Shown in pieces: positions 1-39,440 of a DNA stretch of 39,440 nt. Source of the DNA: an uncultured Eubacteriales bacterium (GTDB lineage: Bacteria > Bacillota > Clostridia > Peptostreptococcales > Anaerovoracaceae); NCBI GenBank assembly GCA_902786855.1, contig CADAEH010000019.1, positions 1 to 39,440 of the forward strand. The letters run 5' to 3'. The notes under the pieces are model-generated. The model ran no database searches. It saw nothing but the letters and a program-made list of their open reading frames with translations, and was not told the origin of the DNA. A program made the position numbers and the translations under genes. How positions within the stretch are numbered: the first letter of the stretch is position 1; each line of letters begins with the position of its first letter.

Positions 1-97
1 TCAGCTGTGTAGATTACTACTTATTGGGTTGAACCGCCGTATGCCGAACGGCACGTACGGTGGTGTGAGAGGGGCTACAAGTTAGCCCCTACTCGAT
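1..97 (+). mobile_element. Group II intron, 3' end (domains V and VI), class-C-like
   Basis: Bases 31-67 fold as a catalytic domain V: GAACCG, a CCGTA/TACGG stem, a CG bulge and a short GCC/GGC stem capped by GAAC. Bases 71-97 form domain VI, with a GGGGCTA/TAGCCCC stem and a TAC branch-point region, ending in CTACTCGAT. This is the usual 3' terminus of bacterial group II introns, and the CGC triad and CG bulge suggest class C. The reverse transcriptase and the 5' part lie outside the window. The 3' exon appears to start near 98, five bases before the mobile-element attachment repeat. The call rests on remembered family sequence and on folding by eye. Confidence 0.78.
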
Positions 98-99
98 TT

Positions 100-1590
100 T
101 TATTGTGGTGTCCCCGAATCGAGTGTAATAGAACTATCGTTCGGTCTTTTGTCAAAATAGCACTCTATATCGGCAGCCTCACTATTCGAGACTCTGCCTT
201 TGCGGCCTGAGTGATTCAGGAATATGCTGAAGTGATCATCATATAGATATATACGGTCTATGAGTGTGTTAACCAGTAGTTTCTGATACTCAAGATCGTC
301 ACGGCTCCCGATTTTTATTGACCTCATGAAAATACGAACAAGGTCGGGCTCTATAATCCTCTGCTTTGCTTGTTCTTTCTTCAGCTGCTTTTTTAGTTCT
401 TCGAGCTCATCCTCTCGTTGCTTCAGTCTGTTTACTATTCTTGTGGAATTCACACCCTCTTCGAGCTGATCTAGCAAGACTTCTATTTTATTTTCAATAG
501 ACTTGATCTTTTCGCGCAAGCTGATTGTTGTGGGGCTTTCCTGATCCATATGGTTTTGTTCTTCAACAGCCTTTATGATGTTATCTATCATTTCCTCAGA
601 TATAAGATCTCGACAGGCTTCAAGAACAAGCGGCTCTATGACATCCTTTCTGACATTCTTCTTGTCGCATTTCTTAGGGGAGTTCAGGCACTTATAGTAT
701 CTATAAGTCTTTCCTGTACCTGAGGTACCCGAGACTCCATCCATAGGATCTTTGCAATGTCCACAGAACAACTTCCCGGAAAGAAGATAATCCTCGATTG
801 CCGGCCGATGACCGTGCTTGCGCTTTCGTGTGATCTCCTGAACTTCTTCAAAGAGTTCGTCGCTGATTATACGAGGGACACCGTCAGGGATGCGTACATC
901 TTTGTAAATGTAGATACCTTTGTACATTTCGTTATGAAGGACAGTAGATAGCGAGCCTCGTTTAAACTGATTCCCTAGCTGAGTTTTGATGCCTCTGTCA
1001 TTGAGATCATCCATGACAGATTTTATTGTTTCACCTGAGGCTACGCGCTCATATATCTCAAGCACTATTGGAGCCCTTTGTTCATCCAGAATAAAGTGAT
1101 CATTTTCATCGACGGCATATCCCAATGGAACAGTGCTGCCATTGTATTTACATTGTGCCGCTCTCTGGAGCATCCCACGGGTTACCTTTTCGGAAAGCTG
1201 AGCGCTGAACCACTGGCTGATAGTCTCAAGCATACCCTCTGTGATGATGCCGGAGCTGTCTGTAGCAATGTTCTCCTTGGCAGACACAACTCTTACTCCG
1301 TTGTCGGCAAGTATCTTCTTGTAGTAACCGGAATCATTCTTGTTACGAGCAAAACGATCCAGCTGGTATACAAGTATTACTTCAAAGTTGCCAAATTCGC
1401 TGTCAGCGATCATACGCAAAAATTCCGGTCGCCTGTCGGTCTTCGCACTCTGCGCCCGGTCGATATATTCCTGCACGATAAGAAGATCATTGGAAGCCGC
1501 ATAGCGCTGGCATTCCTCAATCTGTCCCTCGATGGACATCTCATTCTGCTTATCTGAACTGTATCTTGCGTATATTACTGCGTTTTTCAT
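100..1590 (-). CDS. Large serine recombinase (site-specific integrase of the element)
   Basis: Catalyses integration and excision of the surrounding element. The 496-residue protein begins with a resolvase domain, motif YARYSSDKQ, where S11 is the probable nucleophile. A recombinase domain follows (about 150-260), then a zinc ribbon with Cys pairs CGHC and C-x5-C (about 275-315) and a long charged coiled coil (about 355-410). Start ATG at 1590 follows AGAAAGGA. It is the third leftward gene after the XRE repressor and ORF6N protein. The last codons (GGG ACA CCA CAA TAA) fall inside the 12-bp attachment repeat, so the integrated C-terminus is partly set by the target. In a circular form the frame would continue for 23 residues at 9594-9526. 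Family identity is firm; the tail change is inferred. Confidence 0.95.
   Translation of the reverse strand: MKNAVIYARYSSDKQNEMSIEGQIEECQRYAASNDLLIVQEYIDRAQSAKTDRRPEFLRMIADSEFGNFEVILVYQLDRFARNKNDSGYYKKILADNGVRVVSAKENIATDSSGIITEGMLETISQWFSAQLSEKVTRGMLQRAAQCKYNGSTVPLGYAVDENDHFILDEQRAPIVLEIYERVASGETIKSVMDDLNDRGIKTQLGNQFKRGSLSTVLHNEMYKGIYIYKDVRIPDGVPRIISDELFEEVQEITRKRKHGHRPAIEDYLLSGKLFCGHCKDPMDGVSGTSGTGKTYRYYKCLNSPKKCDKKNVRKDVIEPLVLEACRDLISEEMIDNIIKAVEEQNHMDQESPTTISLREKIKSIENKIEVLLDQLEEGVNSTRIVNRLKQREDELEELKKQLKKEQAKQRIIEPDLVRIFMRSIKIGSRDDLEYQKLLVNTLIDRIYLYDDHFSIFLNHSGRKGRVSNSEAADIECYFDKRPNDSSITLDSGTPQ
103..114. repeat. Distal attachment-site repeat of the integrative element
   Basis: TTGTGGTGTCCC is identical to 9595-9606, which is the 3' end of the tRNA-Arg gene including its encoded CCA. 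The two copies are direct repeats bounding about 9.49 kb that holds the recombinase, relaxase and cargo. This copy lies in the final codons of the recombinase gene, six bases from the end of the group II intron. It is read as the att copy remote from the tRNA. Confidence 0.82.
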
Positions 1591-1629
1591 GTGATCCTTT
1601 CTGTGGTTTAGTGCTTTGATAATATCACT

Positions 1630-1663
1630 TCTCCCATTCTACTGACGTTAGTAAAATGGGAGA
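1630..1663. promoter_or_regulatory. Long hairpin between ORF6N gene and recombinase gene
   Basis: TCTCCCATT (1630-1638) pairs with AATGGGAGA (1655-1663). An inner TACT/AGTA helix gives about 13 bp around a short loop. It lies 40 to 73 bases upstream of the recombinase start and just after the ORF6N stop. No T-tract follows on either strand, so a classical terminator is unlikely. A protein-binding dyad or RNA hairpin controlling recombinase expression is more plausible. Confidence 0.5.
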
Positions 1664-1690
1664 TATTCAAGACTTCCAGTGGGCATACGT

Positions 1691-2725
1691 TTACTTCAGT
1701 ATCAGCTTATTGTTACTCAGGAGGGATGCTATCATTCCTTGATATTCCGTTACTTCCGAGAGCTTTGATATTGTAGTTATCCGCTTTCCCGCGTCCTTAC
1801 TGCTGGCTCCGCAATGGTAGACTTTCATCTCGGCAGTGCCATTATCGAGAATGATGTATCTGTCATGAGTTCTATCCTGCGTCTTGATAAAGTCAACAAC
1901 TTTTGAAGGATATTCCTTCAGGAAATCATTATATTCCGAGAGTTTTAAGAGTCGGAGCTTATTGTCACTTATAATTGTCAGTTTTACGCCTGGCCTGGCA
2001 TGTACAAGGTGCTGTAATGTCTTTACTCCGATGTAATCATCGACTATGATGATGGATTTCTTTGCACTTCGATATATCTTCTGATATGCGACATCTGCCT
2101 TGAAAGGCTGACCATCAAGGATAAGAATTTCTTCATTCTGTATGCCTTGATCGAATAGCTTCATAAATTTCGGAAGGTCGGACTTGGTCAACATGTTTGA
2201 TTTGACTTCATCCAATTCTTTGTTAGTTTCATTCATCTGCTGAAGCAGATATGCATATGCATCACCACTAAGTAATGGCTGGCTTTCAATTATATATTCC
2301 TTCATAGCACGGAAGGTGCGAATCAAAGCGATGCTTTGTGCTACTGCAACATCGCTTTTTAATATGGTCATGAGCATATATACTCCGGACTCTGTATAAC
2401 ACCATGGCAAGTACCGTGAGCCACCTGATTGCCCCTTGAAAACATTGTTTCGTGAGGTAACTTTTTGTGACCTCACCAGGTTATCCAGTTCTTCTCTTGT
2501 AATCTGGAATCTGAAATCCTCCGGGAATTTATCAACGTTCCTTCGCACCTGCTGGTTGAAAGACTTAGTCTCATATCCATAGAGCTCAGCAAGTTCAAAA
2601 TCAAGCATGACCTGAACTCCTCGCACAATATAGATTTTATCTCTTAGTGATTTCTCATCAACAATAGCAACTACCGTTGGTTCTTGCCGCTTGTTATCAC
2701 TAGCAGGTTTTGCTGTATTACTCAT
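1691..2725 (-). CDS. ORF6N-domain protein with PLD-like C-terminal region
   Basis: A phage/element-type DNA-binding protein of 344 residues. Residues about 25-145 match the ORF6N (KilA-N related) domain: the stretches VRGVQVMLDFELAELYGYE, VRRNVDKFPEDF and the CYTESGVYMLMTIL segment are diagnostic. The C-terminal third carries an HDRYIILD motif followed by YHCGASSKDAGK, resembling the phospholipase D-like tail seen in some ORF6N proteins. Start ATG at 2725 follows AAGGAG at four bases. It lies 28 bases after the XRE gene, so both probably share one leftward transcript with the recombinase further on. ORF6N proteins are often antirepressors or phage-derived regulators; a role in induction or defence here is inference. 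Confidence 0.85.
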   Translation of the reverse strand: MSNTAKPASDNKRQEPTVVAIVDEKSLRDKIYIVRGVQVMLDFELAELYGYETKSFNQQVRRNVDKFPEDFRFQITREELDNLVRSQKVTSRNNVFKGQSGGSRYLPWCYTESGVYMLMTILKSDVAVAQSIALIRTFRAMKEYIIESQPLLSGDAYAYLLQQMNETNKELDEVKSNMLTKSDLPKFMKLFDQGIQNEEILILDGQPFKADVAYQKIYRSAKKSIIIVDDYIGVKTLQHLVHARPGVKLTIISDNKLRLLKLSEYNDFLKEYPSKVVDFIKTQDRTHDRYIILDNGTAEMKVYHCGASSKDAGKRITTISKLSEVTEYQGMIASLLSNNKLILK

Positions 2726-2753
2726 AAAACTCCTTCCGGGATACGGATCGCAC

Positions 2754-3362
2754 CTATTTGTCGTTTGTTTTTTCCATTAATTGGTCTTTGTAAAACTGCA
2801 GGATTTTTACGACATCACTTTCGCTATAAATGGCGGTGTTATCTCGTACTTCCATTGCTGGTGGCTGAACACCGGAATTCTGATTGTAATAATAGCCTTC
2901 TTTGCTTCCCGCATCCTCTCTGAGCATAGGATATTTATATCTCCACTCATCATACTCGTTTTTGGATATGCTGCCTGTCGTAAGCTTGTTCTTCATGACA
3001 TACCATGCACGGAGGTCGTCAGCTACTTCCTTGTTGTACTTCGGATGGTTGATATCCTGCTTTAAGCATATATATCCGTCTAGGACAGTAACAGTTAGTC
3101 CGTATAGGTCTTCCATCTGAAAAAGGGTGTGCATAAATCCAATCTTTGTATCGATTTCCGGGCTCTGAATAGCTTCCGGTGCAACATCAAAGATTTCTGC
3201 GAATTGCTCTATTACATCTCTCTTCGGTTCACGTCTATTCCATTCATACTGAGCCACTCTGACATTTGTCGATTTCCCGGCAAACCCCATAGCCTCTCCT
3301 AGTTCTGCCTGTGTCAAACCCTTGCGCCGCCTGAAAAAACGTATCCTTTCGCCTATTGACAT
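2754..3362 (-). CDS. XRE-family helix-turn-helix regulator (element repressor)
   Basis: The 202-residue protein has an N-terminal Cro/C1-type HTH (GERIRFFRRRKGLTQAELGEAMGF, then QYEWNRREPKRDVIEQFAEIFDV). A larger C-terminal region of unknown fold follows, rich in Tyr and Trp. The ATG at 3362 is preferred to the in-frame GTG at 3371, because GAGAGGTG lies eight bases before the ATG but would overlap the GTG. It is the first gene of the leftward transcript, with a good promoter at 3388-3416. Its position between divergent promoters suggests it represses the element's replication/mobilization operon and perhaps itself. No protease or peptidase motif for induction was seen. Confidence 0.9.
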   Translation of the reverse strand: MSIGERIRFFRRRKGLTQAELGEAMGFAGKSTNVRVAQYEWNRREPKRDVIEQFAEIFDVAPEAIQSPEIDTKIGFMHTLFQMEDLYGLTVTVLDGYICLKQDINHPKYNKEVADDLRAWYVMKNKLTTGSISKNEYDEWRYKYPMLREDAGSKEGYYYNQNSGVQPPAMEVRDNTAIYSESDVVKILQFYKDQLMEKTNDK

Positions 3363-3387
3363 GTTAGTCACCTCTCTTTCTGGGAGG

Positions 3388-3416
3388 ATTGTATCATATT
3401 ATCGAAACATATACAA
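3388..3416 (-). promoter_or_regulatory. Promoter and possible operator for the XRE-ORF6N-recombinase transcript
   Basis: On the minus strand, TTGTAT (3416-3411), a 17-base spacer and TACAAT (3393-3388) form a sigma-A promoter, 26 bases before the XRE ATG. ATTGTAT (3388-3394) and ATACAAT (3411-3417) are inverted copies of each other, so the promoter boxes also form a dyad that a repressor could bind. Confidence 0.6.
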
Positions 3417-3448
3417 TAAAAATATAGCAAAAAAGATTATTTTATCAC

Positions 3449-3476
3449 TTGACTATGTCAGAAAAAGTTATATAAT
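3449..3476 (+). promoter_or_regulatory. Rightward promoter for the replication/mobilization genes
   Basis: TTGACT (3449-3454), a 16-base spacer and TATAAT (3471-3476) match a sigma-A promoter. It points away from the XRE gene toward the small ORFs, ATPase and relaxase. The leader of about 100 bases before the first ORF has no obvious hairpin. Confidence 0.6.
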
Positions 3477-3583
3477 AATCTACTTCCTAAAAATAATAAC
3501 ATACAAACAGAAATACATGGAGAGGCTAACGCCTTCCAATAAAGATATAAGTTGTCACTTTAGAAGGATCGAAAGGAGGTTTT

Positions 3584-3739
3584 ATGGAGCTAAGCGAAAG
3601 ACAGATCAAGCAAATTGTCAGAGTGATAATGCCGGAGCTGTATGAGATGCAAGCAGGATGTGACAAATGGTATGACATAATCGCAGAGCTTTGCAGAGGT
3701 AGTGAGAGCAGCAACGCTTCTGAACAGCAAGAGGCATAG
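3584..3739 (+). CDS. Small hypothetical protein of the element, 51 aa
   Basis: ATG at 3584 follows a near-perfect AAAGGAGG at four bases, which is the main support that this short frame is translated. The product begins MELSERQIKQIVRVIMPEL and is mostly helical and acidic, with two Cys and one Trp and no membrane segment. It is the first gene after the rightward promoter. It is not recognised. Small accessory proteins at this place are common in clostridial mobilizable elements. Confidence 0.65.
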   Translation: MELSERQIKQIVRVIMPELYEMQAGCDKWYDIIAELCRGSESSNASEQQEA

Positions 3740-3788
3740 AGCTACCGGTATGAATGTGGTGACAAGTAATAGGGAAAGGAGGATGAGA

Positions 3789-3953
3789 GTGACGAAGATA
3801 ACACCTATGAAAGCAATCAGAGCTAAATGCATCGACTGCAGCTGCGGAGAAAAGAAAGAAGTGAGGCTGTGCCCAATCGAATGGTGCCCGCTATGGCCGT
3901 ACAGGATGGGGAAACGACCTGCGAAGGATGCAAACGTCGATAAGGAAAAATGA
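3789..3953 (+). CDS. Cys-rich small conserved element protein, 54 aa
   Basis: Start GTG at 3789 is chosen because AGGAGG (3777-3782) is six bases upstream; the ATG at 3783 touches the ribosome binding site. The protein contains CIDCSCG, then LCPIEWCPLWPYRMGKRP, a pattern that recurs in small proteins of Firmicute phages and conjugative elements. The Cys pairs may bind zinc or simply stabilise the fold. It sits between the 51-aa ORF and the ATPase in the rightward operon. No function is assigned. Confidence 0.7.
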   Translation: MTKITPMKAIRAKCIDCSCGEKKEVRLCPIEWCPLWPYRMGKRPAKDANVDKEK

Positions 3954-4063
3954 GAGCAAAAAAATCGAGATAACTAGCAGTTTTTTCGAAAAAACACCCC
4001 CGGAGACAGCGGTTTTGAAGAGGGGAGTGGAAAAGGTAGGAATGATTATAAGGAGGGTAGTGA

Positions 4064-5041
4064 ATGACAGAAAACAATTACAAACTTATCAATATGGAAG
4101 ATATAGAAGCAGAAGATGTCGAATGGCTTTGGGAAGGGTTTATACCAGTAGGAAAACTGACAATGCTTCAAGGGGATCCGGGCAAAGGCAAAACAATGGC
4201 TATGCTAAACCTGATCGCAGCCTTCACCACAGGTAGGGGACTGCTGGAACCGCCGGGAAGCCCAATGATCAGGGATCCCATTAATGTCATCTATCAGACT
4301 GCAGAAGACGGACTTGCCGATACCATCAAGCCAAGACTGGTTGCGGCAGGAGCAGACTGCAGCAGAGTTTCGGTCATTGATGAGGGAAATCAGATGCTAA
4401 GCATGACAGACGAGAGACTGATCTGGGCAATCAGGGAGACAGAAGCAGGATTGGTGGTCCTTGACCCTCTCCAGGCATATCTTGGAGAAAAGGTGGATAT
4501 GCACAGAGCAAATGAAGTCAGACCTAGGTTGAAGCATCTTGGAGATATCGCTGCAGAAAACAGATGTGGCATGGTGCTGGTGGGACACCTGAACAAGAAG
4601 GAAACTTCAAAAGCTGAGTACAGAGGTCTTGGCTCAATGGATTTCACTGCCGCAGCACGCAGCGTGATCCTGTGCGCAGAGTTGCCGCGTGACAAAGATG
4701 TGAGGGTGCTCGCATCTACTAAGTGCTCCCTTACTTATCCGCCGGAGCCTGTGGCATTCCGTCTTAGCAAGGAGCGAGGCTTCGAGTGGGAAGGCAGCTA
4801 CAGTATCACTGCTGAAGAATTGCTGCAAGGCACAGGTGTGAAAGGTCAGAAGACAATCGAGGCTAAGGAGTTCCTTACAGCAGAGCTTCCTGCTCCCGGG
4901 GAGTATATCCCAAGTACAGTACTGATGGAGAAAGCAAAGGAGAGGAAGATTGCTGAGAAGACATTACGCAATGCCATGAAGGATCTTGGAATTAAATCTC
5001 ATAAAGAAGCAGACAGATGGCTCACAGGATATGCTGTCTGA
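4064..5041 (+). CDS. RepA-like AAA ATPase (DnaB/RecA-fold), element replication
   Basis: The 325-residue protein has Walker A GDPGKGKT (about residue 39-46), Walker B LVVLDPLQAYLG (about 127-138) and VGHLNKKE with a sensor-like position. This matches the AAA_25/RepA helicase family found in plasmids and integrative elements. The last 70 residues look like a winged-helix DNA-binding tail (KGQKTIEAKEFL, LRNAMKDLGI). Start ATG at 4064 follows AAGGAGGG. It precedes the relaxase and two inverted-repeat regions. A role in replicating the excised circle is inferred from family and context. Confidence 0.85.
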   Translation: MTENNYKLINMEDIEAEDVEWLWEGFIPVGKLTMLQGDPGKGKTMAMLNLIAAFTTGRGLLEPPGSPMIRDPINVIYQTAEDGLADTIKPRLVAAGADCSRVSVIDEGNQMLSMTDERLIWAIRETEAGLVVLDPLQAYLGEKVDMHRANEVRPRLKHLGDIAAENRCGMVLVGHLNKKETSKAEYRGLGSMDFTAAARSVILCAELPRDKDVRVLASTKCSLTYPPEPVAFRLSKERGFEWEGSYSITAEELLQGTGVKGQKTIEAKEFLTAELPAPGEYIPSTVLMEKAKERKIAEKTLRNAMKDLGIKSHKEADRWLTGYAV

Positions 5042-5053
5042 TAACAGAGAAGA

Positions 5054-5158
5054 AGGTGGCAAGATGGTAAGGCGGTAATCCTGCAAAGAGAGCGTCCCTA
5101 CTTAGCATCTTCTTCATAACAATTACAGCCTTGCCATGTTGCTATCTTGCCAACTTGG
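5054..5158. repeat. Imperfect inverted repeat with GGCAAG motifs
   Basis: GGTGGCAAGATGGTAAGG (about 5056-5073) is mirrored by the complement of about 5133-5158, which reads GTTGGCAAGATAGCAAC and then GGCAAGG. The short GGCAAG unit occurs three times. It lies directly after the ATPase stop. It could be a replication origin with iteron-like units or the fold of a single-strand initiation site. The repeat is seen; its role is inferred. Confidence 0.4.
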
Positions 5159-5179
5159 CATAGGCCTCGCCGACTGAGA

Positions 5180-5232
5180 GCGAAATACACCCATCGCACA
5201 AACCTTACGGTTCGTACTCTTGGGTATTTCGC
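5180..5232. other. Candidate oriT: inverted repeat upstream of the relaxase
   Basis: GCGAAATACACCCA (5180-5193) and TGGGTATTTCGC (5221-5232) are inverted repeats differing by one extra A. They enclose a small AACC-TTAC-GGTT hairpin (5201-5212). Relaxases of the MobA/MobL class usually nick beside such a repeat just upstream of their own gene, and this one ends 45 bases before the relaxase start. The nick site was not determined. Confidence 0.5.
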
Positions 5233-5277
5233 CTCGCGGGGCGGTACCGATGAATAAAGAGCGCTCAAGAAAAGGGG

Positions 5278-6351
5278 GTGACGCTTATAAAAAATGTGAC
5301 ATTTATACAGCACGGAAAGCTGACTAATGTGGTCGGCAGGATCAGATATATCAGCGATGAGAAGAAACAGGAGAACCTGTATGCGGTCTATGAAACAGTG
5401 CCGAGGAAGTACTGGCGGGACCTTGCAAAGGAGAATCAGTCGGACTTCAGGCGCAGTGGGACGAGTGGAAACTGCATCGAGGCCAGAGAACTGATAATAG
5501 CTTTGCCGAAAGAAATGACCAGATATGATCCGGATGAACTGCTAAGATACTTCGTTGAATCCTACCGAAAAGAGTATGGCACAGAGTGCATCGCAGCTCT
5601 CCACCATAATAAAAGAAAGACTAATTATCACATCCATCTGATCTATTCGGAGCGGCAGCAGCTGGAAGAACCGGTGAGAAAGATAGCGACACGCAACATG
5701 TATTATGATCCTGAAGGCAGGCATGTAAGGACGAAAAAGGAAGCGACAGTCGATGGAAAACTGTTGCCAGGATACAGCATGATATCAAAAGGTGAAGTAT
5801 ATGAAGAGCATCTATTCGATAAAAAGAATCCGCTATTCAAGCAGAAAACTTTCACAGAAGATGTAAAAGTTTTCTTCACTGATCTCATGAACAGGCAGCT
5901 GTCCGAACCAAATCAGATGCAGGTGTTCCCAAAGAACAGTCCATTCCTTCCGACCAAGAAGATCGGCAAGAACAATCCTAATGCTGGATTTATTGAAGAG
6001 ACCAACAGACTAAAGGATGAATGGAACAAAAAGATGTGGACAGCATACCGTAATGGGGCACCCAAAGAGAGCCTGATAACGGTAAAGAAGGAACTGATAT
6101 CCAAGCCGGCAGCAGAGTCGATCAGGGAAGCCGGCGGCAAAAGTAATCCCGGTAAATACAACAGCATACTTGTAAGAGCGGTAGCGATAGTAGCTGAAAT
6201 GTGCAGACTCCTTAGCAGACAGGGAAGGGAGACTTGGGCAGAAGCCTGGGGCGATTCACTTGAAAAACTGATGCAGTATGCTATTGAGAGAATTGGACTT
6301 AGGATAAATGATCCAGTCAAAGAGCTACGAACTGATAGAGGCGCAAGATAG
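5278..6351 (+). CDS. MobA/MobL-type relaxase (mobilization protein)
   Basis: Nicks DNA at oriT and leads single-strand transfer through a helper conjugation machine. Of 357 residues, the first 200 hold the relaxase domain. GRIRYIS near residue 20-26 offers a candidate catalytic Tyr (Y24), and TNYHIHLIYSERQ carries the HxH metal ligands typical of the MobA/MobL (MobQ-like) family. The C-terminal third is a charged helical region. The start is GTG 5278; AAAGGGG abuts it, so the exact start is uncertain (next in-frame GTG is 5296). No type IV secretion or coupling genes occur nearby, so the element is mobilizable rather than self-transmissible. Confidence 0.82.
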   Translation: MTLIKNVTFIQHGKLTNVVGRIRYISDEKKQENLYAVYETVPRKYWRDLAKENQSDFRRSGTSGNCIEARELIIALPKEMTRYDPDELLRYFVESYRKEYGTECIAALHHNKRKTNYHIHLIYSERQQLEEPVRKIATRNMYYDPEGRHVRTKKEATVDGKLLPGYSMISKGEVYEEHLFDKKNPLFKQKTFTEDVKVFFTDLMNRQLSEPNQMQVFPKNSPFLPTKKIGKNNPNAGFIEETNRLKDEWNKKMWTAYRNGAPKESLITVKKELISKPAAESIREAGGKSNPGKYNSILVRAVAIVAEMCRLLSRQGRETWAEAWGDSLEKLMQYAIERIGLRINDPVKELRTDRGAR

Positions 6352-6378
6352 TCAGCCAAGCCTCGTCATGATGAAAAG

Positions 6379-6409
6379 TACCGGGGACAAAATAATCCCC
6401 GGTATTTTT
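6379..6409. terminator. Bidirectional terminator between relaxase and anti-sigma gene
   Basis: TACCGGGGA (6379-6387) pairs perfectly with TCCCCGGTA (6396-6404) around an eight-base loop. TTTTT follows on the plus strand, and AAAA before the stem gives a T-run on the minus strand. It closes two convergent transcripts. Confidence 0.88.
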
Positions 6410-6426
6410 GTATGAGAAGGCGCGAA

Positions 6427-7080
6427 TCAAATACTTTCGTCAACAACCAAACTGTCGATGATTGAATGGATCTGTTCCATTGAGAGCTGCCCGGTTATGG
6501 CAATGTATGTACCGTTCTTCTCCATGTATACAACAATAAGAGGGCTGGTCTGATCACGGAAGACAATGAGTTCATACTCGCCATATGTTTCTTTGTTGAT
6601 ATCAAAGCCTTCGTTGTCTGCATATACGATACTATCTTTACTGATGCTCTCCTCTATCGTATATTCCAGGCCGTTATCATCATTTGTGTATGTGTAGAAA
6701 ACAATTGAATCATTAAGATTCACTGTATCACTGTAACTGTAATGGGCGGCAATATATTCAGGACGGTAGAAGCAGGTGCCGTTCTCCTCGTCAAGACTTG
6801 TTATAACAATGAAGCCGTCTTTTATGTCAAATTTATAGTTGAAGATCTGAAGACCTAAAGCGGAGCAGACAATTACAGTCAGCGACATTATGAGGATCAT
6901 CGCTGCGCACAGTATTAACGTTCGCCTTGCAATGCGTTTTGTCGAACGAGTGCGAACAGGGACATATGTTTCTGCCTGCATGACTCTGTCATCGGAATTA
7001 AAATAGCGGGCATGCGAATCAAACATCCGGCGCCCATATTCAGATAGTATTCTCTCTGCTTCAGCTGTTCCTTTTGACAT
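6427..7080 (-). CDS. Membrane anti-sigma-like protein, DUF4367-type extracellular domain
   Basis: The 217-residue protein has a short cytoplasmic head, one transmembrane helix (about residues 52-75, LILCAAMILIMSLTVIVCSAL) and an extracellular domain. The domain's pattern (FYTYTNDDNGLEY, a TYGEYELIVFRDQ strand, TYIAITGQLSMEQIHSIIDSL) resembles DUF4367. The sigma gene's TGA immediately precedes this ATG (TGAATG), so the two are translationally coupled, with GGGAGA inside the sigma coding sequence as ribosome binding site. Pairing with an ECF sigma factor and single-pass topology suggest it senses an envelope signal and holds the sigma factor inactive. No canonical zinc anti-sigma motif is present. 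Confidence 0.75.
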   Translation of the reverse strand: MSKGTAEAERILSEYGRRMFDSHARYFNSDDRVMQAETYVPVRTRSTKRIARRTLILCAAMILIMSLTVIVCSALGLQIFNYKFDIKDGFIVITSLDEENGTCFYRPEYIAAHYSYSDTVNLNDSIVFYTYTNDDNGLEYTIEESISKDSIVYADNEGFDINKETYGEYELIVFRDQTSPLIVVYMEKNGTYIAITGQLSMEQIHSIIDSLVVDESI

Positions 7081-7620
7081 TCACAGATTCTCCCTGCTTA
7101 GAATTTCTGCGAGCCTTGCCTTTATTCGCTCCATGCGTTTTCTTAGTGTTTGGGGACTTATGCCCATAAGTTCAGATATTTCTTTGTAATTGTAGTCTGC
7201 ACCATAGTAATAACATATGAGATCCCGATCTTCATTGTTGAGTTGTTTAAGGGCATCGGCGACTTCTTCGGAGAAGCCATACTCATCTTTGAATTCATCA
7301 ATATCCGGCTGTCCTTCTATATTAATAAATCCCTCAACATCAGAAAATGTGACATCAGAGTCATGTTTTGCCTGCTGCTTGCGTATTTTTAAGGCGGCAT
7401 TCTTAGTGACTGTGTATATATAGTTTCTCGCGTCCGCAGAATTGATATCCGTTATTTTCTGCTGATTTCTGTGAACTGAGAGCAGCGCATCCTGAACTGC
7501 CTCTTCGGCGTCCTCTCTGCTGCCGGTTATCTGAAGCGAGAGCTTCATCATCATCGCCTTATATTTATCAGATACGAGTTCTGCAAAATCTTTTACAACT
7601 GAAACCAGAAATGAAATCAT
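7081..7620 (-). CDS. ECF-type RNA polymerase sigma factor
   Basis: A 179-residue sigma-70 family protein with region 2 (YKAMMMKLSLQITGSREDAEEAVQDALLSVHRN, then ARNYIYTVTKNAALKIRKQ) and region 4 (LNNEDRDLICYYYGADYNYKEISELMGISPQTLRKRMERIKARL). ATG at 7620 follows AGGAGG at five bases. It is first in an operon with the membrane anti-sigma protein and has its own promoter (7648-7675). It diverges from the PASTA-VanZ-signal peptidase genes, so those are the natural first candidates for its regulon, although no promoter consensus is visible to prove it. Confidence 0.9.
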   Translation of the reverse strand: MISFLVSVVKDFAELVSDKYKAMMMKLSLQITGSREDAEEAVQDALLSVHRNQQKITDINSADARNYIYTVTKNAALKIRKQQAKHDSDVTFSDVEGFINIEGQPDIDEFKDEYGFSEEVADALKQLNNEDRDLICYYYGADYNYKEISELMGISPQTLRKRMERIKARLAEILSRENL

Positions 7621-7647
7621 CGATTCCTCCTGTGAAATAGTGATTCC

Positions 7648-7675
7648 ATTATAGCGCGCAAAAAAGAATTATCAA
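7648..7675 (-). promoter_or_regulatory. Promoter of the sigma/anti-sigma operon
   Basis: On the minus strand, TTGATA (7675-7670), 16 bases and TATAAT (7653-7648) form a strong sigma-A promoter 27 bases before the sigma start. The operon therefore looks basally transcribed by the housekeeping polymerase. Confidence 0.65.
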
Positions 7676-7755
7676 AACATGTCACATTTCAAGACGGAGA
7701 GGGATTTATATAGATGGAGGCCATTGGGTAGAGAAAACGGAAGGAGCTTTAAATA

Positions 7756-8061
7756 ATGAGAAAATCTTTGTTGATAATGATTGCTATATCAGTGCTTTTG
7801 ATTGGATCGTCTTGTTCTGGCACAGCCACAGAAACAGATCAAGATAAATCATCAGCGTTGCTGGTGCCGAATGTAATAGGCATGGAATTGGAAGATGCCA
7901 AGAGCGCAATCAAAGGGAGCGGGCTGGAAGTCGGAAATATAGAATACATCGAGGGCGATGATTCTGGTAAAGAAGTTATCACCAGTCAGGATCCGCAGCC
8001 GGGTGAGGAAACAAGTAAAGGTGAACAAATCAGCTTAACAGTATCGATAGCGACAAATTGA
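7756..8061 (+). CDS. PASTA-domain lipoprotein
   Basis: The 101-residue protein starts with a signal peptide (MRKSLLIMIAISVLLIG) and a probable lipid-modified C20, though the lipobox SSC is weaker than usual. A single PASTA domain fills residues 36-98 (VPNVIGMELEDAKSAIKGSGL, then SQDPQPGEE). PASTA domains bind muropeptides or the cell wall in PrkC-type kinases and PBPs. ATG at 7756 follows AAGGAG. It heads the rightward cargo genes and diverges from the sigma operon. A free-standing PASTA lipoprotein may act as a wall sensor or anchor; this is inference. Confidence 0.85.
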   Translation: MRKSLLIMIAISVLLIGSSCSGTATETDQDKSSALLVPNVIGMELEDAKSAIKGSGLEVGNIEYIEGDDSGKEVITSQDPQPGEETSKGEQISLTVSIATN

Positions 8062-8091
8062 TAAAAAGTTGGGAGGCGTTTTTTCTGGAAA

Positions 8092-8667
8092 ATGACGATT
8101 GTAATAACATCTGGTCTGTTTCTACTGATATCTATACTGATAATACCGATTATCTGCTTATCATATTTATGTATTGGCAATAGAAGGAACGTAATTATGA
8201 AAGGGCGCAAAGAAGTATTCTGGACGGGATTATTTGCATTTTACATATGTATTATTGTTTCGTTTACTATTTTGCCAATAAGAGTACCAGGAGAAATACC
8301 TTATGGTTTTGAATATAACCTAAATGTTTTGAATTTGCTTAAGGCTTTTACAAACAGAGCGGCACTAATATCGTACTGTGAAAACATACTTCTGTTCATG
8401 CCTGTAACTATTTTTGGACATTTAGGAAATGTACATATGGTGAAGTCATTAAAGGGGAGCGTTTTGATCTCATTTGTCATGTCGGTCGGGATCGAATTGA
8501 TTCAGGGGCTGGAGGCTATTCTTTGTATAGCTGAGGATATGACGCCTATAATGGATGTTAATGATGTCATCTGCAATACGATTGGAGGTGCGATAGGATA
8601 TATGCTGGTGCGCTTTTGCACAGATCAGCACAAAAATGAAGTTTTTGATAGCTTCCATTCTCTTTAA
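8092..8667 (+). CDS. VanZ-like membrane protein
   Basis: The 191-residue protein has five likely membrane helices and the VanZ family hallmarks: ENILLFMPV, SVGIELIQG and DVNDVICNTIGGAIGYM. VanZ family members include the teicoplanin-resistance protein of Tn1546, but most have unknown function. No other van genes are present, so glycopeptide resistance should not be assumed. The only in-frame start is ATG 8092, 15 bases after GGGAGG, which is a long spacing. AT content is visibly higher than in the chromosomal genes after 9.8 kb. Confidence 0.85.
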   Translation: MTIVITSGLFLLISILIIPIICLSYLCIGNRRNVIMKGRKEVFWTGLFAFYICIIVSFTILPIRVPGEIPYGFEYNLNVLNLLKAFTNRAALISYCENILLFMPVTIFGHLGNVHMVKSLKGSVLISFVMSVGIELIQGLEAILCIAEDMTPIMDVNDVICNTIGGAIGYMLVRFCTDQHKNEVFDSFHSL

Positions 8668-8715
8668 TTTGGCGTATCGAATTGATAATTGATAAAGCAA
8701 TACATAGGTGATATT

Positions 8716-8904
8716 ATGTTGTATCAACTGGGGATTAACTCGTTGGGATCATTCACATTTAGAATTTCAGAAGTTATAGCAGCAATGGTTGGGGTAATAG
8801 GCTTGACTTTGGGAATATATAAAAGAAAAGATCGATACGCATATGAAGGAATAGTTGCCTCAGCTGTAAGTTTAGTGATTGCAATTTGTAACTTCCGCTT
8901 TTAA
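8716..8904 (+). CDS. Small two-helix membrane protein, 62 aa
   Basis: Start ATG 8716 is preferred over the upstream ATG 8689 because AGGTGAT lies six bases before it. The product has two hydrophobic segments (about residues 17-31 and 45-58) separated by a basic turn GIYKRKDRYAYEG. It is packed between the VanZ-like gene and the signal peptidase gene, two bases before the latter. Not recognised as a named family. It may be a partner of the neighbouring signal peptidase. Confidence 0.6.
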   Translation: MLYQLGINSLGSFTFRISEVIAAMVGVIGLTLGIYKRKDRYAYEGIVASAVSLVIAICNFRF

Positions 8905-8906
8905 TA

Positions 8907-9485
8907 ATGCGTGATTATCATGATTTTAAAGTAATGAGCAACAGCAAAAACTCTGTATTAAATAATATGCTTGTGGATATGGTTATCGCAACAGTTTTGG
9001 CTGCAGCGATTCTTTTCTTCATAAGACCTACGATAGTTAACGGAGAGTCCATGGAGAATACACTTCATAATGGGGACTATTTGATTATGGCAAGGAAAGC
9101 TTATAGCAAGCATGATCCCGAAAAGGGCGACATCGTAATCGTGAAAAGCTCACTTACAGATTATAAATCCGGGAAGCACAAGCTTATAGTCAAACGTGTT
9201 ATTGGTGTACCTGGCGATAAAATAGCCATCAGGGACAACAATCTTTTTCTAAATGATCAGAATTATATTGAAGAATATATAAAGGACGGATTCACACCTG
9301 CTGTAGATATTCCGGAAGATGGAAGCAGCGTAATCGTTCCAGATGGTTGCTATTATGTGCTTGGAGACAACCGATGCAACAGTACCGATTCCAGAAGCAG
9401 TGAAGTTGGTTTTATTAGCAAAAGCGATATCAAAGGAAAAGTAGTGCTACGGCTATTTCCGTTTAGCAAAATACAGATCTATTAA
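8907..9485 (+). CDS. lepB: Signal peptidase I (bacterial Ser/Lys type), element cargo
   Basis: Cleaves signal peptides outside the membrane. The 192-residue protein has one N-terminal transmembrane helix (about 24-40), catalytic serine in NGESME (S48), catalytic lysine in VKRVIGVPGD (K96) and the box E signature GDNRCNSTDSRS. Length and domain order are normal for Gram-positive SipS-type enzymes. Start 8907 lacks a clear ribosome binding site; ATG 8934 is an alternative. It is the last cargo gene before the terminator and att site. It is distinct from the ER-type enzyme at 18221. Confidence 0.92.
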   Translation: MRDYHDFKVMSNSKNSVLNNMLVDMVIATVLAAAILFFIRPTIVNGESMENTLHNGDYLIMARKAYSKHDPEKGDIVIVKSSLTDYKSGKHKLIVKRVIGVPGDKIAIRDNNLFLNDQNYIEEYIKDGFTPAVDIPEDGSSVIVPDGCYYVLGDNRCNSTDSRSSEVGFISKSDIKGKVVLRLFPFSKIQIY

Positions 9486-9500
9486 ATAATGAAAAGCAAA

Positions 9501-9526
9501 AAACGGCAAACATTGCCGTTTTTTAA
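9501..9526. terminator. Bidirectional terminator at the element's tRNA-proximal end
   Basis: AAACGGCAA (9501-9509) pairs with TTGCCGTTT (9513-9521) around a three-base loop, with T-runs on both strands. On the plus strand it ends the signal peptidase transcript. On the minus strand it directly follows the stop codon (9525-9523) of the recombinase extension that would exist in the circular form. Confidence 0.88.
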
Positions 9527-9594
9527 TTTACCTTATTCATCTGTACTCTCACAGCGAAACCGCCGCGGTAGAAGTAAAAGTTCGAATAGGTCAG
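9523..9594 (-). other. Displaced 3' segment of the recombinase gene
   Basis: Reading leftward from the proximal att repeat in the frame set by the recombinase codons ACA CCA CAA, the frame stays open for 23 codons. It starts LTYSNFYFYRGG, ends QMNKVN, and stops with TAA at 9525-9523, directly before a terminator. In the integrated state these codons are separated from the rest of the gene by 9.4 kb. Excision would rejoin them and give a 519-residue recombinase. The joined frame is computed from the sequence; its use in vivo is inference. Confidence 0.65.
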
Positions 9595-9606
9595 TTGTGG
9601 TGTCCC
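9595..9606. repeat. tRNA-proximal attachment-site repeat of the integrative element
   Basis: TTGTGGTGTCCC is identical to 103-114. It comprises the CCA end, discriminator base and five acceptor-stem bases of the tRNA-Arg gene plus three bases beyond. The element supplies this end of the tRNA and leaves its sequence intact. Confidence 0.82.
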
Positions 9607-9673
9607 AGGCGCGATTCGAACGCGCGACACCCGCTTTAGGAGAGCGGTGCTCTGTCCCCTGAGCTACTGAGAC
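9598..9673 (-). tRNA. tRNA-Arg (CCU anticodon), CCA encoded
   Basis: The minus-strand 76-mer folds as a cloverleaf. Acceptor GTCTCAG pairs with CTGGGAC (one T-G pair), the D arm is GCTC/GAGC, the anticodon stem CCGCT/AGCGG holds loop CTCCTAA with anticodon CCT, and the T arm GCGCG/CGCGC has loop TTCGAAT. Discriminator A and CCA follow. It reads AGG codons. Its 3' end is the integration target of the adjoining element. Confidence 0.96.
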
Positions 9674-9697
9674 ATAACCTTGTATTTGCGCTTAGGT

Positions 9698-9726
9698 ATA
9701 ATAACACACATTCCGGCATATATCAA
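9698..9726 (-). promoter_or_regulatory. Promoter of tRNA-Arg
   Basis: On the minus strand, TTGATA (9726-9721), 17 bases and TATTAT (9703-9698) lie 25 bases before the tRNA 5' end. Confidence 0.65.
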
Positions 9727-9760
9727 GGCTGGGAATACAAAATATATAGATGCTTCGCAC

Positions 9761-9789
9761 TTGATAACTGATGGATACAAGAGTAAAAT
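9761..9789 (+). promoter_or_regulatory. Promoter of the alanine racemase gene
   Basis: TTGATA (9761-9766), 17 bases and TAAAAT (9784-9789) match a sigma-A promoter, with the racemase start 50 bases downstream. Confidence 0.6.
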
Positions 9790-9838
9790 TTTAACAGTCA
9801 ATAAATATTTGCATGGTTTTATTGTAAGGAGATGCAAT

Positions 9839-11008
9839 ATGTATAAGGAGACATTAAGACAGGTCTGGGCTGAGATCGACATGTCAGCTTTTGACCACAA
9901 TGTTAAGGAGATCAAGCGCCAGATGAAGTGCCCTAAGATGATCGGAGTCATCAAGGCTAACGGATACGGACACGGCGCTACAGAGTGCGCAAAGGTTCTC
10001 AGGTATAACGGTGTTGACAGCTTTGCCGTAGCGACTCTTGAAGAAGCTATCAATCTCCGTGAGGACGGTATCGAGGGCAACATCGTAGTTCTCGGTCTGA
10101 CACCGAAAGAATGCGTAGATACTGTTGTTGAATATGACCTGATTCCGGGCGTAATGCACTACGATTATGTCAAGGCTCTGAGTGACGAGGTCATGGCTCA
10201 GGGTGCTGAACCTGCAAGAGTTCTCTTCGGTCTTGATACCGGAATGGGACGTATCGGATTCAGAGTATTTACTGATGAAGAGCGTGACTATGCGGTAGAA
10301 CAGTTCAAGAAGTTCTCTGAACTCCCTGGTATCCAGGTTGCGGGTGTCATCACACACTTCTCGACAGCTGACGAGGAGCAGAGAGAATACACCGGAATGC
10401 AGATCGCTAACTACAAGGCATTCATGGAAAAGCTCAATGCAGCAGGCTATGATCCTAAGAAGATCTGTGCTAACTCAGCTTCCATCATGGTATATCCTGA
10501 GATCCACTTCGATGCATGCCGTCCGGGCATCATTCTCTACGGACAGGCTCCATCAGGATATCTCAAGGGCAAAGTCCTCGACCTCAAGCCTGTAATGACA
10601 GTCAAAGCAGAGATCGTCAATCTCAAGACTGTACCTGCCGGTACATCGGTCAGCTATGGACGCAAGTTTACATCAACAGAAGCAGAGACTAAGATCGCAA
10701 CAATAGGACTCGGCTATGCTGACGGTTATTCGAGACTCAACAGCGGGAAGATCAGTGTCCTTGTCGGCGGCATCAAGTGCCCTGTCGTAGGCAATATCTG
10801 TATGGACCAGTGCATGGTCGATGTAAGTGCTGTACCTGATGTCAAGCTCGGAGATGAAGTCGTTATCATGGGTAAGCAGGGTGATCAGGAGATCACAGCA
10901 GATGACCTCGCTGCGATCAACGGAACGATCAACTACGAGATCACTTGCTGCTTCGACCTCAGGATCCCTAAAGTCTATATCAACTATCCGGAAGGTATGT
11001 GCAAATAG
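9839..11008 (+). CDS. alr: Alanine racemase
   Basis: PLP-dependent enzyme making D-alanine for peptidoglycan. The 389-residue protein carries the PLP lysine in VIKANGYGHG (K39), the barrel signatures LDTGMGRIGF and CANSASIMVYPE, and the catalytic tyrosine in SYGRKF. C-terminal GNICMDQCMVD and DEVVIMG complete the family. Length is normal. Start ATG 9839 has AAGGAG seven bases upstream; a longer open frame from 9680 spans the promoter and is not used. It heads a rightward run with the PAP2 gene overlapping or abutting its stop. Confidence 0.97.
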   Translation: MYKETLRQVWAEIDMSAFDHNVKEIKRQMKCPKMIGVIKANGYGHGATECAKVLRYNGVDSFAVATLEEAINLREDGIEGNIVVLGLTPKECVDTVVEYDLIPGVMHYDYVKALSDEVMAQGAEPARVLFGLDTGMGRIGFRVFTDEERDYAVEQFKKFSELPGIQVAGVITHFSTADEEQREYTGMQIANYKAFMEKLNAAGYDPKKICANSASIMVYPEIHFDACRPGIILYGQAPSGYLKGKVLDLKPVMTVKAEIVNLKTVPAGTSVSYGRKFTSTEAETKIATIGLGYADGYSRLNSGKISVLVGGIKCPVVGNICMDQCMVDVSAVPDVKLGDEVVIMGKQGDQEITADDLAAINGTINYEITCCFDLRIPKVYINYPEGMCK

Positions 11009-11010
11009 GA

Positions 11011-11646
11011 ATGGATGCTTTTATAGAATTTGACGGTAATCTTCTGATCGGCATTCAGCAAACGCTGAATGCCGATTGGCTTACGCCGATAATGAAGGCG
11101 ATTACTTTACTGGGAGAGGGCGGCTGTTTCTGGATAGCGATCTGCCTGTGTCTTCTGATTTTCAAGAAAACGCGCAGACTCGGAATCATATGCTCCCTGT
11201 CTCTCCTTTTAACATTTATATGCTGCAATCTTGTATTAAAACCGTTAGTGAACAGGACAAGACCGTGGGTCATTTTTGAAGAGGTCCATGCGTTTCTGCC
11301 ACCGCCGGGTGACGCTTCATTTCCGAGCGGACATTCAGCCAACGCGATGGGACCTGCCTGGGCGATGTTTCTGGCTACGTGCCCGGTTAAGATCGGGTCG
11401 AGGAAATCATACGAAGAGGTACCTTGTCTTGGCTGGAAAGGCATTGGCGCAGATCCCCGCCTGGTCCACAGATTCGGGATAGCAGCTGTTATACTCGGAC
11501 TGCTGATAGGACTGTCCAGACTCTATCTCGGGATGCATTTTCCATCGGACGTCATATGCGGACTTTTGCTGGGAATGCTGTGTGCCTGGATTGTTCACAT
11601 TATTATCAAAAAAATTGAAGCAAAGCGTGGTATTATCGGCGCATAA
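11011..11646 (+). CDS. PAP2-family membrane phosphatase (possible undecaprenyl-diphosphatase)
   Basis: The 211-residue protein has five to six membrane helices and all three phosphatase motifs: KPLVNRTRP, PSGHS and SRLYLGMHFPSD, with the catalytic His residues in the last two. Family members dephosphorylate lipid phosphates, often undecaprenyl diphosphate. The insert around residues 125-155 (KIGSRKSYEEVP, CLGWKGIGADPR) is an extra cytoplasmic or extracellular loop. The ATG at 11011 lies two bases after the alr stop; a GTG at 10999 with GGAAGGT upstream would overlap alr. Linkage to alr fits a wall-synthesis role. Confidence 0.88.
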   Translation: MDAFIEFDGNLLIGIQQTLNADWLTPIMKAITLLGEGGCFWIAICLCLLIFKKTRRLGIICSLSLLLTFICCNLVLKPLVNRTRPWVIFEEVHAFLPPPGDASFPSGHSANAMGPAWAMFLATCPVKIGSRKSYEEVPCLGWKGIGADPRLVHRFGIAAVILGLLIGLSRLYLGMHFPSDVICGLLLGMLCAWIVHIIIKKIEAKRGIIGA

Positions 11647-11679
11647 GTTTTAAATACACTTTAAGGGAATGTGGATGCA

Positions 11680-12051
11680 ATGAAGAGAATAATAGCAGTA
11701 ATGCTCACGATTATCCTGACAGCCGCGATAGCTCTGACAGCGTGCAGCCAGTCGGATCCTGTGGTCGGATTCTGGGTGATCAACAATGTTACGGCAGGGG
11801 ATGTCGAGATGAATGCCAAGGATGCCGAGAGTATCGGTCTGACGGCGATAGGCACGGTCAAGCTCCAGAAGAGCGGCAACTGCGAGGTCGACCTTTTAGG
11901 CGAGAAGTCGGAAGGCACATGGGAGCAGGCGGAAGATGGGACGATCACCATCAAGTACGGCAATGACATGACTCTTTCCGGAACGATAGATGACAAGGGG
12001 ATCATGACGCTTGATGACCCCCAGGGGACTGAATACAGTCTGTCCAAGTGA
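11680..12051 (+). CDS. Small lipoprotein, unknown function
   Basis: The 123-residue protein has a signal peptide and lipobox ALTAC (Cys22). A short beta-rich domain follows, in which strands alternate as in lipocalin-like or DUF-type extracellular domains: GFWVINNVT, GTVKLQKSGNCEVDLLG, GTWEQAEDGTITIKYG, GIMTLDDPQGTEYSL. It resembles the small GxW-type clostridial lipoproteins that measure deviation from a default structure, but no family is claimed. ATG 11680 is chosen over GTG 11671 because it opens directly on the basic signal head. A terminator follows. Confidence 0.75.
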   Translation: MKRIIAVMLTIILTAAIALTACSQSDPVVGFWVINNVTAGDVEMNAKDAESIGLTAIGTVKLQKSGNCEVDLLGEKSEGTWEQAEDGTITIKYGNDMTLSGTIDDKGIMTLDDPQGTEYSLSK

Positions 12052-12079
12052 CAGGCATCATTGCATATGTAACGATGCG

Positions 12080-12112
12080 ACCAGCAACCATGACAGTTGC
12101 TGGTTGTTTTTT
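12080..12112 (+). terminator. Rho-independent terminator
   Basis: ACCAGCAAC (12080-12088) pairs with GTTGCTGGT (12096-12104) and is followed by TGTTTTTTG. It separates the lipoprotein gene from ung. Confidence 0.88.
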
Positions 12113-12126
12113 GAAAGGAAACCGCT

Positions 12127-12852
12127 ATGGTCAATATTGGAAATGACTGGGACAAGCTGCTTGCTGATGAATGGAACAAGCCTTACTATACGGAACTTAG
12201 AGAATTTCTCAGGGAAGAATACGCCTCCGGCACAGTCTATCCGCCGGCTCCGGATATTTTCAATGCGCTCAGAACGACATCTTATGAGGACGTGAGGGTC
12301 GTTATACTCGGGCAGGATCCATACCACGAACCGGGGCAGGCCCAGGGCCTCTCTTTCAGTGTGCCATATGATTTCCAGATGCCTCCGTCACTGATCAATA
12401 TCCTGAAAGAACTGTCGGATGACCTTGGAGAGGAATACGCACACATAGAACGCAGAAATCAGGATCCTGCGGCAAACGGTCCGGATCTCAGAGGGGTCCT
12501 TGTTCCCTGGGCGAAGAACGGCGTACTGCTGCTCAATACAGTGCTTACAGTTCGCGCTCATAAGGCCGGTTCTCACAGAGGAAGAGGCTGGGAGATCTTT
12601 ACCGACAGAGTCATAGAACTTCTGGCAGCCAGAGAGAAGCCTATGGTGTTCATACTGTGGGGCGCACAGGCAGGTGCAAAAAAAGATCTCATACGCAGAG
12701 CAGAAGGTGCAAAGCCGAAACATCTTATCATCCAGGCACCGCATCCGAGCCCGCTTTCAGCATACAGAGGCTTTTTCGGCGGCAGATACTTCTCGAGATG
12801 CAATTACTTTCTCACAGACAACGGTGTCACACCTGTAGATTGGCATCTTTAA
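12127..12852 (+). CDS. ung: Uracil-DNA glycosylase, family 1
   Basis: Removes uracil from DNA. The 241-residue protein has the water-activating motif GQDPYHEPGQAQGLSF (D64), the LLNTVLTVR segment, the uracil-binding strand MVFILWGAQA and the minor-groove loop HPSPLSAYRGFFG. These are the full set of family 1 motifs and the length is normal. ATG 12127 follows AAAGGAA. It starts just after a terminator, so a promoter probably lies within or before that hairpin. Confidence 0.97.
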   Translation: MVNIGNDWDKLLADEWNKPYYTELREFLREEYASGTVYPPAPDIFNALRTTSYEDVRVVILGQDPYHEPGQAQGLSFSVPYDFQMPPSLINILKELSDDLGEEYAHIERRNQDPAANGPDLRGVLVPWAKNGVLLLNTVLTVRAHKAGSHRGRGWEIFTDRVIELLAAREKPMVFILWGAQAGAKKDLIRRAEGAKPKHLIIQAPHPSPLSAYRGFFGGRYFSRCNYFLTDNGVTPVDWHL

Positions 12853-12901
12853 GGTTGATTTTAAGCAGAATGGATATTGTAATATAGAGACATTCAGTCT
12901 C

Positions 12902-12930
12902 TTGAACAATACAGATAAAACTGATAGAAT
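12902..12930 (+). promoter_or_regulatory. Promoter of the Ala/Glu-rich membrane protein gene
   Basis: TTGAAC (12902-12907), 17 bases and TAGAAT (12925-12930) lie about 42 bases upstream of the start codon. A small GAGAC/GTCTC hairpin precedes the -35 box. Confidence 0.5.
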
Positions 12931-12971
12931 CATCAAGTTGAGAAGAATTGCAAAAAGGAGTAAAAGAAAAA

Positions 12972-13583
12972 ATGAAACAGTTCAGAAAATCACCGATCGC
13001 AATTGCCTGCTATGTTATCTCAGTACTGATCTTAGCTTATTGCTTATATGTCTGTGCAAACGCTATCGGTTATGTCAACCAATACTTTGCCTCGATGGGT
13101 ATGCCTGCAGAGTTTGGAGTAACTCTTGAATATATCATCCAGAGCGGACTTTCACCGTTTGTTTCGGCTGTAACAGTTTTCATGGCTGGTTTTATTCTTG
13201 AAGAAGTGAGAAAACTCAATCCGTCCAACTGGAGGACAGAAGACGAGATCGCTGAAGAAAAAGAAGCGAAGAAAATGGCAAGAGAAGCAAAGCAGATCGC
13301 TAAGGGCGAGGCTGCAAAGGCAAAAGCAGATGCCAAGGCAGAGGCTGAAGCTGAAGCAAGGGCTGAGGCCAGGGCTGAAGAGACAGCCGAAGAAGCAGAA
13401 GCAGAGTTTTCAGCAGTTGTCGCAGAAGATGCAGAAGAGCTCATCGATGAAGCTGAAGAGCTTTCAGATACAGTTGAAGAAGTTGCAGAAGAAACAGCTG
13501 AGGTCGCTGAGGAAACAGCAGAAGCGGTTGCAGAAGCAACAGAAACAACAGAGGATATTCCGGTACCTGCCGAAGAAGAATAA
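12972..13583 (+). CDS. Two-pass membrane protein with Ala/Glu-rich charged tail
   Basis: The 203-residue protein has two membrane helices (about residues 9-31 and 57-77) joined by a 25-residue loop. A tail of about 125 residues is made almost only of Ala, Glu, Lys, Arg, Val and Thr. Its first part (EEKEAKKMAREAKQIAKGEA) is mixed charge, and it then shifts to strongly acidic KAEAEAEARAEARAEE-like repeats. It is predicted to be a long single helix or disordered. ATG 12972 follows AAAAAGGAG at a slightly long distance. Not a recognised family. The slippery repeat DNA may vary in length among strains. Confidence 0.75.
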   Translation: MKQFRKSPIAIACYVISVLILAYCLYVCANAIGYVNQYFASMGMPAEFGVTLEYIIQSGLSPFVSAVTVFMAGFILEEVRKLNPSNWRTEDEIAEEKEAKKMAREAKQIAKGEAAKAKADAKAEAEAEARAEARAEETAEEAEAEFSAVVAEDAEELIDEAEELSDTVEEVAEETAEVAEETAEAVAEATETTEDIPVPAEEE

Positions 13584-13636
13584 TACACCGGAAAGAGCAG
13601 TTCAAAACTACTTATCATAGTAAATACGGGGGATTT

Positions 13637-14578
13637 ATGATCGACTGGAAGGATGTCGAGCTTTCTGACAAGCCGGCTATTGAGGAAAAGATATGTGCGA
13701 GCGGTTGCCACGGCGCAGATTACGGATTCGCTAATCTGTTTATCTGGCGTAAAGCGTACATGCCTAAGATCGCTTTCTGTGGGAGCCGGCTTCTTGTGGG
13801 GATGCCACAGTGGAATGTATACGCATATCCGAAGGGAGACGGAGACCCGGTGCCTTCTATAGAGCTTTTGCTCAAAGAGGCACATGAAAATGGAAATAAT
13901 CTTCGCATCAGAGGCCTGACAGATAAGACTCTCGAAGAATTTCTGCCGCTCTACGGCGACAGATTTGAGATCATGGAAGACCGGGATAATGCGGATTATA
14001 TCTATACTTCCGAGAAGCTATGCAATCTTGCGGGCAGGCATCTCTCATCAAAGAGAAACCATATCAAGCATTTTGAGCGAAACGGAGTCTGGGAATTCCA
14101 TAAGATAACAGCGGACTCCTGCGCCTGCGTTGCTTCCTGCAATGACTCTGCTGCGAGAGGGGAATATAAAATATCCTCCATCGCTGAAGCGAGAGCATTC
14201 GTTGATGAATTCTACAAGGAAAAAGACGATCCTGATCTCGCGGATGAAGCAGTTGCTATCGAGGAACTGTTTGAAAATTATGATGTTCTCGGCTGCATCG
14301 GAGGACTTCTGTATCAGAATGGAGTGCCGGTGGCTTTTACTGCGGGTACAAAGCTTGACAACGAAGTTTTCGATGTGCATTTTGAAAAAGCTCTGCCGGG
14401 AGTCGAGGGCGCTTATACCATGGTCAACCGTGAGTTTGCAAGGATGATCCGTGCCGAGATGCCTGAGATCGTCGCATTCAATCGGGAGGAGGATATGGGT
14501 ATCGAAGGTCTGCGCAAGGCTAAGGAAAGCTATCACCCTGATATCCTGCTGATGAAGTATTTTGCGATCGAAAAATAG
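13637..14578 (+). CDS. DUF2156-domain protein (GNAT-fold, LPG-synthase C-terminal-like)
   Basis: The 313-residue protein matches the DUF2156 family: an early FANLFIWRKAY segment, SSKRNHIKHFER in the middle and the C-terminal EEDMGIEGLRKAKESYHPDILLMKYFAIEK, which is characteristic. The fold is a double GNAT related to the catalytic domain of lysylphosphatidylglycerol synthase. It lacks a membrane part, so it is a soluble acyl- or aminoacyl-transferase of unknown substrate. ATG 13637 follows GGGGGA. The next gene is also a GNAT protein. Confidence 0.85.
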   Translation: MIDWKDVELSDKPAIEEKICASGCHGADYGFANLFIWRKAYMPKIAFCGSRLLVGMPQWNVYAYPKGDGDPVPSIELLLKEAHENGNNLRIRGLTDKTLEEFLPLYGDRFEIMEDRDNADYIYTSEKLCNLAGRHLSSKRNHIKHFERNGVWEFHKITADSCACVASCNDSAARGEYKISSIAEARAFVDEFYKEKDDPDLADEAVAIEELFENYDVLGCIGGLLYQNGVPVAFTAGTKLDNEVFDVHFEKALPGVEGAYTMVNREFARMIRAEMPEIVAFNREEDMGIEGLRKAKESYHPDILLMKYFAIEK

Positions 14579-14613
14579 CATCACTATATGATGAACAGCA
14601 TGAGAACATCTCC

Positions 14614-15720
14614 GTGCCGGACAGAACATTAATGAATGATTTTGTGATAGAAAAAGTAAGCAGCCGTGAAAAGTACGAAGGTCTGCGCGATCTGTGGGTA
14701 AGGATTTTCGGTGATGAGCCGGGATTCGTGGATGCGTTCTATGAGACCTTTGGTGCGGATCTTTCATTTGAGTCGGGATCTGATGAGATATCCGGATTCG
14801 TGATCTGTAACGATGATGGACAGGTGGTCTCTGCTCTGACACTTTACAGATGCGGCAGCATGTACGTGCCGAAAGAGTACGGGCTGGATCCGGATTCCGA
14901 TGAAGAGGATGAAGAGTATGAAGAGTATGCAGAGTACATTGCTGCCCTTTTAGACTTAGACGGCCTGCCGGTATACGTGTCGTATGCGATCTGCACAGAT
15001 CCGGAATATCGCGGGCAGGGGCTAGCGGCAGCTCTTACAGAATATGTACGGGAGCTCGTTACTTCAGATACAGGTCTCAGAGGGATATCTCTGGTATCGC
15101 CTGCCGAGGCATCACTCATCGGTTTTTACAGTGAACTCGGATACAGAGAAGGCTTTTACGCCAGCGAGGGGATCGGATTCCCTGAGATGCTTGAGTTCAG
15201 TGAAGGATTCGACGAGGACTATGATGACCTATACGATGATCCTGAGGCTGAAAGCATGATGTGGGGTCTTGGACCTGACGGAATGCCCGGGCTCATAGAA
15301 GATGAAGACGGGTTCGATACTTTCGAGCCTGAAATGAGTGTCACCAGAGCTGATACCACTATATATGACAGGTATAGGGAAGCGTTTCTGTCAGACACAG
15401 TACATGTGTCATTGAGCAGCAATATGCTTGCGCTGATCAGGATGTGCAGTCTTGACGGAGACGGTCTTCTTATTATCAATGGCGGGGATGCTGTGGCAGT
15501 GATGGGTGAGACAGGACGCATCGCGGATGAATTACTGGTAAGCCCAATGCTGATGGAGATCTCTTCAGAGATCGAAGCAGAGATCGCTGCGAGGCTTGCG
15601 AAAAGTTTTGGGCTCGAGAGGCTGACCTACAGAACGCCGGGATATGGCATCAGCCAGTCCATGTACGCAGCATCAGCTGATCATGAGATCACAGGCTATT
15701 TTGGCTTTCCGATCGAATGA
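14614..15720 (+). CDS. GNAT-family N-acetyltransferase, acidic, with C-terminal extension
   Basis: The 368-residue protein has an N-terminal GNAT domain. The acetyl-CoA loop is in AICTDPEYRGQGLAAALTEY (about residues 128-147), followed by FYSELGYREGFYAS. Acidic inserts (DPDSDEEDEEYEEYAEY near 92-108, and DEDYDDLYDDPEAE near 199-212) are unusual. The C-terminal 130 residues form a second domain resembling the Eis-like partner of some clostridial acetyltransferases. The start is uncertain: GTG 14614 and ATG 14632 are in frame and neither has a strong ribosome binding site. Substrate unknown. Confidence 0.8.
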   Translation: MPDRTLMNDFVIEKVSSREKYEGLRDLWVRIFGDEPGFVDAFYETFGADLSFESGSDEISGFVICNDDGQVVSALTLYRCGSMYVPKEYGLDPDSDEEDEEYEEYAEYIAALLDLDGLPVYVSYAICTDPEYRGQGLAAALTEYVRELVTSDTGLRGISLVSPAEASLIGFYSELGYREGFYASEGIGFPEMLEFSEGFDEDYDDLYDDPEAESMMWGLGPDGMPGLIEDEDGFDTFEPEMSVTRADTTIYDRYREAFLSDTVHVSLSSNMLALIRMCSLDGDGLLIINGGDAVAVMGETGRIADELLVSPMLMEISSEIEAEIAARLAKSFGLERLTYRTPGYGISQSMYAASADHEITGYFGFPIE

Positions 15721-15809
15721 TGACCCGGCAGCCGGGCGGTGATCCGATACAGTGCAAAGCCCAGTCATAAGCAACTGCATAAAAGATACAGTTATAAAAG
15801 GAGAGAATC

Positions 15810-16409
15810 ATGAACATTGTATGCCTCGATATGGAAGGTGTTATCTATCCTGAAATCTGGATCGCTTTCAGTGAGGAGAGCGGCATCCCTGAACTCAGGA
15901 GGACGACGCGGGACGAGCCGGATTATGACAAGCTGATGAAATGGAGAATGGGCATCCTCAGAGAGCATGGTCTTAAACTCAAGGATGTTCAGAATACCAT
16001 AGCTAAGATACGTCCTCTTCCGGGGGCAAAGGAGTTCCTCGACGAACTTCGCTCCATTACTCAGGTCATCATATTGAGCGATACATTCTCTCAGTTCGCA
16101 CAGCCCCTGATGGAGCAGCTCGGATGGCCGACTATATTCTGCAATGAGCTGATCATTGATGATGAGGGATATATAGCAGACATGAAGATGCGCTGTGACC
16201 ATTCCAAGCTCACAACAGTAAGGGGACTGCAGGCTATCGGCTACGACACTATCGCTGCAGGCGACAGCTATAATGACCTTGAGATGATAGAGGCAAGCAA
16301 AGCCGGATTCCTGTTCAGATCTACGGAAAAGATCAAAGCTGACTATCCTCAGTATCCTGCATTCGAAGAATTCGACGAATTCCTCGAAGCAATCAAAGCA
16401 GCTCTTTAG
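15810..16409 (+). CDS. thrH: ThrH: phosphoserine phosphatase / homoserine phosphotransferase
   Basis: HAD-superfamily enzyme of 199 residues. It follows the known Pseudomonas ThrH closely: CLDMEGVIYPEIWIAF with the catalytic Asp pair, TTRDEPDYDKLMKWRM, EHGLKLKDVQ, VIILSDTFSQFAQPLM and AAGDSYNDLEMI, all in the family's order. It transfers phosphate from phosphoserine, or between phosphoserine and homoserine, feeding serine or threonine synthesis. ATG 15810 follows AAAAGGAGAG. No thr or ser genes are adjacent. Confidence 0.92.
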   Translation: MNIVCLDMEGVIYPEIWIAFSEESGIPELRRTTRDEPDYDKLMKWRMGILREHGLKLKDVQNTIAKIRPLPGAKEFLDELRSITQVIILSDTFSQFAQPLMEQLGWPTIFCNELIIDDEGYIADMKMRCDHSKLTTVRGLQAIGYDTIAAGDSYNDLEMIEASKAGFLFRSTEKIKADYPQYPAFEEFDEFLEAIKAAL

Positions 16410-16428
16410 TTTTTCCTACTGAACAAAT

Positions 16429-16468
16429 AGGAATATTCCTTGACAACCTCCATGTGTGGTTGTAGTAT
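16429..16468 (+). promoter_or_regulatory. Promoter with overlapping operators for the DUF1858 gene
   Basis: TTGACA (16440-16445), 17 bases and TAGTAT (16463-16468) form a near-consensus sigma-A promoter. A perfect 12-bp palindrome AGGAATATTCCT (16429-16440) touches the -35 box. A second dyad ACAACC-N9-GGTTGT (16443-16448 and 16458-16463) fills the spacer. Further down, ACAGTAAT occurs twice in tandem before the ribosome binding site. Promoter and dyads are seen; regulation is inferred. Confidence 0.65.
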
Positions 16469-16520
16469 ATGCAAGGTAACTGATTACACAGTAATACAGT
16501 AATAAAGGAGACTAATTATC

Positions 16521-16712
16521 ATGATTACTAAAGATATGATCATTGGAGACGTTATCAGCGAGCATCCTGAGCTGGTTCGCACATTCTTTGCAAACGGCAT
16601 GATGTGCATCGGCTGCCCTGCTTCCCAGGGTGAGTCCATTGAGGCAGCTGCTCAGGTCCACGGACTTGACGGCGACGCTCTCGTAGCAGCACTCAACGAG
16701 GCACTTGCATAA
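16521..16712 (+). CDS. DUF1858 protein (hybrid-cluster-associated redox disulfide domain)
   Basis: The 63-residue protein consists of one DUF1858 domain: MITKDMIIGDVISEHPELVRTFF, then MMCIGCPAS with a CxxC pair (C29, C32), then an Ala-rich helix. Such proteins occur beside hybrid-cluster proteins and in anaerobes, and are thought to carry a redox-active disulfide. ATG 16521 follows AAAGGAGA. It is monocistronic: a strong promoter lies upstream and a terminator directly downstream. No hybrid-cluster gene is in the window. Confidence 0.92.
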   Translation: MITKDMIIGDVISEHPELVRTFFANGMMCIGCPASQGESIEAAAQVHGLDGDALVAALNEALA

Positions 16713-16746
16713 CGATCTGCAGCAATAATACAGATATGTTCTGATG

Positions 16747-16782
16747 GCCGGGTCCTTATATGGATCCGGCAGTTCTTTTTTT
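16747..16782 (+). terminator. Rho-independent terminator after the DUF1858 gene
   Basis: GCCGGGTCC (16747-16755) pairs with GGATCCGGC (16762-16770), with one G-T pair and a six-base loop. AGTTC and TTTTTTT follow. Confidence 0.88.
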
Positions 16783-16884
16783 GCATATTTTGTGGCAAAA
16801 AACGATTATCACCACAATATCTATTGGAAAAAAGAGGTTAAAAGGGTACAATCTGTAAGAAGAAGAGGATAAGGAGGAACTGAG

Positions 16885-17646
16885 ATGTATTATGAAGTAA
16901 GTCAGGAAGTTTTCGATAAGCTGCCGGATTTTGTTGTAGGCGTCGTCGCTGTTACCGGTATCGACAATTCAAAAGATGTTCCGGCTGTATCTAAAATGCT
17001 TGAAGAGAATGCAGAAGCTGTAAGGGCTTATTTTGAGGAGAGCGGCAACAAGGCTAAAAACGATCCATGCGTGGTACCGTACAGAGAAGCCTTCCGTGCA
17101 CTTGGCATCAATCCGAACAGATATGCATGCGCCGCCGAAGCCCTGATGGACCGTATCGCAAAGGGAAAAGGCATGCCTTCTATCAACCCTGCTGTAGACC
17201 TCGGAAATGCCATCTCACTTAAATACAAGCTTCCGATAGGAGCACACGATCTCTATTCATTCGTACGTCCTGACGGAACGGGCAGAGGAACCGCAGATGC
17301 GGGCCTTGAGGTGAGACCTGCAACGGCAGAAGATACATTCAGACCTTTCGGAGCGGAAGAGGGTGAATTTGACAACCCGGAACCGGGCGAAGTCGTATAC
17401 GTATCAGGTCATGAAGTCAGGACACGCCGCTGGACATGGAGACAGAGCGAGGTAGGCAAAATGACAGAAAAGACTGCCGGTGTGCTGTATCCGATCGACG
17501 GTTTTGCAAGTGTCAACCTTGAAGAAGTCAGAAAAGCGATGAAAGAGTTCACAGAGCTTCTGGCCAACTATTTTGCAAGATCAGGCTACAGCTGCACGGT
17601 AGAGACAGGTCTTGTTGACAAGGATAACCGCCGGTTTGAATTCTGA
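16885..17646 (+). CDS. B3/B4 tRNA-binding-domain protein (PheT-like)
   Basis: The 253-residue stand-alone protein resembles the B3/B4 domain of phenylalanyl-tRNA synthetase beta. Diagnostic stretches are VVPYREAFRALGINPNRYACAAEALMDRI, PSINPAVDLGNAISLKYKLPIGAHD and the late RRWTWRQSEVGKMTEKT. The B3/B4 domain in PheRS houses the editing site for misacylated Tyr-tRNA, so free homologues may act as trans-editing or tRNA-binding factors, but this has not been shown for this subgroup as far as I know. ATG 16885 follows AAGGAGGA. Confidence 0.85.
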   Translation: MYYEVSQEVFDKLPDFVVGVVAVTGIDNSKDVPAVSKMLEENAEAVRAYFEESGNKAKNDPCVVPYREAFRALGINPNRYACAAEALMDRIAKGKGMPSINPAVDLGNAISLKYKLPIGAHDLYSFVRPDGTGRGTADAGLEVRPATAEDTFRPFGAEEGEFDNPEPGEVVYVSGHEVRTRRWTWRQSEVGKMTEKTAGVLYPIDGFASVNLEEVRKAMKEFTELLANYFARSGYSCTVETGLVDKDNRRFEF

Positions 17647-17701
17647 TACTGATGTGACACATAAACAATAAGCATACCTGCAGAGCAGAGAGGTCGATAT
17701 C

Positions 17702-18217
17702 ATGAAGTATAATATCAGGAAAAAGGAAGAATACTCACTTGCTGTATCACCGCCGATCACAAGCGGAGATGATCTTACTGATGAGATCAAGGCATGCCTG
17801 ATAGAGCAGGCTATGGGCGTACTTAAGAATTCTTATGCGCCATACTCACACTATAATGTGGCTGCGGCAGCTCTGTTTTCTTCAGGAAAGATATATACCG
17901 GCGCCAATATTGAAAGTGCTGCTTTCACAGCTACGGTATGCGCCGAGCGAAATGCGATACATCATGCAGCTGCCATGGGAGAGCGGAAACTGATCGCGAT
18001 AGCCATCGTCGGAGGACCTGATTCTGATGATGCGGGAGATCTGGCCAGGCATGATTACTGCACACCGTGTGGTATCTGCAGGCAGGTGATGAGGGATTTT
18101 GCGGATCCGCATGAGATGAGGGTGATCTGTGCAAGATCAGCAGACGATTATAAAGAATGGACGCTCGAAGAGATGCTCCCGGAGAGCTTTGGCCCGGAAG
18201 ATCTCGAGGAGGAATAG
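17702..18217 (+). CDS. cdd: Cytidine deaminase
   Basis: Deaminates cytidine and deoxycytidine in pyrimidine salvage. The 171-residue protein has the zinc site TVCAERNA (C80, E82) and PCGICRQ (C123, C126), plus the substrate stretch YAPYSHYNVAAA and TGANIESAAF. It carries about 35 extra N-terminal residues and a short acidic tail compared with the usual 130-residue enzyme. ATG 17702 has only AGAGAGG upstream. The next gene starts three bases after its stop. Confidence 0.94.
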   Translation: MKYNIRKKEEYSLAVSPPITSGDDLTDEIKACLIEQAMGVLKNSYAPYSHYNVAAAALFSSGKIYTGANIESAAFTATVCAERNAIHHAAAMGERKLIAIAIVGGPDSDDAGDLARHDYCTPCGICRQVMRDFADPHEMRVICARSADDYKEWTLEEMLPESFGPEDLEEE

Positions 18218-18220
18218 ACT

Positions 18221-19033
18221 ATGAGCAGAGTAGAAAGACACAAGAACGAATACAGTAAGGCAGACCGGGAAGCGCTGGAAAAAAACAAGCCGTCTAATGA
18301 TGCTGCAGATCTGAAATCTGACTTTGGAAAAGGAGAAAAGGCGGCTGAGCAGACCGGACAGGCAAAGCCTGCACAGAGCACCGGCGTGGACCGTGAAGTC
18401 CCGAGAAAGGGCAGAGCTGCAAGGAACAAGAAAGAAGCACAGGCTGAAGAGACCGGCATCCTCGACCAGACCGAAGAGGAAAAAGCACGTGCCAGAAAAG
18501 AAGCCCGTGCAATGGGTGACGGGAGACCGGAATTCCATGGCGGCAGGCTGCTCGGGGGTCTGATACATCTGATCGGAACGCTGATCATTATTGCTGCGAT
18601 AGTCTCATGCCTTGGACTGTATGTTCCCCGTTTTGCGGGTATAGGTCAGTATGACGTAAAGGACGGAAGCATGGAACCTGCGATACCGACAGGCAGCATG
18701 GTATATTCAGCTCAGGTCGAACCTTCTACACTGTCACAGGGTGATGTCATTGTCTTCTATGCCAATGAGAGCGGAAGCACACCTGTTACACACAGAGTGG
18801 TCGAGAATAAAATAGCTGACGGAAATGTGGTCACAAAGGGCGATGCCAACGCTCAGAATGATCCTGAGCCGGTGCCATACTCTAATATCATCGGAAAGAA
18901 GGTACTCAGTGTACCTATGCTGGGATATCTTGCAGCTCCGATGGAAAGCACGCTCGGCAAGGTCGCTATGGGACTGGTAATAATCGGAGCATATCTGCTG
19001 ACGGTGATAGGTTCAAGGATGCGCAAAGCATAG
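18221..19033 (+). CDS. Signal peptidase I, ER/archaeal type (SipW-like), long cytosolic head
   Basis: The 270-residue membrane peptidase has Ser in DGSMEPAIPTGSM (S150) and His instead of Lys in TPVTHRVVE (H191), the mark of the Ser/His (ER, SipW-like) class. The Asp-bearing GDANAQNDPEPVPYSNIIGK follows. Transmembrane helices are near 113-135 and 246-266. An unusual feature is a hydrophilic, lysine- and glutamate-rich N-terminal head of about 105 residues. SipW-type enzymes often process biofilm or pilin substrates, but none is encoded nearby. GGAGGA precedes ATG 18221, overlapping the end of cdd, so the two are coupled. Confidence 0.9.
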   Translation: MSRVERHKNEYSKADREALEKNKPSNDAADLKSDFGKGEKAAEQTGQAKPAQSTGVDREVPRKGRAARNKKEAQAEETGILDQTEEEKARARKEARAMGDGRPEFHGGRLLGGLIHLIGTLIIIAAIVSCLGLYVPRFAGIGQYDVKDGSMEPAIPTGSMVYSAQVEPSTLSQGDVIVFYANESGSTPVTHRVVENKIADGNVVTKGDANAQNDPEPVPYSNIIGKKVLSVPMLGYLAAPMESTLGKVAMGLVIIGAYLLTVIGSRMRKA

Positions 19034-19094
19034 AGCATGATCCGGAGCGAGCGACATCCGGCGGCTGTTACAGATCCGGAATACAAAAGCATAA

Positions 19095-19133
19095 AAGAGC
19101 GGATGCAGATCCAACGATCCGGCATCCGCTCTT
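19095..19133. terminator. Hairpin between convergent signal peptidase and pepT genes
   Basis: AAGAGCGGATGC (19095-19106) pairs perfectly with GCATCCGCTCTT (19122-19133) around a 15-base loop. T content after the stem is modest on the plus strand, while AAAA before the stem gives a T-run on the minus strand. It most likely ends pepT transcription and perhaps both. Confidence 0.7.
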
Positions 19134-19157
19134 GCTGTATTGTTCTTTCTGTCTTCG

Positions 19158-20384
19158 TCAGTCCTTTATCCGTGCGATCTCTACCAGAACATCTGCCATC
19201 TTTTCAAGTGATTGCACCGGCAGATATTCCTGAGTCCCGTGGAAGTTATGACCGCCTGTCGGGAGATTAGGGCAAGGGAGACCTCTGTATGAGAGATCTG
19301 CACCGTCAGTACCGCCCCTGACCGGGATCACCCTCGGCTGTACCCCGCATGCTTCAAATGCAGCCTTTGCATCATCTATAAGGAACATGTGAGGCTCTAT
19401 GAGTTCTTTCATATTGTAGTATGTGTCTCTGATCTCGAGCATAAGTGCTCCATCATACTTGGCATTGATATAATCGGCAGCTGATCTCATCAGCAGTTTT
19501 TTCTTTTCAAAAAGATCAGTATCATGATCACGGATCAGATACTGCATTTCAGCATATCCGACACCTGCATTTATGAATATAAGGTGGAAGAATCCCTCAT
19601 AACCCTCGGTGATTTCAGGTCTCTGCTCCTGCGGCAGCAACCGATCGAACTCACCTGCGATACGGGCGGCGTTGACCATCCGTCCCTTGGCTGTACCCGG
19701 ATGGATCTGATTTCCTCTTATAGAAATGAAAGCAGTAGCGGCGTTGAAATTCTCATACTCTATCTCGCCGATCGCCCCGCCGTCGACAGTATATGCATAC
19801 TCCACTCCAAAATCTTCGATATCGAAAAAGTCTGCACCGTTGCCGATCTCCTCATCAGAAGTGAAGCCGATCGCTATCTTACCATGTTTTATCTCAGGGT
19901 CGGCAAGAAGACGCTCTGCCATGGTCATGATCTCTGCTACTCCGGCCTTGTCATCACAGCCGAGAAGCGAGACACCGTCAGTGACGATGAGATCCTGACC
20001 GATATAATTCATCATGTCGGGGAAAATCTCCGGATCGAGAGAGACTTCATCGCTCAGAGCGATCACACCTCCGTCATAGTCTCTGACTATCCTTGATCCG
20101 CTTGCATCGCCTGATGGCCCCGCAGCGGTATCCATATGTGCAATGAAACCAAGGGTGCGGTCTGTATCAGTGTTTGCAGGGATCTCGCCGTAGACGTAGC
20201 AGTGCTCTTCATCTATGCGAACATTGCTGACTCCCATCTCACGCATCTCATCTGCAAGCAATCTGCAGAGTGTGAACTGGCCGGGAGTACTCGGATGGGT
20301 ACCGGTGGTCTCATCTGACTGCGTGTCTACAGAGATATATCTGAAGAATCTTTCAGTGATTTTACTCATGCTGTTTTTGTCCAT
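19158..20384 (-). CDS. pepT: Peptidase T (tripeptide aminopeptidase)
   Basis: Zinc M20B peptidase releasing N-terminal residues from tripeptides. The protein of 408 residues has GFIAHMDTA (metal His and Asp), LLGCDDKAGVAEIMT, FTSDEEIGNGADFF (catalytic Glu pair) and RGGTDGADLSYRGLPCPNLPTGGHNFHG at the end. Start ATG 20384 is chosen because AGGAG lies ten bases upstream. The ATG at 20369 (MSKITERF) is an alternative, and the longest frame from 20408 has no ribosome binding site. Single gene, convergent with the signal peptidase. Confidence 0.95.
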   Translation of the reverse strand: MDKNSMSKITERFFRYISVDTQSDETTGTHPSTPGQFTLCRLLADEMREMGVSNVRIDEEHCYVYGEIPANTDTDRTLGFIAHMDTAAGPSGDASGSRIVRDYDGGVIALSDEVSLDPEIFPDMMNYIGQDLIVTDGVSLLGCDDKAGVAEIMTMAERLLADPEIKHGKIAIGFTSDEEIGNGADFFDIEDFGVEYAYTVDGGAIGEIEYENFNAATAFISIRGNQIHPGTAKGRMVNAARIAGEFDRLLPQEQRPEITEGYEGFFHLIFINAGVGYAEMQYLIRDHDTDLFEKKKLLMRSAADYINAKYDGALMLEIRDTYYNMKELIEPHMFLIDDAKAAFEACGVQPRVIPVRGGTDGADLSYRGLPCPNLPTGGHNFHGTQEYLPVQSLEKMADVLVEIARIKD

Positions 20385-20572
20385 ATGTCTAATGCTCCTT
20401 CCACACAATTGTATGTCATTTCAGCGATAAATCAATAGGAGATATTTCATGTAGCGCGGGAAATATGATAAAATACTTTGTGGTTATGAAGAGGCGATAA
20501 AACAGGTAGAAATCTCCTGATATCGCCCTGAAAATGATTGATTTTATGGACATAACGGCAGGAGGAATACTA

Positions 20573-21475
20573 ATGTTAAAGAATTTCAAAGAAATGGCTG
20601 AACTGGTCAAAGCTAACCCGGTCAAGAAGAGAATCGTTCTTTGCTGCGCTCACGATGAGCACTCTCTGGATGCAGTTTATGAAGCATTCAAAGAAGGCGT
20701 CGTTGAGCCTGTATTTGTCGGCAAGGAAGACGAGATCAGGAAGATCTGTGCTGACGAGGGCTTCGATTTCGGCGATGTTAAGATCTATAACGAAGAAGAT
20801 GATGTTGAGGCAGCCAAAACAGCAGTCCGTCTGATCCGTGAAGGAGAGGGAGACTTCCTGATGAAGGGCCGCATGCAGACATCAGATCTGCTCAGACAGG
20901 TAGTAAATAAGGAGACAGGTCTCCAGTGCGGAAAGATCATGTCCCACGTAGGACTTTTCCAGGTTCCTAATTATCATAAAGTAGTTGTTCTCACAGACGG
21001 CGGTATGCTGCTCGCACCTAATCTCGAGCAAAAGGTAAAGATCATCAACAATGCGGTCGATGTACTTCATGCACTCGGCTATGAAGATCCTAAGGTCGCA
21101 GTAGTCTGCGGAGCAGAAGTGCTCAATCCTAAGGCTCAGGAGTCAGTAGATGCTGCAGCTCTCAAGGAGATGAATCAGAAAGGCGAGATCACAGGCTGCA
21201 CAGTCGAAGGACCGATCTCATACGACATCGCACTCAGCAAAGAGATCGCAGACTTCAAGAAATTCGACAGTCCAGTTGCAGGCGAAGCAGATGCACTGAT
21301 CATGCCTATGATGGCAGCAGGAAATATGCTCGGAAAGGCCTGGACAGTCAGCGGAGACGGCATGATGGCAGGTATGGTAGTAGGAGCAAAAGCACCTATC
21401 GTACTCACATCAAGAGGCTCAAGTGCAGAAGAGAAATTCTACTCCATCGCACTCGCAGCAGCTGCATCAAATTAG
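20573..21475 (+). CDS. ptb: Phosphate acyltransferase, probably phosphate butyryltransferase
   Basis: Converts acyl-CoA and phosphate to acyl phosphate and CoA. The 300-residue protein has the Ptb/Pta C-terminal fold: FLMKGRMQTSDLLRQVVNKETGL, VVLTDGGMLLAPNLEQKVKIINNAV, EVLNPKAQESVDAAALKEM, CTVEGPISYDIALSKE, GEADALIMPMMAAGNMLGKAW and LTSRGSSAEEKFYSIALA. Length favours phosphate butyryltransferase over phosphotransacetylase, but no butyrate kinase gene is adjacent and specificity is not proven. ATG 20573 follows GGAGGA. Confidence 0.88.
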   Translation: MLKNFKEMAELVKANPVKKRIVLCCAHDEHSLDAVYEAFKEGVVEPVFVGKEDEIRKICADEGFDFGDVKIYNEEDDVEAAKTAVRLIREGEGDFLMKGRMQTSDLLRQVVNKETGLQCGKIMSHVGLFQVPNYHKVVVLTDGGMLLAPNLEQKVKIINNAVDVLHALGYEDPKVAVVCGAEVLNPKAQESVDAAALKEMNQKGEITGCTVEGPISYDIALSKEIADFKKFDSPVAGEADALIMPMMAAGNMLGKAWTVSGDGMMAGMVVGAKAPIVLTSRGSSAEEKFYSIALAAAASN

Positions 21476-21505
21476 AGCATCATCCTTTTACAGGAAGAGT
21501 TTGAT

Positions 21506-21528
21506 ATCCCGGGCCGGCGGCCCGGGAT
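21506..21528. promoter_or_regulatory. Strong GC hairpin between ptb and the sirtuin gene
   Basis: ATCCCGGGCC (21506-21515) pairs with GGCCCGGGAT (21519-21528) around a GGC loop. No T-run follows, and the stem ends 12 bases before the sirtuin ATG, which lacks a Shine-Dalgarno sequence. It may stabilise the ptb transcript end or limit sirtuin translation. Confidence 0.55.
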
Positions 21529-21540
21529 GTATTGATATTT

Positions 21541-22266
21541 ATGGATAAAATCATCGAACTTCAGAACATAATAGACCGATCCCGCCGTATAGTGTTCTAC
21601 GGCGGAGCCGGAGTCTCGACCGCCAGCGGGATACCTGATTTCCGTTCAGAGGACGGACTCTATTCAAGTGTCAGATCAGCAGTGCCGGCCGAAGAGATCC
21701 TCAGCGCGACATATTTTGCGCTGCATACAGCAGAGTTCTATGATTTTTACCGCAAGTACATGGTACATCCTGATGCACAGCCCAACGCAGTCCACCGGTA
21801 CCTGTACGAACTTGAGAAGGCTGACAAGCTGCGGGGCATCGTCACGCAGAACATCGACGGTCTTCACAAAAGGGCAGGTAATAAGCGTGTCTATGAGCTG
21901 CATGGCAGCATTTATGAAAACTACTGTGTTCACTGTGAGACAGAATATCCACTGGAAAAAATCATGCAGTCTGAGGGGATACCGCGCTGTGATGTATGCG
22001 GCGGTATCATCAAACCATGGGTCGTGCTTTATGGGGAAGCGCTGGACAAATACACATGCATAGGAGCTCAGAGAGAGATTTCCGGAGCTGACACCTTGAT
22101 CGTCGCAGGCACTTCTCTGACGGTAGAGCCCGCGGCATCCTTTATAGGTGACTTCAGCGGAAAGAATCTGATCATCATAAATAAAGAAGAGACGCCTGCC
22201 GACAGCAAGGCTGACCTGCTGATAAGAGACGATGTTGCATGGGTATTCGCAAAGCTGACAGTCTGA
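21541..22266 (+). CDS. cobB: NAD-dependent protein deacylase (sirtuin)
   Basis: Removes acyl groups from lysines using NAD. The 241-residue protein has GAGVSTASGIPDFRSEDGLY, TQNIDGLHKRAG, catalytic YELHGS (H121), the zinc-binding Cys set C129, C132, C150 and C153, and VAGTSLTVEPAASF. No ribosome binding site is seen before ATG 21541. An upstream TTG at 21532 is in frame. A strong hairpin lies just before the start. Placement after an acyl-phosphate-producing enzyme is notable because acyl phosphates acylate proteins chemically. Confidence 0.95.
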   Translation: MDKIIELQNIIDRSRRIVFYGGAGVSTASGIPDFRSEDGLYSSVRSAVPAEEILSATYFALHTAEFYDFYRKYMVHPDAQPNAVHRYLYELEKADKLRGIVTQNIDGLHKRAGNKRVYELHGSIYENYCVHCETEYPLEKIMQSEGIPRCDVCGGIIKPWVVLYGEALDKYTCIGAQREISGADTLIVAGTSLTVEPAASFIGDFSGKNLIIINKEETPADSKADLLIRDDVAWVFAKLTV

Positions 22267-22340
22267 TATAATACTGGCTGAACAGAGTAAGAGAATCAAG
22301 CTGATAAATGAGACAGAAGAGAATCAATAAGGAGGTTATT

Positions 22341-23075
22341 ATGTTCAAACGAATAACAGTACTGTTGCTGGCCTTTACTATGATACTGGCTTTCACAGCC
22401 TGCAGCTCAGATGAACCTGAAGATGAAAACGACGCCATAGGCGAGATCGAAAGCGCAGATGTTGTGGACGGGGGCTGGGCTATGGCAGAAAATGAAGCGG
22501 CGGCTCTTCCTGAAGATGTTCAGACCGCTTTCGACAAAGCGTACGAACAGTTTACAGGAAGTGACCTTAAGCCTGTCGCTTATATCGCCAGCCAGGTGGT
22601 CGCAGGTACTAACTACATGATACTCTGCGAGGAAACGACTGCTACAGAGAAACCGGAAACTTCATACAAGATGGTCGTGGTCTATGCTGACCTGGAGGGC
22701 AATGCGGAGTTCGCGTCCATCAATGATTTCGAATATGTAGCCTATACGGTCGGGGACAGCGAGGAAATCAGCGCAGAGAACCTCGCCGGCGGATGGTCGG
22801 TACCGGATGATGCTGCCGGATCTGCTGTTCCTGATGATGCGAAAGAGGCGTTTGACAAGGCAGTCGGTGCTTTTACCGGAGCTGAGATCGTTCCACTCGC
22901 GCTTTTGGGCAATCAGATAGTAGCCGGAACCAACTATGCTTTCATATGCAAGAGCACATTGACAACGGAAGAGCCTGTCACAGGTATCCAGGTCGTCACG
23001 GTATATGCAGATCTTGAGGACAATGCAGAGATCATCGGTATATCCACCGTTGATCCCGCAGATTTCAATAAATAG
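22341..23075 (+). CDS. Tandem cystatin-like lipoprotein
   Basis: The 244-residue exported lipoprotein has lipobox AFTAC (C21) and two homologous domains of about 100 residues. Each begins with GGW (residues 44-46 and 150-152), has a helix with AFDKAYEQFTG or AFDKAVGAFTG, and then the strand-loop motif QVVAGTNY (85-92) or QIVAGTNY (192-199). The order of N-terminal Gly pair, helix and QxVxG loop is that of cystatin/stefin Cys-protease inhibitors, and QVVAGTNY matches the canonical inhibitory loop exactly. ATG 22341 follows AGGAGG. Motif and duplication are seen; protease inhibition is inference. A shared fold with another role is possible. Confidence 0.75.
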   Translation: MFKRITVLLLAFTMILAFTACSSDEPEDENDAIGEIESADVVDGGWAMAENEAAALPEDVQTAFDKAYEQFTGSDLKPVAYIASQVVAGTNYMILCEETTATEKPETSYKMVVVYADLEGNAEFASINDFEYVAYTVGDSEEISAENLAGGWSVPDDAAGSAVPDDAKEAFDKAVGAFTGAEIVPLALLGNQIVAGTNYAFICKSTLTTEEPVTGIQVVTVYADLEDNAEIIGISTVDPADFNK

Positions 23076-23080
23076 CAGGT

Positions 23081-23977
23081 ATGAAACGAACACTGACCGG
23101 TGACCTCATGATGCTGGCGGCGACCATGATATTTGGCGCTATGACCATATTTTCCAAGCAGATTCTCGCAGAGCTTGACGTGTTCAATATGGTCGCGCTC
23201 AGGTTCCTGATCGCCTTTGCAGTCTGTTTTGCAGTTTTCCATAAGAGATACAGAACTGCAGACAGAGAGACCGCTTTGCATGCATGGATTCTCGGGACCT
23301 TTCTGTTTGTGTCTTATCTGTGTATGGTCGTCGGCTGCAAATACACTACAGCATCAAATGCCGGATTCATGATGAGCCTTGTGGCATTCTTTACACCGCT
23401 CATAGTGTGGATACAGGAGAAGAAAAGACCGACAGGCAGACAGACCGCAAGCATACTTATCACGCTGATCGGCGTCGGCATGATGTGTCTTTCCGGCAGC
23501 CTGACCCTTAACAGGGGAGACATTGTATGCATATTCAGTGCGTTCTTTTATGCTTTTCAGATGCTTTATACAGAGCGCTACGCCGACAGACATGATCCTG
23601 TAGTGATCGGGACATTTCAGCTGATATTTGTATCCGTATACGGGTTTCTGTTTTCGCTTATCCTCGAAGACAGTTTCAGGCTGCCTGTCAGCGCTGCAGG
23701 CTGGGGACAGCTTATGTATCTGGCATTGGGATGCGGTGCGCTGGGATTCATTTTGCAGACATCTGCTGAAAAATACAGCTCCGCCGGGCATGCGACCATC
23801 ATTTATGCATCGCAGCCTGTGTTCGTAGCATTGTTTTCGTTTCTGCTGCTCGGCGAACAGATAACATTCCGCCAGATCGTCGGGATCGCAGTCGTTTTTG
23901 CAGGAGTTCTGATAACGGTAAAATCAGGACCGGAAGATGACTGCTCCGGTGGTCTGACATGCGGGAATGCATCCTAA
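23081..23977 (+). CDS. EamA-family (DMT) transporter
   Basis: The 298-residue inner-membrane protein has about ten hydrophobic helices arranged as two EamA repeats. The first starts GDLMMLAATMIFGAMTIFSKQIL and the second GDIVCIFSAFFYAFQMLYTERYA. The C-terminal SAGHATIIYASQPVFVALFSFLLLGEQITFRQIVG signature is typical of drug/metabolite exporters. It starts six bases after the cystatin-like gene's stop, so they are likely co-transcribed. Substrate unknown. Confidence 0.9.
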   Translation: MKRTLTGDLMMLAATMIFGAMTIFSKQILAELDVFNMVALRFLIAFAVCFAVFHKRYRTADRETALHAWILGTFLFVSYLCMVVGCKYTTASNAGFMMSLVAFFTPLIVWIQEKKRPTGRQTASILITLIGVGMMCLSGSLTLNRGDIVCIFSAFFYAFQMLYTERYADRHDPVVIGTFQLIFVSVYGFLFSLILEDSFRLPVSAAGWGQLMYLALGCGALGFILQTSAEKYSSAGHATIIYASQPVFVALFSFLLLGEQITFRQIVGIAVVFAGVLITVKSGPEDDCSGGLTCGNAS

Positions 23978-23998
23978 CATTCAGGAAAGAGTGGAATA

Positions 23999-25054
23999 AT
24001 GGTTCTGAAATATCTCTATATACTGCTGGTATTCATCCCGGTGACTATCATAGGAAAGATAATGGGCTGTTCAGACACGATGCTGTTTATTTTCAGCTCG
24101 CTGGCGATCATCCCGCTCGCAGGGCTGATGGGCAAAAGCACAGATGACATTGCCTGTTTCTGCGGGCAGAGGATAGGAGGTCTCCTGAATGCGACCTTCG
24201 GGAATGCAACAGAGCTGATCATAGCTTTTGTCGCTATGAAGGAAGGCCTGTTCGACGTAGTCAAGGCATCACTGGCTGGCTCTGTGATAGGAAACATACT
24301 TCTGGTGCTTGGCATGTCAATGCTTGCGGGCGGTCTGAAATTCAAGATCCAGACTTTCAACAGGAATTCCATCAACATCACATCCAGCATGCTTCTTTTT
24401 TCCGTCCTGGGGCTTTCGATACCGGCGATATTTACACATACGCTCCCGGAGGGAAGTCTTACTGCACAGTATGAAGGACTCAATGTCATTGTCGCAGTGC
24501 TGATGCTGCTGGTATATGTGATGCAGTTTGTGTTCACCTTTGTGACGCACCGCGCGCTCTATGAGGAGACTGTTCCTGCTGACGAAGGAGAATTGCATAA
24601 AGCGAGCCTGCCGCGCGCGATCGGTCTTCTGGTCGTATCCACGATATGTATCGCTGTTATTTCAGAGATTTTTGTCGATACGGTCGAACCTATGGCGGAA
24701 AGCGCAGGTCTCAGCAAGACCTTTGTCGGCATCATTCTGGTCCCGATAATAGGCAATGCGGCAGAACATTCTTCAGCCATCATTATGGCACTCAAAAACA
24801 AGATGAACGCCGCGATCGAGATAGCACTGGGATCGAGCCTCCAGATAATCCTTTTTGTAGTACCGGTGCTGACTCTTCTCAGCCTTTTCTTCACACCGAT
24901 GAGCATCGTGTTTACACCGTTTGAGCTGGTCTCCCTGGTCGGAGCAGTGCTCATTGCAAATAATGTTGCCTCGGATGGAGAGTCAAACTGGCTTGAAGGT
25001 TTTCAGCTGGTGATCGTTTACATAATAATCGGTGCGGCATTTTTCTTCGTATAG
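23999..25054 (+). CDS. Calcium/proton exchanger (CaCA family, Cax type)
   Basis: The 351-residue protein of about eleven helices has both alpha-repeat signatures: GNATELIIAFVAMKEGLFDVVKASLAGSVIGNILLVLG and GNAAEHSSAIIMALKNKMNAAIEIALGSSLQIILFV. The conserved Glu and Asn residues bind Ca2+. Such antiporters export Ca2+ (or other divalent cations) in exchange for protons. Length is close to YfkE/ChaA family members. ATG 23999 has a weak site (GAAAGAGTGG). It runs in the same direction as the EamA gene, 21 bases away. Confidence 0.93.
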   Translation: MVLKYLYILLVFIPVTIIGKIMGCSDTMLFIFSSLAIIPLAGLMGKSTDDIACFCGQRIGGLLNATFGNATELIIAFVAMKEGLFDVVKASLAGSVIGNILLVLGMSMLAGGLKFKIQTFNRNSINITSSMLLFSVLGLSIPAIFTHTLPEGSLTAQYEGLNVIVAVLMLLVYVMQFVFTFVTHRALYEETVPADEGELHKASLPRAIGLLVVSTICIAVISEIFVDTVEPMAESAGLSKTFVGIILVPIIGNAAEHSSAIIMALKNKMNAAIEIALGSSLQIILFVVPVLTLLSLFFTPMSIVFTPFELVSLVGAVLIANNVASDGESNWLEGFQLVIVYIIIGAAFFFV

Positions 25055-25090
25055 TTTTATAGCCTCTGTATGACATAAAGGAGACTGACA

Positions 25091-26182
25091 ATGGACGAGA
25101 GATTTGATCTGCAGAAATATCTGACAGAAGGCGTCGAGCAGGTCGTGAAGGATGCACTCAAAGCTACTGTCAGAGACCCCCGGGAGAGTGCTTTCCTTGT
25201 AAAATTCGCAGCTGCATGTGCTGTCGCTGCCGGAAGAAGGGAGAAGAACGAAAAGGCCGGTCTTCATGTGCCGTCATATCTGATCGCGAGCATAACCTCC
25301 AGCTGCAATCTCCACTGTGAGGGGTGCTACTCACGTGCTAACGATGCTACAACTGATTGCGCTCCGTCAATGCAGCTTACCGATGAAGAATGGCTAAGGA
25401 TTTTCAGAGAAGCTGAAGAACTGGGAGTAAGCTTCATACTGCTTGCCGGCGGCGAACCTATGCTGAGATGGGATGTCATTGAATCAGCAGGTAAAATGAA
25501 AAACATCCTCTTTCCTGTCTTCACCAACGGGACTTTTATGGGAGACAAGCATCTTGAACTCCTTGACAGGTGCCGAAACATCGTTCCTGTCATAAGCATT
25601 GAGGGAGAGCGCGAGGAAACTGATGCCAGGAGAGGCGAGGGCGTATATGATACCGTCATGGACAAGATGGACAAGCTCTGTGAAAGAGACATTATATATG
25701 GAGTTTCCGTTACTGTCACCAAGGAGAATATGGAGAAAGCTTATTCAGACGCATTTCTTGATTCACTCAGGTCGCGCGGATGCAAAGCAGTATTCTATAT
25801 AGAATTCGTACCGGTCTCTGATGAAGGGGAACATCTTGCGCCTGATGATGATGACCGCGAATACATGGCTGGCAGGATCGATGACCTGCGAAAGAACAGG
25901 CAGGACATGGTATATATCGCATTCCCGGGAGATGAAAAAAGCTCCGGCGGATGCCTGGCAGCCGGCCGTGGTTTTTTCCACATCAATTCACACGGCGGCG
26001 CAGAACCTTGCCCGTTTTCACCATATTCGGATATCAACGTCAGGGACACTTCGCTGAGAGATGCACTCAGTTCAAAACTGTTTACTGCTCTCAGAAGCAG
26101 TGATATTCTTGCGGACGATCACATAGGAGGCTGCGTTCTCAATGAGAAAAGAGACCAGGTCGAGGCACTGCTTGGTCTGTGA
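25091..26182 (+). CDS. Radical SAM protein with SPASM-like C-terminus
   Basis: The 363-residue protein has the Fe-S motif SCNLHCEGCYSRA (C72, C76, C79), followed by a LLAGGEPMLRWD SAM-binding loop and an FTNGTFMG strand. C-terminal cysteines (GGCLAAGRGFF, EPCPFSPYSD, GGCVLNEK) suggest a partial SPASM/Twitch auxiliary cluster. A helical N-terminal extension of about 60 residues precedes the barrel. The acidic DDDDRE insert near 255 is unusual. It resembles clostridial heme/peptide-modifying type enzymes, but no small precursor peptide is seen near it. ATG 25091 follows AAAGGAGA. Confidence 0.9.
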   Translation: MDERFDLQKYLTEGVEQVVKDALKATVRDPRESAFLVKFAAACAVAAGRREKNEKAGLHVPSYLIASITSSCNLHCEGCYSRANDATTDCAPSMQLTDEEWLRIFREAEELGVSFILLAGGEPMLRWDVIESAGKMKNILFPVFTNGTFMGDKHLELLDRCRNIVPVISIEGEREETDARRGEGVYDTVMDKMDKLCERDIIYGVSVTVTKENMEKAYSDAFLDSLRSRGCKAVFYIEFVPVSDEGEHLAPDDDDREYMAGRIDDLRKNRQDMVYIAFPGDEKSSGGCLAAGRGFFHINSHGGAEPCPFSPYSDINVRDTSLRDALSSKLFTALRSSDILADDHIGGCVLNEKRDQVEALLGL

Positions 26183-26298
26183 GGACGATATTACAGGGCA
26201 TTTTTACCGAAGACTACACAGAACAGCCGGTAACGATGTGCTGATACCAGTAAATAATAAATCAGTTTGATCTACTTTGTTATATAAGGAGGAAGACA

Positions 26299-26697
26299 AT
26301 GAGTAAAGTAAATGATTTTCTGACAGAAGCAGGAGTTTTCTATCTGGCAACAGTCGACGGTGATCAGCCTAAGGTGAGACCGCTCGGCGCTCACATGGAA
26401 ATGGACGGAAAAGTGCTTTTCGGCGTAGGCGACTTCAAGGAAGTATATAAGCAGCTGGTTGCGAATCCGAAAGTTGAGATCGCATGTGCTAAGCCTGATG
26501 GACACTGGTTGCGCTATACCGGCAAGGCCGTATTCGAAACAGATCCTAAATATGCAGAGGCAAGCCTTGAGGCAATGCCGATGCTGAAAAACATCTATAA
26601 CGAAGAGACAGGGCACAAACTGATGATGTTCCATCTTGAGGATGCTGTCGCAGTTGATATCCCGATGATGGGACCGGGAGAGGATCTGCTCAGGTAA
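26299..26697 (+). CDS. Pyridoxamine 5'-phosphate oxidase-like flavin protein
   Basis: The 132-residue split-barrel protein begins with FLTEAGVFYLATVDGDQPKVRPLG, the usual FMN-binding strand order, and ends FHLEDAVAVDIPMMGPGEDLL. It belongs to the large PNPOx-like group of small FMN or F420 proteins with unknown substrate, common in anaerobes. ATG 26299 follows AAGGAGGA. It probably forms a short operon with the following hydrolase, 56 bases away. Confidence 0.9.
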   Translation: MSKVNDFLTEAGVFYLATVDGDQPKVRPLGAHMEMDGKVLFGVGDFKEVYKQLVANPKVEIACAKPDGHWLRYTGKAVFETDPKYAEASLEAMPMLKNIYNEETGHKLMMFHLEDAVAVDIPMMGPGEDLLR

Positions 26698-26752
26698 GGA
26701 TGAGTAAACCCGACATCAGTATCAGCTCAGAGATAATATAGAGGAAGAGCAT

Positions 26753-27277
26753 ATGAGAAAGATACTTGTTGTAGTAGACATGCAGAATGATTTCATAGAC
26801 GGTGCTCTGGGCACCCCGGAAGCTCTGGCTATCGTCGATAATGTTAAGGCTAAGATAAAGGAGTATGATAAGCAGGATATCTTTGTGACAATGGATACTC
26901 ATGCGCCTGATTATCTGAACACTCAGGAGGGAAAGAACCTGCCTGTCGAACACTGCATAAAAGGAACGGAAGGCTGGCTGGTAAGAAGCGATGTGGCTGA
27001 GCTCCTTAATGGTGCAAATGTATATGAGAAACCGACTTTCGGGAGCGTGCGGCTGGCGAGAGACTTAGCTGCGATCGCAGCTGAGCAGGAAACAGAGATC
27101 GAGATCATCGGTCTGTGCACTGATATCTGCGTCGTGTCTAATGCACTGCTCCTTAAAGCAGTGATGCCTGAAGTACCGATTTCAGTTGACCCTGCATGCT
27201 GTGCCGGCGTGACACCGGGATCCCATGAAGCGGCACTCAAAACAATGCAGATGTGCCAGATAAAAATAGAAGACTAA
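26753..27277 (+). CDS. Isochorismatase/nicotinamidase-family cysteine hydrolase
   Basis: The 174-residue protein has the catalytic Asp in VVVDMQNDFIDGALG (D9), a metal-binding VTMDTHAPDY segment, a Lys-bearing EKPTFGSVR and the catalytic Cys in EIIGLCTDICVVSNALLLKA. Overall it resembles small clostridial nicotinamidase-like enzymes. Hydrolysis of nicotinamide is the likeliest reaction, but other amides are possible. ATG 26753 follows GAGGAAGAG. Confidence 0.9.
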   Translation: MRKILVVVDMQNDFIDGALGTPEALAIVDNVKAKIKEYDKQDIFVTMDTHAPDYLNTQEGKNLPVEHCIKGTEGWLVRSDVAELLNGANVYEKPTFGSVRLARDLAAIAAEQETEIEIIGLCTDICVVSNALLLKAVMPEVPISVDPACCAGVTPGSHEAALKTMQMCQIKIED

Positions 27278-27289
27278 ACAAGGCAGAGC

Positions 27290-28096
27290 ATGGTTTTATT
27301 TTTCAGCACTACCGGAAATACTGAATATATCGCAAAGCAGATCGCAGCCAGACTCAATGATCAGACTGCAGATCTGCTTCCGCTTATCCGGGAACATGAT
27401 TATTCGGATATCCATTCGGAAACTCCTTTTGTGATCTGCGCACCGGTCTATGTCTGTGAGATGCCGGGATTTGTGGCAGAATACCTTAAAAATGCCAGGT
27501 TGACAGGTTGCAGAGATGTGTACTTCGTGTTCACAAGCGGCGGATATGCCGGAATCAGCGGGCCGCTTGCAGGCAGAATTGTCAGAAAGAAGGGCATGAG
27601 ATACAGAGGCTGCGCGGAGCTTGTGATGCCTCAGAATTACATAGCGACCAATCTGTACGATGAACTGGAGGACGGTGAGATAGAAAGAAGGATCGCAGCA
27701 TCCTCAGATATGGTGGACCGGATAGCCGAGATCATCAGAAGTGGAGATGATCTGAAGTCACGACACAAATGGCTTCTGGAATACGCTGCTATAATCCCTG
27801 CCAACCCTATATGGCAGAGAGTGATGCAGCCGGTAAAGCAATTCTATGTGACCGATAAATGCACAGGCTGCGGGCTTTGTGCCGAGAGATGCCCACTTAA
27901 AAGGATACAGATGATGCCGGTCAGGGCATCCGGTAAGGTTTCCTCATATCCGAAATGGACAGGCCGCAGTTGTGCGCATTGTATGTCATGCATACAGAAC
28001 TGTCCGGCCGGAGCCATCGAATACGGCAATATCACGCCGGGCAAGAAGAGATACAGATTCAAAGATTATCAGTATGCCGCACCGGAGTCAAAGTAA
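27290..28096 (+). CDS. EFR1-family flavodoxin-ferredoxin protein
   Basis: The 268-residue protein has an N-terminal flavodoxin domain (FFSTTGNTEYIAKQIAARL, with the FMN phosphate loop) up to about residue 175. Two [4Fe-4S] ferredoxin motifs follow: CTGCGLCAERCP and CAHCMSCIQNCPAG. This architecture is the EFR1 group found in strict anaerobes, predicted to shuttle electrons between flavin and Fe-S partners. It starts 12 bases after the hydrolase stop, with a weak ribosome binding site. Specific partner unknown. Confidence 0.92.
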   Translation: MVLFFSTTGNTEYIAKQIAARLNDQTADLLPLIREHDYSDIHSETPFVICAPVYVCEMPGFVAEYLKNARLTGCRDVYFVFTSGGYAGISGPLAGRIVRKKGMRYRGCAELVMPQNYIATNLYDELEDGEIERRIAASSDMVDRIAEIIRSGDDLKSRHKWLLEYAAIIPANPIWQRVMQPVKQFYVTDKCTGCGLCAERCPLKRIQMMPVRASGKVSSYPKWTGRSCAHCMSCIQNCPAGAIEYGNITPGKKRYRFKDYQYAAPESK

Positions 28097-28165
28097 CAGA
28101 CGGCGGATCTCCAGGGCTCCGGATCAGAAGAATGCGGCTGTTAAGAGAAAACGGAGTACTTTAAA

Positions 28166-28636
28166 ATGACAAAAATATTATTCGTCTGTCACGGCAATAT
28201 ATGCAGAAGCCCGATGGCTGAATTCGTACTTAAAGATATGGTGAGAAAACGCGGGTTGGATGATATATTTGAGATCGAATCAGCGGCGACAAGCCGGGAG
28301 GAGATCGGCAATCCGGTGTATCCGCCTGCCAGAAGAAAGCTTGCGGAGAACGGTATTGCATGCAGCGGACACAGGGCATGGCAGATGACGAGGGCAGACT
28401 ATGATCACTATGATATGATCATCTGCATGGATGCTAATAATATACGTAATACTCTGCGTATAACCGGGGGAGACCCGGAGAATAAGATCAGCCTGCTTCT
28501 TGACTATACCTCAAGAGCAGGTCAGCAGGTTGCGGATCCGTGGTACACAGGCAATTTTGACGCAACATGGAGAGACGTAACCGAAGGATGTGAAGGTCTT
28601 CTCAATAGAATAATGCGTGAAAGAAATAATGTATAA
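28166..28636 (+). CDS. Low-molecular-weight protein tyrosine phosphatase
   Basis: The 156-residue protein starts with the P-loop VCHGNICRSPMAEF (C8, R14 of the Cx5R motif) and has the general-acid Asp in VADPWYTG near the end. It dephosphorylates phosphotyrosine or phosphoarginine in related bacteria. Length is typical. GGAG lies ten bases before ATG 28166. The next gene starts six bases after its stop, so the two are likely co-transcribed. Confidence 0.94.
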   Translation: MTKILFVCHGNICRSPMAEFVLKDMVRKRGLDDIFEIESAATSREEIGNPVYPPARRKLAENGIACSGHRAWQMTRADYDHYDMIICMDANNIRNTLRITGGDPENKISLLLDYTSRAGQQVADPWYTGNFDATWRDVTEGCEGLLNRIMRERNNV

Positions 28637-28642
28637 AGGGAT

Positions 28643-29800
28643 ATGAAAGAATATCTGGATATAGTAAATGAATACGGTGAGCCGACCGGTGAGACAGTTG
28701 AGCGAAGCATCGCTCACCTCGAAGGAATTCCTCACAGGACATCACACCTGTGGGTCGTACGCAGAAAAAACGGAGGCATAGAGATACTCCTTCAGAAACG
28801 GTCATTCAATAAGTCTTTCCCGGGTTGTTATGACATCTCAAGCGCAGGACATATTCCTGCAGGGGACGAATTCATACCTTCGGCAATAAGAGAGCTTAAG
28901 GAAGAGCTGGGAATAACGGCAGATGAGTCAGAACTCGTATATTGCGGAGACAGGTACATCGTCTGGGATGATGTGTTCTTCGGCAAACCATATCACGACA
29001 GACAGTATACGAGAGTTTTTCTTATCTGGCTTGATCTTGAAGAATCACAGTTCACTCTTCAGGAGGAAGAGGTGGACAGCATCCGCTGGATGGATCTGGA
29101 GGAATGCATCGAAGGTGTCAGAAACGGCTCTTTCGAAAACTGTATAGCGCTCGAAGAACTCGATATGGTCAGACGGAAAGCCCTGGACATGATCGCTGTT
29201 TCGGTAGAGCAGATGCGCAGAAGCGATGCATATACGATAGAACACTTCGTGCCGGGAAAGGAACTTATGTACCGCGCGGCGAAGGGCGTATATGATGCAT
29301 ATGACGGTTGGACCGGCAGATCGATAGCGATCATCGTCGGCGGAGGAAATAACGGCGGTGACGGGTATGCGCTCGCCGGGATCCTTAAGAGAGAAGGGAT
29401 CGACTCTGTGATCTATAAGGTCTCAGAGAAAATGACTGATGACGGCAGATACTATCACGATATCGCAGCAGACCTCGGAGTGAAGATATGCAGTTTCACT
29501 GAAGATACGGATCTCTCACCGTATGATATTGTAGTAGACTGCATCCTGGGAACAGGGTTCAGAGGTGATGTAAGAGGCCTTGCGGCCGATGCGATCAAAG
29601 CCGTCAATGAGAGCAACGCGTATGTGATCAGTGTGGATATAAACAGCGGGATGAACGGCGATACCGGTGAAGCATCAACGGCAGTAAGATCTGATCTGAC
29701 AGTATCGATAGGCTATTACAAACAGGGACTTTTCAAAGGACAGGCTGAAGAGTATATAGGAAAACTAGTAAATACAGATATCGGTATAGTCCTGATATAG
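28643..29800 (+). CDS. Fusion of IDI-like Nudix hydrolase and YjeF_N (NAD(P)H-hydrate epimerase)
   Basis: The 385-residue protein has two enzymes in one chain. Residues 1-185 are a Nudix hydrolase of the IDI/YfcD-like group: HRTSHLWVVRR, LLQKRSFNKSFPGCYDIS and Nudix box GHIPAGDEFIPSAIRELKEE, where Asp replaces the usual first Glu. Residues 188-385 are a YjeF N-terminal domain: VGGGNNGGDGYALAGIL, VDCILGTGFRGDVRG and VISVDINSGMNGDTGE. YjeF_N epimerises damaged NAD(P)H hydrate and is usually free or fused to the dehydratase; a Nudix partner is unusual. No frameshift is seen. A dehydratase (YjeF_C) is absent from the window. Confidence 0.88.
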   Translation: MKEYLDIVNEYGEPTGETVERSIAHLEGIPHRTSHLWVVRRKNGGIEILLQKRSFNKSFPGCYDISSAGHIPAGDEFIPSAIRELKEELGITADESELVYCGDRYIVWDDVFFGKPYHDRQYTRVFLIWLDLEESQFTLQEEEVDSIRWMDLEECIEGVRNGSFENCIALEELDMVRRKALDMIAVSVEQMRRSDAYTIEHFVPGKELMYRAAKGVYDAYDGWTGRSIAIIVGGGNNGGDGYALAGILKREGIDSVIYKVSEKMTDDGRYYHDIAADLGVKICSFTEDTDLSPYDIVVDCILGTGFRGDVRGLAADAIKAVNESNAYVISVDINSGMNGDTGEASTAVRSDLTVSIGYYKQGLFKGQAEEYIGKLVNTDIGIVLI

Positions 29801-29862
29801 AGCCTGTATTGAAACATTCTTGTCAGATCGGAATTATTCTGTTCAGTATGAATCTATGACAT

Positions 29863-29904
29863 AAAGAACGAAGAGACATCCATGCGGATGTCTCTTCGTT
29901 CTTT
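29863..29904. terminator. Perfect 19-bp bidirectional terminator
   Basis: The 19-base arm at 29863-29881 (starts AAAGAACGAAG) pairs without mismatch to 29886-29904 around the loop ATGC. T-runs flank both sides. It ends the rightward Nudix-YjeF transcript and the leftward ene-reductase transcript. Confidence 0.92.
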
Positions 29905-29959
29905 TGGAGATTGATTATGTCTTCTGAAACTAAATATGCTAGTTTCTGCAAAATCTGTA

Positions 29960-31954
29960 TTAGCCGAAGAATCCCATCTTCTTGAGGACCTTCACGATGG
30001 AACGAGCTTCCTCAGTACCTTCGATGATCCTTCTCTGTCTCTTGGAGTCGCCGATGTTCATCAGTTCGACATCAGCAAACTCTTCCTTCAGCATGTCGAG
30101 TACCGGATTGTTGGACTTGAGTCCCATGCAGATGCATCCGTAATCGAACTCAACTTCTTCCATGCTTCCGTCCGGATTCTTGACTACGAAGCAGTCAGGC
30201 TTTACTTCCTGAAGAGCTGTGGACGGTCTCTGGTGTACGTTGTACTTATTCATCAGATCAACGATGCTGACCTTTGTGATAGGATCGAGTGCCGGTCCGA
30301 CGATATACGGCAGCATCTCGATTACCGTGGTGTCCGCTCCTCTAGGCGCGAAGAATTCCACTACATCGAGTCCTACGGCGCCGGCGCCGATAACAACGAC
30401 CTTCTTGCCTGTGCAGTCCTCAGGATAGTTGTCCAGATTGTCGATAACGCCGAGAACTGTCTGTACTTTGCCCTTGCCTACGTTTTCCTTGAGTCCCGGA
30501 ATAGGGAGGATCAGTGGCAGTGAACCTGTTGAGTTCACGATGATGTCCGGGTTAAGTGTTCTGATGAACTCAGGAGTTGGATCGGTGTTCAGGAACACGT
30601 GCAGGTTGTGGAGCTTCTTGATCCTTCTTTCGAGGTAATCAGGGAAGTCTCTCAGTCTGCTCTTGTCAGGGAACTTAGAAATCTCATATGCAAGTCCGCC
30701 CAGATGGTCAGCCTTTTCGATCAGGAATGCTGTGCATCCAACCTCAGCAGCTGTGCATGCAGCTTCCATACCGGCTGTACCGCCGCCGATTACTACAACG
30801 TTACATGGCTTGTTGACTTTGAGTTTCTTGTATTCTTCACCCTCGATGACTGCAGGGTTAACAGTACATCTGATAGGTCTGTTGTTCTGGATACGGTTGC
30901 CTGCGCATCCGATGTTGCAGCTGATGCACTTTCTGATGTCGCACTCTTCACCGAATTCAGCTTTGTTTACCCAGTCAGGGTCAGCGATCAGGCCTCTGCC
31001 GATACCGATGAAGTCAGCGTCGCCTCTCTCAAGGATGTCGTTAGCGACCTTAGGGCTTCTGATGTTACCCATTGTTACTACCGGCTTGCCGTATTTTTCC
31101 TTTACAGCCTTAGCGAGATATGCTCTCCAGCCGTCAGGATAGCAGTTGCTGTCGATCTGATACTGCAGAGATGGGTTAAGAGCAGCAGATACGTTGTAAA
31201 CGTCTACTTCGTCTCCGAAGTACTGCAGATACTCAAGGCAGTCATCGAGGTTGTTGCCGCCCTCGAGGAATTCGTCTGCACTGATCCTTGCAAGGATAGG
31301 AATGAAAGGTCCTACCTGTTTTCTGACTTCGTCGATGACCATTCTGGCAAGACGAGCTCTGTTCTCAGCGCTTCCGCCGAATTCATCAGTCCTCTTGTTG
31401 TAGATAGGTGAGAGGAACTGGCTGATGAGGTATGAGTGTCCGCAGTGGACCTCGATTGCATCGAATCCTGCCTGAACAGCGCGCTTTGCAGCTTCGCCGT
31501 ATTTCTTTACTATAGCTTCGATCTCATCTTTCTCGAGCGGACGAGGAGCCTCGCCACCGAGCTTGGATGGTACTGTTGATGATGATACAGTCGGAACTCC
31601 TGTACGTGCAGATGAAGCAGATGCTCCAGCGTGGTTGATCTGTACAGCGATAAGTCCGCCCTCACCGTGGACTGCTTCTGTCAGCTTGTAGAGCTTTGGC
31701 ATGAACATGTCATGGTCAAGTCTGAGCTGGCTTGTTCCATTTGATCCTGTCGGGAAGTCTACGCAGACGTTCTCTACGATGATAAGGCCTGTGCCGCCTT
31801 TGGCTCTGAGCCTGTAGTAATTGATGTGATCATCGTTGATGCCGCCGTCCGGATCAGCGTAGTTGGTACCCATCGGGGTCATAACTACTCTGTTCTTGAA
31901 GACTGTTTTTCTGACTGTGATCGGATCAAATATTCTTGGATAATCCTTTTTCAT
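29960..31954 (-). CDS. Old-yellow-enzyme-type ene-reductase, FMN/[4Fe-4S]/FAD (FadH/enoate reductase-like)
   Basis: The 664-residue flavoenzyme reduces C=C bonds conjugated to a carbonyl or carboxyl group. The N-terminal TIM barrel (1-345) has TPMGTNYADPDGGIND, VQINHAGASAS, VHCGHSYLISQFLSP with candidate His and Tyr acids, and GIGRGLIADPDW. A [4Fe-4S] motif CISCNIGCAGNR plus CTVNP follows, then FAD (VVVIGGGTAGMEAACTAAE) and NAD(P)H (VVVIGAGAVGLDVVEFFA) Rossmann regions. Start ATG 31954 has a GGAGGGAG site. It diverges from the YdiB gene and shares a LysR operator sequence with it, so a cyclohexene-carboxylate such as shikimate is the proposed substrate. FadH-like dienoyl-CoA reduction is the alternative. 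Confidence 0.9.
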   Translation of the reverse strand: MKKDYPRIFDPITVRKTVFKNRVVMTPMGTNYADPDGGINDDHINYYRLRAKGGTGLIIVENVCVDFPTGSNGTSQLRLDHDMFMPKLYKLTEAVHGEGGLIAVQINHAGASASSARTGVPTVSSSTVPSKLGGEAPRPLEKDEIEAIVKKYGEAAKRAVQAGFDAIEVHCGHSYLISQFLSPIYNKRTDEFGGSAENRARLARMVIDEVRKQVGPFIPILARISADEFLEGGNNLDDCLEYLQYFGDEVDVYNVSAALNPSLQYQIDSNCYPDGWRAYLAKAVKEKYGKPVVTMGNIRSPKVANDILERGDADFIGIGRGLIADPDWVNKAEFGEECDIRKCISCNIGCAGNRIQNNRPIRCTVNPAVIEGEEYKKLKVNKPCNVVVIGGGTAGMEAACTAAEVGCTAFLIEKADHLGGLAYEISKFPDKSRLRDFPDYLERRIKKLHNLHVFLNTDPTPEFIRTLNPDIIVNSTGSLPLILPIPGLKENVGKGKVQTVLGVIDNLDNYPEDCTGKKVVVIGAGAVGLDVVEFFAPRGADTTVIEMLPYIVGPALDPITKVSIVDLMNKYNVHQRPSTALQEVKPDCFVVKNPDGSMEEVEFDYGCICMGLKSNNPVLDMLKEEFADVELMNIGDSKRQRRIIEGTEEARSIVKVLKKMGFFG

Positions 31955-31999
31955 TTTGTACTCCCTCCGGTGGTTGTCTAGCTGCCTTGTGGTACTTTT

Positions 32000-32028
32000 A
32001 TGATAAATAAATAACGGGCGGAAGACAA
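32000..32028 (-). promoter_or_regulatory. Promoter of the ene-reductase gene
   Basis: On the minus strand, TTGTCT (32028-32023), 17 bases and TATCAT (32005-32000) form a moderate sigma-A promoter. The implied start near 31993 puts the dyad at 32048-32068 at about -65, the usual LysR recognition position. Confidence 0.55.
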
Positions 32029-32048
32029 ATATCTTTCTTGCCCGTTAT
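32011..32048 (-). terminator. Terminator of lysR overlapping the ene-reductase promoter
   Basis: ATAACGGGC (32011-32019) and GCCCGTTAT (32040-32048) are perfect inverted repeats. On the minus strand the stem is followed by a T-rich TTATTTATTTAT run. The loop contains the -35 box of the ene-reductase promoter, so termination of lysR and initiation of the next gene use the same bases. Confidence 0.6.
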
Positions 32049-32068
32049 TGATAGCCTGAAGGTATCAA
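32048..32068. promoter_or_regulatory. LysR operator upstream of the ene-reductase
   Basis: TTGATA and TATCAA arms flank GCCTGAAGG. The core TGATAGCCTGAAGGTATCA differs by one base from the minus-strand sequence at the lysR/ydiB intergenic dyad. It is centred about 65 bases before the predicted ene-reductase start site. Confidence 0.7.
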
Positions 32069-32092
32069 ATAGAAAAAACCGATACGGTATGT

Positions 32093-33001
32093 CTATACTA
32101 TAGTTTTCAGCGTTGATGAATCCAGGTCGGAACCACTGATCATAAAATCGATAAAGCGCTTGGTTGCAGGCATCAGATAGTGATTCTTCAGCCAGACGAC
32201 GTTTACGTAATGGACGAGATCAGCATCTGAGACGTGGTGGATCTTGAGGTATTTTTCATTCAGAATATCTACTCTTGCAACCAACGCTATTCCGAACTGC
32301 TCTCTTACCAGTGCCTGTATCGAATTCTCGTCTGAACATTCGCATACGATTTCCGGCTTGATCCCTACGTTTTTATATAGCCTGTTGGTATACCCCCCAA
32401 GACCGGATATACGGTCATAACCGATCACAGGATAATTTGCCAGCTCACGGATCGAAAGGTCGCCTTGATCCGCGAGAGGGTGTTCAAGTGAAGTAATGAT
32501 CACCATTTCCTGTTTCATGAGCGGCACGAATTCCAGTTCTTCCTCATTTTCAGAATAAGCACAGAATCCGACATCAAGCTTGCCGTTCTTGATATCTCTT
32601 ATTATGGAAGAAGTCCTGTTCTGCGTGAAACCAAATGTAACATGCTCATTTCCGGGCATATCCAGAAATGAACGGACCTTGTGGGGAATGTAGTAATTGG
32701 CCAGAGGGAAGACATATCCTATATCGATACGACCTCCTGAAGTAGACAATTCCTTCATTTTATATATAGCGATATCGCATTCCTCAATAATGCGGTTAGC
32801 GTATTCGAGCAGAAGCCTTCCGCTTCCGGTCAGCGCTATGCCTCTCCCTGACTTCTCAAACAGAACTACACCGAGCTCATCTTCCAGAGAATCTATGGAT
32901 CTTGAAAGGGAAGGCTGTGAGATATACAGTTCTTCTGCTGCAGCACGAAAATTCTGCAGCCTGGCTACCGCCTGAAAGTATCTGAGTTGATTCAAAGTCA
33001 T
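32093..33001 (-). CDS. LysR-family transcriptional regulator of the quinate/shikimate locus
   Basis: The 302-residue protein has the LysR winged HTH at residues 1-60 (MTLNQLRYFQAVARLQNFRAAAEELYISQPSLSRSIDSLEDELGVVLFEKSGRG). A periplasmic-binding-like effector domain follows (about 90-295; IDIGYVFPL, LDVGFCAYSENEEELEFVPL). Start ATG 33001 has GGGGG nine bases upstream. It lies between the two arms it probably controls and diverges from ydiB. Matching dyads upstream of both arms support direct control; the effector (quinate, shikimate or dehydroshikimate) is inferred. Confidence 0.94.
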   Translation of the reverse strand: MTLNQLRYFQAVARLQNFRAAAEELYISQPSLSRSIDSLEDELGVVLFEKSGRGIALTGSGRLLLEYANRIIEECDIAIYKMKELSTSGGRIDIGYVFPLANYYIPHKVRSFLDMPGNEHVTFGFTQNRTSSIIRDIKNGKLDVGFCAYSENEEELEFVPLMKQEMVIITSLEHPLADQGDLSIRELANYPVIGYDRISGLGGYTNRLYKNVGIKPEIVCECSDENSIQALVREQFGIALVARVDILNEKYLKIHHVSDADLVHYVNVVWLKNHYLMPATKRFIDFMISGSDLDSSTLKTIV

Positions 33002-33018
33002 GATAATACCCCCGCTAA

Positions 33019-33037
33019 TTATCAGCTTTAGCTATAA
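33019..33037. promoter_or_regulatory. Degenerate LysR-type dyad near the lysR start
   Basis: TTATcAGCT and AGCTATAA are inverted around TT, and the site resembles the two better operators with gaps. It lies 18 bases before the lysR ATG, where binding could give autorepression. Weaker evidence than the other two sites. Confidence 0.35.
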
Positions 33038-33086
33038 GACCCCCTTAAATTACCAGTTTCAATAAATATATCATAGTAAAAACGCT

Positions 33087-33109
33087 AATGATAGCTTCAG
33101 GCTATCATT
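33087..33109. promoter_or_regulatory. LysR operator in the lysR/ydiB intergenic region
   Basis: AATGATAGC (33087-33095) and GCTATCATT (33101-33109) are perfect inverted repeats around TTCAG. Its minus strand reads TGATAGCCTGAAGCTATCA, 18 of 19 bases shared with 32049-32067. Its centre is about 65 bases before the start site implied by the promoter at 33127-33156. Confidence 0.75.
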
Positions 33110-33126
33110 TTTCGCATTTTCTGGCA

Positions 33127-33156
33127 TTAGACTCTATCGGAAACAAAGGATAAAAT
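33127..33156 (+). promoter_or_regulatory. Promoter of ydiB
   Basis: TTAGAC (33127-33132), 18 bases and TAAAAT (33151-33156) form a weak -35 with a good -10, as expected for an activator-dependent LysR target. A leader of about 115 bases follows before the ydiB start. Confidence 0.45.
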
Positions 33157-33279
33157 ATAACCATCAGATAGTTATTGTTTTAACAAAGTTGTCTTCTGGC
33201 TTGTGGTGAATCAGAGACTTTTGCAGAAGCGGCAAAAAAACAGCCGCAGTGAATCAATAGATAATAAGGAGAAATAAAA

Positions 33280-34158
33280 ATGGCAGAAAGAATCACAGGA
33301 CATACCGAACTCATCGGACTTATGGCTTATCCTATTCGTCACTCCAGCTCACCTGCTATGCAGAACGAAGCTTTCGCAGAAGTAGGAGCTGACTACGCAT
33401 ACCTCGCATTTGAGGTCGGCGCTGATGAGATCGAAGATGCTGTCAAGGCTATCCGCACACTCAAGATGAGAGGTTCAAACGTTTCCATGCCTAACAAGAC
33501 TCTGGTAGGTCAGTATCTTGACGAGCTCGATCCTGCTGCTGAGCTCTGCGGCGCAGTAAACACTATCGTAAATGATAACGGCCACCTGAAGGGATACATC
33601 ACAGACGGTATCGGATTCATGGCAGCTATGAAGGACAACGACATTGATCCTATCGGCAAGAAGATGACTATCGTCGGAGCCGGCGGAGCTGCTACAGCAA
33701 TCGAGATCCAGGCTGCTCTTGACGGAGTTGCTGAGATTTCCATCTTCAACATCAAGGACAAGTTCTATGAAGTCGGAGAAGACACAGTCAAGAAGATCAA
33801 TGAGAACACAAACTGCAAAGCACAGATGTTTGACCTCGCAGATACTGAAGCTCTCCGCAGAGAGATGGCAGACAGCTACCTCTTCGTAAACGCTACAGGC
33901 GCAGGCATGAAGCCGCTTGAGGACGTATCTGTAGTTCCTGACAAGAGCTTCTTCAGACCTGAGCTCATCGTAGTAGACGTTCCTTATGGATGTCTCCTGA
34001 CCAAGATGAGAAAGATGGCTAAGGAAGTCGGCTGCAAGACAATGAACGGTCTTGGAATGATGCTCTTCCAGGGTGCTGCAGGTTTCAAGCTCTGGACAGG
34101 CAAGGAAATGCCTATCGAGCACATGAAGGAAGTCCTCGGCATCAGCTATGATGACTAA
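33280..34158 (+). CDS. ydiB: Quinate/shikimate dehydrogenase (YdiB-type)
   Basis: NAD(P)-dependent enzyme interconverting quinate and 3-dehydroquinate, or shikimate and 3-dehydroshikimate. Its 292 residues follow E. coli YdiB more closely than biosynthetic AroE: LIGLMAYPIRHSSSPAMQNEAF, KMRGSNVSMPNK (catalytic K73), GAVNTIVNDNGHLKGY, TDG with D109, GAGGAATAIEIQ, and the late CKTMNGLGMMLFQGAAGFKLWTG. The usual Asn of the NTD motif is Ile107 here. ATG 33280 follows AAGGAGA. Neighbours (YdiN-like MFS, type I AroD) mirror the E. coli ydiN-ydiB-aroD region, which supports a catabolic role. Confidence 0.93.
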   Translation: MAERITGHTELIGLMAYPIRHSSSPAMQNEAFAEVGADYAYLAFEVGADEIEDAVKAIRTLKMRGSNVSMPNKTLVGQYLDELDPAAELCGAVNTIVNDNGHLKGYITDGIGFMAAMKDNDIDPIGKKMTIVGAGGAATAIEIQAALDGVAEISIFNIKDKFYEVGEDTVKKINENTNCKAQMFDLADTEALRREMADSYLFVNATGAGMKPLEDVSVVPDKSFFRPELIVVDVPYGCLLTKMRKMAKEVGCKTMNGLGMMLFQGAAGFKLWTGKEMPIEHMKEVLGISYDD

Positions 34159-34252
34159 TCACAATTCCCGGAGACTGGCGAGCGCATACAGCGCAGGCGG
34201 ATCTGAAGGGAACAATGAAAATAACTGAAGGTATTATCGAAAGGAAATAATC

Positions 34253-35467
34253 ATGACTAATAAAAAGTATTTACCAAGTGTAATAGTTCTGTATCTGAAC
34301 TATTTCCTTCACGGAATCGGATGTTCCGTACTCGGACAGGCCGTAATCAAGGATGCTCTCTCAGCAAGCTGGGGAGTTGAGGCAATGTCCATCACAGCTA
34401 TCGCTGCTGCACTCGGCCTCGGAAGACTTATCGCTCTTCCATTCGCAGGTCCTCTTTCAGACAAGCTCGGACGCAGGATCTCCACAGCAATCGGTGGATT
34501 CTCCTATGCGGTATATCTGATCGGACTCGCTATGGCATTCAATGCAGGCGGAAGCGGCGGATACAGGATCGCTTATATCTGCGCAATCATCGGCGGTATC
34601 GCTAACTCTTTCCTCGACACAGGTATCTATCCTGCTGTTGCAGAGATCATTGACAAGGCTCCTGGTGTTGCTACCATGGGTATCAAGTTCGCTATCTCCG
34701 GTTCCCAGTTCCTGCTGCCGTTCTTCCTCGGAATCACAGTAGGCCAGACTGCAGGCGGACTTGTTTCCTACAACAAGCTGTTCTTCATCGTAGGTATCGC
34801 TTACCTCGTACTGATGGCTCTCATCCTGTTCTTCCCTCTGCCGGATACAGACAAGAAGGCTGAGAAGAAAGAAGGACTTCTGCAGAGCATCAAGAACGCA
34901 AACTTCTCCGCTGGTTCCATCGCTATGATCCTCATCGGATTCACATGCACAGGTACATTCCAGCTCTGGCTCAACTGCGCTCAGAACTTCGCAAAGGACG
35001 TTGTTGGCTGGGCTGAGCCGCAGTCCATGCAGTCGTTCTACGCTATCGGAACAATGATCGGACTCGTTATCACAGCTCTGCTGACAAGCAAGGTCAAGGA
35101 CGTAAGATTCGTAATGGTATACCCTGCTATCTGCGCTCTCATGATGGTAGCAGTACTTATGGCTCCTTCACAGGGAATCCTCAAGGTCGGCGCATTCGTA
35201 CTCGGTTGGTTCGGAGCAGGCGGACTGCTGCAGATCGCAACATCTGTATGCAACATGCTCTTCCCTAAGATCAAGGGAACCGTTACAGCTCTCGTTATGA
35301 TCGCATCTTCACTCTGCAACTACACGATCCTGACTGCTGCTGCATCAATGACTCCGTCCGGAGTAATGATCATGAACATCGTACTGACAGGTATCGGCGT
35401 TCTGCTCGGAGTATTCGTAAATATGAACTACAACAAGATGCTCGCAGCTGCTGAGAGTGAAAAATAA
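34253..35467 (+). CDS. MFS transporter, YdiN/YdiM-like (putative quinate/shikimate uptake)
   Basis: The 404-residue inner-membrane protein has about twelve helices. It has the family start YLNYFLHGIGCSVLGQAVIKD, the MFS loop GPLSDKLGRRISTAIGG, NSFLDTGIYPAVAEI and FGAGGLLQIATSVCNMLFPKIKGTVTAL. These resemble E. coli YdiN and YdiM, which also lie beside ydiB and aroD. ATG 34253 follows GAAAGGAA. Between ydiB and aroD it is likely to carry a quinate- or shikimate-like acid; substrate not proven. Confidence 0.9.
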   Translation: MTNKKYLPSVIVLYLNYFLHGIGCSVLGQAVIKDALSASWGVEAMSITAIAAALGLGRLIALPFAGPLSDKLGRRISTAIGGFSYAVYLIGLAMAFNAGGSGGYRIAYICAIIGGIANSFLDTGIYPAVAEIIDKAPGVATMGIKFAISGSQFLLPFFLGITVGQTAGGLVSYNKLFFIVGIAYLVLMALILFFPLPDTDKKAEKKEGLLQSIKNANFSAGSIAMILIGFTCTGTFQLWLNCAQNFAKDVVGWAEPQSMQSFYAIGTMIGLVITALLTSKVKDVRFVMVYPAICALMMVAVLMAPSQGILKVGAFVLGWFGAGGLLQIATSVCNMLFPKIKGTVTALVMIASSLCNYTILTAAASMTPSGVMIMNIVLTGIGVLLGVFVNMNYNKMLAAAESEK

Positions 35468-35518
35468 TCACACTCATACTATTGATCTGAAACACTTTTA
35501 ACAGAAAGGAAACACAAG

Positions 35519-36280
35519 ATGAAGACTGTTAAAGTAAGAAATACTGTTATCGGCGAAGGGATGCCTAAGATCTGCGTTCCTATCGTAGGCGTTACCAAAG
35601 AAGCTATCCTTGAAGAAGCTCGTGCAATCACAAAGCTTCCTGCAGATGTTGTTGAGTGGAGAATCGACTGGTTCGAGAACGTATTTGACTTCGCTGCACT
35701 TGAAGATGTAATGAAGGGACTCCGCGAGGTCCTCGGCGATCTTCCGATCCTTATGACATTCCGTACTTCCAAGGAAGGCGGAGAAAAGGCTATCGAAGAT
35801 GAAGTCTATGCAGATATCAATATCAAAGCTGCTCAGACTGGTTATATCGATATGGTCGACGTTGAAGTTTTCACAGGCGACGAGATCGTTAAGAAGATCA
35901 TCGAGGGAGCTCATGCTGCAGGCGTTAAGGTCGTAGCATCCAACCACGACTTCTTCAAGACTCCTGACAAGGATGATATCGTCAGCCGTCTCTGCAAGAT
36001 GCAGGAACTCGGCGCAGATATCCCTAAGATCGCTGTTATGCCTCAGAACAAGAAGGACGTTCTTACACTCCTTGCTGCAACAGAGGAAATGGCAAACGAG
36101 CACGCTGACCGTCCGATCATCACCATGTCAATGGCAGGAACCGGCGTTATCAGCCGTCTTGCAGGCGAAGTGTTCGGTTCAGCACTGACATTCGGAGCAG
36201 CTGCAAAGGCATCAGCTCCTGGTCAGATGGGTGTAGAGGATCTTAAGCAAGTGCTTACACTCCTTCACGGAGCACTGTAG
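35519..36280 (+). CDS. aroD: 3-Dehydroquinate dehydratase, type I
   Basis: Interconverts 3-dehydroquinate and 3-dehydroshikimate through a Schiff base. Of 253 residues, catalytic H143 (SNHDF) and Schiff-base K170 (PKIAVMP) fall at the same numbers as in the enteric enzyme. EWRIDWFE, TFRTSKEGG and SMAGTGVISRLAGEVFGSALTFG complete the substrate site. ATG 35519 follows GAAAGGAA. Type I enzymes serve biosynthesis or catabolism. Here clustering with YdiB, a transporter and LysR, and no other aro genes, favours catabolism. A hairpin-rich region follows. Confidence 0.96.
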   Translation: MKTVKVRNTVIGEGMPKICVPIVGVTKEAILEEARAITKLPADVVEWRIDWFENVFDFAALEDVMKGLREVLGDLPILMTFRTSKEGGEKAIEDEVYADINIKAAQTGYIDMVDVEVFTGDEIVKKIIEGAHAAGVKVVASNHDFFKTPDKDDIVSRLCKMQELGADIPKIAVMPQNKKDVLTLLAATEEMANEHADRPIITMSMAGTGVISRLAGEVFGSALTFGAAAKASAPGQMGVEDLKQVLTLLHGAL

Positions 36281-36292
36281 CACATCACTATA

Positions 36293-36350
36293 CATGCCCC
36301 GTCTCTGAAAACATACATCCCTCCGGGGCGGGGCATGGTTTTTTCAGAGA
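36293..36350 (+). terminator. Terminator with interlocking second hairpin (possible attenuator)
   Basis: CATGCCCCG (36293-36301) pairs with CGGGGCATG (36329-36337), followed by GTTTTTT, a terminator between aroD and the TRAP genes. A second perfect pair, TCTCTGAAAA (36302-36311) with TTTTCAGAGA (36341-36350), starts in the loop of the first and consumes its T-run. The two could form a pseudoknot or act as alternatives. The second 3' arm abuts the AAAGG ribosome binding site of dctQ. Confidence 0.65.
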
Positions 36351-36362
36351 AAGGTAAAAGCC

Positions 36363-36938
36363 ATGACAAAAGCAATTAAATGGCTTGATCACAATCTGGA
36401 GGAGTTCCTGCTCACCATTCTGTTGCTCGCAATGGCACTGATCATGGGGGTACAGGTCTTCTCGAGATTCGCACTGAAGGCATCGCTGTCGTGGACAGAG
36501 GAGCTTACAAGATACCTGTTCATCTGGGCAGGATTCCTCAGCGTCAGCTACTGCAGCAAGAGGTGCATTTCGATCAAGATAGAACAGTTCGTGGCAAAAT
36601 TCTCAAGGCGCACAAAGGCGATCATCAAAGTAGTCAATCATACGATAGAGCTTGCGTTTTTCTTCTACATGATACCGTTTGCTTTCTCGTATATGATGTC
36701 TGCTGTTGAAAGCGGGCAGGTGAGCCCGGCGCTAGGAATACCGATGTATTATATACAGGCGGCGCCTTTCGTATCGTTCATACTGGTAGCGATCAGGATC
36801 ATCCAGAGATGGATCATCGAGTTCAAGGTCTCACTCGGAATGAATGTCTATGACCCTGCTCATCCTGAACGCAATACTCCGGAATCATTTATTGAAGCAG
36901 GCACGGTCGCATCTGAGGCCGGAGCCGGAAAGGAGTAG
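36363..36938 (+). CDS. dctQ: TRAP transporter small permease (DctQ)
   Basis: The 191-residue protein has four membrane helices and the family motifs: LEEFLLTILLLAMALIMGVQVFSRFAL, SWTEELTRYLFIWAGFLSVSYCSKR and GIPMYYIQAAPFVSFILV. It partners DctM in sodium-driven uptake of carboxylates. ATG 36363 follows GAAAGG at a normal distance. A cytoplasmic tail of about 30 residues is longer than usual. dctM starts two bases after its stop. Confidence 0.94.
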   Translation: MTKAIKWLDHNLEEFLLTILLLAMALIMGVQVFSRFALKASLSWTEELTRYLFIWAGFLSVSYCSKRCISIKIEQFVAKFSRRTKAIIKVVNHTIELAFFFYMIPFAFSYMMSAVESGQVSPALGIPMYYIQAAPFVSFILVAIRIIQRWIIEFKVSLGMNVYDPAHPERNTPESFIEAGTVASEAGAGKE

Positions 36939-36940
36939 CC

Positions 36941-38230
36941 ATGCCGGTAGGATTATTGTTCATACTGTTCGTGGTATTCCTGATAATAGCAATACCAGTA
37001 GGCATTACGCTCGGTATAACGGCCGTATTGCCTCATATATTCGATCCGTCGTTCACTGTGGGGGCCAAGTATCTCATCAGGGCGATGTTCGGCGGACTCG
37101 ACAGTTTCCCGCTCCTGGCGGTGCCGATGTTCGTTCTCTCGGGCATAATCATGGCCAAAGGCGGGATATCACGTAAGATATTCGATATATTCGCATACTT
37201 TTTCGGCAGATTTACTGCAGGAATGCCATGTGCCGTGATCGTAACATGTCTGTTCTACGGCGCGATCTCCGGATCAGCTCCGGCGACCGTTGCTGCAGTA
37301 GGCAGCATGACCATCCCGATCCTGATCGGGCTCGGTTACGACAAGACATTCTCGACATCTGTCGTAGCAGTCGCCGGCGGTCTCGGCGTTATCATTCCGC
37401 CGAGCATTCCGTTCATCATGTATGGAATGGCATCCGGTGCATCGGTAAGCGACCTGTTCCTTGCCGGTATCATTCCGGGTCTGGTGATCGCTGCACTGCT
37501 TATGGGATACGCCATCTTCTTCTGCAAGAAGAACGGCGAAGACAAAGAAAGGATACGCGCTGAGATCGGAAAGCTCCATGAAAAGGGCTTCGGGAAGGTT
37601 TTCAAAGAAAGCTTCTGGGCGATCCTCAGTCCGGTCATAGTACTCGGATGTATCTATTCCGGCATCACATCTCCGACAGAAGCTGCTGTCATCTCAGTGT
37701 ATTATGCGCTGATAGTCAGCCTGTTTATCTACAAGGAGATCAAGGTCGGAGACCTGTGGGGCATACTCGTAGAAGCGATCAAGACTTACACCCCGATACT
37801 GTTCATACTTGCAGCATCGACGGCATTTTCCAGAGTCCTGACGCTCATGCAGGTGCCTCAGACGGTCAGCACATTCATACTCGGCAATTTCTCGAGCAAG
37901 GTCGTCATACTGCTGGTCATCAACGTATTCCTGCTCCTGGTAGGAATGGTTATGGATACGACTCCGGCAATACTGATACTCACACCGATACTGCTGCCTA
38001 TCGCACAGGGAATAGGCATGGATCCTATACAGTTCGGTGTAATAATGGTAGTCAACCTTGCTATCGGATTCGTAACTCCGCCGATCGGCGTAAATCTGTT
38101 CGTTGCCAGTGCACTTACGGATGTTCCGGTCATGGAGATAGCCAGAAAGGCTATGCCGATGATAGGAATGTTCCTGGCTGCACTCCTGCTGTTCACATTT
38201 GTACCGGCATTCTCGCTGATACTGCTCTAG
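36941..38230 (+). CDS. dctM: TRAP transporter large permease (DctM)
   Basis: The 429-residue transport subunit has twelve or so helices. Family motifs include GGLDSFPLLAVPMFVLSGIIMAKGGIS, FYGAISGSAPATVAAVGSMTIPIL, GGLGVIIPPSIPFIMYG and LAIGFVTPPIGVNLFVAS. It moves the solute with Na+. GGAG lies within the dctQ end before ATG 36941, so the genes are coupled. Confidence 0.96.
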   Translation: MPVGLLFILFVVFLIIAIPVGITLGITAVLPHIFDPSFTVGAKYLIRAMFGGLDSFPLLAVPMFVLSGIIMAKGGISRKIFDIFAYFFGRFTAGMPCAVIVTCLFYGAISGSAPATVAAVGSMTIPILIGLGYDKTFSTSVVAVAGGLGVIIPPSIPFIMYGMASGASVSDLFLAGIIPGLVIAALLMGYAIFFCKKNGEDKERIRAEIGKLHEKGFGKVFKESFWAILSPVIVLGCIYSGITSPTEAAVISVYYALIVSLFIYKEIKVGDLWGILVEAIKTYTPILFILAASTAFSRVLTLMQVPQTVSTFILGNFSSKVVILLVINVFLLLVGMVMDTTPAILILTPILLPIAQGIGMDPIQFGVIMVVNLAIGFVTPPIGVNLFVASALTDVPVMEIARKAMPMIGMFLAALLLFTFVPAFSLILL

Positions 38231-38240
38231 GAGGTGCGTT

Positions 38241-39284
38241 ATGAAGAAAACAGAATCAAAACGCACATCTCTCAGATTTGCGGCATTATGTATCTGCATT
38301 CTGATCGTTGGGCTCATGACAGCTGCCTGTGGCAAAGATGAGGGGGAACAGAGATACCCTTATCCTCTTGCAACAGCGAGCCCGGAAGACACAGTCACAC
38401 AGATCTATGCCGAGAAGTTCGCAGAAGAAGTGGACAGACTCAGCGACGGAAGGATCAAGATCCAGGTCTATGCAAACTCAACACTTGGTGGTGACCGTGA
38501 GCTGCTGGAATCCTGCAAGGACGGAGATATACCGTTCGTAGTACAGAATACAGCGCCTCAGGTAACATTCATGCCTGACCTGGCGATATTCGATGTGCCA
38601 TGCGCATTCGAGAACCTTGATGAGTGCAGAGAGGTGCTTGATGACCCGGCTTTCAGCGGCCTGATAAGCAGCGTCTATGAAAATGGCGGATACCAGCTGC
38701 TCGGCATAGCCGACCAGGGTTTCCGTGTAATGAGCACGAACAAGGCTGTAAAAAACATCAACGACTTCAAAGGCCAGAAGATCCGTACCATGGAGAACCC
38801 GTTCCATCTTGCGTTCTGGAAATCCATAGGTGCAAATCCTACACCGATGAGTTTTGCGGAGGTATATATCGGCCTCCAGCAGCATACCATTGATGCGCAG
38901 GAGAATCCGTACGAGGTCATCGTTTCCAACAGGCTGTATGAGCAGCAGGATTATGTGGTTGAGACCAACCATCTGCCGCACCTGATAACTCTGATCATGA
39001 ATGACGAGTTCTTCAAGGACATGCCTGCAGAAGATCAGCAGATCATGAAAGAAGCTGCAGCTACCGCAACTGAGTATGCGCGCCAGGCTTCCGATGACAG
39101 GATCGCTGACAGGGTCAAAACCATAGAAGACAGCGGCACGGAAATACTGAAGATCGATGAAGAGACCTATCACGCTATCGTTGAGAAGAGTGCCGAAGTG
39201 CGCAGCAGCATCCAGGGCAAAGTAGATTCCGAAGTCTACGACACATTTATCGGATGTATCGATAAAGTACAGAAGGAGAAATAG
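38241..39284 (+). CDS. dctP: TRAP transporter substrate-binding lipoprotein (DctP)
   Basis: The 347-residue extracytoplasmic receptor has signal peptide and lipobox MTAAC (Cys30). The DctP fold follows: EDTVTQIYAEKFAEEVDRLSDGRIKIQVY, then QKIRTMENP, whose Arg normally clamps a carboxylate of the ligand, and SFAEVYIGLQQHTIDAQENPYEVI. Being a lipoprotein fits a single-membrane cell. ATG 38241 follows GGAGGTG. With the neighbouring genes it most likely binds quinate, shikimate or a related hydroxylated carboxylate; this is inference from context. Confidence 0.93.
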   Translation: MKKTESKRTSLRFAALCICILIVGLMTAACGKDEGEQRYPYPLATASPEDTVTQIYAEKFAEEVDRLSDGRIKIQVYANSTLGGDRELLESCKDGDIPFVVQNTAPQVTFMPDLAIFDVPCAFENLDECREVLDDPAFSGLISSVYENGGYQLLGIADQGFRVMSTNKAVKNINDFKGQKIRTMENPFHLAFWKSIGANPTPMSFAEVYIGLQQHTIDAQENPYEVIVSNRLYEQQDYVVETNHLPHLITLIMNDEFFKDMPAEDQQIMKEAAATATEYARQASDDRIADRVKTIEDSGTEILKIDEETYHAIVEKSAEVRSSIQGKVDSEVYDTFIGCIDKVQKEK

Positions 39285-39349
39285 TCAGTATATTTTGACA
39301 TAACACATCTGTACTAAAGCCAAAAAGAAGGCGTCTGCATTAATGATAT

Positions 39350-39404
39350 GCTCCCTTTATGAGAGACAGTGAAAAAGGAAATCACTGTTAATCACGAAGG
39401 GAGC
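39350..39404 (+). promoter_or_regulatory. Structured leader that can cover a ribosome binding site
   Basis: GCTCCCTT (39350-39357) pairs with AAGGGAGC (39397-39404), enclosing a second hairpin ACAGTGA/TCACTGT (39366-39372 and 39382-39388). The outer 3' arm contains the GGGAG ribosome binding site of the gene starting at 39412, so the folded leader would block it. No known riboswitch class was recognised. Confidence 0.55.
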
Positions 39405-39411
39405 TATTTAT

Positions 39412-39440
39412 ATGGCAGAAAAAAAGAAATTGTCACCAGC
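39412..39440 (+). CDS. Partial CDS, N-terminal 9 codons
   Basis: ATG 39412 follows GGGAG at eight bases and opens MAEKKKLSP before the window ends. The frame is too short to identify. It runs in the same direction as the TRAP genes but has a 127-base leader with its own hairpins, so it may be a separately controlled gene. Confidence 0.5.

Follow-up and report, generated by a model that had tools for sequence, protein, structure and literature searches.

The window (the whole stretch of DNA analyzed, 39,440 nucleotides) contains a mobilizable element of 9.5 kb, whose ends are marked by a short repeat and which sits at the 3′ end of a tRNA-Arg(CCU) gene. Conserved tails in relatives, a phage with the uncut gene, and putative half-sites that pair across the split support the original prediction that attP lies inside the recombinase gene of the element, that an extension now located behind the tRNA is the native end of that gene, and that integration trims it. 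Sequence comparison establishes the split, the conserved tail, the pairing of half-sites across the split, and the uncut and cut states in a phage relative; the excised form of the element is inferred. We place the probability of this explanation at about 0.85, and the anatomy itself is very probably right. Comparable layouts, with the apparent landing site in the element's own integrase gene, are also found in related elements and some phages, and precedents are known in Dehalococcoides dsiB, archaeal suicidal integrases, and the repressor of phage BPs.

The integrated form of the large serine recombinase (positions 100 to 1590, minus strand; 496 amino acids) ends in ..LDSGTPQ-stop and carries Resolvase, Recombinase, and zinc-ribbon (Zn_ribbon_recom) domains in order, all three above Pfam cutoffs and all whole. 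Assignment as the SCC recombinase CcrB was rejected (148.8 bits against an NCBIfam CcrB equivalog cutoff of 900). The element also encodes an XRE-type regulator (2754 to 3371, minus strand) and an AAA_25 ATPase (4064 to 5041, plus strand), both from the domain scan, and a MobA/MobL relaxase (5278 to 6351, plus strand; MobA_MobL, 46.4 bits, cutoff 26.7). Its own integrase and relaxase fit an integrative mobilizable element, and none of the 10 larger predicted element proteins, the set that was scanned, is a type IV secretion system protein. A VanZ-like protein (8092 to 8667) was rejected as a resistance gene (33.7 bits against a cutoff of 250). The host bacterium is kin of ruminant-gut species.

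The 12-bp repeat TTGTGGTGTCCC is present, as predicted, at 103 to 114 and 9595 to 9606 and nowhere else in the 2.9-Mb genome of the host (two forward copies and no reverse copies; the pattern read backwards as a control gave none). The core common to relatives is the 9 bp GGGACACCA, the 3′ end of the tRNA. Because relatives share GGGACACCA but differ from one to another in the chromosomal-side bases after CCA, the CAA of the repeat is probably a coincidence; a 12-bp core was therefore rejected, and the repeat still marks real ends. The attL core lies at 106 to 114 and the attR core at 9598 to 9606, both on the minus strand, the latter being the 3′ end of a tRNA-Arg(CCU) gene kept whole by the insertion (9598 to 9673, minus strand; tRNA-Arg(CCT) by ARAGORN). 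The first repeat copy reads GGG ACA CCA CAA TAA on the minus strand, which is the recombinase end, and the codons GGG ACA CCA double as the tRNA 3′ end; codons and ARAGORN thus agree with the proposal that one copy encodes the last residues of the recombinase and the other ends the tRNA. The 3′-terminal part of a group II intron (32 to 97, plus strand; RF00029, 45.7 bits, cutoff 40) lies on the chromosomal side of attL.

Tails of relatives and a profile identify the putative detached recombinase tail behind the tRNA as QLTYSNFYFYRGGFAVRVQMNKVN (9526 to 9597, minus strand), followed by a stop codon (9523 to 9525, minus strand). The predicted frame and stop were confirmed, and the extension is 24 codons long, a leading Q preceding the 23 first named. 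A hairpin at 9498 to 9524 is terminator-like on both strands, as had been proposed for the DNA right after the stop, and would terminate the recombinase transcript on the circle and the tRNA transcript once integrated. The last 14 residues of the modeled window protein are disordered. In the circular form, the gene would run from the body through a flexible linker to a short β-hairpin tail, stop, and terminator; the two half-sites of attP and a duplicate of a tRNA 3′ end would all be encoded in the linker. Recombination with the tRNA-Arg(CCU) 3′ end would cut the gene in the linker, so that the body with its catalytic domain would stay beside attL and gain chance chromosomal codons (0 to about 70), and the tail and terminator would land behind the tRNA.

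At the tRNA-side ends of relatives, a short tail of this type is encoded (17 tails, 14 genomes), with a stop after 21 to 28 codons in 16 of 17; the integrase side continues into unrelated chromosomal DNA. Their integrated integrases keep a long open frame (17 translated), and none of the 17 has an in-frame hairpin, 10 being too short to hold one. Integrase and tail share a frame in six of seven contigs with both (G000, G016, G015, G003, G061, and G021) and are one frame apart in the seventh, G243, where elements are stacked. A motif search on six more integrase contigs (L115, L117, and L127 to L130) found no tail; either the contig ends first or the tail is absent. The tail stands behind 10 of 30 listed tRNA-Arg loci (in two, just its first 19 nucleotides), and related elements are therefore common.

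Selection on the tail as protein was assessed with 16 of the 17 tails (13 distinct; G243c left out). Frame 0 was open in all 13 distinct tails, versus 4 and 6 in the other forward frames, and its pN/pS was 0.57 versus 0.86 and 0.92, a value as low in 8 of 300 column shuffles. A hairpin profile was built from 13 phage integrase C termini only, aligned by hand once the tails were known. Of the 14 distinct tails, 12 scored at least 7.1 with it; G021a and G243c scored as background. Control stretches read in the five remaining frames, 63 in all, reached at most 2.6, none being recognized, and eight host-encoded extensions reached at most 1.5; 6 of 3,400 shuffled tails attained the tail median of 11.0. 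In leave-one-out scoring, 3 of the 13 training members failed, and when one strand of a circular plasmid relative was scanned, 5 of its 17,810 windows scored 7.0 or above.

Empty sites are consistent with the element ending at CCA, as the original prediction required of genomes with no element. The integrase-side flank of G016 corresponds in register to the sequence that follows the empty tRNA-Arg in G031 (bases 5 to 49 of both, 80%) and also matches G025 and G034 behind an empty tRNA-Arg, approximately 0.8 to 1 kb further on. In G069, the sequence of the window's integrase-side flank, the terminus of the group II intron, stands behind the tRNA with no element in between (95.7% over 70 bp), eight bases closer to CCA than in the window.

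Both states of the gene occur naturally in a phage relative. Faecalibacterium phage Pioen carries integrase and tail in a single gene, and its comparison with Taranis gives 94.5% identity over 913 nucleotides up to CCA and 25.6% over the next 90. In prophage record G347, tRNA-Ala(GGC) is followed by a tail 100% identical to that of Pioen over 93 nucleotides, and the integrase, 86% identical to that of Pioen, is cut at CCACCA. The hairpin is present in only 4 of 19 phage and plasmid relatives from annotated records (Dulem 37, Shimadzu, Pioen, and L146), which counts against the explanation. It is kept in phage integrases that are distantly related and have a tRNA-like core at the same place. 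In the model of an uncut phage relative, residues 486 to 515, the attP-encoded linker, are disordered and precede strands at 516 to 520 and 523 to 527; confidence in this hairpin is low (block means of 48 and 53). Foldseek matched the fold as a whole to serine integrases (E values down to 6e-22, SPbeta integrase chains). An IMG/VR scan with the Pioen integrase gave 21 loci, and one with the window protein gave no relative.

Dyad tests place candidate attP half-sites at 125 to 135 (AGTTCTATTAC, within the recombinase gene) and 9580 to 9588 (TATTCGAAC), both on the minus strand. With the two ends scored separately, the half-sites were inverted around the center in six of six element pairs, which are not six independent cases because the right half-site is nearly the same in four. 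A center 5 nucleotides before the last A of CCA was the best of 25 offsets in all six, with 8 to 10 of 17 positions paired, versus 1 to 7 when these left halves were scored against the flanks of seven empty sites. In 12 phage genes searched with anchoring to CCA and no shuffle control, the best center lay 4.5 to 5.5 nucleotides before the last A in 9 and elsewhere in L170, L159, and L163. In an unanchored search of 14 phage genes, several had their best center somewhere other than the CCA core, and the score was matched by at least 57 of 200 shuffles in 8 of the 14.

Unintegrated copies were expected to carry the tail, and Pioen and Dulem virus 37 do, but a circular plasmid record from Subdoligranulum (OY725851), with a 40% identical integrase, has the cut form: a cut-type end and a half-site, then GGTGCACCA followed by a terminator-like hairpin. 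It contains neither a second core nor a recognizable tail. Integrases in the 11 plasmid records are at most 40% identical. The circular junction proposed for the excised element was not found: the 48 genus genomes contained no circle or tandem junction and no uncut copy within the window's own clade.

The tail could be a real protein segment trimmed without regulatory meaning, attP lying near the gene end for compactness and both forms being equivalent. The intact domains of the integrated form fit this reading, as does the long open frame kept in integrated relatives, which later excision would need, and we regard it as a plausible minority view. The hairpin of distant phage integrases, next to a tRNA-like core at the same place, argues against it, and its retention there makes it likely that the hairpin has a use in one state or both. 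Rather less likely is a near-suicidal integration of the archaeal SSV type (modeled in the part of PMC8371274 consulted), in which the trimmed enzyme would be inactive and excision would need a tailed integrase from another copy. The abundance of related elements at tRNA-Arg loci and the stacking in G243 fit this reading, but only a short tail is lost here and no part of the catalytic domain.

Conservation of the tail solely as DNA, namely, an attP right arm (a half-site, perhaps with a further integrase-binding site) plus a terminator, with the open frame as a by-product, is improbable. The approximately 18 nucleotides just after CCA do contain a half-site, a resemblance to another is seen in the hairpin codons of Pioen, L170, L154, L159, and others, and several phage genes have their best unanchored dyad between the two. 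Against this, the hydrophobic hairpin pattern persists in tails diverged at the DNA level, the hairpin is kept without the GTTCG motif in L162, L164, L166, L168, and Dulem virus 37, and a stop follows after 21 to 28 codons in 16 of 17 tails. A degradation switch as in phage BPs, with an unstable tailed form and a stable trimmed form, would have the same geometry, attP in a gene whose viral form is longer (PMC4557955, in the passages seen), but it is very improbable because, of the 16 tails that reach a stop, none ends in an ssrA-like AA. Chance, a repeat with a lucky open frame, can be dismissed for practical purposes: 3 of its 12 bp (CAA) are probably accidental, but the repeat occurs only twice in its genome, and tails of relatives, empty sites, and phage pairs speak against it.

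The closest known layout is that of Dehalococcoides ssrA islands, in which the 3′ end of the recombinase gene dsiB always overlaps attL with the stop outside the island, and whose authors suggested that full function of the recombinase might be limited to the circular form (PMC3146451, as far as seen). The window recombinase shares this layout: both are serine recombinases of mobilizable-type islands whose 3′ ends overlap attL at an RNA gene. DsiB differs in being homologous to CcrB, in having DsiA as its partner, and in its site at tmRNA, and the passages seen show no conserved tail and leave the stop unclear, whereas tail, stop, and an uncut phage form are found here. Archaeal SSV-type integrases also have attP in the integrase gene, which integration splits, but according to the sections consulted they are tyrosine enzymes whose N- and C-terminal parts separate with the catalytic part cut off (PMC8371274); the window element has a serine recombinase with an intact catalytic N terminus. 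Integration-dependent immunity of mycobacteriophage BPs also rests on attP within a gene, the viral product having a longer C terminus than the prophage product, but BPs splits a repressor whose tail bears an ssrA-like degradation tag (PMC4557955, in part), whereas here the integrase is split and the tails carry no such tag. The A118, Bxb1, phiC31, and SPbeta integrases, with solved structures, share the fold of the uncut phage relative and paired half-sites, but the literature passages found describe no attP in their coding sequence; a serine integrase contacts approximately 50 bp of attP (PMC3783163, passage seen). The proposal that a serine integrase at a tRNA 3′ end is less usual agrees with the relevant passages of PMC4383910 and PMC5704250. 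Among the open-licence PMC papers listed, PMC3146451 was the only one found to report a bacterial integrase split in this way.

How the tail acts is a tentative matter, on which our preferred account falls somewhat short of even odds: the tailed enzyme would integrate, and tail loss may weaken or redirect it, so that the integrated state would be favored until help arrives, either from a recombination directionality factor (RDF) or from a tailed integrase acting in trans. That tail loss favors staying integrated is our guess. More speculatively still, these enzymes may form a bacterial and phage clade of large serine integrases with a built-in, factor-free direction switch, in which attP occupies a disordered linker that precedes a conserved hairpin at the C terminus and integration strips the hairpin from the sole enzyme copy, turning an integration-competent protein into one unable to act, or acting only, on attL and attR.

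The one-directionality of serine integrases is a central question, usually answered by a separate protein, the RDF. Here, the enzyme sequence itself would depend on the integration state, across a set of elements and phages, and nature provides both uncut and trimmed forms for a direct test. A 2021 review described self-disrupting recombinases as exclusively archaeal (PMC8371274, in the part seen), and those described here would be bacterial and of another recombinase class. If this reading is true, such integrases taken from assembled prophages or genomic islands would be annotated and cloned as the trimmed form, ending in host-encoded residues present by chance, and some failures might have this cause.

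In line with the original prediction, TTGTGGTGTCCC is present at 103-114 and at 9595-9606; the source genome holds no further copy. The first copy forms the end of a large serine recombinase of 496 residues (domains Resolvase, Recombinase, and Zn_ribbon_recom), and the second contains the 3' end of tRNA-Arg(CCU) (9598-9673, minus strand). Genes between the repeats encode a MobA/MobL relaxase, an AAA_25 ATPase, an XRE regulator, an ORF6N protein, a sigma factor beside a DUF4367 protein, and PASTA, VanZ-like, and signal-peptidase proteins, a content that identifies the 9.5-kb insertion as a putative integrative mobilizable element. The ORF6N protein (1691-2725, minus strand) strongly matches the PADLOC candidate defence models PDC-S05 (E 1.5e-102). 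At 6427-9485, the Sigma-70-type factor and the adjoining DUF4367 protein are perhaps a sigma/anti-sigma pair, and with the PASTA lipoprotein, VanZ-like, and signal peptidase genes that follow they possibly form an envelope-related cargo set. Among the named records with relatives are RUG (rumen) assemblies and Mogibacterium sp. from the gut of goats and sheep.

The 12-bp repeat had been proposed as the attachment core. The repeat is present, but the closest relatives of the element have only the 9-bp GGGACACCA in common (tRNA acceptor end plus CCA); the recombinase frame extends to this sequence and is followed by differing chromosomal DNA or the contig end. The shared core is these nine bases, with the boundary at CCA, and the CAA common to both copies in the window is probably due to chance. 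Empty tRNA-Arg sites (G031, G025, G034, and G069) agree with this boundary. On the integrase side of G016, the flanking sequence can be aligned to what lies behind the empty tRNA-Arg in G031 (80% over bases 5-49 of both) and, farther out, in G025 and G034. In the window, the chromosomal side adjoining attL is a group II intron 3' end (RF00029; 32-97, plus strand); in G069 (L052), that intron end comes after a tRNA-Arg with no element between. By eye, empty tRNA-Arg sites of other species carry a terminator-like DNA hairpin shortly after CCA. Tail-like stretches occur (by eye) shortly behind a tRNA with its own DNA hairpin in L059 (G027) and L120 (G025), as if left by imprecise element loss. 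More distant recombinases (L101, L105, L106, L107, and L108) end, by eye, in an apparent antisense-read tRNA or tmRNA, so recombinase and RNA gene may overlap in reverse orientation as well.

Short frames of one kind, or tails, recur behind tRNA ends; 17 were detected in 14 genomes through mutual likeness (e.g., QLTYSNFYFYRGGFAVRVQMNKVN in the window, HLQYSNFYFYPGGFAVEVWFK in G011, KPPYSNLYFYPGGFATEVWFESNK in G061, and IQRYKNLVFYKGGCATIAWFN in G021). The first codon directly follows CCA in all but one (G243c, in another register), and a stop follows after 21-28 codons in 16, with a DNA hairpin next (by eye); the G172 tail has no stop in the 50 codons read. Among 16 tails (13 distinct), frame 0 is open in all 13 distinct sequences, versus 4 and 6 for the other forward frames, and pN/pS is 0.57 versus 0.86 and 0.92 (8 of 300 column shuffles were equally low), a signal of moderate strength. 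No protein hairpin was found in frame in 17 integrated recombinases (excluding G121, G296, and G003, the last on a contig that stops at CCA), 10 of which end too soon past the core for scoring; the other seven have profile scores of ≤1.5. Where integrase and tail share a contig, their frames agree in six of seven cases (G000, G016, G015, G003, G061, and G021) and differ by one in G243; no tail was located on six more fetched contigs carrying an integrase. G243 (L116, 7621-17101) has three tails in 10 kb, one behind tRNA-Lys and two behind partial tRNA-like ends, and represents stacked elements whose recombinase is displaced from the tails by one frame.

Phage records contain distant relatives (33-46% identical, among 20 of 42 matches listed), some of them uncut, with integrase and tail in one gene. 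The protein hairpin was present in four of 19 phage and plasmid records fetched: Dulem virus 37 (circular; C-terminus STIFVFPYGLVLAFELKASRS), Roseburia phage Shimadzu (NPVYFFKKVFAVVVNFTRK; integrase flagged as a pseudogene in the record), Faecalibacterium phage Pioen (TTIQMVGNVFVLFCEIPNVTLT), and L146. The remainder, mostly linear faecal scaffolds, have other ends, several stopping just past GAP or APP, which tRNA-like GCACCA or CTCCACCA could encode. The expectation that unintegrated relatives keep the tail holds for Dulem virus 37 and Pioen but not for another of the 19 records, the circular Subdoligranulum plasmid OY725851 (L177), where a cut-type integrase ends in a half-site and GGTGCACCA, followed by a terminator-like DNA hairpin; no second core or recognisable tail was seen on the plasmid. 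When IMG/VR was scanned with the Pioen integrase, 21 loci were recovered; by eye, 12 have the C-terminal hairpin (two pairs near-identical), 7 show a cut end or continue into other DNA, and 2 are uncertain.

A profile was built from 13 hairpin-ending phage C-termini, none from the window's clade, hand-aligned after the tails were known. It scored 12 of 14 distinct element tails at ≥7.1, compared with ≤2.6 for 63 control stretches (the tail DNA read in its five remaining frames) and ≤1.5 for eight host-encoded extensions; 6 of 3,400 shuffled tails reached the median of 11.0. Since 5 of 17,810 windows on one strand of OY725851 reach 7.0, 3 of 13 training members fail when left out, and G021a and G243c score at background, the score is meaningful only at the expected place. 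These comparisons indicate that the tail has long belonged to the recombinase protein.

Both states are represented among phage records. The Pioen integrase sits within its record, and the FP_Taranis record starts inside its integrase. Identity between the two is 94.5% across the 913 nt leading up to GATAGCTCCACCA and 25.6% across the next 90 nt, where Pioen continues into tail, stop, and DNA hairpin and FP_Taranis into other DNA beginning with a hairpin. In IMG/VR 3300010279_000461, a tRNA-Ala(GGC) ending in CTCCACCA precedes a tail with 100% identity to that of Pioen across 93 nt, and the integrase at the opposite record end, 86% identical to that of Pioen, is cut at CCACCA. This layout is the one seen in the window, here in a phage with a known uncut form. 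Judged from sequence, cut and uncut states both occur in nature, in line with the proposal that the extended recombinase is the native form.

The putative attP lies within the recombinase gene. With the two ends scored apart, the best dyad falls 5 nt before the last A of CCA in all six element pairs (8-10 of 17 positions match; right half-site nearly the same in four), versus 1-7 of 17 when these left halves are paired with seven empty-site flanks at that offset. In uncut phage genes, the best CCA-anchored dyad lies 4.5-5.5 nt before the last A in 9 of 12 scored, often as GTTCGT...ACGAAC; unanchored searches placed the best centre elsewhere in several. The linker CCACCA or GCACCA, present in 12 of 14 uncut phage genes (absent from L159 and Shimadzu), is read in all three frames (SST, APP, and LHQ). 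In an AlphaFold model of an uncut phage integrase (L160; pTM 0.37, hairpin block means 48 and 53), residues 486-515 are disordered and strands 516-520 and 523-527 follow; the final 14 residues of the window recombinase are modelled as disordered. The attP seems to occupy a part of the gene where the encoded protein can accommodate it. Tail-hairpin codons of Pioen (L145, about 2470-2600), L170, L154, and L159 resemble the half-site motif (GTTCGT..), possibly a third integrase-binding site.

The excised circle would carry a complete recombinase gene. Recombination at the tRNA 3' end would leave the recombinase body by attL, reading into the chromosome, and move the tail and terminator behind the tRNA. 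There, the DNA hairpin at 9498-9524, terminator-like on both strands, could end the tRNA transcript, and the trimmed recombinase would in exchange receive the hairpin formerly downstream of the tRNA. Many relatives show such a hairpin after CCA on the integrase side (by eye); the window has the intron end instead. The tail may be required for integration, and losing it may favour the integrated state. For serine integrases, restraint of attL and attR through coiled-coil contacts has been described (PMC3783163), on which the C-terminal hairpin of the tail could bear. It is also possible that the trimmed enzyme is inert and requires help in trans, or that tail loss has no effect whatever.

The authors of PMC3146451 describe Dehalococcoides dsiB as always overlapping attL, with its stop outside the island, and perhaps fully functional on the circle only; compared with that account, the present data, from another clade, add the missing gene end and an uncut form. 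As far as the cited passages go, archaeal suicidal integrases (PMC8371274) and the BPs repressor (PMC4557955) have the principle in common with the window element but differ in enzyme class and tail type. The split integrase is open to direct testing.
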